The notes beneath the pieces are model-generated. The model ran no database searches and was not told the origin of the DNA. It worked only from the letters and a program-made list of their open reading frames with translations. Shown here piece after piece: positions 1 to 64,000 of a stretch of 64,000 nucleotides of DNA. The position numbers and the translations under genes are program-made. Position 1 is the stretch's first letter. Every line of letters starts with the position of its first letter. Source of the DNA: Bacteroides sp. (GTDB lineage Bacteria; Bacteroidota; Bacteroidia; Bacteroidales; Bacteroidaceae); assembly GCA_021203515.1 (NCBI GenBank), contig JAJQAY010000085.1, positions 18,807 to 82,806 on the forward strand. Direction: 5' to 3'.

Positions 1-3
1 TCC

Positions 4-561
4 ATGAACGATGCCATTGAAAAGGGCAATATCGGAGAATGGGCGTTGCGGTCCGTTACAGATGAAACGGATACAGACAATGACAATAACGTCAGTGCGA
101 CAAATTTAGAGAAAGCCAAAATTGATGCAACAACAGCACAGCGCACAGCCGGAAGGAAAAAGATACAGGAGCAGCCACTTGCAGAATATCTTGATAGCAA
201 GAACAAGGATGCTGTTATAAGTTGCATCCGCAATTTTGTTACCGTCAACACAAGTGCCGTCCATCAGGCACTGCCGTTCTATGTATTGAAGGAGTTGCGT
301 TTGGTTACAGGTATGCATACAGCCAAGGAATACAGCATCGGACTTACCTTACAGTTTCCGGATTTGCTGACACTAAAAAGCGAAAGTGCCATACGGCAGG
401 CTGTCGGGTTCCTGAAAACGGCAAGGCACGTGATAAAAGATTGCAAAGATCAGTCGGCACTGCTTATCGAAAGTGACGAAAACCAGGAACTGTTCCAGAC
501 ATTAGTGGAGTCAATCAAAGATATTACCGGCACGGACAAAGAAACAGATATGGCAAAATAG
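4..561 (+). CDS. Hypothetical element-borne protein, possibly 5'-truncated
   Basis: A 185-residue reading frame that I do not recognise. The frame is still open at base 1, so the ATG at base 4 may be internal and the true start may lie outside the window. The N-terminal third is acidic and low in hydrophobics; the rest looks like an alpha-helical soluble domain with no signal peptide or membrane segment. It precedes the excisionase-like and DUF3987 genes on the same strand, so it is probably cargo or accessory to the mobilisable element. No function is assigned. Confidence 0.5.
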   Translation: MNDAIEKGNIGEWALRSVTDETDTDNDNNVSATNLEKAKIDATTAQRTAGRKKIQEQPLAEYLDSKNKDAVISCIRNFVTVNTSAVHQALPFYVLKELRLVTGMHTAKEYSIGLTLQFPDLLTLKSESAIRQAVGFLKTARHVIKDCKDQSALLIESDENQELFQTLVESIKDITGTDKETDMAK

Positions 562-656
562 GATAAAATAAAGCCGTTTTATATGGTCATACAGACTTGA
601 ATTGTCATGACAATTTAAGACAACATACTATATATCAATCAATTTCAATTCATATA

Positions 657-697
657 TACTTTTGCACCGTCAATCCTTTTCCCGAGGGTCGGCGGTG
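657..697 (+). promoter_or_regulatory. Promoter -7 box and leader hairpin of the element operon
   Basis: TACTTTTG at 657-664 matches the Bacteroides -7 consensus TAnnTTTG; a clear -33 TTTG is not visible. Immediately after it, GCACCG and CGGTGC can pair across about 22 bases, followed by a pyrimidine-rich stretch (TTCTCTTTT), which could act as a leader structure or attenuator before the HTH gene at 779. Confidence 0.45.
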
Positions 698-778
698 CTT
701 CTCTTTTATAAGCCATCGGAAGCGGAGCATCAGGGAACTTTTGAAGATGGTCATCACAAACTTCAAAAAATGATATTT

Positions 779-1132
779 ATGATAACCATAGAAAGTCTGG
801 TCGAGCAGGGAGCGAACGTGAAACTGGAAGTCACTCCCACAGACCTTAAAATGTTTGCGGAATCCATCGTGCAGCGTACCATCATGGCACAGCAGGAAGA
901 ACAGAAGGCAGCCATACAGCGTGAAGCGGAAAAAGGCTGGCTGAACACAAGGCAGGTTCGTGAACTGTTGAACGTGTGCGAGGGAACGCTCAACCTGTGG
1001 GCGAAGCGCGGCTATCTTGTCCCCGTCAAGGTCGGCAACAAGAACATGTATGCCAAGTCAGATGTGCGCCGTGTGCAGACGGGAGGCAAGTCTGAGAGTG
1101 TAATATCCTATTGCAAGAAGAGAAATGGCTGA
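779..1132 (+). CDS. Helix-turn-helix (excisionase-like) protein
   Basis: A 117-residue protein with a C-terminal winged helix-turn-helix of the MerR/excisionase type; the segment WLNTRQVRELLNV...LNLWAKRGYL is the typical DNA-binding helix pair, and 'KVGNKNMYAKSDV' resembles the wing and the following helix of HTH_17 proteins. I prefer the ATG at 779 (or 770) to the track start at 662, because the upstream extension is Ser/Arg-rich junk overlapping the promoter and leader. Proteins like this in Bacteroides elements act as excision or transfer regulators. It overlaps the next gene by 8 bases, which suggests translational coupling with the DUF3987 gene. Confidence 0.75.
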   Translation: MITIESLVEQGANVKLEVTPTDLKMFAESIVQRTIMAQQEEQKAAIQREAEKGWLNTRQVRELLNVCEGTLNLWAKRGYLVPVKVGNKNMYAKSDVRRVQTGGKSESVISYCKKRNG

Positions 1133-2537
1133 AATGAAGAACACCCGGCTTGAACGGTGCAACCGAATCCGTATGGAAGCGGAGCATACCGAAGATACGA
1201 GCTTCCCCTTGGATGTGTTTCCCCAGACTGTGCAGTCAATCATACTTGACATGACCATATACGAGAACTACAAAATTGAGTTTATCGCAACGTCCATGCT
1301 GTCGGCTGTGTCCGCAGCCTTGGGCGGCACTTACCGCATCCGTATCAAGGGCGACTGGCAGAGCAACGGTGCGTTGTACATCATCCTGGTAGGCAGACCC
1401 GGACTCGGCAAGACACCACCGCTGGAGGCGGCATACCGTCCTATCCGAAAACACGACTATGCTCTTTTCAAAGCGTATGCGGCAGAGATGGAAGCATGGA
1501 AAGCGGCAGGAGAAAACGGCAGGAAGCCTGTTCTGAAACGAACCATCGTGTCTGACTTCACTCCCGAATCGCTTATGCTGACGCACAACAACAATCCCCG
1601 AAGCGTGGTTATCTTGGTGGACGAGATTATGGGCATGTTCAATTCCGCCAATCGTTACACGAACGGGCAGCTCATAGAGCAGCTGCTTACAGCATGGAGT
1701 GGCGGAGCTTTGGACGTGACAAGGGTAAGCAATCCTATTCCTGTACATATAGAACACCCGTGTATCAACATCATCGGGAGTACACAGACCAAGCGTGTGC
1801 ATGAGCTTCTCAGAAAGGGATTCGAGGAAAACGGGCTGCTTGACCGCATCCTGTTCGTATTGCCCAAGTCCCCCGAAATATCGCAATGGATAAACCGGGA
1901 TGATGACGGGGAGAGGATGTCTGCGGCTGCTACATGCTGGGAGCACATATTGGATAAGGTGCTTGCCTTGGACTATGATACCGAAGCGGAAGAGAGAATA
2001 CCTCATGTGTTGTCTATGGAAAAGGAGGCCAAGGAATACTTCTTCTCCTGGTGGAACAGGAAAGTGAAACGTATCAACCGGATAGAGGATGATGCCGAAG
2101 TGGACAGCCGGGAGATGAAACATCCGGCTCATGTGGCACGGCTGGCTCTGATAATTCAGGTCTTGCGGTATGCTTCCGATGAAAGCCACCTTCAGTTTGT
2201 GGATATGGCATCGGTGAAAGGGGTCATACGCCTGAATGATTATTTCGAGGATTCATATATCCGCATCCGTTCCTTTGTGGCGAACGACACTTGCGAAGAG
2301 CCTCCAAAGGTGTTGTTGTCATTGCTACCAGATACATTTGACACGAAAACAGCCATTGCCATAGGCAAAGAGTTGCAGGGAGTCAGCGAGCGCACGGTGA
2401 TGAACTACCTCAAGGAGTTATACCACAGCCGGCTTCTGCGGAAAGCAAAAGCCGGGTATTACGAGAAAATCATGTATGAATCCGGCAAATTTTCCATAAA
2501 CGAATATGAACAATCAACCAAAGACTGCAAAAAATGA
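1125..2537 (+). CDS. DUF3987 domain P-loop ATPase
   Basis: A 470-residue protein of the DUF3987 family, common on Bacteroides mobilisable elements and usually thought to act in element replication or as a primase-associated ATPase. A Walker A motif GRPGLGKTPP lies near residue 90 and a Walker B-like ILVDEIMGMF near residue 165. A C-terminal winged-helix-like segment (LQGVSERTVMNYLKELYHSRLL) follows. There is no signal peptide. It sits between the excisionase-like gene (8-base overlap) and the zinc-finger/Toprim-like gene. The biochemical role is inferred from context; the family and the nucleotide-binding motif are visible directly. Confidence 0.85.
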   Translation: MAEMKNTRLERCNRIRMEAEHTEDTSFPLDVFPQTVQSIILDMTIYENYKIEFIATSMLSAVSAALGGTYRIRIKGDWQSNGALYIILVGRPGLGKTPPLEAAYRPIRKHDYALFKAYAAEMEAWKAAGENGRKPVLKRTIVSDFTPESLMLTHNNNPRSVVILVDEIMGMFNSANRYTNGQLIEQLLTAWSGGALDVTRVSNPIPVHIEHPCINIIGSTQTKRVHELLRKGFEENGLLDRILFVLPKSPEISQWINRDDDGERMSAAATCWEHILDKVLALDYDTEAEERIPHVLSMEKEAKEYFFSWWNRKVKRINRIEDDAEVDSREMKHPAHVARLALIIQVLRYASDESHLQFVDMASVKGVIRLNDYFEDSYIRIRSFVANDTCEEPPKVLLSLLPDTFDTKTAIAIGKELQGVSERTVMNYLKELYHSRLLRKAKAGYYEKIMYESGKFSINEYEQSTKDCKK

Positions 2538-2667
2538 CCTCTGTTGCAGCTTGCAGTTTCTTCAGTCTTGCAGTTTCTGGACATTGGATACAGAAAATCC
2601 TGCAAAACTGCAAGGACTGCACACTGCAAATAACCTTTCTGTTTGTAGGAATCAAAAAGAGATAGCT

Positions 2668-3735
2668 ATGAATGAATACAGATTCCATCTCCAGAAATAC
2701 AGACCGGGCAGCAAGACCGTCTGCCCCGAATGTGGCAGGAAAGCCTGTTTTACCCGATACATTGACGAGGAAGGGCTGATTTCGTTTCCCGACAATGTGG
2801 GCAAGTGCGACCACATCAACAGTTGCGGCTACCATTATACACCGAAGGAATATTTTAATGATAACCCTACTGTCAGAGAAACATTGATAGAGCGAGATGG
2901 GAATGGCAATGTTATATCAACGGTTATAATGCCGATGGTAAAGTCATCCCCTAAACCGCAGCCACAGATTTCTTATTTTCCCTCTGATTGGGTGGAGCAG
3001 TCCATGCAGAAGTTTGACATCAACCCTTTATACCGATACCTGACCAAAGTGGCAGGCAAGGAGAAAACGGACAGGCTATTTAATCTCTACAGGGTCGGCA
3101 CTTCCAAAAAGTGGAATGGGGCAACCGTGTTCTGGCAAATTGACATCCACGGCAATGTACGGGCAGGCAAGATTATGGGGTATGATGCAACAACCGGACT
3201 CCGTATCAAGCAACCCTTCAATCAAGTCAGCTGGGTGCATTCAGTGAGAAAGATGCAGGACTTCCACATGAAACAATGCCTGTTCGGTGAGCATCTGCTG
3301 TCTGGCACTTTTGCAGGTCAGTCCGCCAAGACTGTTGCCATTGTCGAAAGTGAGAAGACCGCCTTGATTGCCGCCCTCTTCATTCCCGATTTCATCTGGT
3401 TGGCCACCGGAGGAATGCACAGTTGCTTTAACAGCGAAGCCATGCAAGTGCTTAGAGGGCGTGAGGTGATTCTATTCCCCGACCTCAAGGCAACGGAAGA
3501 TTGGAAGCATAAGACAAAAATGCTGCAACCCATTTGCAAACGTGCCACTTGTTCCGACCTGTTGGAAACGATGGCTACCGATGAACAGCGTGAGGCAGGA
3601 CTGGACATTGCGGATTTCCTTCTGATGGAAGATACACCGCAAATGATTCTTGCAAAAATGATACAGCGCAATCCGGCTTTGCAGACGCTCATTGATGAAT
3701 TGGGGTTGGAATTGGTGAATGCAGAACAGATATGA
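2668..3735 (+). CDS. Zinc-finger Toprim-like (DUF6371-type) protein
   Basis: The track opens this frame at 2506, but the first 54 residues overlap the DUF3987 gene and look non-coding. The ATG at 2668 starts a proper N-terminus (MNEYRFHLQKYRPGSKT), giving 355 residues. A primase-like zinc finger follows (CPECGRKACF ... CDHINSCGYH), then a central region and a Toprim-like core with 'TVAIVESEKTALIAAL' and 'VILFPDLKATEDWK', the expected acidic positions of a Toprim fold. Such proteins on Bacteroides elements pair with DUF3987 ATPases, and together they could act in priming element replication. The enzymatic role is inference. Confidence 0.75.
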   Translation: MNEYRFHLQKYRPGSKTVCPECGRKACFTRYIDEEGLISFPDNVGKCDHINSCGYHYTPKEYFNDNPTVRETLIERDGNGNVISTVIMPMVKSSPKPQPQISYFPSDWVEQSMQKFDINPLYRYLTKVAGKEKTDRLFNLYRVGTSKKWNGATVFWQIDIHGNVRAGKIMGYDATTGLRIKQPFNQVSWVHSVRKMQDFHMKQCLFGEHLLSGTFAGQSAKTVAIVESEKTALIAALFIPDFIWLATGGMHSCFNSEAMQVLRGREVILFPDLKATEDWKHKTKMLQPICKRATCSDLLETMATDEQREAGLDIADFLLMEDTPQMILAKMIQRNPALQTLIDELGLELVNAEQI

Positions 3736-3749
3736 TAATTGGATGGATT

Positions 3750-3909
3750 GGACAGCTCGCTGTCCTTGAAAAGGGTTTGTAAAATCCCGTAGCTTATTAG
3801 GGCATTTTCACTGCTTTCACTCTCCGAGTGGCAGTCAAAAAGCCCATAAGCGGAGGGACACCCTCTCGACACCCATGTCTGCCTGTGGCACTTGGACGGG
3901 ATTTTACAA
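3750..3909. other. Candidate oriT: nested inverted repeats upstream of the relaxase
   Basis: The 213 bases between the Toprim-like and relaxase genes hold several dyads. There is a perfect 6-bp stem GGACAG/CTGTCC at 3750-3765. A perfect 14-bp inverted repeat, TTGTAAAATCCCGT at 3777-3790 and its complement at 3896-3909, encloses smaller stems (CACTC/GAGTG at 3818-3830, GAGGG/CCCTC at 3853-3865, and a 9/10 match between 3805-3814 and 3831-3840). MobV-family relaxases act at origins lying just upstream of their own gene in an inverted-repeat context, so this is the natural oriT candidate. The nick site cannot be named from sequence alone. Confidence 0.55.
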
Positions 3910-3948
3910 GCCATATCAGAGAAATAATAATCGCAAAACGCAAAAGAT

Positions 3949-5331
3949 ATGAGCAATACACAATATGCGGTCTGCCACCTGCAACGTGGCAGCGGCAATG
4001 ACAGCGGAATGTCATGCCATATAGAAAGAAAGGATGCCAAGGGGAAGAAATATGTTCCGCTCAATGCCGATGCGAACAGGACACATCTTAATCGGGAACT
4101 GGTTTCGTTTCCTGCCGGAGTGAAGAACAGGACGGATGCCATACAATTCAGAATAGACCATGCCGGACTGCATCGCAAGGTCGGCAAGAATCAGACGAAA
4201 GCTATCCGCATCATTCTGACCGGAACACATGAACAGATGATGAAGATTACCAATGATGGCAAGCTGGATAATTGGATTGATGCCAATATGAAATGGCTAA
4301 AAGAAACTTTCGGAAGTGAGAATCTTGTTTCATGTGTGCTGCACATGGATGAGAAAACACCCCACTTGCATGCCACTATCGTACCTATTGTAACCACAGA
4401 ACGATTTCGTAAAAAACGTGAGGGCGAGAAGAAGTATGAGACGAAATCAGGGGCTCGCTTATCGGCAGATGATGTGATGCGGCGAAGCAAATTGCATGAA
4501 TATCAGAATAGCTATGCAGCCGCCATGAAAGTGTTTGGATTAGAACGAGGCATTGTCGGCTCTACGGCAAAACATTTGGCAAATTCTGAATACTACAAGC
4601 TGCAGATGAGCAAGTATGAGGAGGATATTGCCAAATTGCAGGCTGATGTTGAACAAGCAAAAGAAGGCAGAAGTACCGTCCTGTCGTGGTTTGGTAAAGG
4701 AGATTTGGCAAAGGCAAAGAAAGAACTTGCGAGTAAGGACGAGCAGATTGCCAAACTCAAAAATCAGATTAAAATGCTCATGGTAGAAAAGTCTCAGTTA
4801 CAAGAAAAACATAAAGCAGAGATTGAACAATTACGAAACGGCTACCAGAAAGAGATAGATAAGGCTATCCATCAAGCGGAATCAGCAGAACGGAAATCCA
4901 AAGAAAAGGATTCTGTAATAGACAGGCAAAACCAACGCATTGACCAGCTTGATCGCAAAGCCAACCCTCAGCGTTACCGCCTATCATCCGGGGCGGAACT
5001 GGTCCGTATCAATGTACCCAACTACCGGAATCCGTCGCTCCACATCTGGACAAGGGTCGGTGATGAGTTTTTTGAGAACATCAAATTCCAGATAGACTAT
5101 GATGCGGCTCAAAAGCATTTTAACGGCGAAATCACGGACGAGGAGTTTGTCAACGCTGTATTCGATCCGCAGGAACAGGTAAACGGAAAACAGGCGGAAT
5201 TGCTGAGCGCCGTTTTCACCCTTGCCGCCGGAGGACCGGCAGAGGTTCATGTAGGCACAGGCGGTGGCGGGTCGTCTTCGGAACTTCCGTGGGGTGAACA
5301 GAAGAAGAAAAATCCGCAACGAGGCAGATAA
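3949..5331 (+). CDS. MobV-family relaxase (plasmid recombination/mobilisation protein)
   Basis: A 460-residue relaxase of the MobV (Pre/Mob) family, which nicks and carries one strand of the element during conjugative mobilisation by a helper transfer system. The N-terminal third carries the family motifs: a start resembling SNTQYAVCHLQRG, then the metal-binding segment HMDEKTPHLHATIVPIV with the expected H/D/E and HxH residues. Residues from about 205 to 340 form a long Lys/Glu/Gln-rich coiled coil, which is usual for MobV. The C-terminus is Gly-rich. The gene follows the inverted-repeat cluster proposed as oriT and ends at a strong terminator. Confidence 0.9.
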   Translation: MSNTQYAVCHLQRGSGNDSGMSCHIERKDAKGKKYVPLNADANRTHLNRELVSFPAGVKNRTDAIQFRIDHAGLHRKVGKNQTKAIRIILTGTHEQMMKITNDGKLDNWIDANMKWLKETFGSENLVSCVLHMDEKTPHLHATIVPIVTTERFRKKREGEKKYETKSGARLSADDVMRRSKLHEYQNSYAAAMKVFGLERGIVGSTAKHLANSEYYKLQMSKYEEDIAKLQADVEQAKEGRSTVLSWFGKGDLAKAKKELASKDEQIAKLKNQIKMLMVEKSQLQEKHKAEIEQLRNGYQKEIDKAIHQAESAERKSKEKDSVIDRQNQRIDQLDRKANPQRYRLSSGAELVRINVPNYRNPSLHIWTRVGDEFFENIKFQIDYDAAQKHFNGEITDEEFVNAVFDPQEQVNGKQAELLSAVFTLAAGGPAEVHVGTGGGGSSSELPWGEQKKKNPQRGR

Positions 5332-5349
5332 AACGATGTGACAATAAAA

Positions 5350-5387
5350 CAGCGTCATACTTTCGTATTTGACGCTGCTCATTTTTT
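5350..5387 (+). terminator. Rho-independent terminator between relaxase and recombinase
   Basis: CAGCGTCA and TGACGCTG form a stem around a short spacer and are followed by TTTTTT at 5382-5387. It lies between the convergent relaxase and recombinase genes. It fits the plus strand best; the A-run on the other side (ATAAAA) is short, so bidirectional use is possible but weaker. Confidence 0.7.
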
Positions 5388-6192
5388 ACCAAGTGATAAC
5401 CTTATCAACAATCTCCTGTTGTTCGGCACTGCTACGCCGCAGATAGATACGGGTAGTTTCTATACTTTCGTGTCCCATCAAATCGGCAAGCAAGGAAATA
5501 TCATTAAACCTGTCCAGAAAGTTCTTAGCAAACCTGTGACGGAACGAGTGCGGATAGACCACTTTTTCGTTCATACCGTATTTCCGCGCATAATTTTTCA
5601 GTTGTTGGGCGATGCCTCTTGTGGTGAGACGCTGTCCGTATTGGTTAAGGAAAACATAGCCGCTGGATCGGCTTTGTTCTGACAGCCATCTGGTGGCTTC
5701 AGTGCTCAGTTGTTTCGGAATGTAGATACGACGTACCTTACCCCCTTTTGTGTAGATGTCAAAATATCCTACCCAGATATGCTCTGCTTTCAAATGTATC
5801 AGTTCGCTTATCCTTGCCCCAGTAGCGGCAAGAAAGCGTACAGCAAAATACCATGTCCGGTTTTTCTCCGTCCCTAAGTGGCTTTTAAGAAATTCGTAAT
5901 CAGCATTGCTGATTATGTTTTCAAGATAAGTGCGTTGCTGTTCCTTTATGGTTTTCATGTGTAGCCGTGACTTGCCTATATATCCCAAATATTTGTTCAA
6001 TCCCAATATGCGGAGGTTAACTGTCTTTGGCTTAAAGTTGTCTGTCAGATGGTTTTTGTAAGCTATGAGATTCCGCTTGTTCAGCTCTTTGTAATGCGTA
6101 AAATAATCTTTTACGGCATACAGGTACGCTGTAACGGTGTTCTGGGCTAAATTTCCCTGTTTTAGGAATGATTCAAAATCAGTTGTATCCAT
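5386..6192 (-). CDS. Tyrosine recombinase, probable DNA invertase
   Basis: A 268-residue tyrosine recombinase. The ATG at 6192 is chosen over the track start at 6267, because the extra 25 residues overlap the 30-bp inverted repeat and lack the family's N-terminal SAM-like pattern. The C-terminal catalytic domain shows the expected residues: Arg in TGARISELIHL, the strand pair with Lys (YTKGGKVRRIYIP), HSFRHRFAKNF (HxxR), GHESIETT (second His) and the nucleophile Tyr in TRIYLRR. Its start codon lies 67 bases from the 30-bp site at 6259-6288, the usual arrangement for Bacteroidales invertases that act on adjacent sites. It could alternatively be the integrase of the mobilisable element to its left. 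Confidence 0.85.
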   Translation of the reverse strand: MDTTDFESFLKQGNLAQNTVTAYLYAVKDYFTHYKELNKRNLIAYKNHLTDNFKPKTVNLRILGLNKYLGYIGKSRLHMKTIKEQQRTYLENIISNADYEFLKSHLGTEKNRTWYFAVRFLAATGARISELIHLKAEHIWVGYFDIYTKGGKVRRIYIPKQLSTEATRWLSEQSRSSGYVFLNQYGQRLTTRGIAQQLKNYARKYGMNEKVVYPHSFRHRFAKNFLDRFNDISLLADLMGHESIETTRIYLRRSSAEQQEIVDKVITW

Positions 6193-6258
6193 ATTGGTTC
6201 TAATTATTAGTAAAACATAAGTTGTCTGTACTAATAAGATAGACCTAGTAGTTCCGAC

Positions 6259-6288
6259 AGACGCCATTATAGGAAATCCGCCGTATCA
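6259..6288 (+). repeat. 30-bp inversion site, left copy
   Basis: This 30-base sequence contains GCCATTATAGGAAATCCGCC and is perfectly repeated in inverted orientation at 8277-8306. Similarity stops abruptly on both sides. It encodes DAIIGNPPYQ in the plus-strand frame, covering the NPPY catalytic motif of amino-methyltransferases. Confidence 0.9.
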
Positions 6289-7285
6289 AGAGGAAGGAAT
6301 AAGCACCCGTAAAGCCCCTATCTATCACCTGTTTTACGACCTTTCTTTCCGCCTGTCGGATAAAGTATCATTGATAACTCCAGGCCGTTTTTTATTCAGG
6401 GCAGGACAAACTCCCAAAGAATGGATGGATAAGATTTTAGCTGACAAACATTTTAAGGTGGTGGATTATTTTCAGAAGTCGATAGATGTATTTCCGTCTG
6501 TCGACATAAAAGGCGGTGTGGTAATTACTTATCGTGATGCTAAAACTGAATTTGAGTCAATCGGATTCTTCTCTGAATATGAAGAATTAAAAAGTATATT
6601 ACAAAAAGTGTTATCACATCAAGGATTTGTCAAAAATGAATTCAGCAATCTCATATCTTCTCAAGGCCTTTATAAATTCTCAGAGGTGGCATTTAATGAA
6701 CATCCTGAAATTTACGAAGTCCAAGGAAATGGAACCGCAGCAAAAATAACCTCAAATGCATTTGAACATCTTCCTCATATATTCCATGAAGAAGAGCCAG
6801 ATAATCCCGATATTTTCATCCGTATTTTGGGACGGTCAAAAAATCAGCGTGTCTATAAATGGATTGAAAAACGATATACTTTACCGACTGATGGATATTG
6901 TGAATCCTACAATGTTCTCGTCCCCGAAGCCAACGGAACAGGAGCAATCGGCGAAGTACTCAGCACGCCTGTAATCGGCGTGCCGGTAATCGGGCACACC
7001 GACACCTTCTTGAGCATCGGCAAGTTTACCGATGCCCAGCAAGCTGATCGGTGTATCAAATACGTCAAGACAAAATTTCTCAGATGTTTGTTAGGGACAT
7101 TGAAAGCCACGCAGCATAATCCCCGCGAGACTTGGGCAAATGTACCGATGCAAGACTTCACATTAGGAAGTGATATAAATTGGGACGTGCCTATACCTGA
7201 AATAGACAGGCAGTTGTACTCCAAATACGGGCTCTCGGACGAGGAAATCCAGTTTATTGAGCAGAATATCAAACCAATGGCATAA
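6260..7285 (+). pseudogene. Silent alternative C-terminal (target-recognition) cassette of the R-M gene
   Basis: The track starts this ORF at a TTG (6371), but the frame is open back to the inversion site, reading DAIIGNPPYQEEG from 6260. No ATG exists between the upstream stop at 6218 and 6371, so this is a headless gene end rather than an independent gene. It encodes about 340 residues. The middle has no obvious likeness to the expressed version. The C-terminus matches it closely (VPMQDFTLGSDINWD...IDRQLYSKYGLSDEE against VPLQDFTDSSDIDWS...IDRQLYRKYGLNDEE). In Eco57I-type methylases the region after NPPY carries the target-recognition domain, so this cassette should confer a different DNA specificity when joined to the R-M gene. 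Confidence 0.85.
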
Positions 7286-7291
7286 AGATGA

Positions 7292-10200
7292 TTACTCCAT
7301 CGGCTTTATCATTCTTTCGATAAAGCCGATTTCTTCATCATTCAAACCGTATTTTCGATAAAGCTGACGGTCAATGTCTTCTATCGGTTTACTCCAGTCA
7401 ATGTCGCTTGAATCGGTAAAATCTTGTAGCGGAACAAATCTAAAACTCTCTTTTCGAATATCCATAGTAGGCAGAGCTTGCAACAGTAAGAAACGAGATA
7501 CTTTTGTACATAAATATTTGTACTGATTATAGGCTTCAATTTCTGTGTCAAATTTTCCCATCGCGATATATGACTCCGTACAAACTTCACCTGGTAAAAT
7601 AATTTTGGTTGTAGCAAGAACTTTTACCTGACCGTTTTCATTACTTTCGCCCAAATGTCCTGATAAGGCTTTACCAGTTATGACATTGTATTTGTCTATA
7701 TAATCTAAGCTGACAGGAATCTCTTGTCTTGAAATGAAACCACATCCTCCGCTCGAATGCACCAATACATCTGTTTCATTTTGCTTGTTTTCAGTTCCTC
7801 GTATGTACGTCCTCAGTCCAAACGGCTTATATTGAGCTACTATTTTAGAAAGACTTTCAAAACCATTAGATAAAATGACTTTGTGTAATATAGCAACCGC
7901 TTCATTGTATCTTGGGAATATGTCATATTGAAGAAATTCGTTTAATTGTCGCTTAGATTCAATTACTGTTCCGTAAAAGGCATTTATAAACAGAGCAATG
8001 TTGCTATTGTGAGTTTTTGACCATCTGAAAAAACATACTCCGCCACTGATATTTGCAGTAGGGAAAACCGACTTCGGATTAGGGAAATCTTTAATGTAGT
8101 CAATATGTGTCTCATTGAGCATCATTTTCCTAAAATCATCCAATCCTCTTCCGCCACCATACCATTTTGCTGGCATAATCATAGAGATATAGTGTGGGTG
8201 CATATCTTTTGCAGTGCATACAAATTTATTGTATATAGGTATTGCAGCTGCTCCATTTCCACCTCCATCAACTACCTGATACGGCGGATTTCCTATAATG
8301 GCGTCTATAGTCATATGTTTGTTTTCATTTATGCCCCAAAAATTCTTGCCGTCACGTAGCGTATTTACGACTAAGTCTGAATTCTGGGATATGTTTTCAA
8401 TTAAATTTTTATAATATTCGGCATGTACTTTCGTATCGCGGAAGCCGACGAGAGTACGGCGAGTAATACTACGAGCCATAGGGGTCTTGCATACTACAAG
8501 AATATTCTGTTCAATGGTCAGATCCCATAACTGCATGGCAAAGGCATTACCTACTTCTCCATATTTTTCTTTGGCCGCTTCCAAACGATTACGGTAAATG
8601 TTATAAGCAGCGAGCAATGGATAAAGACCGCTCTTCGAGTTGATTTCCATAATCAGGCTGTCCGCTCTGAATACAGAATGCGTCACCTCCCCCTTGTCCA
8701 CAAAGCGCGGTGTTTCCAATGGTTGCTTAAACTCTTCATCCATAAAGCACCAACCTCTGAGGCAATCGCTTATGTGCATATTGACTACACGCCACGGTGT
8801 CAAAACTGTTTCCTTGTCAGGATTGCGGAATGTGTTGAATATACCAGCTATACGTTCAATGCGCTGCTCTATGGTGAACTTGTCGGCAGCACGAGTCATG
8901 GCACGGATGCGCTTCCCCGCTTCACGAAACACATCAGGCTCGTAGAAGCGCTTGAACTTGGCAAAGATGGCTTTGGTTACATCCTTAGGCATGAATTCTG
9001 TCCAAGAAGTATCGTCCACAAGATTGGCAAAGTTGTCAATGGTTATCTCTTCATCTTCGTCTTTCAGTTCTGCTCCGAATATAAGCAGCGGCATACGAAT
9101 AGAAATACCGCGTAGAATAGAAATGGCATCCTTACACTGGTTATGTCGGTTCTTCAATTCGTCCAACCTGGCTTGCTCCTCTAGAGTGCGTTCACGTTTC
9201 GGCTTCTTTTCTAGTTTTTCTTTTTCCGCATACTTCTCATTTGTAAAGCCTTGCTTGTTAACATCAATATTACCAGACTTGGGCATGGCCTTGGTCTTAC
9301 CGATGATTCCTTTCAGATTCTTGAAGTCTGCAAGATCCACATCCGTAAGTTTGAGTAACTCATCATTGTACAATGCCCCATCTTCGAAGCCACATTGCAC
9401 CACCTTTTCTATCTGAGCTTTCTTGAGTTGCCCCATCATCTTGTTTACATCATATGGCTTCATTTGCGAGCCTTCAATGGATATGATAGGACAAAAATTC
9501 AGAAAATCGCCTAAAATATTGCGGTCTTCTTCCGTTGCCTTTCCTGCCTTGGCTGAGACTTTGGCAACTTCAGCCAACATCCGCAAGGTACGGTCTGGTG
9601 CAAAGTCGAAAGCATAGCATTGCTCCTTCATACGTCCTTTATAGGTAAACGGTGTCTGCATACGGAATATGGTCTGCATATAACCTGCCGCAGATGTACT
9701 ATATGACCCTGCCATCATGAATACAGCTGTCCACGGCTTTATGCTCACACCCGTCGTCAGTCGTCCGCAGGACAGGGTGATAGTGAATGTCTCGTCAGGA
9801 TTCTTGCCTATGGCTGTATTTACCATTTGCAAAGCGTCTGCATTTTCTTCGTCTTCATCACCGTTGCCGGCCACATTGACAATCTCGAAGCAGCCGAATA
9901 TAGGATGTGCTTTCAGTTTTGCACTTAATGCACGGGCAGCCTTGACACCCGGGACTACCCAAAGCGTATGACGAAATATACTACGATACCGGTCGTTGGA
10001 ATAAGGATAAAGACTTTCCTTGTCCTCCTTGCACAACAACGACAAAAAATTATCTACATCATTTTCGTGAATGAATGTCCCGTCATCCTTTGTACGGAAG
10101 AACTCACGAAAGTTGAAAGCCTTTTCATCTTCGGAATAATCATTCATCAACGCTCCGAGGTCGTAGGTGTAGATATTGATGGCCGGAAGAGAAGCATACG

Positions 10201-11269
10201 GATTAGGGTCGCCCATGTGCAACAGGTCCCATTCAGTTTTGGCGCGTTGCTCCATGGTGTAACCCCATGTGTACGTTTCCTCTTCTGTGTAATCATCAAG
10301 CAGATTGAATGGCGTCCCTGAAAGCTTAAGCACTTTCGTGTTTACCTTGGTCAGCTCCTTAATAACAGCCTCTCCCAATTCTGTACGTGTTCCTTCGTGG
10401 GCTTCATCCACAATCAGAAAATCCCATTCGGTGGAGAACACTTCATTGTTCTTGTCAAATTTTCCACCGACCAATTGGGCGCCACGCATGTCCTGCATGG
10501 AGGCAAAATAGACATACTTGCCTCCTTTTTTCGCCAGCCGTTCAAGGGAATCGAAATCTTCTCCTTTTGTGCGGGAACCATAATGATAGTCGGTACGGTC
10601 GTAAAATATCTTACCGAAATCCTCAAACCAGCCCTCATCAACTACGGGACGGTGAGTAAGGATAATGGTGCGTCGCATATCTAAATCCCTTGCCACACGC
10701 AGGGCGCATAAGGTCTTGCCGAAACGCATTTTTGCATTCCAAAGCATTTGTGAGCCTTTCTTGAACTGCTTTTTTGTCTTGTCAATAGCAGCCTGCTGCT
10801 CTGGACGGAAGATTATAGGAGTTTGAGTATGGCTGATGTCACTTGCATTCAGACTATTCTGTCCATTCTTAACTGCATGTATCGCTTTCTTGACTGTTTC
10901 AAGGTCGCAGCAGAACCATTCATTCGCCCCTTTCACAGTATCAAACGTCTTTTTCTTAACACCTGAACGCTCCAATACGCTGTGTACCTGCTTATCGTTG
11001 AAGGAGCTAATTGTTCCACCTTTGAAAAACACGGTCATTTCCGTATGGAGCAGGGTATAGGCAATACCTGCCGTCTTCGTATATTGGTCAATACGATCAC
11101 ATGCAGCTTTGTTAAGTACCTCACTGTTGGGCAAAGGAAAGTTCCCGTCATCCTCCTCCAATGTTGTTTCACCCACTTTCAGACAGTCCTTATGCCATTC
11201 ATCGGAAATGGCAAAGACATATATCAGTCTGGATTTTAAGCTGGTTTCAAATGTTGCCATATCATACAA
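7292..11269 (-). CDS. GIY-YIG-like nuclease/helicase/methylase restriction-modification protein
   Basis: A 1325-residue R-M protein. Residues about 14-125 (YVFAISDEWHKDCLKVGETT...) resemble a T5orf172/GIY-YIG nuclease domain. From about 155 a superfamily-2 helicase follows: Q-motif-like FRPEQQAAI, Walker A AKMRFGKT (near 180), DEAH (289-292) and motif VI-like QTIFRMQTP. The catalytic NPPY of an amino-methyltransferase is at 994-997, and the remaining 328 residues would be the target-recognition region. I see no SAM-binding motif I before NPPY; that motif appears in the 332-aa partner encoded three bases upstream. NPPY coincides exactly with the 30-bp inversion site, so the last quarter of the protein is exchangeable. 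It is the last gene of the operon. Confidence 0.85.
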   Translation of the reverse strand: MYDMATFETSLKSRLIYVFAISDEWHKDCLKVGETTLEEDDGNFPLPNSEVLNKAACDRIDQYTKTAGIAYTLLHTEMTVFFKGGTISSFNDKQVHSVLERSGVKKKTFDTVKGANEWFCCDLETVKKAIHAVKNGQNSLNASDISHTQTPIIFRPEQQAAIDKTKKQFKKGSQMLWNAKMRFGKTLCALRVARDLDMRRTIILTHRPVVDEGWFEDFGKIFYDRTDYHYGSRTKGEDFDSLERLAKKGGKYVYFASMQDMRGAQLVGGKFDKNNEVFSTEWDFLIVDEAHEGTRTELGEAVIKELTKVNTKVLKLSGTPFNLLDDYTEEETYTWGYTMEQRAKTEWDLLHMGDPNPYASLPAINIYTYDLGALMNDYSEDEKAFNFREFFRTKDDGTFIHENDVDNFLSLLCKEDKESLYPYSNDRYRSIFRHTLWVVPGVKAARALSAKLKAHPIFGCFEIVNVAGNGDEDEENADALQMVNTAIGKNPDETFTITLSCGRLTTGVSIKPWTAVFMMAGSYSTSAAGYMQTIFRMQTPFTYKGRMKEQCYAFDFAPDRTLRMLAEVAKVSAKAGKATEEDRNILGDFLNFCPIISIEGSQMKPYDVNKMMGQLKKAQIEKVVQCGFEDGALYNDELLKLTDVDLADFKNLKGIIGKTKAMPKSGNIDVNKQGFTNEKYAEKEKLEKKPKRERTLEEQARLDELKNRHNQCKDAISILRGISIRMPLLIFGAELKDEDEEITIDNFANLVDDTSWTEFMPKDVTKAIFAKFKRFYEPDVFREAGKRIRAMTRAADKFTIEQRIERIAGIFNTFRNPDKETVLTPWRVVNMHISDCLRGWCFMDEEFKQPLETPRFVDKGEVTHSVFRADSLIMEINSKSGLYPLLAAYNIYRNRLEAAKEKYGEVGNAFAMQLWDLTIEQNILVVCKTPMARSITRRTLVGFRDTKVHAEYYKNLIENISQNSDLVVNTLRDGKNFWGINENKHMTIDAIIGNPPYQVVDGGGNGAAAIPIYNKFVCTAKDMHPHYISMIMPAKWYGGGRGLDDFRKMMLNETHIDYIKDFPNPKSVFPTANISGGVCFFRWSKTHNSNIALFINAFYGTVIESKRQLNEFLQYDIFPRYNEAVAILHKVILSNGFESLSKIVAQYKPFGLRTYIRGTENKQNETDVLVHSSGGCGFISRQEIPVSLDYIDKYNVITGKALSGHLGESNENGQVKVLATTKIILPGEVCTESYIAMGKFDTEIEAYNQYKYLCTKVSRFLLLQALPTMDIRKESFRFVPLQDFTDSSDIDWSKPIEDIDRQLYRKYGLNDEEIGFIERMIKPME
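8277..8306 (-). repeat. 30-bp inversion site, right copy (inside the R-M gene)
   Basis: This is the perfect reverse complement of 6259-6288, lying inside the coding sequence of the R-M gene and encoding the same DAIIGNPPYQ peptide in the same frame relative to the site. Recombination between the two copies therefore preserves the reading frame. Confidence 0.9.
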
Positions 11270-11272
11270 CTT

Positions 11273-12271
11273 TTATTTTATCAGGTCTATAAACCTTATT
11301 TTTCTGTTATTCTCTCCCGTTTTGGGGTCTTTCAATCCCCAGTCCCTTATTAGGCAGTAAATCCCGTTATGGTTTCTGAATCCTCCATCACGACATCCTG
11401 AACAATATTCAACATTTTCAGTCGCTCCGAATAAGTCTCGCGTCATGACTTTTACACCATTCTTGCAACTGTCCGGAACAACTCCTTTAAGTCCGTCCAT
11501 TTGCCAGACATTCCAGGAAATGATATAGGCTATATAAAGCAGGGACTTTGCCAACGGCATTTTTCCAAATTTTGCATAATAGTATTCCGCAAAGGAAACT
11601 AGCAGAGCCTCACGAGTCAAAAGCAAATTGTCTCCCTGCCATTCATATGCATATATGTTCTTATAGGCTTCCTGCGCCATATCAAGCCATTCACCACTTG
11701 TTCCGGTGTTTTCGCTGACTACACGCAGTTTCCGGTCGAGCATTCCGATGCGTTGATTCAATTCTATCGGAAGCCCGGTCGTAGTATCATAACGGCTGAC
11801 GAGGTAAGGGGCTTCACCGCAAGTGATTTCCATCCTTGTCGCCCGGACATATGACTTCCATGTCTTGTTATTCGGGAAAGTAATTCTGTCGGGATTGGCC
11901 ATCCATGTATGCTGTGTATCGTCAACTGTGTTGAATACATCTTTCCTTCCGAACCAAGCCTCGTCTACAAGATTGTTTTGGGCATTACAAACCCATGACG
12001 GAGTAAATACCTCTGCCATTTCCTTTGTCCGCTCCGTCTGTTCGTCCTTACTTTTTAATGCACGCGGGCGGATCACCATTCCGTTTTCGCCAATAATATG
12101 TTCAACAGTTATGGCATCATGATACAGGAAACCCTCGCCTCTATGAGCATACGAATCCGTTGCCCAAAAGATGTTCCGTCCTGTTGTATGGTCTTTGAGT
12201 AAAGTATCCAATACTTCGGGGTAAAGATTGAATATCTCCGTTTCGTTTATATCAATATTTATGTCTGCCAT
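11273..12271 (-). CDS. R-M 'subunit M' carrying the SAM-binding half of a methyltransferase
   Basis: A 332-residue protein of the kind annotated as restriction endonuclease subunit M. Residues 85-94 (MAEVFTPSWV) resemble methyltransferase motif X; 149-156 (ITCGEAPY) resemble SAM-binding motif I; and YEWQGDNLL near 209-217 resembles the following acidic and strand motifs. It has no NPPY, which instead lies in the downstream 1325-residue protein. A Cys cluster (CSGCRDGGFRNHNGIYC) near residues 285-305 could bind zinc. It starts three bases after the AbiEii stop and ends three bases before the helicase-methylase gene, so the genes are surely co-transcribed. My inference is that the two proteins form one split methyltransferase. 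Confidence 0.75.
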   Translation of the reverse strand: MADINIDINETEIFNLYPEVLDTLLKDHTTGRNIFWATDSYAHRGEGFLYHDAITVEHIIGENGMVIRPRALKSKDEQTERTKEMAEVFTPSWVCNAQNNLVDEAWFGRKDVFNTVDDTQHTWMANPDRITFPNNKTWKSYVRATRMEITCGEAPYLVSRYDTTTGLPIELNQRIGMLDRKLRVVSENTGTSGEWLDMAQEAYKNIYAYEWQGDNLLLTREALLVSFAEYYYAKFGKMPLAKSLLYIAYIISWNVWQMDGLKGVVPDSCKNGVKVMTRDLFGATENVEYCSGCRDGGFRNHNGIYCLIRDWGLKDPKTGENNRKIRFIDLIK

Positions 12272-12274
12272 ACG

Positions 12275-13287
12275 TCAACGATTATTTCCCCATTCCAATG
12301 TCCTAAATCTGTTCTGCAACTCACTCAATCGTTCCATAATCTCATCGAAAGAAGGTGCATTGGCATAGATGAAGCCGATTTGCATCTGCTTATAGTCGTC
12401 ACGCAAAACATCTTCGATGCTTTCAGGAGGTAGAAACGATATTGTGTGTGGAAGATGACTCGTATAGTCCAATCCACTCCATGCCGTGAACTTTTTACGA
12501 TGAGTCACAATGTCCTCGTATAATTGTACATCCTGCATTGCTTCCATCGCAAACGGTTTATCCATCATCCTTACAATGTCATACATGTGCCGTGTGATAC
12601 GTTCGATATGCGTACAGCCATTGGGACGGTTAAACTCTTCATGCAAAAGAAAAACCTTTTCCAAGAATGTTCGTCCTGGCACTACGGTAGGAACAGTGAA
12701 TATAGGTAATGAGAACTCTTCACCTGGATAAGCCTCTTCTATCATAGAACGCATTTCCACATCTTCTGACGGTTCCATGAGTGAACGACAACTTATCTCA
12801 ACTTTGACTCGCTCGGGTATATATTGCATTTTCGTTTGCAGCACTGAATTATACTCGATAAACAGGACTACAGGGTCAAGGTCACTGACAGATGTTTCCG
12901 GAACTATGACCTTACAGCTCTCTGATAGCCCAAACTCTTTTATTCTATTCTCAACATCGAGCGCGAAAGAGCCATCTATGAACTTCTTGGAGTCTTTCCG
13001 CAACTTAGTCCGTTGACTTTTAGTCTCAATATTTGTAAAGCCGAGATATTGGGGATCTATTGCAAGGTCAATATCTTCCGAAAACCGTTCTATTAATCCC
13101 CAACCTTTGCTAAGGCTTGTTCCTCCCTTGAATACAAAAGCCGTAGCGTACGGCAAGGAAATATTGCACGTAACACTATACTGACCCAATAGTCCTTCTC
13201 TACGGCATTGTCCACAATCCCTTTACCTTCGGCCACATTAGCCAAAATAGTAAGTTGTTCTTCTTTTGTAAGTTTAGTAAAATTCAT
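12275..13287 (-). pseudogene. AbiEii-family nucleotidyltransferase toxin, frameshifted
   Basis: Two overlapping frames make up one protein of the AbiEii/AbiGii family (predicted nucleotidyltransferase toxins of type IV abortive-infection pairs). The first frame gives MNFTKLTKEEQL...VEKDYWVSIVLRAIF, and the second continues SLPYATAFVFKGGTSLSKGW and SEDIDLAI, the GGTSLSK and DIDLAI nucleotidyltransferase motifs. A single missing T in a T-run near 13155 separates them; restoring it gives about 337 residues. The start ATG overlaps the stop of the upstream antitoxin gene by four bases. The break may be a sequencing error, since many genes here have similar one-base losses. If real, the toxin is truncated before its catalytic motifs. 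Confidence 0.8.
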
Positions 13288-13880
13288 AATGCAAGTCTTT
13301 GTTTAATCCATTGCGGAGCAATGCTGTAATCGTATTTGATTTCATTAGGACTGCCATATTTTTCAATGGCTTGTTTTATGATAGCAACCTGTTCATCGGT
13401 TACTCCATCTTTCCCTAACTCTTTCATGGCAGCGACTATAAGTGGGAACAAGTCTGTCTTATAGGCAAAATTGCGGGGTACGCTGCGCTTGAATATGATT
13501 TTACGGTTCCCGATAGTAAGTTCCCTTGCAGTGGCATCTGTCAAATAGACCGCATTCATCGTAACCTGTGTGGAAAGTCCTAATTTGTTCAATGCAGTCA
13601 ATCCGTTGGGAATAATGCGTGCTTTATCCTTTTCAGCAACAGCATAAGCGATTTCCTCTATAGAGGGTCGAAGTATTCCGAACTTATTTCGTGACGGATA
13701 TAAATATATGCCTTGCGAGAGGCGTATAAGAACACCTTCCTTTTCTAATCTGGAAAGGGCACGAGTAACCAACCCGTCATTATTTAGATAGGCAAAATCC
13801 TGAACCATATAGAGTTTGTTTGGTCCATTGCTTTCAATAGTATTGCGTATCTCTTTTGTTAGTATTACTCCCATGATCAT
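13284..13880 (-). CDS. AbiEi-type antitoxin / transcriptional regulator (DUF6088)
   Basis: A protein of about 198 residues resembling DUF6088/AbiEi antitoxins. An N-terminal winged helix-turn-helix (LTKEIRNTIE...LVTRALSRLEKEGVLIRLSQGIYLYP) is followed by an AbiEi-like domain (RIIPNGLTALNKLGLSTQ...VYLTDATAREL). The ATG at 13880 (or 13874) is preferred to the track start, because a promoter-like TACCTTTG lies just upstream at 13895-13902. AbiEi proteins repress their own operon and counter the AbiEii toxin; here the operon continues into the R-M genes, so this protein may set expression of all four. It overlaps the toxin start by four bases. Confidence 0.8.
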   Translation of the reverse strand: MIMGVILTKEIRNTIESNGPNKLYMVQDFAYLNNDGLVTRALSRLEKEGVLIRLSQGIYLYPSRNKFGILRPSIEEIAYAVAEKDKARIIPNGLTALNKLGLSTQVTMNAVYLTDATARELTIGNRKIIFKRSVPRNFAYKTDLFPLIVAAMKELGKDGVTDEQVAIIKQAIEKYGSPNEIKYDYSIAPQWIKQRLAL

Positions 13881-13894
13881 TAATAATCTGAGTG

Positions 13895-13902
13895 CAAAGG
13901 TA
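13895..13902 (-). promoter_or_regulatory. -7 box of the AbiE/R-M operon promoter
   Basis: TACCTTTG on the minus strand fits TAnnTTTG and lies 15 bases before the AbiEi ATG at 13880, implying a very short leader. No exact -33 TTTG is visible. Confidence 0.5.
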
Positions 13903-14170
13903 CAATATTCCCTCCAGCTCAGCAATAAAATGTCCGAAAATCTTAAAGAAAATCGGACTTTATAAAATGTTTGCGATTAGATTGCTGTTTGGTTTAAGAG
14001 TAAAAATATTGATAACAACAAGCTATTGTAGCTTGAGATTAATTTTGGAAAACCAACAAGAAGTGGGAACTTTACGGTATCATATAAAGATACAGATAGT
14101 ATATATTAGTTATATATCAGATTGATATAAACTACACTTCGGTTCAAACGTGGACCTGCGTGTCGTAATC

Positions 14171-14294
14171 GTCTTGAAGGTACTAAGAAAACCTGAACTC
14201 AAATTACAGACAGCAGTCCCACGCTGGAAACCAGCGTAGGAAATATACTGTGCTACCTTTGAGTTCTATTGAAAATTTCTCAGGTTTTCAAGAC
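14171..14294 (-). ncRNA. Candidate structured RNA or dyad element
   Basis: Several complementary segments nest around a perfect hairpin ACGCTGG-AAA-CCAGCGT (14221-14237): GTCTTGAA with TTCAAGAC (outer), AAAACCTGA with TCAGGTTTT, and GAACTCAAA with TTTGAGTTC. The order of the arms is conserved on both sides with internal bulges, as in a folded RNA. A minus-strand TAACTTTG box at 14372-14379 could start a transcript through it. I do not recognise a known RNA family. It could instead be a DNA element such as a MITE remnant or an island boundary. Confidence 0.4.
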
Positions 14295-14371
14295 AAAGTA
14301 AAGCACGACGCTTCTTACAATATTTTTCTATACTAAAATGCGGATAACCGACACTTCAATTATCCACATTG

Positions 14372-14379
14372 CAAAGTTA
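14372..14379 (-). promoter_or_regulatory. Promoter-like -7 box upstream of the structured element
   Basis: TAACTTTG on the minus strand fits TAnnTTTG. It lies between mscS and the structured block, and no -33 TTTG is evident, so it is tentative. Confidence 0.3.
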
Positions 14380-14415
14380 AGAAAATTTATAAATTGTATC
14401 GTTAAGAAGAAACGA

Positions 14416-16216
14416 TTATTTTTTAGCCCGCAAATCGTCCTTATGGATAGTCGTCTCGTTTCCGTCCCGCATCGCCATATAGTGCGGTGACATGGTTTCT
14501 ACTCCGGCTTCATTGAACCTGTCCTGAATATTCTGATGCAAATCAGAATAAATCTGTCCCAGGCGGTCGGCCTCCTTTATATAAGCATTCACTTGGTAGA
14601 CCGGATGCCAGTCGCTCAGAGAGGTTTCCAGAACGAAAGGACGGGGGTCGTCTATCACGCCGGGAGTGTTCAGCGCCGCCTCTATCAATAGCTGGTGCAC
14701 CTGACGCCAGGGAACATCATAGCCGATGGTTACTTCGGAATGGATAATCAGCCCGTAGGTGCGTGCCGAAGTACTGTAATTAACGGTATGGGAAGACATG
14801 ATAAAGGAATTGGGGATAGTCACCACCTCGTTCTTCGGAGTGCGGATGCGGGTGACAAGCGGAGTCTTCTCGATGACATTGCCCGTTGTTTCGTTCAACT
14901 GTATGCGGTCGCCCAATTTGAAAGGACACATGTAAGTAATGACCAGTCCGGCAATGATATTACCGATAACCGTGCTGGAGCCGAGCGAAACAATCAATCC
15001 GACAAATACCGATATACCCTGAAACACACCGTTTCCGGAGCCTGGCAGATAGGGATAAATCATCGCTATCATAAAGGCATAAAGCAAAAAACGGATGATA
15101 TGGAAAGTAGGCATCGCCCAGTCGGGATAGAAGCCGTGTATCTTCAACCGTTCGGATTGCACCTCGCTGGCAAGATAACGGACGAACCGTATCAGATACT
15201 TCACCGCATACCATATCACGATAATGACGAAAAGGTTCGGGATGTAGTCTATCGCCGAATGGAAAATCATTTTATCGGGTCCCAAATATAAGAGAACAGT
15301 TGATAGGCCAGGTTCTTGGTTTGCGGGAAGATGGCAAAGAGCAACGGAACCGTCAGCAACAACTGAAGCAACATAAAGACATAGCGCAGCAAATTGGCAA
15401 GGAAGACAAGGAGATTGACCTGCTTTTGCGTATCCAGCAATTCATAGTCCTGAATGGAAAAAGGCTTCAACTTCGTATCTTTCAACCGTTGTATGCGCAA
15501 TTTGAGCTTCTTGAACAGCCAGTTGGTAAGCCGGAATAGGAAGTATTGTCCGATAAGCACCAAGATAAAATAGAGTACCCGTTTTCCCAGTTGCCAGAGG
15601 CTGCGCTCCTCTTTCATGACTTTGAGTTTGTCTACAATGACCTTACGATGGTGAACAGCCAATTGCTCGCGGGTACTGTTTTTCCACAAAGCATCCTGGT
15701 CGATAAGAGACATGATTACCTTGTCACCGTACATCAAATCGGTGACAATATCACTACTTTCTATATATAAGGAGTCGGGATGCAGATTGAAACGCTTGCC
15801 CAGTTCCGTGATGGCAACAGAAGTCATTTCAGCACGTTGCAGAGGAGTATGCCTCCACGTTTGGCAAAGAGATAAAACAAGGTATCCTCTTCCACCGCCA
15901 CCGGTTCGCCGGAAGTGACCGCCCGCAATGAATCGATGCGCTGTCTCTGCCGCGCCTGCTTCACGGAGTCTGCCGCATAACTGGCAAGCCTCATCTGCTC
16001 AATCTCCATGCGCAGGTTTGCCTCGCTCAGTCGGGCTGCCTCCAACTCCTGCCTGGCTATCGTCAACTGCAACGAGTCAGAGTCTACTTGCACCGTGGCG
16101 GCAGAGTTCAAACTATCCCCGTTCAAGAGGTCAGAAACTTTCTCTATCAACTGGGCACCGGCTCCGGTTGCCGGCAGTAACAATAGCACAAAGCATAAGA
16201 TACGTACGTTCTTCAT
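14416..16216 (-). pseudogene. MscS-family mechanosensitive channel, two frameshifts
   Basis: Three consecutive frames rebuild one protein of about 600 residues. First come a signal peptide (MKNVRILCFVLLLLPATGAGAQ) and a periplasmic coiled-coil region; then membrane helices (RVLYFILVLIGQYFLF, FLANLLRYVFMLLQLLLTV); then the MscS core, with the pore-type helix around GISVFVGLIVSLGSSTVIGNIIAG and the beta domain PFKLGDRIQLNETTGNVIE. The breaks near 15848 and 15269 are each repaired by one added base (a C in a C-run and an A in an A-run). MscS channels release solutes on hypo-osmotic shock. The clean repairs suggest sequencing indels. The gene is divergent from glutaminase, with overlapping promoters. 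Confidence 0.85.
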
Positions 16217-16264
16217 GTCGAGGTTTTTGATTGTATCAGTTCAAAATCTTTTTAATAAATTCGC

Positions 16265-16298
16265 CAAACATACACAATAATTTTGATATTTCATCAAA
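16265..16298 (-). promoter_or_regulatory. Promoter of the mscS gene
   Basis: On the minus strand, TTTG (16298-16295), a 22-base spacer, and TATGTTTG (16272-16265) fit the Bacteroides -33/-7 consensus. It overlaps the divergent glutaminase promoter. Confidence 0.55.
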
Positions 16299-16314
16299 GC
16301 TTTCATTATCTTTA
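16282..16314 (+). promoter_or_regulatory. Promoter of the glutaminase gene
   Basis: TTTG at 16282-16285, a 21-base spacer, and TATCTTTA at 16307-16314 match the Bacteroides consensus except for the last base. The site is interleaved with the divergent mscS promoter. Confidence 0.55.
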
Positions 16315-16366
16315 CCCGCAAAACAACACTTCGTGTGAATATATTGTTCCTTTATTAAACCAAGAC

Positions 16367-17281
16367 ATGAATTACCAACAAATTCTAGAAAACATCTATC
16401 AGGAAATCCAGCCTTATGCACAGGTAGGCAAACAGGCTGATTATATTCCGGCACTGGCCAAGGTCAATCCGGATCAGTTCGGGATATGCATCAACACCGT
16501 GCAGGGAGAAACCTTTATGCTGGGCGATGCAACGACCAGCTTCTCCATCCAGAGTATCTCAAAGGTATTTCTGCTTGCCATGTGCCTCAGCATCGAAGGC
16601 GACGGACTCTGGCGAAGGGTGGGGAAAGAGCCTTCGGGCACTGCTTTCAACTCGCTCATTCAGTTGGAAGTGGAGAAAGGTACCCCCCGCAATCCGTTTA
16701 TCAATGCCGGTGCCATTGTGCTGACCGACATCCTGCTGAAACATTCAAAACATCCCAAAGAAGATTTCCTCCGTTTTGTCCGCCGCCTCAGCGGCAACAA
16801 TTCTATTTCCTACGATGAGGAAGTGGCACAGTCCGAACGGGAGAAAAGCTATCTGAACGCGGCAATAGCCAATCTGCTGAAATACCACCACAATATAGAG
16901 AATGATATAGAGGAAGTGCTCTATTTCTACTTCCTGCAATGTTCCATAGGAATGGACTGTTACGATTTATCCAAGGCTTTTCTGCCGTTTGCCAATCACC
17001 GGCGGCCTTTTGAGTATGGAGAAATCAGCCTCACTTCTTCGCAAGTGAAGCGTATCAACGCCATCATGCAGACATGCGGCTTCTATGACGAGGCGGGTGA
17101 GTTCTCCTATCTGGTGGGGCTACCGGGAAAAAGTGGCGTAGGAGGAGGCATCGCAGCCATTCATCCGTTGCGCTACTCGGTTGCAGTATGGAGTCCGCGC
17201 CTCAATCAGAAAGGAAATTCCGTGATGGGCATCAAAGCTTTGGAATTGCTGACTACGGAAACCCAAGAGTCTATCTTTTGA
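16367..17281 (+). CDS. glsA: Glutaminase A
   Basis: A 304-residue serine-dependent beta-lactamase-like glutaminase that hydrolyses L-glutamine to glutamate and ammonia in the cytoplasm. The ATG at 16367 (MNYQQILENIYQE) is chosen because the earlier in-frame start at 16283 lies inside the promoter. Catalytic SxxK is seen in FSIQSISKVFLL; other conserved segments are GTAFNSLIQLE, NPFINAGAI, PGKSGVGGGI and a late YSVAVWSPRLN. The length is typical for the family. A promoter lies about 53 bases upstream. A glutaminase next to a mechanosensitive channel could reflect acid or osmotic stress use, but that is only inference. Confidence 0.93.
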   Translation: MNYQQILENIYQEIQPYAQVGKQADYIPALAKVNPDQFGICINTVQGETFMLGDATTSFSIQSISKVFLLAMCLSIEGDGLWRRVGKEPSGTAFNSLIQLEVEKGTPRNPFINAGAIVLTDILLKHSKHPKEDFLRFVRRLSGNNSISYDEEVAQSEREKSYLNAAIANLLKYHHNIENDIEEVLYFYFLQCSIGMDCYDLSKAFLPFANHRRPFEYGEISLTSSQVKRINAIMQTCGFYDEAGEFSYLVGLPGKSGVGGGIAAIHPLRYSVAVWSPRLNQKGNSVMGIKALELLTTETQESIF

Positions 17282-17319
17282 TAATCACAATTTTATGTCT
17301 ACAGTAAAGATGTTTTCAC

Positions 17320-17327
17320 TATCTTTG
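17320..17327 (+). promoter_or_regulatory. -7 box of the antiporter promoter
   Basis: TATCTTTG is a perfect TAnnTTTG box 19 bases before the ATG at 17347. The -33 element is weak (TTTTATG region). Confidence 0.5.
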
Positions 17328-17346
17328 CCTCCAAAATAATACTTCC

Positions 17347-18320
17347 ATGAATATATTGTTTCTCATCGGAGGACTTGTCCTCATCTTACTCGGAGCCAAC
17401 GGACTGACGGACGGAGCAGTATCCGTAGCCAAACGTTTTCATATCCCGACCATCGTCATCGGACTGACGATTGTTGCTTTCGGAACTTCGGCCCCGGAAC
17501 TGACGGTGAGCGTATCTTCCGCCCTGAAGGGCAGTGCGGATATTGCTATCGGTAATGTAGTGGGAAGCAATATCTTCAATACGCTGATGATTGCAGGCTG
17601 CACGGCACTCTTCGCCCCGATTGTCATCACCCGGAATACATTGCAGAAAGAAATTCCTCTCTGCATCCTTTCTTCCGTCGTACTGCTGATTTGTGCCAAC
17701 GATGTATTTCTGAACGGCGCAACGGAGAATATAATCAGTATGACCGACGGACTGCTACTGCTCTGCTTTTTGTAATATTCCTGGGATATACCTTTGCCAT
17801 TGCTTCGCGCGACTCAGGAAACAGTCCCGAAGCCGAGACACCGCCTACAGAAGAAATCAAACAACTTCCGATGTGGAAGTCCATCCTATATATAATAGGC
17901 GGGCTTGGCGCGCTCATCGCCGGCGGCAGTTTTTTTGTAGACGGTGCAAGCGGCATTGCCCGTAGTCTGGGTGTCAGCGAGTCCGTCATCGGACTTACGT
18001 TGGTGGCGGGCGGTACGTCATTGCCCGAACTTGCCACTTCCATTGTAGCTGCTTTAAAGAAAAATCCGGAGATAGCTATCGGCAATGTCATCGGCAGCAA
18101 CCTTTTCAATATATTTTTCGTATTAGGTTGTAGCGCGTCCGTCACTCCCCTGCATCTGACGGGCATCACCAACTTTGATTTGTGGGTATTGGTCGGCTCC
18201 GGCATCCTGCTTTGGCTGTTCGGATTGTTCTTTGCCAAACGCACAATCACCCATATAGAAGGTAGTATTATGATACTTTGTTACATATCATACACGGCCC
18301 TCCTTATTTATAGTCTTTAA
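17347..18320 (+). pseudogene. Calcium/sodium antiporter (YrbG/CaCA family), frameshifted
   Basis: Two frames form one inner-membrane protein of about 324 residues with roughly ten membrane helices and two copies of the alpha repeat. The first repeat reads VAFGTSAPELTVS...IAIGNVVGSNIFNTL and the second VAGGTSLPELATS...IAIGNVIGSNLFNIFF, the hallmark GTS-PE and GN-GSN motifs of K-dependent Na/Ca exchangers. The break is at 17768-17775, where TGCTTTTTG would read through if one T were added (CFFVIFLGY). It is probably a sequencing deletion in the T-run. The gene is single, with its own promoter, between glutaminase and a GNAT gene. Confidence 0.85.
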
Positions 18321-18347
18321 ATGTGAGGCATTTTGAAGATTATCACG

Positions 18348-18355
18348 TATCTTTG
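18348..18355 (+). promoter_or_regulatory. -7 box upstream of the GNAT gene
   Basis: TATCTTTG fits TAnnTTTG perfectly and lies 20 bases before the ATG at 18376. No convincing -33 TTTG is at the right distance. Confidence 0.45.
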
Positions 18356-18375
18356 CACACTCAATACACATAATT

Positions 18376-19509
18376 ATGGCAATTATAATCAAAAAAGTTT
18401 CTACAAAGAGAGAACTGAAACGGTTTATCCGTTTCAACTACAAACTATACAAAAACAACCCATATTCAGTACCCGACCTCTATGACGACATGCTCAATAC
18501 CTTCAACAAGAAGAAGAATGCCGCCTTTGAGTTTTGTGAGGCCGACTATTTCCTCGCCTATAAAGGCGATAAAATAGTAGGACGTGTAGCTGCCATTATC
18601 AACAATAAGGCCAACGAAACCTGGAACAAAAAAGAAGTACGCTTCGGTTGGATTGACTTTATCGATGACCCGGAAGTATCCGAGGCACTTATCCGCACGG
18701 TAGAAGAGTGGGGCAAAGAGCGGGGCATGACCCAGATACAAGGTCCGCTGGGGTTCACCGATTTCGATGCGGAAGGTATGCTCGTCGAGGGATTCGAGCA
18801 ACTCAGCACCATGGCAACTACCTACAACTATCCTTACTACCCGGAGCACATGGAACGTATGGGATTTAAAAAGGATGCCGACTGGGTTGAGTTCAAGATA
18901 TTTGTGCCGGATGTCATTCCCGAGAAGCACAAGCGTATCTCAGACCTTATCCAGCGCAAATATAACCTCCAAATCAAGAAATACACCTCTGCCAAGAAGA
19001 TTGCCCGCGAATACGGACAGGCTATTTTCGAATTGATAAACGAGGCCTATAGCCCGTTGTACGGTTATTCGGCCCTGTCGCAACGGCAGATAGACCAATA
19101 TATAAAGATGTATCTGCTCATCCTCGACCTGCGCATGTTGACACTTATCACGGACGCGGAAGACAAGCTGGTAGCTGTGGGGATTTCAATACCTTCTCTT
19201 TCAGAGGCTTTACAAAAATCTCATGGTCGTCTACTACCCTTCGGATGGTATTATCTGTTGAAAGCCCTGTTCATGAAACGACGTGCCAAGATGTTGGATT
19301 TGTTGCTCGTAGCCGTGAAGCCCGAGTACCAAAACAAAGGTGTTAACGCATTGTTATTTTCTGATTTAATTCCTGTTTATCAAAAATTAGGTTTTATATT
19401 TGCAGAGAGCAACCCCGAACTGGAACAAAACGGTAAGGTACAGGCCCAATGGGAATACTTCGAAACCGAACAACACAAACGGAGGAGGGCGTTTATTAAA
19501 GAGATTTAG
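18376..19509 (+). CDS. GNAT-like N-acetyltransferase family protein
   Basis: A 377-residue cytoplasmic protein with two GNAT-like halves. The N-terminal half contains DYFLAYKGDKIVGRVAAIINN, a GNAT strand and turn. The C-terminal half contains LLLVAVKPEYQNKGVNALLF, which resembles the acetyl-CoA-binding loop (Q/R-x-x-G-x-G/A), followed by KLGFIFAESNPELEQN. The substrate is unknown. No signal peptide or membrane segment is seen. It is separated from parE by a repeat-filled spacer, so co-transcription is uncertain. Confidence 0.75.
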   Translation: MAIIIKKVSTKRELKRFIRFNYKLYKNNPYSVPDLYDDMLNTFNKKKNAAFEFCEADYFLAYKGDKIVGRVAAIINNKANETWNKKEVRFGWIDFIDDPEVSEALIRTVEEWGKERGMTQIQGPLGFTDFDAEGMLVEGFEQLSTMATTYNYPYYPEHMERMGFKKDADWVEFKIFVPDVIPEKHKRISDLIQRKYNLQIKKYTSAKKIAREYGQAIFELINEAYSPLYGYSALSQRQIDQYIKMYLLILDLRMLTLITDAEDKLVAVGISIPSLSEALQKSHGRLLPFGWYYLLKALFMKRRAKMLDLLLVAVKPEYQNKGVNALLFSDLIPVYQKLGFIFAESNPELEQNGKVQAQWEYFETEQHKRRRAFIKEI

Positions 19510-19647
19510 TAATGTGCTAATGTGCTAAAATGCCAATGTGCCAATTGGCTGCGCAATATATAGGTATATATCACGCATATTCGCTGCATAGCCATTAGCA
19601 CATTAGCACATTAGCACATTAGCACATTAACATATTAGCACATTTTA
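19510..19647. repeat. Intergenic octamer repeats in inverted blocks
   Basis: The left block (19510-19543) carries TAATGTGCTAATGTGC-type repeats. The right block (19594-19647) carries the complement, four perfect copies of ATTAGCAC in tandem plus degenerate ones. The blocks could pair into a long hairpin between the GNAT gene and parE. This is a common type of Bacteroides intergenic repeat. It is too short and has no spacers, so it is not CRISPR. Confidence 0.75.
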
Positions 19648-19653
19648 AGTATT

Positions 19654-21525
19654 ATGGAAGAAATCAACGGGCTGATACCCGAAAACAACGTAGAATATAA
19701 TGAAGACAACATTCGTCATCTGGACGATATGGAGCACATTCGCGTCCGTTCGGGTATGTACATCGGTCGTCTGGGCGACGGTTCACAGAACGATGACGGT
19801 ATCTACGTATTGTTGAAAGAAGTAATGGACAACAGCATCGATGAATTTAAAATGGGTGCCGGGAAACGTATCGAGGTCAACATTGAAGATAATCTTCGGG
19901 TAAGTGTACGCGACTACGGACGAGGTATTCCGCAAGGAAAGTTGGTTGAAGCTGTTAGCAAACTGAATACCGGCGGTAAGTATGACAGCAAGGCGTTTAA
20001 GAAGAGCGTCGGACTGAACGGTGTCGGCATCAAGGCCGTGAATGCCCTCAGCAGTCGCTTTGAAGTACGCAGCTATCGCGACGGAAAAGTACGCACGGCT
20101 ATATTTGAAAAGGGAACACTCCTGAGCGATGCAACGGAAGATACGAACGAGGAAAGCGGAACATTCATTTTCTTCGAGCCGGATGCCACGCTTTTTCTGA
20201 ACTATTCATTCCAAAACACTTTTGTAGAAACTTTACTACGCAATTATACGTATCTGAATACCGGTCTTGCCATTATCTACAACTGGCAACGTATTCTCTC
20301 CCGTCACGGGTTGGAAGACTTGCTGAAGGATAACATGACCGCCGAAGGCTTATACGACATTATCCACCTGAAAGGAGAGGATATTGAAATCGCCTTCACC
20401 CATACCAATCAATATGGCGAAGAATATTATTCTTTCGTCAACGGGCAGCACACCACTCAGGGAGGTACGCACCAAAGTGCACTGAAAGAGCACATTGCCC
20501 GCACCATCAAAGATTTTTATAACAAGAACCAGGATTATGCCGACATCCGCAACGGTATCGTCGCCGCCATTGCCATCAATGTGGAAGAGCCGCAGTTTGA
20601 AGGGCAGACGAAGACGAAGCTGGGGTCTCCTTCGATGGAACCGGGCGGCGTCAGCATCAATAAATATGTGGGCGACTTCATCAAGACGGAAGTGGATAAC
20701 TATTTCCACAAAAACCCACTCGTGGCGGAAGTCGTGATGCAAAAGATACAAGACTCCGAGAAAGAGCGTAGAGCGATTGCCGGTGTCACCAAACTGGCGC
20801 GTGAACGCGCCAAGAAGGCCAACTTGCACAACCGCAAGCTGCGTGACTGCCGATATCACCTGAGTGACGGCAAGGGCAAAGAGCAGGAAACGGAATCGTG
20901 CATCTTTATCACCGAGGGTGACTCTGCCAGCGGGTCTATCACCAAGAGCCGCGACGTCAACACCCAGGCTGTATTCAGCTTGCGCGGTAAGCCACTCAAC
21001 TCCTATGGGCTGACGAAGAAGGTGGTTTATGAGAACGAAGAATTTAACCTGCTGCAAGCTGCGCTGAATATCGAAGACGGTATTGAAGGACTACGCTATA
21101 ACAAAGTGATTGTCGCCACCGATGCCGATGTGGACGGTATGCACATCCGCCTGCTGATTATCACGTTCTTCCTGCAATTCTTCCCCGACCTGATTAAGAA
21201 AGGACATGTATATATCTTGCAAACTCCGCTGTTCCGTGTGCGCAACAAGAAGAAAACAAGTTATTGCTACACGGAGGATGAGCGCCTCAAAGCCGTAGAA
21301 GAGTTAGGCCCCAACCCGGAAATCACCCGATTTAAAGGTTTGGGAGAAATCTCGCCGGACGAGTTTCAGCACTTCATCGGCAAGGACGTGCACCTGGAGC
21401 AGGTATCCCTGCGCAAAACAGACTTGGTAAAAGAGTTATTGGAATTCTATATGGGCAAGAACACGATGGAACGCCAAAACTTTATCATTAATAATTTGGT
21501 TATTGAAGAAGACCTGGCATCATGA
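19654..21525 (+). CDS. parE: DNA topoisomerase IV subunit B
   Basis: A 623-residue type IIA topoisomerase ATPase subunit. It has the GHKL ATPase domain ([10 protein letters not shown] with catalytic Glu, [22 protein letters not shown]), the transducer domain, and the Toprim domain ([14 protein letters not shown] and [12 protein letters not shown] with the metal-binding acidic residues), ending in the short C-terminus of ParE. Together with ParC it decatenates daughter chromosomes. I prefer ParE to GyrB because of the length and N-terminus ([15 protein letters not shown]). It overlaps coaD by four bases and heads a likely parE-coaD-ctpA transcription unit. Confidence 0.9.
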
Positions 21526-21974
21526 GAAGAGCTATCTTTCCGGGAACATTCGACCCCTTTACCATCGGACACTCATCGGTAGTGAGGCGCGCGCTGACTT
21601 TTATAGATGAAATCATCATAGGAATCGGTATCAATGAGAACAAGAATACGTATTTTCCTATCGGGAAGCGCGAAGCAATGATACGGAATTACTACCGGAA
21701 CGAACCGCGCATCAAAGTACAGTCATACGATTGCCTTACGATAGACTTTGCCAAGCAGGTAGACACCAACCTCATTGTACGCGGCATACGCACCGTGAAA
21801 GACTTTGAATACGAGGAAACCATTGCCGACATTAACCGGAAGCTGACCGGCATCGAGACCATCCTGCTCTTTACGGAACCGGAACTGACTTGTGTCAGCT
21901 CGACTACCGTGCGCGAACTGTTGCAATTCGGAAAAGATATCAGTATGTTTATTCCGGAAGGAATGGAGATGTAA
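21522..21974 (+). CDS. coaD: Pantetheine-phosphate adenylyltransferase
   Basis: A 150-residue enzyme of coenzyme A synthesis that converts 4'-phosphopantetheine and ATP to dephospho-CoA. The nucleotidyltransferase signature is clear: [12 protein letters not shown] (the T/H-x-G-H motif), [14 protein letters not shown], and [10 protein letters not shown] near the end. The length is close to the family norm of about 155-160. Its ATG overlaps the parE stop (ATGA). ctpA begins ten bases after its stop, so the three genes are probably one operon. Confidence 0.95.
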
Positions 21975-21984
21975 ATGAAAGATT

Positions 21985-23607
21985 ATGAAAAAGATTATCA
22001 CCTTATTATTATGTATATGTGCCGTGACGGTGCAAGCGCAAACAGTAGGCAATGAAGCTATCCGCAAATTGCAACTGGCAGAGTTTGCAATTACCAACCT
22101 CTACGTAGACTCTGTAGACGAGAACAAGCTAGTCGAAGAGGCCATCATCAAGATGTTGGCGCAACTCGACCCGCACTCTACCTACAATGACGCAGAAGAA
22201 GTAAAGAAGATGAATGAGCCGTTGCAGGGCAACTTCGAAGGTATCGGCGTACAGTTTCAAATGATAGAGGATACATTACTTATAGTACAACCCGTCAGCA
22301 ACGGCCCTTCGGAGAAGGTGGGCATTCTTGCCGGCGACCGTATCATTGCCGTCAACGACTCCGCCATCGCAGGAGTGAAAATGAGCACGGAAGACATTAT
22401 GAGCCGCCTGCACGGACCGAAAGACTCGGAAGTGAAACTGACGATTATACGCCGCGGTGTAGACGACCCTCTGTACTTCACCGTAAAAAGGGATAAAATA
22501 CCTATTCTCAGCCTGGATGCTGCTTATATGATACAGCCTAAAACCGGATATATCCGCATCAACCGCTTTGCGGCAACTACCGCCGAGGAATTTATCAAAG
22601 CGATGAAAGACTTGCAGAAGAAAGGGATGAAAGACCTGATACTCGACCTGCAAGGAAACGGCGGCGGATACCTGAATGCCGCCATCGACCTCGCCAATGA
22701 GTTCCTGCAACAGAAAGACCTTATCGTCTATACGGAAGGAAGGGCTTCCCGTCGCAGCAATTTCTATGCCCGCGGAAACGGAAACTTCAAGGACGGACGT
22801 CTCATCGTGTTGGTGGATGAATATTCCGCATCTGCCAGTGAGATTGTAACGGGAGCCATTCAGGACCTGGACAGAGGAGTGGTAGTAGGCCGCCGCACAT
22901 TTGGCAAAGGATTGGTGCAACGCCCCATTGATTTGCCGGATGGTTCCATGATACGCCTGACTATCGCCCGCTATTATACGCCTTCCGGACGCTGCATTCA
23001 GAAACCTTATGATAAAACGGCCAAACTGGACGGCAAAGTCAGCGGAGAAGACAGCCAGGAGAAGTATAATCAGGAATTGATAGACCGCTTCAACCACGGT
23101 GAACTGATGCATGCCGACAGTATCCACTTCCCCGACTCGCTGAAGTATCAGACGAAGAAACTGGGCCGTACCGTTTATGGCGGTGGCGGCATCATGCCGG
23201 ACTTCTTTGTTCCGATTGACACTACGCTCTATACCGACTATCACCGGAACCTGGTTGCCAAAGGAGTAGTCATCAAGACTACGATGAAGTTCATCGAAAA
23301 CAACCGGAAAGAGATGCAGAGCAAATACAAGAAGTTCGAAGCTTTCAACGACAAGTTTGAAATCAGCGATGAAGTGCTGGCAGATATGCGTGCTGCGGCA
23401 GATAAAGAAAAGATTGAGTTTAATGAAGAACAATACCTGAAATCCCTGCCGCTGATAAAGACACAGCTAAAAGCATTGATAGCCCGCGACTTATGGGACA
23501 TGAACGAATATTTCCAGGTGATGAACACCACGAACAGCAGCGTGCAGCAAGCACTGAAGCTTCTGCAAAACAACACTTACACACAAACTCTAAAACCTAA
23601 GCCATGA
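21985..23607 (+). CDS. S41-family C-terminal processing peptidase
   Basis: A 540-residue periplasmic protease of the CtpA/Prc type. The signal peptide is MKKIITLLLCICAVTVQAQ. A PDZ domain (residues about 80-165, NFEGIGVQF...AGDRIIAVND) precedes the S41 catalytic domain, with the Ser-Lys dyad in VDEYSASASEIVTGA and GRRTFGKGLVQ. A Bacteroidetes-type C-terminal helical extension follows. Such proteases trim envelope proteins. It is placed after parE-coaD with only ten bases between, so it is probably co-transcribed. Confidence 0.9.
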   Translation: MKKIITLLLCICAVTVQAQTVGNEAIRKLQLAEFAITNLYVDSVDENKLVEEAIIKMLAQLDPHSTYNDAEEVKKMNEPLQGNFEGIGVQFQMIEDTLLIVQPVSNGPSEKVGILAGDRIIAVNDSAIAGVKMSTEDIMSRLHGPKDSEVKLTIIRRGVDDPLYFTVKRDKIPILSLDAAYMIQPKTGYIRINRFAATTAEEFIKAMKDLQKKGMKDLILDLQGNGGGYLNAAIDLANEFLQQKDLIVYTEGRASRRSNFYARGNGNFKDGRLIVLVDEYSASASEIVTGAIQDLDRGVVVGRRTFGKGLVQRPIDLPDGSMIRLTIARYYTPSGRCIQKPYDKTAKLDGKVSGEDSQEKYNQELIDRFNHGELMHADSIHFPDSLKYQTKKLGRTVYGGGGIMPDFFVPIDTTLYTDYHRNLVAKGVVIKTTMKFIENNRKEMQSKYKKFEAFNDKFEISDEVLADMRAAADKEKIEFNEEQYLKSLPLIKTQLKALIARDLWDMNEYFQVMNTTNSSVQQALKLLQNNTYTQTLKPKP

Positions 23608-23659
23608 ATTAGTTACACGAAAAACACGATTTACGACACACCATAAAAACACAAGAATT

Positions 23660-25881
23660 ATGAGAAACATGAACAAACTTTTCACCGCACTAGGCATCAC
23701 GTTGCTGACTGCTTGTGCACAGAAGTCAAACGAGAGCGTACAAGTATCTCCATTGATGCAGAACGAAGACAAAATTACGGATTTGATTTCACGTATGACG
23801 CTTGAAGAGAAAGTAAATATGCTGCATGGCAAACACATGTTCTCTTCGGCAGGCGTAGAGCGCCTGGGCATAGCAGATGTGGAATATGCCGACGGTCCTT
23901 TCGGCATTCGTGAAGAAATGGAACCGCACTCATGGAACTCGATAGGACTGACTACCGACTCTGCCGCTTTCTTTCCTACCGGCTCGGCCCTGGCTGCCAC
24001 ATGGAGCGAAGACATGGCTTACCAATACGGCATGGGCATGGCCAAAGAAGCCCGCCTGCGAGGCAAAGACATGATACTGGCCCCTGCCATCAACATCCAA
24101 CGCCTGCCCACTGGAGGCCGTACTTACGAATATTTAAGCGAAGACCCGATATTGAGCGCCGCACTTGCCGTGCAATATACACTGGGGGCGCAGGACAACG
24201 GAGCTGCCGTCTGCCTGAAACACTACGCACTCAACAACCAAGAGAATGACCGCGGAAGCATCGATGTAAAGGTAAGCCCGCGTGCCATGCGCGAAATCTA
24301 CCTGCCTCCCTTTGAAGCTGCGGTAAAGGAAGCAGATGCTTACGGAGTGATGGCTGCCTATAATAAGGTAGAAGGATATTGGTGCTCGGAGAACGGAATG
24401 CTGCTGAACCAAATCCTGCGTGATGAATGGGGTTTTCACGGAATGGTTATTTCGGACTGGGGCGGTGTGCACGCTACCGTCAGTGCTGCCATGAACGGAA
24501 TGGACGTTGAAATGCCGGGCGACCGGTACTTCGGACAGGCTCTGCTCGACTCAGTGAAAGCCGGTGCAGTGCCCGAAAGCGTCATCGACAACAAAGTGCG
24601 GAACATTCTGCGCGTCCGGCTCGCCGTGAAAGCCATACCGAAGGAAGAAGCCAACAAAATCATGACTTCCCAACCCGAACAGCAGCAGATAGCTTATAAT
24701 GTAGCATCCAAATCCATTGTATTGCTGAAGAACCGGAATAAACTGCTCTCCATACAGACAGATAAATTCAAGAAGATTGCCGTCATCGGTGATAATGCCG
24801 TGCGCGAACAAGCTTTGGGAGGTGTAGGATCAGGCGTCAAGGCTCTGTACGAAGTAACTCCTCTGGAAGGGCTCGCTCAACACCTCAAAGGCACTGATGT
24901 AAAGGTCGAATGGGCCCAGGGCTACCGTGCATTCAGCAAGCAGGAACGTGAGGCCGGTGTTTCTCCCTATACTAAAGCCGACCTAAGCTGGTGAACGAAG
25001 CTGTACAACTTGCCAGGAAATCAGACCTCGTGATTTTCGTTGCCGGCGATAACCGGGAAGTGGAAACCGAAGGCAGCGACCGCAAGGCCATCACCCTGCC
25101 GATGGGACAAGATGAACTGGTGAAAGCGCTTACCGCTGCAAATCCCAACATTGTTACAGTCCTCGTAACCGGAGGTCCTCTGGACTTGCGCGTTGTCGAC
25201 CAGGCATCACCTGCCATACTCGTTTCATGGTTCAATGGTACGGAAGGCGGCAATGCACTGGCGGATGTTCTGCTAGGAAAAATATCGCCCTCCGGCAAAT
25301 TGCCTTTCACCTTCCCCGTACGCCTGGAAGACTCTCCGGCTTATAGCCTGAAAGTATATCCACAAGGCGAACACCGGAAACAAGATGATATATTCGTAAA
25401 TCTTGTAGATAAGAAAGATGCTGAACAGGAAAGCGGACCGACGGCCGACTATGCCGAGGGCATATTTGTGGGCTATCGCTGGTATGATGCCAAACAAGTT
25501 CCGGTAGAATACCCCTTCGGACACGGGCTTTCTTATACTACTTTCGACTATGCCGACCTACAGGCAAAGGCAGACGACAGAAACTTGCATGTGGAACTGA
25601 ACCTCAGCAATACGGGTAAACAGAATGGAGAAGAGGTCGTGCAAATCTACGCCAGCAGACCGAATTCCAATATAAAGCGCCCGTCAAAGGAGTTGAAAGG
25701 ATTTCAGCGTGTATCCTTACAAGCAGGAGAAACGAAAGCTGTGAAGATGCAAATTCCTATCGAGAAGTTACGTTATTGGGATGAAGCAGCCAACGGTTGG
25801 AAAGTTGAGCCGGGAATAGTAGTTGTGCAAGTCGGCAGTTCTTCACAAGACATCAGGTTAAGTCAAGCCACAGAAATTTAG
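23660..25881 (+). pseudogene. Glycoside hydrolase family 3 beta-glucosidase lipoprotein, frameshifted
   Basis: Two frames rebuild about 740 residues of a GH3 enzyme. The start MRNMNKLFTALGITLLTAC has a lipobox, so it is probably surface- or periplasm-anchored. The N-terminal TIM barrel holds LRGKDMILAPAINIQR, CLKHYALNNQE and the nucleophile segment GFHGMVISDWGGVHAT. The C-terminal sandwich holds the acid/base-type loop region and a fibronectin III-like domain (QNGEEVVQIYASRP...LKGFQRV). The frame breaks near 24985, where CTAAGCTGG needs one extra A (CTAAAGCTGGTG) to read L-K-L-V-N-E-A. Probably a sequencing deletion. GH3 beta-glucosidases release glucose from plant or host glycans; the exact substrate is unknown. 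Confidence 0.85.
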
Positions 25882-25904
25882 CCTGGACAGACAAAGGAAC
25901 TATC

Positions 25905-25984
25905 CTGTCATTCAGAGCGAGCGAAGCATCTCTTCTCCTTAAATACAAGAGGGAATAAATTCTTCGCTTCGCTCTGAATGACAG
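25905..25984. terminator. Large inverted repeat between convergent genes
   Basis: CTGTCATTCAGAGCGAGCGA at the left is matched by its complement (one extra base) at 25962-25984. It lies between the convergent GH3 and PAP2 genes and can form a stem of about 22 bp, probably a bidirectional terminator. The motif is a recurrent Bacteroides intergenic repeat. No T-run follows directly. Confidence 0.55.
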
Positions 25985-26001
25985 AATGATATACTAATTT
26001 C

Positions 26002-26604
26002 TTATTCTCCAAACAGCCATTTATTCAGATAACGGTTGACATACACATTGACTACTGCACAACCTACACCAATAGCCGCTCCCGTCAACACATCCGACGG
26101 ATAATGCACTCCTTCATTCATCCGAGACATACCTACAGAACAAGCCCATACGGCGGAAGGAGCTATCACATACCATTTCGGATACTTTATACACAAAGAA
26201 GTGGCAAGGGCAAAAGCAGTCGAAGTATGGCTTGAAGGGAACGAAGGACTGCTCTCATAGCTATACGGATGTACCCGGTCGGGAAAGCGGTCGTACGGAC
26301 GCTCACGGTCAATCAGATACTTCATACCATAAGTTACAACAAAAGCACCCGCCACGCTCGTTCCTACATAGACGGCATCTTTCAGTAACTCCTTGTCCTT
26401 TTTGGCCCATCCCACCAGTGCCATTGTCACCGGGACACCTATTACCACATAAGGTTCCGAGCGCGAAATAAACTTATTATAATTACGGACAAACTTATTA
26501 TCCCAGCTATTTATCGTATGCAATGTGTTAATATCCCAGTTTTGCGCGAAGACATTGGATGCAACTACTAAAACGAAAAATACAAAAAATACATTTCTTT
26601 TCAT
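26002..26604 (-). CDS. PAP2-family membrane phosphatase
   Basis: A 200-residue protein with an N-terminal signal or anchor (MKRNVFFVFFVLVVASNVFAQ) and the three PAP2 phosphatase motifs: KYLIDRERPYD, PSFPSSHTSTAFA and SRMNEGVHYPSDVL with the catalytic His residues. Such enzymes dephosphorylate lipid phosphates such as undecaprenyl pyrophosphate, phosphatidate or phosphatidylglycerol phosphate. The substrate cannot be told from sequence. A good promoter lies upstream, divergent from the AraC gene. Confidence 0.88.
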   Translation of the reverse strand: MKRNVFFVFFVLVVASNVFAQNWDINTLHTINSWDNKFVRNYNKFISRSEPYVVIGVPVTMALVGWAKKDKELLKDAVYVGTSVAGAFVVTYGMKYLIDRERPYDRFPDRVHPYSYESSPSFPSSHTSTAFALATSLCIKYPKWYVIAPSAVWACSVGMSRMNEGVHYPSDVLTGAAIGVGCAVVNVYVNRYLNKWLFGE

Positions 26605-26627
26605 GAAATCTACCCATTAGTTTGGCG

Positions 26628-26661
26628 CAAAGATAACTGAAATCCCTAGAGTTTTCACAAA
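26628..26661 (-). promoter_or_regulatory. Promoter of the PAP2 gene
   Basis: On the minus strand, TTTG (26661-26658), a 22-base spacer, and TATCTTTG (26635-26628) fit the Bacteroides consensus, 24 bases before the PAP2 ATG. Confidence 0.55.
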
Positions 26662-26668
26662 ATTATTC

Positions 26669-26676
26669 TATCTTTG
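26669..26676 (+). promoter_or_regulatory. -7 box of the AraC-regulator promoter
   Basis: TATCTTTG fits TAnnTTTG and lies 42 bases before the ATG at 26718. It is divergent from the PAP2 promoter. Confidence 0.45.
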
Positions 26677-26717
26677 TTGCCACATTTTACGTATTAATAC
26701 AATTCACAACTTATTCA

Positions 26718-27635
26718 ATGACATCAGACACTTGTTGTAACCGGCTAATTGATTGTACGCTATGTCCCCAGACATCCAAAGGAGTGTTGGTTTATAGCCA
26801 ATTCCCCAAAGGACAGCATTTCTCTGCCGAAAAGTGTACGCAGAACTGCATGATTCTCATGCTGAAAGGTGAATTATTTGTCAATAGTGAGGAATATCCG
26901 GGAACTACTCTGCAAGCCCGGCAATTCATTTTGCAGGCCATCGGTTCCAAAGTGGAGCTGCTGGCATTGACAGACGTAGAATACTTTATTTATTGGTTTA
27001 CCGAACTTCCGCTCCTATGCGAAGAGCGCTACAAGGAAATACTGCAACAGGCACATGCCCCTCTGGTATATTCTCCCCTGACGGCTATCCCGAAGCTCGA
27101 AAACTTCCTGGAAGACCTGACCGAATATTATAAAGAGCAACCGCTACCCTGTAGCAAGTTTATCGACATCAAATGTCAAGAGTTGGTTTATATCCTGACT
27201 TGCTATTATCCCATCCAGCAGATTAGTACATTCTTCTATCCAATCAGTACGTACACGGAAAGTTTCCACTACTTCGTTATGCAGAATTATGACAAGGTGA
27301 AGAATGTAGAAGAGTTCGCCCATTTGGGAGGATATACCACCACTACTTTCCGCCGGTTGTTTAAAAATATGTATGGCGTGCCTGTGTACGAATGGATTTT
27401 GGATAAAAAGCGCGAAGGCATCTTGAACGACCTGCAATATACCAAGCAACGCATCTCGGCCATCAGCGCCCGCTACGGTTTCGATTCCCTGTCACACTTT
27501 GCCCATTTCTGCAAAGATTCCTTCGGCGACACTCCCCGCTCCCTACGAAAACGTGCTGCCAATGGCGAGCATATCACCATTATCAAGGAAAGGACCAACG
27601 AGGAAACAAGTGACGAAGAGACAGGCGACGAGTAA
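26718..27635 (+). CDS. AraC-family transcriptional regulator
   Basis: A 305-residue regulator. The N-terminal half is a cupin-like sensor domain (GQHFSAEKCTQNCMILMLKGELFVN...). The C-terminal AraC domain has two helix-turn-helices, VEEFAHLGGYTTTTFRRLFKNMYG and ISAISARYGFDSLSHFAHFCKDSFG, ending in TPRSLRKR. The effector and targets are unknown. A decayed paralogue lies at 31612-32412 beyond the frd operon. The regulator sits directly upstream of frdCAB on the same strand, about 180 bases away, but nothing seen proves that it controls frd. Confidence 0.88.
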   Translation: MTSDTCCNRLIDCTLCPQTSKGVLVYSQFPKGQHFSAEKCTQNCMILMLKGELFVNSEEYPGTTLQARQFILQAIGSKVELLALTDVEYFIYWFTELPLLCEERYKEILQQAHAPLVYSPLTAIPKLENFLEDLTEYYKEQPLPCSKFIDIKCQELVYILTCYYPIQQISTFFYPISTYTESFHYFVMQNYDKVKNVEEFAHLGGYTTTTFRRLFKNMYGVPVYEWILDKKREGILNDLQYTKQRISAISARYGFDSLSHFAHFCKDSFGDTPRSLRKRAANGEHITIIKERTNEETSDEETGDE

Positions 27636-27739
27636 CTCCATTCTTAGTCCTTTTGTCAATTTTCTCCCTCATAGCTCCCTACTACTCCCGAATTACGGAA
27701 TTATTTCTTTAATTCCTTGTTTAATCAAGGTATTTCCTC

Positions 27740-27747
27740 TATTTTTG
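27740..27747 (+). promoter_or_regulatory. -7 box of the frdCAB promoter
   Basis: TATTTTTG fits TAnnTTTG and lies 71 bases before frdC. A CCTTG-TTTAAT-CAAGG dyad sits just upstream at about 27715-27730, where a regulator or the -33 contact might lie. Confidence 0.45.
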
Positions 27748-27817
27748 CGAAAGATTAGCGAAATGGTTCTTTACGAATATATTTTATAACTATTAAATAA
27801 TTTAAATTCAATCATTT

Positions 27818-28516
27818 ATGTGGTTAAGTAATTCATCTGTGGGAAGGAAAGTGGTGATGAGCATTACCGGTATCGCCCTTGTCCTGTTTCTGACGTTTCA
27901 CGCGGCGATGCACCTTGTTGCATTAATCTCGGCAGAGGGATACAACATGGTTTGTGAGTTCCTGGGAGCAAACTGGTATGCGCTGGTAGCTACCGTAGGT
28001 TTGGCCGCCCTGTTCATCATCCACATCATCTACGCTTTCTGGCTGACAATGCAGAACCGCAAGGCACGCGGTAGCGAGCGTTACGCTGTAGTAGAAAAGC
28101 CGAAAACCGTGGAGTGGGCTTCTCAAAACATGCTTGTACTAGGCCTGGTTGTTATTGTGGGTATAGGTCTGCACCTGGTAAACTTCTGGTCTAAGATGCA
28201 GCTCCCCGAATTGATGCACAACATGGGTATGTATGTTGACACAGGCACTCTGGCAAATGCAGCCAACGGTGTTTATCACATTCAGAACACCTTCTCCAAT
28301 CCGGTATACGTAGTGCTTTACCTCATTTGGCTGGGTGCATTGTGGTTCCACCTGACTCACGGTTTCTGGAGCTCCATGCAGACTCTGGGCTGGAACAACA
28401 AAATATGGATTAACCGTTGGAAATGTATCTCCAATATCTACTCCACTATCGTTGTTGTATGCTTCGCTCTGGTAGTTGTCGTATTCTATGCTCAATCATT
28501 GTGCGGCGCTTGCTAA
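27818..28516 (+). CDS. frdC: Fumarate reductase/succinate dehydrogenase cytochrome b subunit
   Basis: A 232-residue membrane anchor with about five hydrophobic helices (VVMSITGIALVLFLTFHAAMHL, WYALVATVGLAALFIIHIIYAFWL, MLVLGLVVIVGIGLHLVNFW, VYVVLYLIWLGALWFHLTHGFW, STIVVVCFALVVVVFYAQ) and several His in or near the helices that can bind heme b. It links menaquinol oxidation to the FrdAB head. It is the first gene of frdCAB, as usual in Bacteroides, where fumarate reduction is central to anaerobic energy metabolism and succinate formation. Confidence 0.93.
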   Translation: MWLSNSSVGRKVVMSITGIALVLFLTFHAAMHLVALISAEGYNMVCEFLGANWYALVATVGLAALFIIHIIYAFWLTMQNRKARGSERYAVVEKPKTVEWASQNMLVLGLVVIVGIGLHLVNFWSKMQLPELMHNMGMYVDTGTLANAANGVYHIQNTFSNPVYVVLYLIWLGALWFHLTHGFWSSMQTLGWNNKIWINRWKCISNIYSTIVVVCFALVVVVFYAQSLCGAC

Positions 28517-28552
28517 ATTCAAATTGTAAATGACTAAATTGTAAATTGCATT

Positions 28553-30499
28553 ATGACTAAGATAGATTCTAAAATACCGGAAGGACCGGTAGCTGAGAAG
28601 TGGACCAACTATAAAGCTCATCAAAAATTAGTGAACCCCGCCAACAAGCGTCGCTTGGACATCATCGTAGTAGGAACCGGTCTGGCAGGTGCCAGCGCTG
28701 CCGCTTCCCTCGGTGAAATGGGTTTCAGAGTATTCAACTTCTGCATTCAAGACTCTCCGCGCCGCGCACACTCCATCGCTGCGCAGGGTGGTATCAATGC
28801 CGCTAAGAATTACCAAAACGACGGTGACTCGGTTTACCGTCTGTTCTACGATACAGTAAAGGGTGGTGACTACCGTGCCCGCGAAGCCAACGTTTACCGT
28901 CTGGCCGAAGTATCCAACAGCATCATCGACCAATGTGTGGCTCAGGGTGTTCCCTTCGCACGCGAATACGGCGGCCTGCTGGATAACCGTTCTTTCGGTG
29001 GCGCACAGGTATCCCGTACATTCTACGCCAAAGGCCAGACCGGCCAACAATTGCTGCTGGGTGCATACTCTGCACTGAGCCGCCAGGTAAATGTAGGTAC
29101 GGTGAAACTGTACACCCGCTACGAAATGCAAGACGTTGTCCTCATCGACGGACGCGCCCGCGGTATCATCGCTAAGAACCTCGTGACAGGTAAACTGGAG
29201 CGTTTCGCTGCTCATGCAGTAGTTATCGCTACCGGCGGTTACGGAAACGCTTACTTCCTTTCTACCAACGCAATGGCTTGCAACTGTACGGCTGCCGTAG
29301 CCTGCTACCGCAAGGGTGCCTGGATGGCTAACCCCGCTTACGTACAAATCCACCCGACTTGTATCCCCGTTCACGGCGACAAGCAGTCCAAGCTGACTTT
29401 GATGTCAGAGTCTCTGCGTAACGACGGTCGTATCTGGGTTCCGAAGAAACTGGAAGATGCCAAGAAACTTCAGGAAGGTACGCTGCAAGGAAAAGACATT
29501 CCCGAAGAAGACCGCGACTACTACTTGGAGCGCCGCTATCCGGCATTCGGTAACCTCGTTCCGCGTGACGTTGCCAGCCGTGCCGCCAAAGAACGTTGCG
29601 ACAAGGGTTATGGCGTCAACAACACCGGTCTGGCCGTATTCCTCGACTTCTCCGAAGCTATCAACCGTCTGGGCAAGGACGTAGTTGCACAACGCTACGG
29701 CAACCTCTTCGACATGTACGAAGAAATCACCGACGTAAGCCCCTACGAAAACCCGATGATGATATATCCGGCTATCCACTACACGATGGGTGGTATCTGG
29801 GTCGACTACGAACTGATGACTTCTATCAAGGGTCTGTTCGCTATCGGCGAATGCAACTTCTCCGACCACGGTGCCAACCGTCTCGGTGCTTCCGCATTGA
29901 TGCAAGGTTTGGCCGATGGCTACTTCGTTCTGCCTTATACTATCCAGAACTACTTGGCCGACCAAATCACCGTTCCACGCTTCTCTACCGACCTGCCCGA
30001 ATTTGCCGTGGCAGAAAAGGCCATTCAGGACAAGATTGACTGGATGATGAACATCAAGGGTAAGAAGTCGGTAGACTCTATCCATAAGGAACTGGGCCAC
30101 GTGATGTGGGAATATGTCGGCATGGGACGCACGGCAGAAGGTTTGAAAGCCGGTCTTGCCAAGTTCAAGGAAATCCGCAAGGAATTTGAGACCAACCTCT
30201 TCATCCCGGGCGACAAAGAAGGTATGAACGTAGAGCTCGACAAGGCTATCCGTCTGTACGACTTCATCATCATGGGTGAGCTTGTTGCTTACGATGCCCT
30301 GAACCGCGACGAAAGTTGTGGCGGTCACTTCCGCGAAGAGTACCAGACCGAAGAAGGCGAGGCCAAACGTGACGACGAAAACTTCTTCTACGTGTCTTGC
30401 TGGGAATATCAAGGTTCTGACGAAAAAGCTCCTGTATTGCTGAAAGAACCGCTGGTTTACGAAGCAATCAAGGTACAGACTCGTAACTATAAGAGCTAA
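28553..30499 (+). CDS. frdA: Fumarate reductase flavoprotein subunit
   Basis: A 648-residue flavoprotein subunit that carries the fumarate/succinate active site. The FAD-binding dinucleotide fold is at the N-terminus ([19 protein letters not shown]). The covalent-FAD histidine segment is [15 protein letters not shown], and the substrate-domain segment [11 protein letters not shown]...[27 protein letters not shown] is highly conserved. The length fits the long Bacteroidetes FrdA/SdhA type. It lies 36 bases after frdC and 33 before frdB. The codon bias is strong (GCT, GGT, CGT, CTG), as expected for a highly expressed gene. Confidence 0.96.
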
Positions 30500-30532
30500 T
30501 CGGGAAGTTGAACATTTAAAGAATTAAAGAAA

Positions 30533-31288
30533 ATGGATAAAAATATATCATTTACGCTCAAGGTATGGCGCCAGAAGGGTCCGAAAGCAAAAGGCGCTTT
30601 TGAAACATATCAAATGAAAGATATTCCGGGCGATACTTCATTCCTCGAAATGCTGGACGTCCTGAACGAACAGCTCATCAGTGAAGGTAAAGAACCGGTA
30701 GTATTCGACCATGACTGCCGCGAAGGTATCTGCGGTATGTGTTCGCTCTACATCAACGGACATCCGCACGGTCCTGCAACAGGTGCCACCACCTGCCAGA
30801 TTTACATGCGACGCTTCAACGACGGTGACACGATTACCGTAGAACCGTGGCGTTCTGCCGGCTTCCCGGTTATCAAGGACTTAATGGTAGACCGTACGGC
30901 TTATGACAAGATTGTGCAGGCCGGTGGTTACGTCAGCATCCGCACAGGTGCTCCGCAGGATGCCAACGCTATCCTCATTCCGAAGCGAGTGGCCGACGAA
31001 GCTATGGATGCCGCTTCCTGCATCGGTTGTGGTGCTTGTGTAGCTGCTTGTAAGAATGGTTCTGCCATGTTGTTCGTATCTGCCAAGGTCAGCCAGTTGA
31101 ACCTGTTGCCGCAAGGTAAACCGGAAGCGCTGCGCCGTGCCAAAGCCATGTTGAGCAAAATGGACGAACTCGGCTTCGGTAACTGCACCAACACCCGTGC
31201 GTGCGAAGCAGAATGTCCGAAGAATGTTTCTATCAGCAACATCGCTCGCTTGAACCGCGACTTTATCATCGCGAAGCTGAAAGACTAA
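30533..31288 (+). CDS. frdB: Fumarate reductase iron-sulfur subunit
   Basis: A 251-residue electron-transfer subunit joining FrdA to the membrane cytochrome. It has an N-terminal 2Fe-2S ferredoxin domain ([16 protein letters not shown] ... TTC) and a C-terminal domain with a 4Fe-4S site ([11 protein letters not shown]) and a second cluster site ([16 protein letters not shown]), together the three-cluster relay. It is the last gene of frdCAB and is followed by a strong terminator. Confidence 0.95.
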
Positions 31289-31322
31289 TCAGCCTTCTAT
31301 ATTTGATTAATGAGAAGAGAAG

Positions 31323-31358
31323 CTCCTCTGCCGGGAAACCGGCAGGGGAGTTTTCTTT
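31323..31358 (+). terminator. frdCAB rho-independent terminator
   Basis: CTCCTCTGCCGG-GAAA-CCGGCAGGGGAG is a 12-bp stem (one G-T pair) with a GAAA tetraloop followed by TTTTCTTT. It begins about 35 bases after the frdB stop. Confidence 0.92.
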
Positions 31359-31470
31359 AGGGGATAGTCCGGCTCCCTACTTGCTCTTTATCTTTTCCCT
31401 CTACAGGTACTTTTTTCGAGGCAGATAGGGAGCAGATAAGGAGCAGGCAAGGGGATTATATTCGTCACCC

Positions 31471-31582
31471 ACGGAGAAGACGCTGTTCTCCGGTGGGGAA
31501 CGCTCGTTTCCCCAGGAGGGAACGGCAGTTTCCCCTAGAGGGAATGACAGTTACCCCTAAGGAAACGACAGTTACCTCCTGG
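31471..31582. repeat. Tandem ~23-bp dyad repeats after the frd operon
   Basis: About five degenerate units, each a dyad of the form GGGGAACG...CGTTTCCCC, follow one another with a period of 22-23 bases. A similar array follows rnr (55369-55450). Function unknown; possibly a REP-like element affecting 3' ends or protein binding. Confidence 0.65.
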
Positions 31583-31611
31583 GATGCTGACGGATAAGCC
31601 ATACGTACGTT

Positions 31612-32412
31612 TTATTTAGAACGCAAACTGTGGGGAGAACCTCCGAAGTTCTTCTTGCAAAAATTGGAGAAATGAGGAAGGGACTCAAAGCCGTATTTAT
31701 AGCAAACCTCGGAGATGGTGGCATCTGTGTGCCGAAGGTCGTAAAGGATACCTTCTTTGCGACGTTCCAGCATCCATTCGTAGACGGGTTGATGGAATAC
31801 GGAAGTAAATATGCGTCGGAACGTAATGGTGGTATAGCCCCCAACTTTGCCAATTCTTCAACGGTCTTAACCCGTTGATGGTTTTTAAGAACAAAATACT
31901 GGAAGCTACTCGTATACTTTGAAAGGGGATGTACCAGCATGGAAAGCTCATAATCCGAATAATAATATCCGAGAATAAAGGACGATTCTTTCTGTTTGAG
32001 CAGAAGCAGCTCTTTGCAAATCTTATCCTCTGCCAGATAAGTCTTGGAAGCCTCGATGAAGTAATTTAATTCGGGGCAAAATCTTTAGGGGAGAAAAGAT
32101 GAGAGGGGGAGTCACCTCGTTAACAATATAATCATAGCGCCCCTGACAGAAGAACTCGGGCTTCGTAAAGCGATAGCAAACGCATTCCACATCCGTCATC
32201 GCAAGAATTTCATACTTCGAACCTATCGCCTAAAGTATAAATTCCCCTGCACGCAAGGTGGTCCCGGCATACTCCTGACTATTGACAAGCACTTCTCCCC
32301 TTGTCAGGAAAATCATGATATTCTCTTCACACTTCTGAACAGGAAGATGGAAGCCTTTCGGATGAGAGGCGTATATGATGGCGTTGTCCACAGCTTTCGG
32401 ACATTCTGGCAA
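31612..32412 (-). pseudogene. Decayed AraC-family regulator, paralogue of 26718-27635
   Basis: Fragments in several frames line up with the intact AraC gene at 26718: an N-terminal part (KGFHLPVQKCEENIMIFLTRGEVLVNSQEY) ending at an in-frame TAG where the paralogue has CAG (FIL-Q-AIGSK), then EILAMTDVECVCYRF, then a frame change, and a C-terminal AraC domain in a third frame reading GGYTTITFRRIFT...ISEVCYKYGFESLPHFSNFCKKNFG to a TAA at 31612. At least one nonsense change and two frameshifts are needed, more than the single indels elsewhere, so true decay is likely. A possible start is the TTG at 32412, next to an in-frame stop. Confidence 0.75.
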
Positions 32413-32522
32413 TCAGTGTTATTTACTCCACATGCGGGCGATGCTTGCATAGTAGGGCACAGAATTGGTTGTTTTGTTTGCTTTTATTGTGACAAAAGTA
32501 AATAGATAATGTCAGAAAAAAA

Positions 32523-32562
32523 TATTCCCCGAAAACTTTAGAAAAGAAGTCCTCGGGGAAGA
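32523..32562 (-). terminator. Terminator after the sulfatase gene
   Basis: TTCCCCGA and TCGGGGAA arms flank a partly paired A/G-rich centre. On the minus strand the stem is followed by TATTTTTTTC. It is nearly a copy of the terminator at 34345-34380. Confidence 0.6.
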
Positions 32563-32584
32563 GTTTATAGTATGCTTATATCTA

Positions 32585-34111
32585 TCAGAAATAAACAAAA
32601 GGTTTCAATTCATTTCCTTGCTCATCTATCGGATAAAGGGCTCCTTCCCTTTCCAACTGTTCAGACATTTTCCGGATCATTTCTCTACATTTATCGGGAT
32701 GCGTAGAGGAAAGTTCGTTTCTTTCTTCCGGATCATCTTTCAAATTATAAAGTGCAACTGCCGGTTGCTTTGGGGTCTCAGGACGATAATAATAAATCAA
32801 TTTCCAGTCTCCCACACGATATGACGTGAAGTAGCTGCCGTTATGAGCATGAGGGAAATGCATCAGGAAGACTCGGTACGCTTACAATTTATCTTGCCAC
32901 TCAGTTGCTCCTTCAAATCGAAGCCATCCAGCACATAGTTCTGCGGGACTTTGCATCCTGCCACAGCCAGCACCGTGGGATAGATATCCATTATTGTCCC
33001 CAACTGCGTTTGCATACCCCCTACTTCAATTGGCAACCGTTTCTGTACTTTACTCTTTTTCTCAGGCTTTGCCCAACCCGCAATAAAGGGAACACGCATA
33101 CCGCCTTCAAACTCCGTACCTTTTTTCCCTCTCAAAGGGGCAGAAGAACCATACCCGCGTACATCTCCCAAAGGAGCGTCACCGCCATTATCTCCCAAAA
33201 AGAAAATCAAAGTATTTTCGGCAATTCCCAGTTTTTCAAGTTGGTCCATTATATCGCCTAAAGATTTATCCATTCCTTCTATTAAAGTAGCAAAAGCTTT
33301 TGCCGCATCACTCTTATCCGGATCCGTATATCGCGACAGAAAGCGCTTATCTGCTTGGAAAGGTGAATGAACAGCATAATGAGCCATGTTCAGATAGAAA
33401 GGACGTTTCTCTTCTACAGCTTTAGTAATCTCCCGATTTGCTTCTATAGTCAGAGCTTCACTCAAGAAAGTGTCCGTGCCGTGATATTTCTCCAGGTCGA
33501 GGACTGCTCTTGCTTTTTGCCCTTTGATATGACCGTATCCCCATTCGCCATAATAGCTGCCGGGATGTCCTATGCCGGAACCTGCAATATTTACATCAAA
33601 TCCAAGATGCAACGGATTCTCTCCTTCACTACCCATACAACCGAAATGTGCCTTTCCTATATGAATTGTCTTATATCCGGCCTGTTGCAGCACTTTCGGC
33701 ATTGTGGGCATATCTTCTCTGAGACCTTTTCCAGTTCCATTCGGGCGGTCCGAAAGTATTCCGGTTATTACTCTCGGCGCTAATCCAGTTCGTCACACCA
33801 TGCCTTGTCGCATTTTGTCCCGTCATAATTGAAGTTCTGGAAGAGGAACTCACACTTTGTGCATAGAAAGTAGAAAAGCAAATTCCTTGTTTAGCCAGCC
33901 TTTCCATGTTTGGAGTATGATACCAGTCATTCAGGGAATGACGTACCGGCTGACCGTTTTCATCTGTCAGAAAGGGAACTGAGGTATCCATAAGTCCCAT
34001 ATCATCTACCAGAAAAACAATAATATTCGGACGCTCCTGAGCCACCCCACAAACGGAATAAGCCAGACCGCCCAACACACAAACTCCTTTAAAAGCTCGA
34101 TTTGTTCTCAT
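32585..34111 (-). pseudogene. Secreted sulfatase (S1 family), two frameshifts
   Basis: Three frames rebuild about 508 residues of an arylsulfatase-type enzyme. A signal-like N-terminus (MRTNRAFKGVCVLGGLAYSVCGVAQ) precedes RPNIIVFLVDDMG (metal-binding Asp pair), then the modification site in SVSSSSRTSIMTGQNATRHG. A Ser occupies the formylglycine position, as in serine-type sulfatases. Then come HIGKAHFG, LGDNGGDAP and RGKKGTEFEGGMRVPF. The C-terminal SYRVGDWKLIYYY...LYNLKDDPEERNEL is typical of the family. Breaks near 33724 (one extra A) and 32866 (one missing base) separate the frames. Sulfatases remove sulfate from host glycans such as mucin or glycosaminoglycans; the substrate is not known. 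Confidence 0.85.
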
Positions 34112-34410
34112 AGCATACTTTTTTTATTTATATATACGCGTTGCAGAAAGAAAGATATATAATTAATTTCAAATAAAAGACGAGTGGCAATGTAGCACAA
34201 AATTATCATATTTGCAAAGGAATAAATAAAATATTTATCTATCGCCCGGATTGTTACCAAAGACTTTTACTTTCCCATCCTTGAGTATATATAAAAGCTT
34301 GCTTCTATTGTTAGAAAAACAAACAGATAATATCAGAAAAAATATTCCCCGAAAACTTCTTTTACAAAGTTTTCGGGGAAGAATTATGAAAGAATGGTTT
34401 TTAGAGCAAA
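34112..34410. other. Spacer between fimbrillin and sulfatase genes
   Basis: An AT-rich 299-base spacer. It holds the fimbrillin terminator at 34345-34380, part of a ~90-base direct repeat (34301-34390, similar to 32481-32570), and on the minus strand TAATTTTG at 34205-34198, a possible -7 box for the sulfatase gene. No gene was seen. Confidence 0.6.
34345..34380 (-). terminator. Terminator after the fimbrillin gene
   Basis: A perfect 14-bp stem, TTCCCCGAAAACTT with AAGTTTTCGGGGAA, loop TTACAAA-like. On the minus strand it is followed by TATTTTTTCT. It lies 31 bases after the stop of the fimbrillin gene. Confidence 0.88.
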
Positions 34411-35406
34411 TCACTTGTTGGCAGGAGTAGTTACAGGAGCATCACCCGTTCCGACAGCATCTGCCCAACCGCCAATAGTATGAGTACCAAATGTTACCGG
34501 AGAAGCATCGTTCGTTAGAACCAATGTATAGCGAATATTCTGAGCCATGCCCCAAGCACCAGTGAGATTAACTGTCTTAGTATCATTATAAATATAGTCA
34601 TTGGGAGTAGTAGTCTTTGCAACAGCATAAGTGATATCTAAGGTCACATTTGACAAATCCTGAGGCATCAACATAAATAGGGCATTGCCATCTGTCTCAA
34701 ACGCCTTTTCCTCATTAGGTGACTCAGCAGTAGGAGCTACGCTAACCTCTCCTTCATAAAGGTGTTCCGGGGCAGGCTCAGAAGCTGTTAAAGCTGTCCA
34801 AGCACCGACATTCTCTGTTCCATCGAAAGTAAAAGTACCCTTATCCTTCGCTCCCTTAATCACCAATTTACTAACAGTATAAGTATATTCCGATGTAGCC
34901 CCCTTAATTGTGAAATTTACCTGAGTTAAAAGATGTCTGAACGGAAAAGTAATTGCGTCAGAGGTTTTGCTTTTGTCAATCACATTGGCAGCAATTAAAT
35001 CTTCCTGTTCAGCAACGCCTTTGATTGTATAATCAAATTTAGGGAACTTTGTACCTTCTGTAGCCAAGGTTTGACCCGGTGCGGTTGCAAAGAATTGTAT
35101 CTTATCGGTGAGTGGCCAATAATACGTTTCTGTATATCCCCAAACTTTTCCCGTTTTTGTAACAGTAGTGGCAGGCATAAACTCTTCTGACAAAGCGGTA
35201 GCATCCGCCATATCCCCCGTTGTTCTATAAGCATTCACTACAAACTCCGTGAAATTAGCATCAGTAGTAATCACTGCTCTTGTTCCCGACTTTACCACCG
35301 TCCCAAACTTAATCTCCGCCTTTTGTCCGGCATTCTCAAACTCTTCATTCTGTGAGCAGCTAACCATTGCAGCCGCAGCCATAGCCAAAAATAAAATCTT
35401 CTTCAT
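34411..35406 (-). CDS. Fimbrillin-family lipoprotein
   Basis: A 331-residue lipoprotein. The signal MKKILFLAMAAAAMVSCSQ has a lipobox (MVSC), followed by an acidic start (NEEFENAGQKAEIKFGTVVKSGTRA) and a fimbrillin-like beta-sandwich pattern (FVVNAYRT..., YYWPLTDKIQFFATAPG, FPFRHLLTQVNFTIKG). Proteins of this family form the stalk or tip subunits of type V (FimA/Mfa-type) pili and are exported as lipoproteins before processing and strand-exchange assembly. It is the third gene of a DUF3575-DUF5119-fimbrillin operon, 42 bases after the DUF5119 gene, and it ends at a strong terminator. Confidence 0.87.
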   Translation of the reverse strand: MKKILFLAMAAAAMVSCSQNEEFENAGQKAEIKFGTVVKSGTRAVITTDANFTEFVVNAYRTTGDMADATALSEEFMPATTVTKTGKVWGYTETYYWPLTDKIQFFATAPGQTLATEGTKFPKFDYTIKGVAEQEDLIAANVIDKSKTSDAITFPFRHLLTQVNFTIKGATSEYTYTVSKLVIKGAKDKGTFTFDGTENVGAWTALTASEPAPEHLYEGEVSVAPTAESPNEEKAFETDGNALFMLMPQDLSNVTLDITYAVAKTTTPNDYIYNDTKTVNLTGAWGMAQNIRYTLVLTNDASPVTFGTHTIGGWADAVGTGDAPVTTPANK

Positions 35407-35448
35407 AACCTTTATCTTTTTAAATTAATATTGTTTACATTACTATCT

Positions 35449-36402
35449 CTATACTGGTAATTCTATGTTTGTTTCATCATCCCAATCGCCTACATCGCCA
35501 CCAATTCCTCCGCCACCTTCATTAATGCCTGGTTCCAATTCACCCACCACAATCTCGCCATCCGGAACAGGAACTTCAATATGTACTTCCGAATCAGTCC
35601 CTAACCCATCTTCAGTAGGAAGAGAAGAGGTTATCAGTTCCGTGACATCCACCTTTATCTCCTGCACCGTATTGTCCCGTTTCACCAGTTTCAGTATCAG
35701 CATCATCGGAGCATTGGCGCGGGTTTGAGCCTGTTGCCGCAATACAAAATGCGAGAAATAACCCCATAAAACATCACCTTCATATTTTGTATCTACACGT
35801 ATCGGTGCTTCACATAAACCGCAAGTCTGCTTTCCAAGAAAATAGCACCCGCACAGCCCGTCGACATTGCAAATAACCTCCGATACCCTTTCCAACCCTT
35901 CTATCTTTATATCAAAAGAATAGTTTGTTACCGCCGCTTCCGGCTTCAACTCCATCTGGAGCGCAACATCACTTTTCTCTATCTCTACATCATCCAAAGC
36001 AACTACATACAAAGGGTCGGGCGACCAAACCATGTCTTCTGTTGTACTTAGCCCCGCGCAATGTCCGGTAAATGCTTCAATCGTTTCATAATTCTCTTCG
36101 CCCCGTATCTGAACGGTCTCCGTATTGAAATTGTAGATTACTACCGCATAATTGCCGGGAGGAACTTTTACTTCACCGCCCGTGGCCGATAGATAACTTT
36201 CAACTTTCCGTCCTTCCGCATCCTTCGGGTAAAAAATCACCCGCATTGTCTCCGGTAGCTCTTTTGTCACTCCTGTCCAATCCAATGTTATCTGTACCCC
36301 GCTAACGGGATAATCATCCAGCATCTCCCGAAATCCGCAACCTGACAAGGAAGCTAATAATCCTAGCAGAGGCAATAGCCAACCATATCTGACATGTCCC
36401 AT
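35449..36402 (-). CDS. DUF5119 lipoprotein, fimbrial accessory
   Basis: The ATG at 36402 (MGHVRYGWLLPLLGLLASLSGC) gives a clean lipoprotein signal with Cys near residue 22, so I prefer it to the track start at 36432; the product has 317 residues. The body matches the DUF5119 type: WTGVTKELPETMRVIFYP..., VPPGNYAVVIYNF, and a C-terminal Gly/Asp/Glu-rich tail (GINEGGGGIGGDVGDWDD). Such proteins occur next to fimbrillin genes and are thought to be minor pilus or anchor components. It slightly overlaps or abuts the DUF3575 gene and lies just before the fimbrillin gene. Confidence 0.8.
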   Translation of the reverse strand: MGHVRYGWLLPLLGLLASLSGCGFREMLDDYPVSGVQITLDWTGVTKELPETMRVIFYPKDAEGRKVESYLSATGGEVKVPPGNYAVVIYNFNTETVQIRGEENYETIEAFTGHCAGLSTTEDMVWSPDPLYVVALDDVEIEKSDVALQMELKPEAAVTNYSFDIKIEGLERVSEVICNVDGLCGCYFLGKQTCGLCEAPIRVDTKYEGDVLWGYFSHFVLRQQAQTRANAPMMLILKLVKRDNTVQEIKVDVTELITSSLPTEDGLGTDSEVHIEVPVPDGEIVVGELEPGINEGGGGIGGDVGDWDDETNIELPV

Positions 36403-36407
36403 CGCAT

Positions 36408-37427
36408 TCACCTCCCTGCCGTTATGAGCCAAACTAAAGAAACTTTAGTTTTGGTAGGCCCGATGAAATGATAGCGCCCGCTGCTGTTCCAAACCAAGTC
36501 TCCTTTATAGGAGCTGTATTTGCGATATTCCGTCTCCAGATATCCCACGCCCAGACCGAACTCAATAGCCACATGCGTAGCCAACTGATGCGTGTAACCG
36601 TAAGTCAGTCCCGAAGTTGCATAATACCTGCCCCGATAGCCCTTTTCCTCCTTCAACTGAAAGTCGTAAGCACCGCCTTCGGCATATACTCCCAAAAAGT
36701 GTCCGGTCAGCCTACTACGTTTCTGCCGGTTGCCCAGCCAGTGACGTACTTCCACACCTCCCGAAAGAAGCTGATAGCAAAAGCCATGCTCATTATTCAG
36801 CCACCACGGGCATTTATATTCCGTATTCAAAGACCACCTTTTACCTATCGGAAACTCTACTTCCAGGTTCGGAGCCAGTACCAAATCGTAGAGTATGTTA
36901 TTCTTCAACGCCAGAATAACTCTACGGGGAGAAGGCTCTTTTTTCTCCATCACCAAAGCCGGCGTAACAATGCTCCCAAATTCCGGAGATACCACCGGCA
37001 AAACATTGGTCGGCACCCGTATCCCTGCCATAGACAATTCTTCCCGCACTGCACCACGCCTACTTATTCTCGGAAAAACATGCTGCGATAGATATGCATA
37101 CGGCCTACCGCCATCCAGATAACGCAATAATTTCAACAACCTGTCAAAGTCCCCGTAATGATATCTAATCAGCATCAAAACCTCATCCCTATTCGGAATT
37201 TGTTTGTCAGAAGCAACCCACCGGTAAACTTCCTCCCACTCATCCTGCCCCATTACCGGATGCTGTGTCGTATCGCTTGCAACGCCTATCACATCAAGCC
37301 CTTTCGCCCCTGTATCTACCCTTCCTACAATCAAAAAAAGAGTACCAAAAGAATAGATATATAGATGCGATTCACCATAACCTTGCGTTGTATGTTGACA
37401 AATATAGAAGATATAAATTAGAGTCAT
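36408..37427 (-). CDS. DUF3575 protein, fimbrial operon
   Basis: With the ATG at 37427 (MTLIYIFYICQHTTQGYGE) the protein has 339 residues and a hydrophobic, signal-like start; the track start at 37493 adds a basic stretch with no secretion pattern. The C-terminal half is the DUF3575 domain (ALKNNILYDLVLAPNLEVEFPIGKRWSLNTEYKCPWW...GHFLGVYAEGG), a predicted outer-membrane beta-barrel found in Bacteroidetes pilus loci. The N-terminal half has an OmpA-like segment with a Trp/Arg-rich pattern. It is the first gene of the fimbrial operon and probably assists pilus assembly or anchoring. Confidence 0.8.
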   Translation of the reverse strand: MTLIYIFYICQHTTQGYGESHLYIYSFGTLFLIVGRVDTGAKGLDVIGVASDTTQHPVMGQDEWEEVYRWVASDKQIPNRDEVLMLIRYHYGDFDRLLKLLRYLDGGRPYAYLSQHVFPRISRRGAVREELSMAGIRVPTNVLPVVSPEFGSIVTPALVMEKKEPSPRRVILALKNNILYDLVLAPNLEVEFPIGKRWSLNTEYKCPWWLNNEHGFCYQLLSGGVEVRHWLGNRQKRSRLTGHFLGVYAEGGAYDFQLKEEKGYRGRYYATSGLTYGYTHQLATHVAIEFGLGVGYLETEYRKYSSYKGDLVWNSSGRYHFIGPTKTKVSLVWLITAGR

Positions 37428-37686
37428 TAAGGATTTTGTAACCCTTTTTCGGGGTGTGAAAGGTTCCGTGAAACGATTGAAACAGATTTGCAACTTACGC
37501 GAGCCAAATGGGAATCAGAGACGAAGAAATGAGGCAATGATTTCACCCTAACACTTCTCCTTCCTCACAACATTTTATCATATCGTCAGCATATAGCATC
37601 TATTCCACTCATAATATCAATCCGTGTGCGAAAACAGTGAATATCCGTGAAAGAAAATTAAAAGAGTGACCGGGAAAGAGTAAAGA

Positions 37687-37718
37687 TTTGGAAGATTCGG
37701 GCAAATACTCTACATTTG
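37687..37718 (+). promoter_or_regulatory. Consensus promoter upstream of a short leader or sRNA
   Basis: TTTG at 37687-37690, a 20-base spacer, and TACATTTG at 37711-37718 match the Bacteroides -33/-7 consensus exactly. Confidence 0.7.
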
Positions 37719-37724
37719 TTACGT

Positions 37725-37790
37725 GATTTTTTTCATAGTATTAGATTTAAGGTTAACAAAGGTTGGAGTACAGCGGTACTCCTTTTTTCA
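37725..37790 (+). ncRNA. Candidate ~65-nt small RNA or terminated leader
   Basis: A start about 7 bases after the TACATTTG box would give a transcript ending at the terminator stem GGAGTAC-AGCG-GTACTCC followed by TTTTTT (37765-37788). The unit is too short for a protein. It may be an independent small RNA, or an attenuated leader of the GDPD gene, whose ATG is 110 bases further on. Confidence 0.45.
37765..37788 (+). terminator. Perfect short terminator before the GDPD gene
   Basis: A 7-bp perfect stem (GGAGTAC/GTACTCC) with loop AGCG and TTTTTT directly after it. Confidence 0.85.
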
Positions 37791-37899
37791 TTTTTACCCC
37801 TCTCAAAATTTCATAAAACAATAGAAAAACCGTATCTTCGATGGCGTATTTTCCATCCGCTACAAAAGAACGGAATAGCTCTTTTAGGATATCACAACA

Positions 37900-38703
37900 A
37901 TGAGAAAACTGTTATTTTTACTTTCTACAATAATACTGGTGCTCGCCGCCGGATGCTCCCAACGACATAGCACACCCACCAAAATACCCATGACCAACGG
38001 ACATCGTGGCGCCAATGCCATCGCACCGGAAAATACAATGGCTTCTGCCGACTCCTGCATCAAATACGGCATTGACTATATGGAATGCGACGTCTGCATC
38101 AGTAAAGACAGTGTGTTCTATCTGCTGCACGACTCTACATTGGACCGCACCACGAATGGTTCGGGCAATATCGCCAGATGGATGTCTGCCGACATAGATA
38201 CACTGGATGCCGGCTCCTGGTTTGGTCCTGAATTTGCAGGACAACGTGTCCTCCGTTTTGCAGACTTATTGCGCAAATCGAAAGAGCACGGACTGAAACT
38301 TACTGTCGACTATCGCACCGGCGACCTTCAGAAACTGCTGGATTTAGTTAAGTCCGAAGGTATGCTGGAAAACTGCAATTTCACATTCAGCAAGGATGAA
38401 GAAGCCAAACACTTCAGACGGATAGCTCCCGAAGTGAAAACGCTGCAGGCCTATATAAGACATAAAGATGACTTGGAGCGTGTCATAGAGGAATTAAACC
38501 CCAATATCGTCGTTGCATGGATTGACTCTATCACCCCGGAGTTCGTGGAGAAATGCCATCGCCATAACCTGCAGGTTATGGCATTGATTTTAGGTTTGGA
38601 TGATAAAACCGAACAAAACCAAAGGGCTGTAGAACTGGGAGTCGACGTAGTGGCAACAGACCGTCCGGAACAGTTCATCATGAAATATGGGAAGGCAAAG
38701 TAG
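37900..38703 (+). CDS. Glycerophosphodiester phosphodiesterase lipoprotein
   Basis: A 267-residue protein with a lipoprotein signal (MRKLLFLLSTIILVLAAGC) and a GDPD catalytic TIM barrel. The signature segments are NGHRGANAIAPENTMAS (catalytic HR and EN), YGIDYMECDVCISKDSV (metal-binding E-x-D), and LHDSTLDRTTNGSG (second catalytic His). It hydrolyses glycerophosphodiesters to an alcohol and glycerol-3-phosphate, probably in the periplasm or on the outer membrane. The gene is single; the following gene is convergent. Confidence 0.9.
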   Translation: MRKLLFLLSTIILVLAAGCSQRHSTPTKIPMTNGHRGANAIAPENTMASADSCIKYGIDYMECDVCISKDSVFYLLHDSTLDRTTNGSGNIARWMSADIDTLDAGSWFGPEFAGQRVLRFADLLRKSKEHGLKLTVDYRTGDLQKLLDLVKSEGMLENCNFTFSKDEEAKHFRRIAPEVKTLQAYIRHKDDLERVIEELNPNIVVAWIDSITPEFVEKCHRHNLQVMALILGLDDKTEQNQRAVELGVDVVATDRPEQFIMKYGKAK

Positions 38704-38779
38704 ATATAATATTCCCAAAATCGCCCTTTGGCATACCCCACAATGGGATAAACTTTTGCTAAACGCAGACAAGACTTTA

Positions 38780-39870
38780 TTATTCCTCGTGGAAATTGGC
38801 AGTCAGCCACTTCTCCATTAAGTCGGCTATCTCCACATTATTCAGGTCGGACATCAGGAAATGGGTATTCCCCTTAATACCGATTTCCGGCAAGTGAATG
38901 ACTTTCGCATTGCCGCCGTGACGGTTGACCGCCTCGGCAAAAGCCCGGGCCATTTGCATTTCGACACGCCACTGGTCTTCGCCGATATGCTCCACCGGAT
39001 GTTCGGCAATGAAGTTGCCGTAGATGATGAGGATAGGGATGCGCGTCAGTTTTCGGAATTCTTCCAAAGAGACAGGCTCTCCCTGATGCAATCCATAGGC
39101 GGATTGGACCGGCTCGGGAACTTCTCCTTCCGGAAAGGGGAAGACATACTTCCAGCCACCCGGTTCGAGCGAAATGACGCCCTTTACGTTCTCCGACTTC
39201 AACGCCGTGAGCCAGCCGGGATGCCCGCCGCGCGAATGGGAAATAAGGATAGCCGGGCCTGTCTTATCGAACAATGCCGCCATTGCACGGCTCGTCACTT
39301 CGTCATCGTAAGGCCCTGTGTCGGGGGTTGCCCAGCGTTGCAACTGTTCGAGGCTTGCCGGGTCTTTGGGGAACTGCGTGCCGGGGTAGAGGTCGGGATA
39401 TCGGCCGAAGCGGAAAAGGGAGAAAAGCATCTTGTCCATGCACTGCGGTTGGAGGTCTGCCGGCAGCGATGCCGAACCTGCCCGCCCGCGACGGGGTTGG
39501 TCGACGATATAGCAACTGTATCGACGGCGCAAGAAGATATTCAGAAAACCTTCCCGTCCGTCGGGAGTAGTCTCCCACGTCTTGCCCGACTGCCGCCACC
39601 GTGCAGAAATACCAATGGCAGCTTCTTCGCATCCACTGGGATTTGATAGAAAGCATAGGCATGGTCGGCATAGGCTTTCTGCCCCGCCGGATTTAGGTAG
39701 TCGGAATAACGGAACGTGCCGGGAGTCTCTACCGCCGTTCCGCCCACCATGAAACTGCCTTGCTCCTCAATGAGGAGCGGTGCCGGACGGCTTCCCTCCT
39801 GTGCCAATGCAGCCGTAGAGGAAAGCAGGCAGACTGCACCCAATAATCTCCATTTTAATTGAATATTCAT
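38780..39870 (-). pseudogene. Secreted alpha/beta hydrolase, frameshifted
   Basis: Two frames give about 363 residues. A signal peptide (MNIQLKWRLLGAVCLLSSTAALAQ) and a beta-rich start (GSFMVGGTAVETPGTF) lead to the oxyanion segment LPLVFLHGGG, where the frame breaks near 39598. One added base gives HGGGQSGKTWETTPDGREGF and joins the second frame (RYSCYIVDQPRRGRAG). The nucleophile elbow is ISHSRGGHPG and the catalytic His is probably in GIKGNTHFLMSD near the end. The substrate is unknown. It lies 18 bases after the aldo/keto reductase gene and is probably co-transcribed with it. The one-base loss suggests a sequencing error. Confidence 0.8.
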
Positions 39871-39888
39871 AATCGAAAGTATAAGTTA

Positions 39889-41055
<1,167 letters not shown>

Positions 41056-41155
41056 AATCTATCAGTTTTAATTGTCTGATGCAAATTACGGGAAGAGCCC
41101 CACAAAAACTTTACTGTGAGGCTCCTTTTACTTGACTGTAATGTTCAAATGTCGT

Positions 41156-41983
41156 TTATTTCGTCGGGGCGGTTCCGTAGACCTGTTTATAAAGGCGAGA
41201 AAAGTGCGAAAGGCTCTTGAAGCCCACGTCCATGCAGACTTCGCTCACCTTGCGGCCTTTGCCTACGATTTCATCGTGTGCCGCTTCCAAACGTTTCCGG
41301 ATAATCCACTTCATGGGAGTCTGGTCGCTGAATTTGGCGAAATCACGCTTGAACGTTGACAGGCTGCGTCCCGTAAAGGCGGCGAGTTCCTCCAAGGAAA
41401 GGTCGTACATATAGTTATGCTGCATAAAATCCAGAATATCTATTTTCCATGGTTCCGCAAAGTCGAACAGCGAAGCATACAGGTTCTTGTCCGTATGGAG
41501 CAAGGCAAATACGCCTTCCGCCATTTTCAGGTCGAGCCATTCTTCGGAGGGGCGTGCATCGGAATAGTAGTAGGGTTTTATCGACTCAAAAAGGCTGAGG
41601 ATGTCCGGTCGGCCGGCCGCAAGGATAAGCAGGCTTCTCTTATCGCGCTCGGACTTGTCGGGAAGTTGCGCATTATTGAGCCTCCGGTAAAAATCCAACA
41701 AGAAATGGCGCGTCAGCCGCAACACCGTTGCATGATAGGGTTCGCCGTTCATGGGACGCTTGACGAGCGACACACGGTTGTCTTTGCGGATAAAGGCGCA
41801 GTCGCCCTTGTGCAGGCGGGTGATGTGCCCGTTTTCGTGTACTTCTACCTCACCCGAATAGATGTAGAAAAGAATATGGTCGCGCACCATTAACGCACAT
41901 TTACTGTCCTCCTCGTAGTGGTAGTTGAGCATGACGTCCGCAAAAGCGATATTTCTGGGTTGCTGCGTGGTGTATTCTGTCAT
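41156..41983 (-). CDS. AraC-family transcriptional regulator (ExsA-like)
   Basis: A 275-residue regulator with an N-terminal cupin-like domain (HILFYIYSGEVEVHENGHITRLHKGDCAFIRKDNRVSL) and a C-terminal AraC domain: LSLEELAAFTGRSLSTFKRDFAKF, then VSEVCMDVGFKSLSHFSRLYKQVYG. It is upstream of the aldo/keto reductase-hydrolase pair on the same strand, about 100 bases away, and is the obvious candidate to regulate it. A TAAGTTTG box on the minus strand at 42015-42008 could be its promoter. The effector is unknown. Confidence 0.88.
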   Translation of the reverse strand: MTEYTTQQPRNIAFADVMLNYHYEEDSKCALMVRDHILFYIYSGEVEVHENGHITRLHKGDCAFIRKDNRVSLVKRPMNGEPYHATVLRLTRHFLLDFYRRLNNAQLPDKSERDKRSLLILAAGRPDILSLFESIKPYYYSDARPSEEWLDLKMAEGVFALLHTDKNLYASLFDFAEPWKIDILDFMQHNYMYDLSLEELAAFTGRSLSTFKRDFAKFSDQTPMKWIIRKRLEAAHDEIVGKGRKVSEVCMDVGFKSLSHFSRLYKQVYGTAPTK

Positions 41984-42181
41984 CGCTGTTTGTCTTTATA
42001 TCTGATACAAACTTACATAAAATATCCGAATTTTTCTCGCAAACCTGCATCGAATACTCCCTTTCAATTCATCCGTCAAATATCGAACTCCATATCGCCA
42101 GCTCTGCACTTCGTCAGTAACCGCTTGTCTCATGGCATCTTATCAAGCTACTTTTGCCAAAAAAACAAATAAAAGTAGCTT

Positions 42182-43087
42182 ATGAAAATGTTTCAAGGAT
42201 TTTTGTGGATGCTGGTGTTCGCGGCATTTCCGGCTTGCGGTTACGGGCAAGGTTATATTAGTTATGATTACCTGTCCGCCAGTAGGCTCAAAGACGAGAC
42301 AGACAATAAATACGGTTCGGGCGATATACAAATAGTGTCGGGCGGATATAACATTCCGCTTTCTGTGAAGCACAATGACAAAGGACAACTGACGGCATGG
42401 AGCGCTTCCATTTACGGTGCTTACGGCACTTTGTCCAATCGAGGGCAGGCAAAGGAATTAAACCCAGATAATATATTAAATGGAGGTCTGAACCTATCAC
42501 ACATAAGACCCATATCGAAAAGGTGGAGCGCCTTAGCCTCTATAGGGGGCGGAATTTATGCACCTGCCAACGAAATATCCGCAAAAAGCATATTGGCGAA
42601 TGGCGGAGTTATCTTCGTGTACAGACTGAATAAAAGCATGAATATCGGAGTAGGTGCGGGGATTACCAATTCTTATGGCGTACCTATGGTCTTGCCTATG
42701 GTCTACTTCAACTGGCAGCAATCGGGCAAGTATGAGTTTAAGATAGATATGTCGAACGGCTTGAAGATTTCCGCGTCAACATGGTTGGGCGAAAGGATAA
42801 AAGTGGAACTGACCGCACTCGAAATGGACGGAATGGCCGCTGTGATGAAAGTGGAGGAAAAGTCCAAGATTTACTCTACGGCTATGCTGAAATCATACCT
42901 AAGTCCCTCATTCCAACTTACCAAGAACACGAATTTCTATCTGGGAATAGGCGGAAACTGGGTGAGAGGGATAAGCATATCGGACCGCGGTCTTAAAGGT
43001 TTTTTCAACAATTTCAAAGATGACAAAGACGATCCCGAGTTTGGTGTAGCCCTGAGGATTACGACCGGCTTGCGATACCGTTTTTAA
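42182..43087 (+). CDS. DUF6268-type outer-membrane beta-barrel protein
   Basis: A 301-residue protein with a signal peptide (MKMFQGFLWMLVFAAFPACGYGQ) and alternating beta strands ending in an aromatic residue (VALRITTGLRYRF), the usual outer-membrane C-terminal signature. The pattern fits the DUF6268 family, seen in Bacteroidetes next to LytTR/LytS two-component systems. Indeed such a pair follows directly on the same strand. The role is unknown; it may be a sensor- or efflux-related porin controlled by the pair. Confidence 0.75.
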   Translation: MKMFQGFLWMLVFAAFPACGYGQGYISYDYLSASRLKDETDNKYGSGDIQIVSGGYNIPLSVKHNDKGQLTAWSASIYGAYGTLSNRGQAKELNPDNILNGGLNLSHIRPISKRWSALASIGGGIYAPANEISAKSILANGGVIFVYRLNKSMNIGVGAGITNSYGVPMVLPMVYFNWQQSGKYEFKIDMSNGLKISASTWLGERIKVELTALEMDGMAAVMKVEEKSKIYSTAMLKSYLSPSFQLTKNTNFYLGIGGNWVRGISISDRGLKGFFNNFKDDKDDPEFGVALRITTGLRYRF

Positions 43088-43140
43088 TAGAATACAGCGT
43101 GATTTCTGTCCGGGAACTTATGTAATCACACAATATATTG

Positions 43141-43148
43141 TACTTTTG
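43141..43148 (+). promoter_or_regulatory. -7 box of the LytTR/LytS operon
   Basis: TACTTTTG fits TAnnTTTG and lies 39 bases before the ATG at 43187. An AAGGAG sequence precedes that ATG at about ten bases, unusually Shine-Dalgarno-like for Bacteroides, and supports that start. Confidence 0.45.
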
Positions 43149-43186
43149 GGGAAAGAATATCACTGTCAAGGAAAGGAGTAGTCGAT

Positions 43187-43942
43187 ATGATAAATATTTA
43201 TTGGTAGAAGACGAACGGTTTGCTTATGAAGAAATAAAGCGGATGATGCAACGGTTAAGGTCCGATTGTCATTTGGCGGGTTGGGCGGAGAGCGTGGAAC
43301 AAGCCGTCTTGCTTCTCAAGCAAGGGAACATCGACTTGATGATGGTCGATATACGCTTGTCCGACGGGCTTAGTTTTGAAATATTCGAGCAAATCCCGGT
43401 CGACATACCCGTTATCTTCACTACCGCTTACGATGAATATGCAATCAAGGCTTTCAAGGTGAACGACATTGATTATCTGTTGAAACCCATTGAAGAGAAC
43501 GAGTTGGAAATGGCTCTATGCAAGTTCGAACGGAACAACTCGCTACATCCCGTTACGCCTGAATTCAGGAAACTGGAGCTTGAATACCTTATCAAGAATA
43601 AGAAGAACCGTTTCCTTGTGCAGGTGGGCGATATGTTCCACTACGTGGAGACAGTGGATATAGCTTTCTTTTATAGTGAGGAGAAATATACTTATTTGCA
43701 TCTCTTTTCCGGAAAAAGATATATCATCAATTATACATTGGAACAGTTGGAGTATATGCTGGATAATGGTGTCTTCTTCCGTGTTTCGAGGAATTGCATT
43801 TCAAACATAAAGGCGATAAAAAAAGCTCCCGGTATTTCGGAAGCCAGCTGAAGTTATATTTTGTCCGGAATGCCAGCACGAAGTTCTGGTAAGCCGGAAC
43901 CGTGTCGGTGACTTTCTGAAATGGATAGACGGCATCTTATGA
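43187..43942 (+). pseudogene. LytTR-family response regulator, three frameshifts
   Basis: The true gene appears to start at ATG 43187. One added T gives MINILLVEDERFAYEEIKRMM, a standard receiver start, in place of the track's 'YDKYLLVEDE'. The phosphoacceptor is in DLMMVDIRLSDG, with the K in DYLLKPIEENE. The LytTR DNA-binding domain follows (KNRFLVQVGDMFHYV...FFYSEEKYTYLHL, FFRVSRNCISNIKAI). Two more missing bases (in an A-run near 43820 and a T-run near 43863) restore SRYFGSQLKLYF and CPECQHEVLVSRNRVGDFLKW up to the stop at 43942. The stop overlaps the kinase start. Three homopolymer losses in one gene point to sequencing error. Confidence 0.82.
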
Positions 43943-44900
43943 AACACAAGAAATACATATTCTTTTTTTTATTGCAACCATATCAATTTCATTGGTGGTC
44001 ATTGAATGGGCTTATTATTCGGTTAGCGGCAGATCACTACAAGAAAACTTTATACCTTTATTCCTATTAAATCTTCCTTTTTGCATAGCAATCGGCTTTA
44101 TTGATTTTGGAGTCATTCACATGATATACAAAAGATTTAGAAGCCGGAACAATGCCATCAGGATTTCAATAGATTTGACATTGACTACTCTCCTATGTGT
44201 TTTCATCACAGGCTCTGTGAATTATTTATTGTCAACCTTATCCGATTTCTGGGAAAGTTCCCTGCCTATCATTCCGTGGAATTGGATAATAGTCTTGCAG
44301 ATAGAAATATTCTTTTATAGTTTGCGGCAGACGGAAATGGAGAAAGAGAAAGCCTTGTATCAATTCAAGATATTGAAGAACCAGATTAATCCTCACTTCC
44401 TATTCAACAGTCTGAATATATTGGCCTCTCTAGCCTATCAGGATGCTGAAAAGACTAACCTATTTGCCAAAAAGTTATCTTCAGTCTATCGCTATCTACT
44501 CACCACACATGAACAACAGACGGTCACCTTAGAAGAAGAACTGGCTTTTGCGGAGTCATACCTGTATCTGGAGCGTATCCGTTTTGAAAACGCTTTTCAT
44601 GTAGAGATAGAAAATGATTGCAAAAAGAACAACAGACTGGTGATACCGGCAAGTGTGCAGATGCTTGTAGAAAACGCGATTAAACACAATATCAGTACAA
44701 AGAAATGCCCCTTAATCATTCATATAACAATCAACGATGCGATGATTATCGTTTCCAATAATCTGCAATTACGCAATTCGGTAAATCAGAACGGGACAGG
44801 CTTGCAAAACCTGCAACGCCAATACGCTTTGTATAATAAACGCATTGACGTTGCTAAGAATGAAAAAGAGTTTGTAGTTAAGATACCGTTTGTAAACTAA
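43939..44900 (+). pseudogene. LytS-type sensor histidine kinase, frameshifted
   Basis: The ATG at 43939 overlaps the response-regulator stop (TTATGA) and gives MKHKKYIFFFF; the T-run there (8 T) needs one more T to enter the main frame IATISISLVVIEWAYYS. Several membrane helices follow (LFLLNLPFCIAIGFIDFG, LTLTTLLCVFITGSVNYL, WNWIIVLQIEIFFY). The His_kinase domain has ILKNQINPHFLFNSLNILASL with the phosphorylated His, and an HATPase-like part, VIPASVQMLVENAIKHNIS...NGTGLQNLQRQYALY. It pairs with the LytTR regulator. The signal sensed is unknown. Confidence 0.85.
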
Positions 44901-44923
44901 GTATATTCTTCTGTCCGGTGCAT

Positions 44924-46041
44924 TCAGGCCAATAGGCGATAGACACCGCCCACTAATGCCTTCACCACGCCTTTCATTTCCAATTCGAAGAGTAGGGCGG
45001 TCATACGGTTTACGGGAAGATTGGCTTCTACCACCAACGTGTTGATATGCAAATCTCCTTGACGGGTAAGAATATTGACTACCAGTTCCTCTTCTGTCGT
45101 CAACTCCGGGAAAAGAGTATGCTGGACTGCTTCGTGCTTATCGGCCTCTACAACGGACATCCAGTCCATTGCCCGCACAAAATCTCCGGCATTTTGAATA
45201 AGCGCTGCCTTATTACCCCGTATCAGTTGGTTGCAACCTACGGAAGAAGCATCGGTCGAACGTCCGGGAACGGCAAAGCAATCGCGATGATAACCTTCCG
45301 CCAACTCAGCAGTAATGAGGGAACCACCCTTGGCGGCAGACTCTACAACTATAGTGGCGTCCGCCATTCCCGCTACGATGCGGTTGCGGCTGACAAAGTT
45401 ATGCTTGTCGGGATTAGTCTCGGAAAGAAACTCGGTGAGCAAGCCGCCGGCGGGTAACATGTCAATGGCTGTTTTGCGATGGACAAAGGGATAAATGCGG
45501 TCTAGACCGTGAGCAAGAACGGCTACGGTGGAGAGGTTATTTGCCAAAGCGGCACGGTGGGCGTGGATGTCGATGCCATATGCCAGGCCGCTTACTACCA
45601 ATACATCGGGAAGGAGTGCAGACAAGTCGTGCAGGAAGTTGGCACAGAACTGCTTGCCGTAATCGGTGGCGCGGCGCGTGCCTACCATATTGATGACATG
45701 CAGACGGTTCAAATCCGTATTGCCCTTGAAGAACAAGACAAGCGGAGCGTCTTCACACTCGCGCAAGCGCGAAGGGTAAGCCTCATCCTGCAGGGTAAAA
45801 CAGGACAGCCGGTTCTTTTCCACAAACTCCATTTCGCATTCGGCACGCAAGAAGGCGGCAGGACAATCGAGAGCCGCCACTATGGAAGAATTTACACCGG
45901 GCATCACTTCGGGCAACTCCTTGCGTTGACGAAAACTTCGACGGCACTGCCCATACCGTCCATTAAACGCTTTGCCCCGATATGTCCTATACCGGGGCAA
46001 AGCGTGAGGGCTATACTACAAATACGTTCATCATTATTCAT
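44924..46041 (-). pseudogene. dprA: DNA processing protein DprA, frameshifted
   Basis: The track ORF starts with a nonsense stretch; the true start is ATG 46041 (MNNDERICSIALTLCPGIGHIGAKRLM, a SAM/HhH-like N-terminal domain). Near 45922 one missing base, repaired as GCAAAGGAG, joins it to KELPEVMPGVNSS in the second frame. The Rossmann core shows INMVGTRRATDYGKQF, VVSGLAYGIDIHAHRAAL, GLDRIYPFVHR, VSRNRIVAGMADATIVVESA and AVPGRSTDASSVGCNQLIRGNKA, all DprA signatures. A C-terminal winged helix follows. DprA loads RecA on incoming single-stranded DNA. It is downstream of a thioesterase gene on the same strand. Confidence 0.88.
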
Positions 46042-46082
46042 TTCACCACTGATTACACAAATTCACACCGATGTGGTGAACT

Positions 46083-46488
46083 CTATTCCAAATAGGGGGC
46101 AAAGACACTATCAAACAGTTCGCTGTCGCTCAAACGTCCGTTTACCACACAGACCGTTTCGACTACTGCCTTGACGGACACCTTATTATCACTTTTCCGA
46201 TAAATATCCTGATAGAAGACATACTTGATGCCTTCTTTCTTCATATAAAGTTTGGATACGAACTCATCGCCACTCTTCAGGGGCGTCTTGAAAGCCATAT
46301 TGATGCGAGCCACTACCGGGTCGACACCTTGCTCGTGGAGCGCGGCAAAAGCTGACACCCGTACTTAGCAGAAACTCATGCCGCGTGTGCTCCAGATAAT
46401 GCTGGTAGTTAGCATTATTGACAATGCCTTGCAGGTCACACTCATAGTCGCGCACCTTCATTTCCAGTTCATAAATGTATTTATCCAT
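46083..46488 (-). pseudogene. Acyl-CoA thioesterase (4HBT hotdog family), frameshifted
   Basis: Two frames give one protein of about 134 residues of the YbgC/4HBT type. The N-terminal MDKYIYELEMKVRDYECDLQGIVNNANYQHYLEHTRHEFLL carries the catalytic Asp region (D-x-x-G-I-V-N-N). The second frame gives EQGVDPVVARINMAFKTPLKSGDEFV and KYVFYQDIYRKSD. The break is in a T-run near 46349; removing one T gives STGVSFAALHEQG. Hotdog thioesterases hydrolyse acyl-CoA or acyl-ACP esters in the cytoplasm. It is upstream of dprA, 41 bases away, and probably in the same unit. Confidence 0.83.
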
Positions 46489-46496
46489 AATAATAA

Positions 46497-46581
46497 AAGT
46501 TATAAAGTGATAGAGCGTTAAAGTGATAGAGTAAGGTAACTTCCCTTTATCACCTTACCACCTTATAACTTTACCACTTTT
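46497..46581. repeat. Intergenic inverted/tandem repeat
   Basis: Repeats of the form AAAGTGATAGAG and TAAGGT face complementary CACCTTA/AACTTTACCAC units, so the spacer between the thioesterase and U32 genes can fold into a long hairpin. It resembles the repeat before parE in layout though not in sequence. Confidence 0.55.
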
Positions 46582-46587
46582 TAATAA

Positions 46588-47871
46588 TCAGCCTCTTTGT
46601 TTTTCTACATCCAGTCCTTTAAACTTCTTCAATTCCTCCACCGAAACCAGTTTATACAGTTTGTCGCTGGGGCGTATTTTATCTGCCTTCATCGAGAAAT
46701 GCTGTCCTTTCTTCACCGTCTGCACGGGTTTCAAGTCTACGCGGGCTTCTTCCAGTGTAGTAAAGACGGCACCGGTCGTAGGCCCCGTTATCAACAGCTT
46801 ATCGCCTACGCTGACTTCGGCAGCTTCTACCAGAAACTCCGCCACACCGATGTTGGAGAAGTAACGTATACCTTTGCCCACATATATCTTGCGCTCCGTG
46901 GCGGCAGAGCCGTAGTTCTTGGTCCACTCTCCGAGGCGTTGCCCCAAATAGTAACCGTCCCAGAAGCCACGATTGAACACGGTTTTCAGCCGTTCGTCCC
47001 AAGCCGAGATTTTCTCGTCGGAAAAAGTATTATCCAAATAAGAAACGATGGCTTCCTTGTAGCATTCCACCACTGTGCGCACATACTCCGGTCCGCGGGC
47101 ACGTCCTTCAATCTTGAAGACACACACTCCGGCATCGAGCATCTTGTTCATAAAGTGGATGGTCTTCAAGTCTTTGGGCGACATGATATATTGATTATCG
47201 ACTTCAAGCTCTACGTCCGTCTCCTTGTCGCGCACGACATAGGAACGACGGCACACCTGCATACAAGCGCCCCGGTTGGCAGAGTTGTTCATTTCGTGCA
47301 ACGAGAGGTAACACTTGCCGGACACAGCCATGCAAAGCGCTCCATGACAGAACATCTCGATACGTATCTGCTCGCCACTCGGCCCGCAGATATTCTCTTC
47401 CTGAATGTGGCGGTAGATTTCGGATACCTGCTCCAAGTTCAGTTCACGTGCCAGCACCACCACATCGGCAAACTGCGCATAGAAACGAAGCGCTTCCACA
47501 TTGGAGATATTCAACTGCGTAGAGAGATGCACTTCCTGCCCTATCTGCCGGGCATAGCTCATCACCGCCACATCCGCCGCAATCACCGCCGAGATACCTG
47601 TCGCCTTTGCCGCATCTACAATGGTATGCATCAAAGGGATGTCATTATCATATATAATGGTATTCACCGTCAGATAGCTCTTCATGCCGTGCTCGTCGCA
47701 CGTCCGGGCTATCTCCCGCAAATCGTCAATCGTAAAAGTATTTGCCGAACGGGCACGCATATTCAGGTTCTCGATACCGAAGTAAATAGAGTCCGCACCA
47801 GCCTGAATGGCCGCTGCAAGAGACTCACGCGAGCCTACCGGCGCCATAATTTCAAAACCTTTTAAGTTCAT
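46588..47871 (-). CDS. U32-family peptidase-like tRNA/rRNA hydroxylation protein
   Basis: A 427-residue U32 family protein. The N-terminal TIM-like domain starts FEIMAPVGSRESLAAAIQAGADSIYFG. The family Cys set is present: EMFCHGALCMAVSGKCYLS and NRGACMQVCRRSY, and later CVFKIEGR. The C-terminal part ends in a beta domain (LLITGPTTGAVFTTLEEARVDL). Characterised relatives (RlhA, TrhP) hydroxylate rRNA or tRNA rather than acting as peptidases. TrhP-like activity is a reasonable guess but not proven here. It is followed upstream on the same strand by a DUF2059 gene, 38 bases away. Confidence 0.85.
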   Translation of the reverse strand: MNLKGFEIMAPVGSRESLAAAIQAGADSIYFGIENLNMRARSANTFTIDDLREIARTCDEHGMKSYLTVNTIIYDNDIPLMHTIVDAAKATGISAVIAADVAVMSYARQIGQEVHLSTQLNISNVEALRFYAQFADVVVLARELNLEQVSEIYRHIQEENICGPSGEQIRIEMFCHGALCMAVSGKCYLSLHEMNNSANRGACMQVCRRSYVVRDKETDVELEVDNQYIMSPKDLKTIHFMNKMLDAGVCVFKIEGRARGPEYVRTVVECYKEAIVSYLDNTFSDEKISAWDERLKTVFNRGFWDGYYLGQRLGEWTKNYGSAATERKIYVGKGIRYFSNIGVAEFLVEAAEVSVGDKLLITGPTTGAVFTTLEEARVDLKPVQTVKKGQHFSMKADKIRPSDKLYKLVSVEELKKFKGLDVEKQRG

Positions 47872-47909
47872 AGATAGCTTAAAAAAGATTATAAAGACAT
47901 TATTATAAC

Positions 47910-48380
47910 TTACTTATTACCCCTTGCCTGCAATTCTTGCTGGAGCTCGTTGGCAATCTCCATTCCCAACTTTTGCCCCACCTGCATACCTTCGCTCATC
48001 ATGGTAGGAGATGCAGCCGCCAGTTTCTTCCCGGCCGGCGATTTATAGAAAGCAACAATCTTCTTCAAGTCATCCAACGTCAGGTACTTCTGATAAATAG
48101 GCGCATAAAGCTCTGTCAACCTACTGCCGAACTTGGTTTCCCACTTCTTTTGAAAACCGTCCCAGAAAGAAGTATCTACCGAAGGCGACTGTTGCTTGAA
48201 CATCGCTATCATCTGCGGTATCATAGCCTTAACCGAAGCCACAGGGCCGGATGCTTCCAACATTTCTCCCAGCATAGCCTTATACTCATTATTCGAAGTC
48301 TGTACTTGAGCCGATGCCGAAGGGGCAGCAGCAAACAGCATAGCTGCACACATCACCATTAAAACCAGTCCTTTTTTCAT
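47910..48380 (-). CDS. DUF2059 periplasmic protein
   Basis: A 156-residue protein with a signal peptide (MKKGLVLMVMCAAMLFAAAPSASAQ) and a helical DUF2059 domain (LTELYAPIYQKYLTLDDLKKIVAFYKSPAGKKLAAASP). The function of the domain is unknown. The gene is transcribed leftwards from a promoter that lies back-to-back with that of dusB, and precedes the U32 gene, with which it may be co-transcribed. Confidence 0.85.
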   Translation of the reverse strand: MKKGLVLMVMCAAMLFAAAPSASAQVQTSNNEYKAMLGEMLEASGPVASVKAMIPQMIAMFKQQSPSVDTSFWDGFQKKWETKFGSRLTELYAPIYQKYLTLDDLKKIVAFYKSPAGKKLAAASPTMMSEGMQVGQKLGMEIANELQQELQARGNK

Positions 48381-48410
48381 AATCCCATATTAGTTAAATA
48401 AATAATGATA

Positions 48411-48418
48411 CAAAGGTA
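48411..48418 (-). promoter_or_regulatory. -7 box of the DUF2059 promoter
   Basis: TACCTTTG on the minus strand fits TAnnTTTG, 30 bases before the ATG at 48380. A TTTG on the same strand at 48446-48443 is 24 bases away, slightly long. Confidence 0.45.
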
Positions 48419-48430
48419 GGCTTTTTTCTG

Positions 48431-48438
48431 TATTTTTG
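48431..48438 (+). promoter_or_regulatory. -7 box of the dusB promoter
   Basis: TATTTTTG fits TAnnTTTG, 20 bases before the dusB ATG. It is divergent from the DUF2059 promoter. Confidence 0.45.
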
Positions 48439-48458
48439 CAGGCAAATTCAGTTAGATT

Positions 48459-49436
48459 ATGAAGATTAAAGATATTGACTTGGGCGAACGTCCCGTGTTG
48501 CTCGCTCCTATGGAAGATGTTACCGACCCGGCTTTCCGCCTGATGTGCAAGGAGTTCGGGGCTGATATGGTGTATACGGAGTTTGTATCCGCCGACGCCC
48601 TGATACGTTCCGTCGGCAAGACGGCACAGAAGCTGAACATCAGCGACAAGGAACGCCCCGTAGCCATACAGATATACGGCAGGGATACCGCCACGATGGT
48701 GGAAGCCGCCCGCATCGTGGAAGAGGCCCGTCCGGATATATTGGACATCAACTTCGGCTGCCCGGTGAAGCGCGTAGCGGGCAAGAGAGCCGGTGCAGGT
48801 ATGTTGCAGAATATACCGCTGATGCTGGAAATCACCCGTGCCGTAGTGGAGGCCGTGAAAATCCCCGTCACCGTGAAGACCCGTCTCGGCTGGGATGCCA
48901 ATAATAAAATCATCGTAGACCTTGCCGAACAGTTGCAGGATTGCGGCATTGCCGCCCTCACCATTCACGGACGTACCCGTGCGCAGATGTATACCGGTGA
49001 AGCCGACTGGACGCTTATCGGTGAAGTAAAAAAGAACCCGCGCATGCACATTCCCATTATCGGCAATGGCGATGTCACCACTCCCCAACGTGCCAAAGAG
49101 CGTTTCGACCTCTACGGAGTAGATGCCATTATGATAGGTCGCGCCAGCTTCGGTCGCCCGTGGATATTCAAAGAGGTAAAACATTATCTGGAGACGGGCG
49201 AAGAACTGCCACCCCTCAGCTCCGAGTGGCGGCTGAATGTCTTGCGCCGAGAAGTGGAGGACAGCGTCAATCTGCTGGACGAAAGAAGAGGTATCCTGCA
49301 CGTACGCCGCCACTTGGCCGCAAGTCCGCTGTTCAAAGGCATTCCGAACTTCCGGGAGACACGCATCGCCATGCTACGCGCCGAAACAAAAGAAGAGCTG
49401 TACCGCATCTTCGACGGGATTGCCGACTTGCTATAA
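48459..49436 (+). CDS. dusB: tRNA-dihydrouridine synthase
   Basis: A 325-residue FMN enzyme that reduces uridine to dihydrouridine in tRNA. The N-terminal barrel starts VLLAPMEDVTDPAFRLM. The catalytic Cys is in DINFGCPVKRVAGKRAGAG. FMN- and RNA-binding segments are PVTVKTRLGWD, TIHGRTRAQMYTGEADW, IPIIGNGDVTTPQRAKE and DAIMIGRASFGRPW. The C-terminal helical domain is present and the length is typical for DusB. Which Dus subtype it is cannot be fixed from sequence reading alone, but Bacteroidetes usually have this DusB type. Confidence 0.93.
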   Translation: MKIKDIDLGERPVLLAPMEDVTDPAFRLMCKEFGADMVYTEFVSADALIRSVGKTAQKLNISDKERPVAIQIYGRDTATMVEAARIVEEARPDILDINFGCPVKRVAGKRAGAGMLQNIPLMLEITRAVVEAVKIPVTVKTRLGWDANNKIIVDLAEQLQDCGIAALTIHGRTRAQMYTGEADWTLIGEVKKNPRMHIPIIGNGDVTTPQRAKERFDLYGVDAIMIGRASFGRPWIFKEVKHYLETGEELPPLSSEWRLNVLRREVEDSVNLLDERRGILHVRRHLAASPLFKGIPNFRETRIAMLRAETKEELYRIFDGIADLL

Positions 49437-49499
49437 GCAGACGCTGCCTATTAAAATTCTCATAATCACAAGATAAAACTATCCCCTTAGTAAAAGCCG

Positions 49500-49591
49500 C
49501 ATGTCCGACACCCGGGTCTCAGCACGTCTGACACCCGGGTGTCGGCATGTTCAACATCCGGGTGTCAGACATATCAACACTCGGGTGTCGA
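49500..49591. repeat. Four tandem 23-bp units built on ACACCCGGGTGT
   Basis: Four consecutive 23-base units, each centred on a full or near palindrome ACACCCGGGTGT, follow the dusB gene. Units differ at one to four positions. The period is the same as in the arrays after frdB and rnr, but the core sequence is different. Confidence 0.8.
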
Positions 49592-49785
49592 GCAAACTTA
49601 GTTCGCTAATTGCCCAGTACTGACTTAGGACAAGATGAAGATTTATCAGACAGGCAAGTTACTTTTATAAGATAACCCGGATTAGTCGCAAAACTTGGTG
49701 GGTATTTTTCTGTAAGTCGTGTAATAATAACCATTATTCATCCTTGTACGGTTTTGAACTAAACGGGAATTTAGCAGTTCTATTT

Positions 49786-49927
49786 CAATTCCCCTCCTCC
49801 TAGGAGGAGGGGTGCCCAAAGGGCGGGGTGGTAGGTGAGAAAAAAATCCTTTCATAAAAGGTATTCTGTTGTTTTTCCTACCACCTCCCCCTGCGGGTAC
49901 TCCTCCTCCCGGGAGGAGGAGAATTGA
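49786..49927. repeat. Long GC-rich inverted repeat
   Basis: The left arm (49786-49835) contains CCTCCTCCTAGGAGGAGG and GGGCGGGGTGGTAGG. The right arm (49877-49927) contains the complement CCTACCACC and CTCCTCCTCCCGGGAGGAGG. Each arm is itself palindromic. The sequence resembles a repeat found between convergent genes in many Bacteroides genomes, perhaps a mobile REP-like or terminator element. Confidence 0.75.
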
Positions 49928-50082
49928 GTTACTTTCATTTATTATTCGCCTCTAAATTATCATTTACTTCATTTCCGTACTGGAAAGAAACATATTAAAG
50001 AAACTGTCTTTATGAAAAAGAAAGAGTTACTCAAACAATTGATTGCAAAAAGGAATGTGACTTTGTGTTGACATAAGAAAGA

Positions 50083-51048
50083 TCACTTGAACATCGGCTG
50101 CGCAAACCATCGCTTGAACATCCACGTCACAACGATGTAGAGAACAAAAGCAGAGAGGAAACCAGCGATAGCATCAATCAGGTAGTGTGTCTGGATGTAC
50201 ACCGTAGCCCCGCACAGCAACAGATAGAAAGGCATCAGGCAAGCAAACAAGCGCTTGTTACCACGCCATGCCATAATCATCAGAATGGTAGACATTCCGA
50301 CGTGAGAACTGGGGAAAGCTGCCGTAGGACGCTCGCCCACTTGCTGGGAACTTTCTACCAGATTATAGAAGAAACCGTGCTCATAACCCGGGCCGGGCAA
50401 CAACTCCTGATGGTGATGGAAATAATCACCGATAGCAGGAAAGATGCCCCGTGCCACATTGTCCTCTCCAATAGCGGGGAAATAGAACTGCGGACCGGCC
50501 ACCGGCACGAAAATATAAACCAGGTAATAAATGAAGAAAGCGGTGACAATCACAAACGATACCTTTTCAAAGAGTTCGAAGCGATAAAGGAAATACCACA
50601 CCACCACAATAAGGATCATCGGATAATAGGAGAAGTAACCCATATTGAACGGCTCACTCACCCACATCTGCGGAAACCGCAAGCAGAACCATACGGCAGG
50701 CTGCCCGCCGAATATCCACTGCTCCGTCGAAGCAAATACATGGTCAAGATTGGGAAACACACGGTTGAACTCGAACGTATCGGGATACCAATAGGATAGC
50801 AACGACATCTGTATGGCAATGCGCACAAAAGCGGAAAACTTACAAGGGGCAAGTCTGTAGAGGTACATCAGCAGAAACGTCATTCCTGCAATCACAACAC
50901 TGTCGAGAAGCATCTGCACCGGATGATCCATCTCCTGAAAAAGAAACAGAATGAGAATGGAAGTCAACAAAGTATATATCAATGTTATCTTCTCGACAGC
51001 AAAGAGTCCTTTGCGGGTTTCTACTTTTTTAAATAAATCTAAAGCCAT
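50083..51048 (-). CDS. PAP2/AUR1-like membrane enzyme
   Basis: A 321-residue polytopic membrane protein with about six helices and an AUR1-type PAP2 active site: YIFVPVAGPQFYFPA, TAAFPSSHVGMSTILM with catalytic His, and YIQTHYLIDAIAGF with the second His-Asp pair. In eukaryotes AUR1 transfers phosphoinositol to ceramide. Bacteroides make sphingolipids and some make inositol phosphorylceramides using PAP2-type enzymes, so a phospholipid or sphingolipid headgroup transferase is plausible; a plain lipid phosphatase is also possible. It overlaps the epimerase gene by ten bases, so the two are co-translated in one unit with the CDF gene. Confidence 0.82.
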   Translation of the reverse strand: MALDLFKKVETRKGLFAVEKITLIYTLLTSILILFLFQEMDHPVQMLLDSVVIAGMTFLLMYLYRLAPCKFSAFVRIAIQMSLLSYWYPDTFEFNRVFPNLDHVFASTEQWIFGGQPAVWFCLRFPQMWVSEPFNMGYFSYYPMILIVVVWYFLYRFELFEKVSFVIVTAFFIYYLVYIFVPVAGPQFYFPAIGEDNVARGIFPAIGDYFHHHQELLPGPGYEHGFFYNLVESSQQVGERPTAAFPSSHVGMSTILMIMAWRGNKRLFACLMPFYLLLCGATVYIQTHYLIDAIAGFLSAFVLYIVVTWMFKRWFAQPMFK

Positions 51049-52046
51049 CCGTTGTCTTTATACCAGGCAATGGTCTCTTTCACTCCCCGTTCCAAATCGT
51101 ACTCGGGACTAAATCCCAATTCGTTAACGGCAGGAGTTATGTCGCATTGCCAGTTGCGTTGTTTCATTATTCTATATTTATCCGAATTGAGCGTACTGGT
51201 GGTGTTCCGGCGTTTCGCCCAAAATTCAGCGAGCAAAGATACGACTTTCAACACAATTAACGGACATTTCAAACGAATAACAAACGGATTGCCCAATTCT
51301 TTCCGTATCAAGTCGGAAAAAGCACGGCTCTGATAGACCTTTCCGTCGGCCAGAAAATAGGCACGCCGGCAAACATTCTTTTCGATGCCCAGGAAGACAA
51401 CCTGCACAATGTCTCTGACGTAAACGAACGTCAAATCCTGACGGCGGAAGCCTACAGACAAGTCAGTATGCTTCTGAATGGATTTTGCCATCAGGTAATA
51501 GTCCTTTTCACGCGGCCCGTATACGCCGGTAGGACGATAAATGACATATGGAAATCCCGGGACGCTTTGCAGATAAATCTCCGCCTTCAGTTTGCTAAGG
51601 CCGTAAGCAGTATTAGGAACAGGCGTATCGTCCTCGGCAATCGGGTTATAGGTTCGCTCGTGAACAGGACCGAAAACGCTCAATGTACTGATGAAGATGA
51701 ATTGTTTGGGAACCATATTCAGCTCGCGCAATGTATCTATGAAATATTTGGTTTGCAGGTAGTTTACGCGATCGAAGTCATTCTTATCCACGCATTTCGT
51801 CACCCCGGCACAGTGGACAATATAGTCGAACTTATTGTAAGTCCCTTTATGTCCGGAAAGTTGCGCCCGGAGTTCGTTGGGATGGGCGAAGTCGAGTTCA
51901 AGAACGTGTATCTTACGGTTCTTCAAGTACTCACGGCTGCTGGACGAACGGATACCCGCCCACACGCCGAACTTACGCCGCAACGCTTCTTCTACAATGA
52001 AACTCCCAATAAATCCGCTTGCTCCTGTTATTAAGATTGACTCCAT
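51039..52046 (-). CDS. NAD-dependent epimerase/dehydratase (extended SDR)
   Basis: A 335-residue extended short-chain dehydrogenase. The NAD-binding GASGFIGSFIVEEAL is at the N-terminus, DYIVHCAGVTK follows, and the catalytic YGLSKLKAE (Tyr-x-x-x-Lys) is near residue 150, with PTGVYGPREKDYY afterwards. Substrates could be nucleotide sugars, sterol-like or polyprenyl sugars. Its overlap with the AUR1-like gene suggests a shared lipid-related or envelope pathway, but that is inference. It starts 15 bases after the CDF gene. Confidence 0.87.
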   Translation of the reverse strand: MESILITGASGFIGSFIVEEALRRKFGVWAGIRSSSSREYLKNRKIHVLELDFAHPNELRAQLSGHKGTYNKFDYIVHCAGVTKCVDKNDFDRVNYLQTKYFIDTLRELNMVPKQFIFISTLSVFGPVHERTYNPIAEDDTPVPNTAYGLSKLKAEIYLQSVPGFPYVIYRPTGVYGPREKDYYLMAKSIQKHTDLSVGFRRQDLTFVYVRDIVQVVFLGIEKNVCRRAYFLADGKVYQSRAFSDLIRKELGNPFVIRLKCPLIVLKVVSLLAEFWAKRRNTTSTLNSDKYRIMKQRNWQCDITPAVNELGFSPEYDLERGVKETIAWYKDNGWL

Positions 52047-52061
52047 CTGTGATTTGACAAT

Positions 52062-53020
52062 TTACGATTTACAATTAAAGCAACTCCCCTCCGTCCCCTC
52101 ATCATCTTCTTTCACCGGTTCCACATGGATATTGACAAGGGTATTCTTACCAAACAACTCTTTCAATTTATTCTCAATAGCCGTTGCCGTGCTATGGGCT
52201 ACTTCCAACCTGATTTTTCCATCCATACGCACATGCACTTCGATGGCATAATAGCTGCCGATGCGGCGGGTGCGGAGATGGTGCGGCGAACTCACTCCGG
52301 GAAAAGAAAGAATGACCTCCTGTATCTTGTTTTCCACCTCGGCAGGCAATGATTTCTCCAACAATTCCTCTACACAGGGTATCAACATCCGAACTGCCAC
52401 TTTCATGATGAAGAAACTGACAATGACCGCTGCAATCGGGTCGAGCACTCTCCAATGGCTACCTAGAAGAATAGCACCGCCGATGCCAAGGGCCGTACCT
52501 ATGGAAGAAAGCGTATCGCTACGATGATGCCAGGCATTAGCCATAACTGCCTGTGAGTTCAGTTTCTTCCCTTCGAATATTGTATAATGATAAAGTGCTT
52601 CCTTGAAAATAATAGAAACCAACGCCGCTATCAGCGCCAGCATTCCGGGTTCCTGCAAAGAATCACCCTGCAGAAAATGATAAATGGACAAAGCCCCATT
52701 CCAGAAAATGCCAAAACCTACAAACAAAAGAATAAGACCGATAATGGCGGTAGCCAGTGTTTCATACTTACCGTGACCGTAATCGTGCCCTTCATCTTCC
52801 GGTTTTGAAGAAATGCGGACAAAGACAATCACGATAATATCCGTTGCAAAGTCCGACAAGGAATGAACAGCATCCGCCAACATGGCGGCACTATGTCCCA
52901 TAACGCCCGCAACAAACTTGAAGATAAGCAGAAGGAAGTTACCGCACTTCCTAGGATTGTCACCCGGTAAATGCCTTTTTCCCGCGCGACATCTTCTACA
53001 TTTAGAGGCTGCTTTTCCAT
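52062..53020 (-). pseudogene. Cation diffusion facilitator transporter, frameshifted
   Basis: The true start is ATG 53020 (MEKQPLNVEDVAREKGIYRVTILGSAV). One missing base near 52940 separates it from the main frame, NFLLLIFKFVAGVMGHSAAMLADAVHSLSDFATD. The transporter shows both CDF metal sites (HSLSD-x-x-x-D and ANAWHHRSDTLSS), about six helices, and a C-terminal cytoplasmic domain (VEVHVRMDGKIRLEVAHSTATAIENKL) followed by a Cys-containing tail. It exports divalent metals such as zinc, iron or manganese. It heads the operon with the epimerase and the AUR1-like enzyme. The indel is probably an error. Confidence 0.87.
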
Positions 53021-53041
53021 TCAATTTTTGCTAAGTCGTTG

Positions 53042-53049
53042 CAAATATA
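53042..53049 (-). promoter_or_regulatory. -7 box of the CDF-epimerase-PAP2 operon
   Basis: TATATTTG on the minus strand fits TAnnTTTG, 21 bases before the CDF ATG at 53020. Confidence 0.5.
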
Positions 53050-53188
53050 GTACATAAATCCGTTACATACGGAGGTTCACTTATTATTTTCAGCAGGATA
53101 ATAAGATTTTAATAGCAAATTGAACTGCCGGAAACAATATTTTGTTTACTTTGCATAACGGCATATTTGCCCATTAATACATATCACT

Positions 53189-55336
53189 ATGGCTAAGAAG
53201 AAAGAAAAGAAAGCCGGCAAGCGCATGAAAAAGAAAGAACTTGTTGCCGCACTTATGGAGTTTTTCCACACAAAAACCGATGAAGTACTGTCCCTGAAAT
53301 ACATTTTTGAACAACTGCATCTGACGACTCATCCCCTGAAAATGCTGTGTATGGATATTCTGTCCGAGCTGTCGGACGATGATTACATCACGGAAGTAGA
53401 TAAGCATAAATATAAGCTGAACAATCACGGTGTAGAGATGGCCGGCACTTTCCAACGCAAAAGCAACGGAAAGAATTCCTTCATCTCCGAAGGTGGCGGC
53501 GACCCGATATTCATTGCCGAACGAAACTCGGCACATGCCATGAACAAAGACAAGGTGCGCATCGCATTCTATGCCAAACGTCGCGGGCGTGAAGCCGAAG
53601 GAGAAGTTATCGAAATCCTAGAACGCGCCAACGACACCTTTGTAGGTACGCTGGAAGTAGCCAAGTCGTATGCCTTCCTCGTTACGGAAAACCGTACTCT
53701 TGCCAACGACATCTTTATCCCCAAAGAGAAACTGAAAGGTGGAAAAACAGGAGACAAAGCCATCGTAAAAGTAGTGGAATGGCCGGATAAAGCCAAGAAC
53801 CCTATCGGTCAAGTCATTGATATTCTAGGCAAAACAGGTGACAATACGACCGAGATGCATGCCATCCTTGCTGAGTTCGGTCTGCCTTATGTATATCCTG
53901 CCGCCGTAGAGAAAGCGGCCGACAAGACACCTGCCGAAATACCAGCCGAGGAAATCGCCAAACGCGAAGATTTCCGCAAGGTAACTACTTTTACCATAGA
54001 CCCCAAGGATGCCAAGGACTTTGACGATGCCCTGTCCATCCGCAAGCTGAAAGAAGGACTTTGGGAAGTGGGCGTACATATTGCCGACGTGACGCACTAC
54101 GTCACCGAAGGCGGCATCATCGACAAAGAAGCCGAGAAACGCGCCACTTCCGTTTACCTGGTAGACCGCACCATTCCCATGCTGCCCGAACGCCTATGTA
54201 ACTTCATCTGTTCGCTGCGACCCAACGAAGAGAAACTTGCCTATTCCGCCATCTTCGAAATGACGGAGAAAGGGGAGGTAAAGAACTCACGCATCGTACA
54301 CACAGTCATCGAGTCCGACCGTCGTTTCACTTATGAAGAAGCCCAGCAAATCATCGAAACAAAAGAGGGGGAATATAAGGAAGAGATACTCCAATTGGAT
54401 AAGTTGGCTAAGATATTGCGTGAGAAACGTTTTGCATCCGGTGCCATCAACTTCGACCGCTACGAGGTGAAGTTCGAAATTGACGCAAAGGGCAAGCCTA
54501 TCAGTGTTTACTTCAAGGAGTCTAAAGACGCCAACAAACTGGTGGAAGAATTCATGCTGCTTGCCAACCGTACCGTGGCCGAAAAGATAGGGAAAGTGCC
54601 TAAGAGCAAGAAAGCGAAAGTATTCCCTTATCGTATCCACGACCTTCCCGACCCGGAAAAGCTAGATAACCTGGCACAGTTCATTGCCCGCTTCGGATAC
54701 AAGCTGCGCACCAGCGGAACAAAAACAGATGTATCGAAGTCCATCAACCACCTGCTGGATGATATTCATGGCAAGAAAGAGGAAAATCTTATCGAAACTG
54801 TCTCCATCCGCGCCATGCAGAAAGCACGCTATTCCGTGCACAACATCGGGCACTACGGACTGGCCTTCGATTACTACACCCACTTCACTTCGCCCATCCG
54901 CCGCTATCCGGACATGATGGTGCACCGCCTGCTCACCAAATATCTGGATTTGGGCGGACGCAGCGTTTCCGAACAGAAATATGAAGCTCTCTGCGAACAC
55001 TCCAGCAACATGGAACAGACTGCCGCCAGTGCGGAATGCGCTTCCATCAAGTACAAGCAGGTGGAATATATGACGGAACGCCTGGGGCAAACCTACGACG
55101 GCGTTATCTCCGGCGTAACGGAATGGGGACTTTACGTAGAACTGAACGAGAACAAATGCGAAGGTATGATACCTATCCGCGACCTTGATGATGATTACTA
55201 CGAATTTGACGAAAAGAACTATTGCCTGCGCGGACGCCGGAAGAAACGCACTTACAGTCTGGGCGATGCCATCACCATCAAGGCGGCGCGTGCCAATCTG
55301 GAGAAAAAGCAATTGGACTTTGCGCTGATAGAATAA
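53189..55336 (+). CDS. rnr: Ribonuclease R
   Basis: A 715-residue 3'-5' exoribonuclease of the RNase II/R family. It has a basic N-terminus with a winged-helix segment, two cold-shock domains (NTFVGTLEVAKSYAFLV...DIFIPKEKL), and the RNB catalytic domain with TIDPKDAKDFDDALSI (the Asp cluster), VGVHIADVTHYV, YLVDRTIPMLPERLCN and AFDYYTHFTSPIRRYPDMMVHR. A C-terminal S1 domain follows (YDGVISGVTEWGLYVELNENKCEGMI). It degrades structured RNA and takes part in RNA quality control. The gene is single, preceded by a spacer shared with the divergent CDF operon. Confidence 0.95.
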   Translation: MAKKKEKKAGKRMKKKELVAALMEFFHTKTDEVLSLKYIFEQLHLTTHPLKMLCMDILSELSDDDYITEVDKHKYKLNNHGVEMAGTFQRKSNGKNSFISEGGGDPIFIAERNSAHAMNKDKVRIAFYAKRRGREAEGEVIEILERANDTFVGTLEVAKSYAFLVTENRTLANDIFIPKEKLKGGKTGDKAIVKVVEWPDKAKNPIGQVIDILGKTGDNTTEMHAILAEFGLPYVYPAAVEKAADKTPAEIPAEEIAKREDFRKVTTFTIDPKDAKDFDDALSIRKLKEGLWEVGVHIADVTHYVTEGGIIDKEAEKRATSVYLVDRTIPMLPERLCNFICSLRPNEEKLAYSAIFEMTEKGEVKNSRIVHTVIESDRRFTYEEAQQIIETKEGEYKEEILQLDKLAKILREKRFASGAINFDRYEVKFEIDAKGKPISVYFKESKDANKLVEEFMLLANRTVAEKIGKVPKSKKAKVFPYRIHDLPDPEKLDNLAQFIARFGYKLRTSGTKTDVSKSINHLLDDIHGKKEENLIETVSIRAMQKARYSVHNIGHYGLAFDYYTHFTSPIRRYPDMMVHRLLTKYLDLGGRSVSEQKYEALCEHSSNMEQTAASAECASIKYKQVEYMTERLGQTYDGVISGVTEWGLYVELNENKCEGMIPIRDLDDDYYEFDEKNYCLRGRRKKRTYSLGDAITIKAARANLEKKQLDFALIE

Positions 55337-55368
55337 ACTATTATTACTATCACCCAAACAAGACATCC

Positions 55369-55450
55369 CGTTCCCCGGTGAGAAACGATCCTTTCCCCAC
55401 CGGGGAACGACCTCTTCCTCACCGGGGAACGAGCCGTTTCTCACCGAGGG
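55369..55450. repeat. Tandem ~22-bp dyad repeats after rnr
   Basis: Three to four units of about 22 bases repeat a CCGGGGAACGA...TTTCTCA pattern. The units resemble those after frdB (31471-31582). Confidence 0.65.
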
Positions 55451-55531
55451 AAAAACAGCATCTATAAGCATTTATCAATCAACACTTTATCAGAAAGACA
55501 TTTATACATCCTATTGTAAGCTTTTATACTC

Positions 55532-56010
55532 ATGAAAACAATTACAATCACAGACCCCACACAAATAGAAGACATTATCCGTAAATGCCCTTATTGTACG
55601 GTAGGCATCACGGATTTTGAAGGAAATCCCTACGTAATACCCATGAATTTTGCCTGGAAAGACGGAACCATTTATCTGCATTCCGGTCCGGAAGGCAACA
55701 AAGTGGAAATGGTGAAGCGGCATCCGCAAGTCTGCATCAACTTCTGCGAAGGACACGAACTGGTTATATGTACCGACAGATAGCATGTAGCTACAGCATG
55801 AAATCGCGCAGCATCCTCTGCCGGGGAAAAGTCCGCTTCATCGAAGATATGGACGAAAAGCGCCAAATACTCGACATGCTGATGAAGCAATACACGGGAA
55901 ACGAATGCAGATACGCCGACCCTGCCGTGCGCAACGTGATGATATGGGAAGTGAAGGTGGAGGAAATGACATGTAAATCATTCGGACTAAGACCGAGCGA
56001 AGTCCTATAA
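55532..56010 (+). pseudogene. Pyridoxamine 5'-phosphate oxidase family protein, frameshifted
   Basis: Two frames give about 159 residues. The split-barrel flavin-binding fold is seen in CPYCTVGITDFEGNPYVIPMNFAWKDGTIYLHSGPEGNKVEMVKRHPQVCINF and, in the second frame, IACSYSMKSRSILCRGKVRFIEDMDEKRQIL. The end is WEVKVEEMTCKSFGLRPSE. One base is missing near 55775 (GACAGATAG in place of GA-x-CAGATA). Small proteins of this kind bind FMN and often act in redox defence or antibiotic modification (Nim-like). The actual reaction here is unknown. Confidence 0.82.
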
Positions 56011-56081
56011 AAAAGAAGAAGAAACTTACTTTATCCTAAAAAAATTCTGCTATATTGAGCATTAATCTAAATATCTAATGC

Positions 56082-57863
56082 TTGATTCAGAATGTTGAAC
56101 CCTTATTACCTCTTGTCGTCGAACGTCCTGTTCATCCCTTATCTTTTGCCGGAATAGGGAAGAGTATCCTATGTCTTATCATTTTCTCCCTGACATTCAA
56201 CATTGTACTGGCAGAAAACAATAAGATAGTGGTGGCAAAAACAGTGGATGAGATGCGCTCGGAATTTCAAAGAAATCCTGATAAAAAAGACATAGTAAAC
56301 AAAGTTGTCGTCTATATCTCCAATTTAGGGAAATGGGTGGACGAAGACTCTATATACTGCAAGACAAAGAAAAAACTGATAGACTCTCTGGAAAGACAAT
56401 TGGTTCAGGTGAATGATACACGCGAACAATACAACTATTGTCTCCGTCTGTTCACCGAATATGGAGATTTCAACTTTGACAAGATGTGTGCGTATGCTTC
56501 GGAATGCAGCGAACTCGCAGAGAAACTGGGAGATAGGGAACTGATTGTCAACTCTCAATTAAATCAAGCCAAAACATATACCAAAGGTGGTTTCTTCAGG
56601 GAGGCAGACAAGTGTCTGGCTGCAATAGACACCACCGGTTGCGCACTCGACACCCGTGTCCGCTTCTTAATGACCAGCCTGAACCTGGAATTTGAAGACG
56701 GCTTCTTCTTTCCGCTTAACATTCTCAAAGAGAATATCTTCTTCCATAGGATGCAAATCATCTATGAGGAATTGGAACGATTGCTGCCTCCCGACTCCAA
56801 AACGCTCTATGAAGCAAAGGCAAAAATAGCATTCCACATGAGTGAATACGATGACGGCATCCGCTATTCTTATCTGTTATTGAGCAAACTGCCGGCAGAC
56901 AGCCATGACTATGCCTATGCGATGGGAAATCTGGGTTACAACTACATGGGGAAAGGCGACTATGTGGAAGCCGCCAAATATATGGCGAACTCCGCCATAC
57001 AGGAGATACAGAGAGGCTCCAAAGAGTATCCCGCCATGCGGAAAACAGCCGAGCTGATGTACGTCTTAGGCGATATTGACAAAGCCTACAAATTCATCAA
57101 TACCTATACGCGCAATTCATTTGACTATAACTCCAAATACCGTCTTTTCGAACTTACCAAGAGCTGCCCTCGGATAGAAAAGATACTTTATCAATCCATC
57201 CAGAAGGAACAGAAACAAAAAAGCATCTTCATTACAGCACTGCTAATCATAGCGATACTGCTGGGACTGGCCATTCTTTTTGTCTTCAAGCAAAAGAAAA
57301 AGCTGTCTTTCCAGAATACGATCATCGAAAAGCAAAATCAGGTGCTGACTGATAAGAGCAAATGCATAGAAGACACCAACCATGCTTTGCTGGAAGCCCA
57401 CCACATCAAGGATATTGTGTTGGGACGGTTGATAGCCGGCAATGCCAATAGCATCATCTATGTGGAGAAGATGAGGAAAGACGTATGCAGGAAGCTGAAA
57501 ATAAAGGATTATGAAGGAATAAAGAATGCCTTTGATAATCCCCTCGACACGGACAACTCCTTCTTTCCCAATATTGATAAAGTGGTATTATCCGTCTTCC
57601 CTAATTCCATCGACCACTTCAATTCCTTGCTGAAGGAAGAATGCCGGGTCATTTTAAAGTCAAAAGACTCGCTCACTTCCGAAATCCGTATATTTGCTTT
57701 GATAAGACTGGGCATAAATAAGAATGATGATATTGCCAAATGCCTGAATTATTCGGTAAGCACCGTAAAGAGCTATAAGACTAAGATCATGAATGCCTCT
57801 TATCTGACGAATGACGAGTTTTATGACCACTTGATGCAGATAACATTCGATGAAATATCGTAG
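56082..57863 (+). CDS. DUF6377 TPR-membrane regulator (first copy)
   Basis: About 593 residues. A hydrophobic signal-like segment (SILCLIIFSLTFNIVLAE) lies near residue 29. The start is uncertain, since the track begins at a TTG and no ATG is in frame nearby. A helical, TPR-like sensor region follows (residues about 90-370), then one membrane helix (SIFITALLIIAILLGLAILFVF), a coiled coil, and a DUF6377 C-terminus ending in a LuxR-like helix-turn-helix (IFALIRLGINKNDDIAKCLNYSVSTVKSYKTKI). Such proteins are membrane-bound transcription regulators in Bacteroides, often controlling neighbouring outer-membrane systems. A second copy lies at the right edge on the other strand. Confidence 0.8.
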   Translation: MIQNVEPLLPLVVERPVHPLSFAGIGKSILCLIIFSLTFNIVLAENNKIVVAKTVDEMRSEFQRNPDKKDIVNKVVVYISNLGKWVDEDSIYCKTKKKLIDSLERQLVQVNDTREQYNYCLRLFTEYGDFNFDKMCAYASECSELAEKLGDRELIVNSQLNQAKTYTKGGFFREADKCLAAIDTTGCALDTRVRFLMTSLNLEFEDGFFFPLNILKENIFFHRMQIIYEELERLLPPDSKTLYEAKAKIAFHMSEYDDGIRYSYLLLSKLPADSHDYAYAMGNLGYNYMGKGDYVEAAKYMANSAIQEIQRGSKEYPAMRKTAELMYVLGDIDKAYKFINTYTRNSFDYNSKYRLFELTKSCPRIEKILYQSIQKEQKQKSIFITALLIIAILLGLAILFVFKQKKKLSFQNTIIEKQNQVLTDKSKCIEDTNHALLEAHHIKDIVLGRLIAGNANSIIYVEKMRKDVCRKLKIKDYEGIKNAFDNPLDTDNSFFPNIDKVVLSVFPNSIDHFNSLLKEECRVILKSKDSLTSEIRIFALIRLGINKNDDIAKCLNYSVSTVKSYKTKIMNASYLTNDEFYDHLMQITFDEIS

Positions 57864-57956
57864 GCAAGCGTATATTTTTCGTTTGCAACACAACACATAA
57901 AACACTAATAATCAGCAATTAATTCAAGTTATACCGCCCATATACTGTATATTTTT

Positions 57957-57988
57957 TTTGCAGTCTTGGTTTTTGATGCATACTTTTG
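57957..57988 (+). promoter_or_regulatory. Consensus promoter of the outer-membrane receptor gene
   Basis: TTTG at 57957-57960, a 20-base spacer, and TACTTTTG at 57981-57988 match the Bacteroides -33/-7 consensus exactly, 45 bases before the ATG at 58034. Confidence 0.72.
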
Positions 57989-58033
57989 ACAGCATCTTTA
58001 AAGATAAAGCGATAAAACTTAAATTGATTTATT

Positions 58034-60264
58034 ATGAAGAACTTAAAATTAGGATTATGCTTTTCGCTAATGGCATTATCTATGACGTCATTAGATGTCT
58101 CTGCAAAAGACAGGACATCGGGAACGATTGAGAGTGATACCTTATCGGAAAAAGGAAAGAACGATAGAGGTATCTTATTAAACGCGGCTAATGCTACTGA
58201 GGTAAGAACTGTAGAAATCGGCTTACCTATCGGAAGCCCAACTGTATTATTAAATGGTATTCCTATCATCGGTTGTGGATGGCCCAACTCTACTAGTAAC
58301 CACTGGCGCAATGAAATGTTGCTCAGCAGTTCCAGTTTGATGACTGCCCCTACCGTTGCCGTAAGTCTAGGGGAAATAGGTTATGGCGTCGACTCTCGTG
58401 CGGAAACCGGCGGAGATGTTTTTAAAGGAAAAGTGAAATACCTGAGCAATAACTTCGGAGCGCAAAACTTTGACCTGAACTTATCCGGACCTATTGCCAA
58501 GAATTGGTATTATACACTCAGTGTTTACCAGAACTTCGACCCTGGAAGTTTTGATCTACAATTTACTAACTTCGCAGACCGTACACAGTTCTATACGGGC
58601 GGCTTGACTCATGTCTTCAACAAAGGAAAGAGCGACTTCTCCGTGTACTACAAGTTCAACAACCTGTACCCGCTGACCACAGCTTCCAACTACGCTCCGT
58701 TCATATACAACGGCGATGGATCTGTTTCCGAATTGGATAACTTCAGAATCGGCCGGGATTCCTATTTCCCCGTTGACGGCAGAATGACTTACCGCGATGC
58801 ACGAACCGATGAGATAAAAGACAGAAATCTGTATGACGTAGTGAAGACACGGGTACACGAAGCGTCGGCTTTCCTTAACCATACCTTTAACGACACATGA
58901 AACTGGCATTGAGAGCCAAATTCACCACAGCCGACAATGGAGTAACCAATCAGTTGACAATGGGTGTAGTAGAGAATGCCACAGCCCCCTATGCCGACGG
59001 AAGCGGCACTTACACCGGAAACCTACAACGCAGACTTTCACAAATCGATTTATCCACCGTTAACGATTTCTTCTTCTCTTCCGAACTGAGAGGAATTTGG
59101 GGAAATCATATCTGGAGACTTGGTTTGAATGACATTTATTCACACGTAGATTACGCACGTAGCACAACACAATACTATCATGAAATAGCCCCCAACCCGA
59201 AGAAGGTTGTATATGACGGAAGGGTTTGCTCTGACTTCAACAGTAGCACAGAGTATGACAAAGGTTTCGAGAACAGACTTGCTCTCTACCTGATGGACAC
59301 ATGGAACATCGTACGCAATGTCAAAGTGGACTACGGTGTACGTTTGGAATACTTCCATCTGGACGTGAACTATATACCTAACCGTCGTTTCTCCGACTTC
59401 TACCTGGGAGCCACCTACACCGATGCGGATGGAAAGACACAGACTGTTGCCACTACCAACCACACCAAGAGTGGGTTAAATTATGACTTTACATTAGTAC
59501 CGACCTGGAGCATCACCCGTAACTTTGGTCTGACCGGTGAAATCCATTTCCTGCGCCAATACCGCCATCTGGAAGGATACTTAGGAACCGAACTTCCTTT
59601 CTATTCCTACCGTCCTTTCACACTGGGCCGTGCAGGTATATTCTACAACAATGCCTATGTTAACCTGGTATCGGCATTCACTTATGGCCGCCGTACAAAT
59701 GACTATGTCCGCCTCACCGTTATGAGCGACGATGTAAGCCAGAATACAGCAATGGTCGGTGCTTCCAGTGGTATCGAAACTATCGGATGGACAACAGACG
59801 CTATGCTCTATCCGTTCAAAGGTTTCCAATTGCACTTCATGCTGACTTTGCAGTCACCGAAATACACTGGCTACCGGTTCGAAGCATTCGGCAAGGAATA
59901 TACATTCGACGACAAGACAGCGACCCAACAGTCTAAAGTCTTGATAGAAATTGACCCGAGCTATACTTACAAGCGCTTCAATGTCTGGGCAAACTTCCGT
60001 TATTTCAGCAAGCAGTATGTCAATGTAGGCAACTCGGTTTACTTCAACGGACGCTGAGAAACTTTTGCCGGAGTGAACTACAAAGTCAACAAGTTCCTGA
60101 CACTGAATGCAAACACAGTCAACTTCTTAAATCAAAAGGGAGCTAAGGGTAGCATCTCAGGTTCCGAACTGATAACAGACGGTTCAAGATACGCCGGCAC
60201 GCTGATGGCAGGTGGCTATATCCGTCCGTTCACAGTAGAGTTTGGTGCTAAAATCAACTTTTAA
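58034..60264 (+). pseudogene. TonB-dependent-receptor-like outer-membrane protein, frameshift plus in-frame stop
   Basis: A gene of about 743 codons. A signal peptide (MKNLKLGLCFSLMALSMTSLDVSA) leads to a plug-like segment (VRTVEIGLPIGSPTVLLNGIPI), then a long beta-barrel rich in aromatic strands, ending in YIRPFTVEFGAKINF. A one-base loss near 58896 separates the first two frames, and an in-frame TGA at 60055-60057 interrupts the barrel at NGR-stop-ETFAGVNYKV, where TGG would fit. It is headed by a strong promoter and followed by a glycosidase-like gene. The ligand is unknown; a small substrate or glycan is likely. I see no SusD partner. Confidence 0.72.
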
Positions 60265-60302
60265 TTAAGTATTATATAAACATTTATTAAATCTATTAGA
60301 TT

Positions 60303-62247
60303 ATGAAAAGAAAATTTTTATCCATCCTCCTATTGGTTGTCACAATGATAGCCAATGCCGGACAAAGGCCATCCGGTGGAAACGAAACACAAACGCCGCG
60401 TGTAGACAATACCTCTCTATCTGCACCGCAAAAGGGAAGGTACAACAGCTTCAAAGTATCCATTTATGTCCGTGCTTACGAAGTTGACAAGATGAAGGAC
60501 ATACACTGGTTGGACCCTACCTGGAATATTATCTCCCAGCAGTTGGATGTTGATAAGATTTATCTGGAAACACACCGTGACTTGCTGATTGTAGACGATG
60601 CAACTCTGGAACAAGCCAAGAAGTTCTTCCACGACAGAGGCATTGAAACGGCCGGTGGTATCACTTATACTATCGATGAGTCCAATAGTTTCGAAACATT
60701 CTGCTATTCTAACCCCGAACATCGCAAGATGGTGCAGAAGATAGCTGAACACACAGCCAAGCACTTTGACGAATTTATCCTGGACGACTTCTTCTTCACC
60801 AGTTGTAAATCGGACATCGAGATAAAGGCTAAGGGTGAACAAGCCTGGACTAACTACCGCTTGAACCTGATGACAGAAGCAGGCCGTAACCTCGTGATTA
60901 GCCCTGCCAAGAAGGTGAACCCCAATGTGAAGGTTATCATCAAGTACCCCAACTGGTACGACCACTTCCAGGGATTGGGCTTCAATCTTGAAAAAGGTCC
61001 GCAGTTGTTCGACGGTGTTTGGACAGGAACCGAAACCAGAGACCCGGGTAGCAACCAGCACTTGCAGAATTACTTGAGTTACAACGTTATCCGTTACTTC
61101 CACAACTTGCGTCCGGGACACAACGGTGGTGGTTGGGTTGACTCAGATGGTATCCAAGTGGGTATGGACCGCTACGCAGAACAGCTTCATCTGACTATGT
61201 TGTCTAAGACTCCCGAAATCATTCTGTTTGCCTACAACCAATTGATTGGCGCTAACCTGCGTCCGGAACTTCGCACTCCGTGGCAAGGTCAGGGAACAAG
61301 CTTCGATTATGACACAATGACCGCCCCCTTCCAGAAGAACGGTTCCACAGTAGTTCCTACCACTATAGCACGTGCTGCCGACATATCCTTGAAACAGACA
61401 GACAAGCTGACTCAGCAATTGGGTAACCCCATCGGTATCAAGTCTTACAAGCCGTTCCACGCACTGGGTGAGGACTTCCTGCAGAACTACCTGGGTATGA
61501 TTGGTTTGCCGATGGATATGTATCCGGCTTTCCCCACCGACCAAAAGGTTGTACTGCTGACTGCTCAGGCTGCTAAAGACCCGAACATCGTAGAAAATAT
61601 CAAAAAGCAATTGCAAAGCGGACGCGACGTATTTATCACAAGCGGACTTTTTGAAGAGCATTCCCGAAAAGATTGCACAAGTATCTGAGTTGAGATGCAC
61701 AGACCTGAAGGCCTTCGTCAATGACTTCGGCAAGTACGGACAGTCCAAACGTGAGTTCATCATTCCGCAGGTTCTGTATCAGACCAACGACTGTTGGGAA
61801 ATCGTCAGCGCAGGTCGCCCCTTGACTGGTGGTGTATCCGGATACCCGATTGTGCTGCGTGCACCGTTCTCTACAGGCAACATGTATGTACTTACTATTC
61901 CCGACGATATGGGAAATCTGTACGACTATCCTGCAGCCGCATTGAACGAAATCCGCCGCCTCATGAGCAAAGACCTCGGCATCTACATCGAAGGCCCGTC
62001 AAAAGTAGGATTGTTCACCTATGACAACCAGACTTTAGTTGTAGAAAACTTCAACGACGAACCGGTTGAAATCCGCATCGTCATCGACGAGAAGAAGGCT
62101 TCCAAGCTGACAAACTTACTGGGAGGCGAAGTATTGACCCCCGTCGAGACTTTATCTCCTGAAAAGAGAGATCCTTCCGTTCGTCAGAATGCATTCAGAC
62201 TGTCTTTGTTGCCCCATTCATATAAAGGCTTCAGATACAGTAGATAG
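60303..62247 (+). pseudogene. Secreted glycosidase-like protein, frameshifted
   Basis: Two frames form about 647 residues with a signal peptide (MKRKFLSILLLVVTMIANAGQ). A TIM-barrel-like N-terminal domain (SIYVRAYEVDKMKDIHWLD...VDKIYLETHRDLLIVDD, FDEFILDDFFFTSCKSD, VKVIIKYPNWYDHFQGLGFNLEKGPQLFDGVWTGTETRDP) resembles glycoside hydrolase-like barrels; the Asp and Glu in EFILDDFFF and TGTETRD are candidate catalytic residues. A C-terminal part (FSTGNMYVLTIPDDMGNLYDYPAAALNEI) looks like a beta/Rossmann-type domain. A T-run insertion near 61646 splits it (LFEE... should read LLKSIPEK). I cannot name the family. It lies downstream of the receptor and is likely co-transcribed. Confidence 0.65.
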
Positions 62248-62312
62248 GTGTTTTTATAATATGGCATGATAGGATGGCATTCATCCATTGTATTGTGTAG
62301 ATTGAGAGGGAA

Positions 62313-62346
62313 GCAGGATTCAGATTATTATCTGGGTTCTGTTTTT
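62313..62346. terminator. Terminator between glycosidase-like and DUF6377 genes
   Basis: CAGGATTCAGAT and ATCTGGGTTCTG can pair around TATT, followed by TTTTTCTTA. It lies between convergent genes and could serve the plus strand. Confidence 0.55.
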
Positions 62347-62347
62347 C

Positions 62348-64000
62348 TTATACCTCCACTTCAGAACTTATCTTTATGATTTCGTCTTCAAACAGTTCGT
62401 TGGCAATGACAGACTTATTTTTCGCTTTTGTCTTGTAAGTGTTCACCGTATTCACCGAGTAATTTAGGAAATTGGCGATGCTATTGCTATCCGTAATGCC
62501 GAGCCGGATTAATGCAAATATCCTCATCTCCGGAGTCAGTTCCTTCTTGGGATATACTCTGTTCTCCGGCAGAAACAGATGATTGTACTCTTCTATGAAG
62601 TTGGGGAACAGCTTCAGGAATGTTCTGTCGAAGTAGATATACATGTTCTCCCGTTCCTTCTTCAAGTCGCTCTCCTTAAAGGACAGCCTCAAATCTTCGT
62701 ACTGCTTGGCTATCAGCTTCCGGTTCACCAGCTTATAGATAGCTTCAATCTTACTGATATACTCGGCATTCAAATAAAAAGCATTCCCGATGTATTCATC
62801 CTTAATATTGTTGCTCTCCTCCAATTGTCTGTTCTGTTGCAGCAAGAGTTCCCTGCTCTCTTGAAGTTTCTGGTGGTTTTCCTTAATCTTGGCATTTTGT
62901 TTCTCGATAATGCATTGGGCTTGCGACAGTTTCTTCATCTGCTTGTATATCAATATAATCGTTATCACCAACAATATCAGCAGAATGGTTATGGTAATGA
63001 CAATACCGATTAACAGATTTCTGTCGTGTTCCACATTAGCCAGTTTCTTCTGCTCTATAATCTTCAACACCGTACTTATTTCCGCCTTGCGATGGCGGGC
63101 ATTGTAAAATTCGGCATCGTACAGCGCCAACCGGATATATTCGCTCGCTCTGTCCAGGTCTCCCCTTTCAAACATGTACAAGGCTAAATCCTTTTTAGAG
63201 GTAGTTTCGCGCTTTGCACTTTTTATATCATAAATGGAGGCTGCCGCCTTATAATAAATAACCTTGTCCAAATCGTCTAGTTCTTTGTAGAAATCGGCAA
63301 TAATCGAGTTTAAGATAGCTCTCCAGGAGTCGTCGATATTGCTACGCTCCAGCAACTTCCGAAATACTTCAATCTTCTCGGCCCAACCTTTATTAGAGCT
63401 TGACAGCGAAATAGTGGCATACTGATAATAGAAGTGTTGTTTGGGCAGATACTTGATTACGGAGTCACTACAAGTATGATACAGCTTGGCGTATTTATCT
63501 GTAAAGCTCCCGTTAGAATAGAACACACTCATATCAGAGTACAACCGTATGCAATGAAAATAGAATTGCCCCGGATATTCGGAGATACGTTATCCAGAGA
63601 TTGACGGGTAGGGTCTACCACATCGCACGCTTCCTTAAACAATCCGGTAGAAGTATAACAGAAGATGAGATCGCAATTAGCCATCACCAGCAGAGAGTCG
63701 TTCGCCAACTTATAAGCAGCATGCTGCTCTTTCAAAGCATAAACATGTGCCGAGTCAAATTGATAGGATTTATATTCGTCAAAAATCCGCTTGTATAAGT
63801 CATAACTCGAATAACTGTATGGCGTTTCCTGTTTCAATCTATCTCTTAGCGGATTAATCTCCTTCTCTTTCTGGTTGATATATAAGAGGCCTTTAGAAAT
63901 TTCACTATCTAATACATTGAGAATGGAGTCAGTGGGATTACTGCCAAAGATATTCGGAATTGTCTGTTTTAATCTTGTGTGTACCGTAAAGACAATATTT
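62348..64000 (-). pseudogene. DUF6377 TPR-membrane regulator (second copy), frameshifted and cut by the window edge
   Basis: The reading frame is open from base 64000 and continues beyond the window. Two frames, joined if one T is added to the T-run near 63563 (NSIFHCIRLYSDMSVFYSN), give more than 540 residues. A TPR-like helical region and one membrane helix (LLIGIVITITILLILLVITIILIY) precede a coiled coil and the DUF6377 helix-turn-helix end (IFALIRLGITDSNSIANFLNYSVNTVNTYKTKA), closely matching the copy at 56082. It is on the opposite strand, convergent with the receptor/glycosidase genes. Confidence 0.78.

What the first reader, a model, noticed from the sequence alone, without database searches (positions are those of the whole stretch)
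7292..12271. One amino-methyltransferase seems to be split over two proteins of the R-M operon
The 332-residue upstream protein has motif X-like VFTP and motif I-like ITCGEAPY but no NPPY. The 1325-residue protein has NPPY and the target-recognition region, plus a GIY-YIG-like domain and a helicase, but no clear motif I. The two genes are three bases apart. A functional methyltransferase would then need both chains, leaving restriction and target choice in the exchangeable partner.
Basis: partly seen in the sequence, partly recalled or inferred. Interest (0 to 1): 0.75.

Follow-up and report, generated by a model that had tools for sequence, protein, structure and literature searches.

The report
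Adenine methyltransferase split across two proteins
A DNA-methylating enzyme of a bacterial restriction system is built from two separate proteins, one apparently supplying the pocket for the methyl donor and the other the catalytic and DNA-recognition half, and evolution swaps that second half as a cassette cut exactly at the catalytic motif.

Summary
The 332-aa protein (M1) has methyltransferase motifs X, I, II and III but no NPPY. The 1322-aa protein has a GIY-YIG-like nuclease, helicase, NPPY and TRD. At the motif-I position it carries a degenerate copy, MEINSKSGLY. The large chain contains a pseudo-SAM half (P: first motif-I Gly replaced by Lys in 141/142 homologues; motif II acid lost in 141/141), followed by the catalytic/TRD half (C). 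M1 accompanies every P-C homologue whose flanks were available. In about 12 bacterial genomes and one phage M1 is naturally fused to C in canonical order, usually with P left on the helicase chain. The kind is known: New England Biolabs' DrdVI and MaeIV 'split methylases', m6A-active as cloned M1-M2 pairs. The window variant has nuclease, helicase, P and C in one chain, plus an invertible-looking second C cassette whose 30-bp inverted repeat encodes DAIIGNPPYQ. Across 63 window-type loci, co-inheritance with M1 falls from rho about 0.65 to 0.02 at NPPY, so the exchangeable part is C, not the whole large protein. Catalysis needing both chains is inferred, not shown.

The parts
11273..12271 (-). 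M1, 332 aa: SAM-binding half. Motif X EVFTP (res. 87-91), motif I MEITCGEAPY (147-156), motif II YAYEWQGDN (207-215), motif III QMDGL (257-261), then C-x2-C...H...IRDW; no NPPY
   Evidence: PADLOC MTase_II PDLC03390, E 4e-116; profile match to canonical M1 family; invariant columns
7292..11260 (-). large protein, 1322 aa from the likely ATG (1325 from TTG 11269): nuclease-helicase (H), pseudo-SAM half (P), catalytic/TRD half (C)
10859..11260 (-). GIY-YIG-like (T5orf172-like) N-terminal domain, IYVFAI...LKVGETT...RIDQYTKTAGI...DKQVHSVL
   Evidence: weak, E 0.19; homologous to the DrdVI R chain; alignment
10307..10810 (-). ResIII/DEAD helicase core
   Evidence: E 1.7e-14
8306..8983 (-). P module: pseudo-SAM half, homologous to M1 but with degenerate motifs (limits approximate)
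8621..8650 (-). degenerate motif I MEINSKSGLY with near-invariant Lys and Gly
7292..8306 (-). C module: catalytic motif IV and target-recognition region
8279..8290 (-). NPPY (motif IV), residues 991-994
8277..8306 (.). right arm of a 30-bp perfect inverted repeat, coding DAIIGNPPYQ
6259..6288 (.). left arm of the inverted repeat, coding DAIIGNPPYQ in the opposite orientation
6289..7285 (+). second C cassette (alternative NPPY/TRD half), open from the repeat into ORF 6371-7285, no N-terminal half of its own
5386..6267 (-). tyrosine recombinase, the likely invertase
   Evidence: Phage_integrase E 5e-26; XerA/C/D-like

Best explanation
The locus encodes a DrdVI-type split m6A restriction-modification enzyme. 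M1 supplies the SAM-binding half (motifs X, I, II, III). The C-terminal part of the large protein supplies motif IV (NPPY) and the target-recognition domain. Together they form one canonical Eco57I/gamma-type adenine methyltransferase. Between helicase and C the large chain keeps a degenerate copy of the SAM half (P), whose Gly-to-Lys change and lost motif II acid suggest it no longer holds SAM; most likely it is a docking pseudo-half that ties the methyltransferase to the nuclease-helicase. M1, P and the nuclease-helicase are the constant core. C is a cassette exchanged at NPPY, here probably also by recombinase-driven inversion. Shown by sequence: motif distribution, co-occurrence, natural fusions, module boundary, inverted repeat. 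Inferred: SAM bound by M1, a composite active site, the docking role of P, actual inversion.
For: M1: motif I Gly conserved, motif II acid D/E in 132/132, motif III D in 117/127, no NPPY in 138 modules. P: Lys for the first motif I Gly in 141/142 (the exception is L118, a single-chain enzyme mis-assigned to P), motif II acid in 0/141. M1 found in about 130 loci; every P-C locus without M1 is cut by a contig end or fetch edge. Natural rearrangements: M1-C in one chain with P left on the helicase chain (L179, L183-L188, L190, L192, L194), M1 | C | H-P (8 loci), H-P-M1-C in one chain (L200), M1-C alone in Fusobacterium phage FNU4. Pfam Eco57I runs continuously across the M1-C junction in FNU4 (profile 9-171, E 5e-25). 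Precedent: M1-2.DrdVI methylates GCAGCC and M1-M2.MaeIV GCACY as cloned pairs; the pDrdVI M2 has the same Lys motif, LDPCTKSGVF, and its M1 the canonical LEPACGSGNF.
Against: No test of either chain alone was found. No inter-chain confidence could be read from the fused AlphaFold model (pLDDT 82.4, pTM 0.68); its Foldseek matches (CamA, PglX, M.TaqI) cannot tell whether C packs on P or on M1. The window M1 model (pLDDT 88, pTM 0.89) has PglX, LlaGI, BrxX and DrdV as best hits, but none is significant (best E 0.43). In the window type the motif III region is QMDGL rather than GDAL.
Confidence: 0.82

Rival explanations
1. The large protein is a complete methyltransferase that binds SAM in its own modified pocket (EINSKSG); M1 is a regulatory paralogue, for example a SAM sensor or DNA-binding partner, not part of the active site.
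For: P keeps the acidic start and last Gly of motif I and a motif X TP; long Foldseek alignments of the fused model to M.TaqI and CamA are compatible with P-C having a complete fold of its own.
Against: P lost the motif II acid in 141/141 and no motif III was recognised; natural chains fuse M1, not P, to C; phage FNU4 has M1-C and no P hit; P persists on helicase chains that lack C.
Confidence: 0.12
2. Two genuine active sites or a METTL3/METTL14-like pair: M1 and the large protein are paralogous methyltransferases, one catalytic and one supportive.
For: M1 and P are homologous (prob 96.4, E 1.3e-9).
Against: In METTL3/14 (general knowledge) one chain keeps both SAM and catalytic motifs; here each chain has lost the opposite set.
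Confidence: 0.04
3. Decay or assembly artefact: one gene broken by a stop, the pair non-functional.
For: The two genes are in frame with one stop between them.
Against: The same two-gene arrangement recurs in about 130 loci, in many with overlapping, out-of-frame genes, and M1-M2 pairs are active in DrdVI and MaeIV.
Confidence: 0.02

Closest known systems
DrdVI (M1.DrdVI, M2.DrdVI, R) of Deinococcus wulumuqiensis NEB 479, plasmid pDrdVI; [quoted passage not shown]
   Same: Separate M1 with motifs X-I-II-III; M2 with the Lys-type motif I plus NPPY and TRD; GIY-YIG-like helicase (MaeIV sequences were not examined).
   Different: In DrdVI nuclease-helicase and M2 are separate genes; in the window they are one chain. 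M1 is longer here (332 vs 212 aa). No second C module was found at pDrdVI.
Btr188ORF1790/1760 of Bibersteinia trehalosi (PMC4996451)
   Different: M1 and M2 similarity in one (broken) reading frame; inactive in those strains according to the paper.
Type ISP LlaBIII/LlaGI and Type IIG Eco57I/MmeI enzymes
   Same: Helicase (ISP) plus Eco57I-type methyltransferase and TRD on one chain.
   Different: Those carry their own SAM motif and need no M1; ISP enzymes have a different nuclease domain (general knowledge).
PglX/BrxX (BREX)
   Same: Nearest solved-structure sequence match for P-C: motifs I, II and IV align, weakly.
   Different: PglX has canonical motif I and motif II acid and is a single chain.
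Phase-variable Type I hsdS and PglX inversions
   Same: Target recognition changed by site-specific recombination (general knowledge; PMC5903667 for hsdS).
   Different: Here the putative crossover site codes for the catalytic motif of an adenine methyltransferase.

Membership tests
DrdVI-type split methylase / R-M | M1 protein with SAM motifs and no motif IV | tested here: met
   Profile match of the P0002 family to the DrdVI-type M1 family, E 1.9e-17; direct BLASTP to M1.DrdVI is weak, E 0.002
DrdVI-type split methylase / R-M | M2 with NPPY plus TRD and Lys-type motif I | tested here: met
   37% identity over 354 positions to the pDrdVI M2, E 2e-72; EINSKSG against CTKSG
DrdVI-type split methylase / R-M | GIY-YIG-like nuclease-helicase chain | tested here: met
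   29% over 674 positions, E 4e-73, but fused to P-C in the window
DrdVI-type split methylase / R-M | m6A activity of the M1-M2 pair | not testable with these tools
   Shown for DrdVI and MaeIV in PMC6430315 and PMC10113651; not for the window
Type IIG / Type ISP single-chain enzyme (Eco57I, LlaBIII) | complete motif set including SAM motif in one chain | tested here: not met
   Degenerate motif I, no motif II acid in P
Type I R-M (M2S) | HsdS specificity subunit with HsdM | tested here: not met
   No HsdM or HsdS hit to the operon proteins; Eco57I-type domain and TRD on the large chain
METTL3/METTL14-like pair | one chain holds both SAM site and catalytic motif, the other neither | tested here: not met
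   Motif sets are lost reciprocally

The most novel reading that the evidence does not exclude
A mix-and-match adenine methyltransferase: the active site itself is modular. The SAM half is a separate, constant subunit, a catalytically dead copy of that half serves as an adaptor on the nuclease-helicase, and the catalytic motif plus target recognition is a cassette that evolution, and in this strain a DNA invertase, swaps at the codons of NPPY.
Probability: 0.55. Interest if true: 0.68.

Novelty: new variant of a known kind. Interest (0 to 1): 0.55.

Why it matters
It gives a sequence-level account of why 'split methylases' need two genes, names the pseudo-half that annotators could mistake for a working SAM domain, and shows that recognition cassettes are exchanged at the catalytic motif. 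That makes trans-complementation of one active site directly testable. It also suggests how new restriction specificities can arise by cassette exchange without touching nuclease, helicase or SAM subunit.

Tried and rejected
Sequence searches of the PDB with single proteins gave only chance hits. A fused M1-M2 alignment with all members mis-placed M2 on M1 because the halves are homologous, and fusions of window-type rows put the helicase on the end of M1; a subset gave a clean block-diagonal alignment. That stop-read-through fusion is a modelling device only, not a natural protein. The AlphaFold models could not settle the interface and the M1 fold search was not significant. Considered and rejected: a broken single gene, an HsdM/HsdS system, a METTL3/14-like pair. 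The co-inheritance break is sharp at NPPY in window-type loci but gradual in DrdVI-type loci (0.7 to 0.35 to 0), so it is not claimed for the whole family. Saturation does not explain it: a more divergent stretch before NPPY (residues 941-980, median distance 0.72) still gives rho 0.66. Looking for the inverted cassette elsewhere failed: among 80 related loci none has a second GNPPY site of this kind. Literature searches for inversion in Type IIG-like systems found no paper on this arrangement; coverage is open-licence papers only.

Full report
1. What is there. On the minus strand the window has M1 (11273-12271, 332 aa) followed by a 1322-aa protein (7292-11260 from the likely ATG). PADLOC has families for both (MTase_II PDLC03390, E 4e-116; REase_MTase_IIG PDLC03626, E 2e-61). 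Pfam sees an Eco57I methylase domain and a ResIII helicase in the large protein and nothing in the small one.

2. Motifs. The window's M1 family matches a shorter family of about 230 aa whose motifs are textbook: GEVFT (X), LEPACGTGNFL (I), YGVDIL (II), GDAL (III). The profile-profile match (E 1.9e-17) transfers these to the window protein: EVFTP, MEITCGEAPY, YAYEWQGDN, QMDGL. No M1 module has NPPY (0 of 138). The large protein has NPPY at residues 991-994. The stretch before it, P, is itself homologous to M1 (prob 96.4, E 1.3e-9), and the P-C profile aligns weakly to PglX so that the KSG motif sits on LDPACGSGHIL. Over 142 P modules the first motif I Gly is Lys in 141; the one Gly belongs to L118, a single-chain enzyme counted there by mistake. 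The motif II acid is missing in all 141 scored, whereas M1 keeps it in 132 of 132. In the P-C alignment the only invariant columns before the NPPY region are that Lys and the last Gly.

3. Co-occurrence and architectures. Module searches over about 145 loci (the counts contain a few duplicate genomes) give: M1 | H-P-C (62 plus the window), M1 | P-C | H (24, plus 18 mostly cut at the edge of the fetched stretch or with a helicase too divergent for the query), M1-C | H-P (9, plus one in the other order), M1 | C | H-P (8), and one H-P-M1-C chain cut by a contig end (L200). P-C loci without M1 are all cut by a contig or fetch edge; in L117 and L138 M1 lies downstream. Two phages carry pieces: Fusobacterium phage FNU4 has M1-C alone (L177), Tenacibaculum phage PTm1 has P, C and M1 as separate genes (L178). 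Pfam's Eco57I model runs unbroken across the M1-C junction of FNU4 (E 5e-25). L118, a Selenomonadaceae contig, has its own canonical FFEPAAGEGAF, CEIQ and EGDAL before NPPY, though frameshifted, with no M1. The simplest reading is that M1 plus C is the catalytic unit and P is a spare, altered copy that stays with the helicase or C.

4. Precedent. pDrdVI of Deinococcus wulumuqiensis NEB 479 carries the same three parts. The methylome paper reports M1-2.DrdVI, GCAGCC, m6A, cloned and expressed (PMC6430315). [quoted passage not shown] The split itself is therefore known; the passages read do not say which chain binds SAM, nor describe the pseudo-half.

5. The exchangeable part. In 62 window-type loci, pairwise distances of M1 correlate with those of helicase (rho 0.78) and P (0.77) but not with C (0.07) or TRD (0.10), although P and C share a chain. 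Sliding 40-residue windows place the break at NPPY: 0.66 at residues 941-980, 0.58 at 961-1000, 0.20 at 981-1020, 0.02 at 1001-1040 (63 loci). In the DrdVI-type set of 35 loci the fall is gradual. In the window, a 30-bp perfect inverted repeat codes for DAIIGNPPYQ at both ends of a 2-kb segment holding the present C and a second C in opposite orientation, beside a tyrosine recombinase gene. Inversion would replace everything after NPPYQ. Inversion itself was not observed.

6. Structure models. A stop-read-through fusion of M1 and P-C from L034, used only as a modelling device, gave pLDDT 82.4 and pTM 0.68; its best PDB matches are CamA and PglX, with M.TaqI further down. The window M1 gave pLDDT 88.2 and pTM 0.89; its best matches are adenine methyltransferases but not significant, as might be expected for half a domain. 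Neither model settles the interface.

7. Verdict. It is a new variant of the known DrdVI kind.

Noticed in passing
6259-8306 with 5386-6267: Invertible-looking segment: a perfect 30-bp inverted repeat coding for DAIIGNPPYQ flanks two alternative C halves in opposite orientation, next to a tyrosine recombinase gene; the only such case among 80 related loci examined.
   Followed up: partly
12275-13925 (-): An AbiEi/AbiEii-type toxin-antitoxin pair lies directly upstream of M1 on the same strand; the AbiEii gene ends three bases before the M1 start, so the four genes look like one operon.
   Followed up: no
3949-5331 (+): A 460-aa ORF resembling a plasmid mobilisation/relaxase protein (reading of its sequence only) lies near the recombinase, suggesting that the whole stretch is on a mobile element.
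   Followed up: no
L177 (Fusobacterium phage FNU4) 3200-5089; L178 (Tenacibaculum phage PTm1) 3520-6418: Phages carry parts of this system: a single-chain M1-C methylase, and separate P, C and M1 genes.
   Followed up: partly
L180, L181, L182, L189, L191, L193, L195: In genomes of the class of G731 (the Selenomonadaceae contig) the methyltransferase is in three pieces, M1 | C | helicase-P, with NPPY at the start of the separate C protein.
   Followed up: partly
L118 514-2375: Single-chain relative with canonical motif I and no M1 partner, interrupted by a frameshift.
   Followed up: partly
window 8633-8635 (K876 of the large protein): The lysine replacing the first motif I glycine in P is nearly invariant (141/142), so P is conserved for something other than canonical SAM binding; its role is unexplained.
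   Followed up: partly
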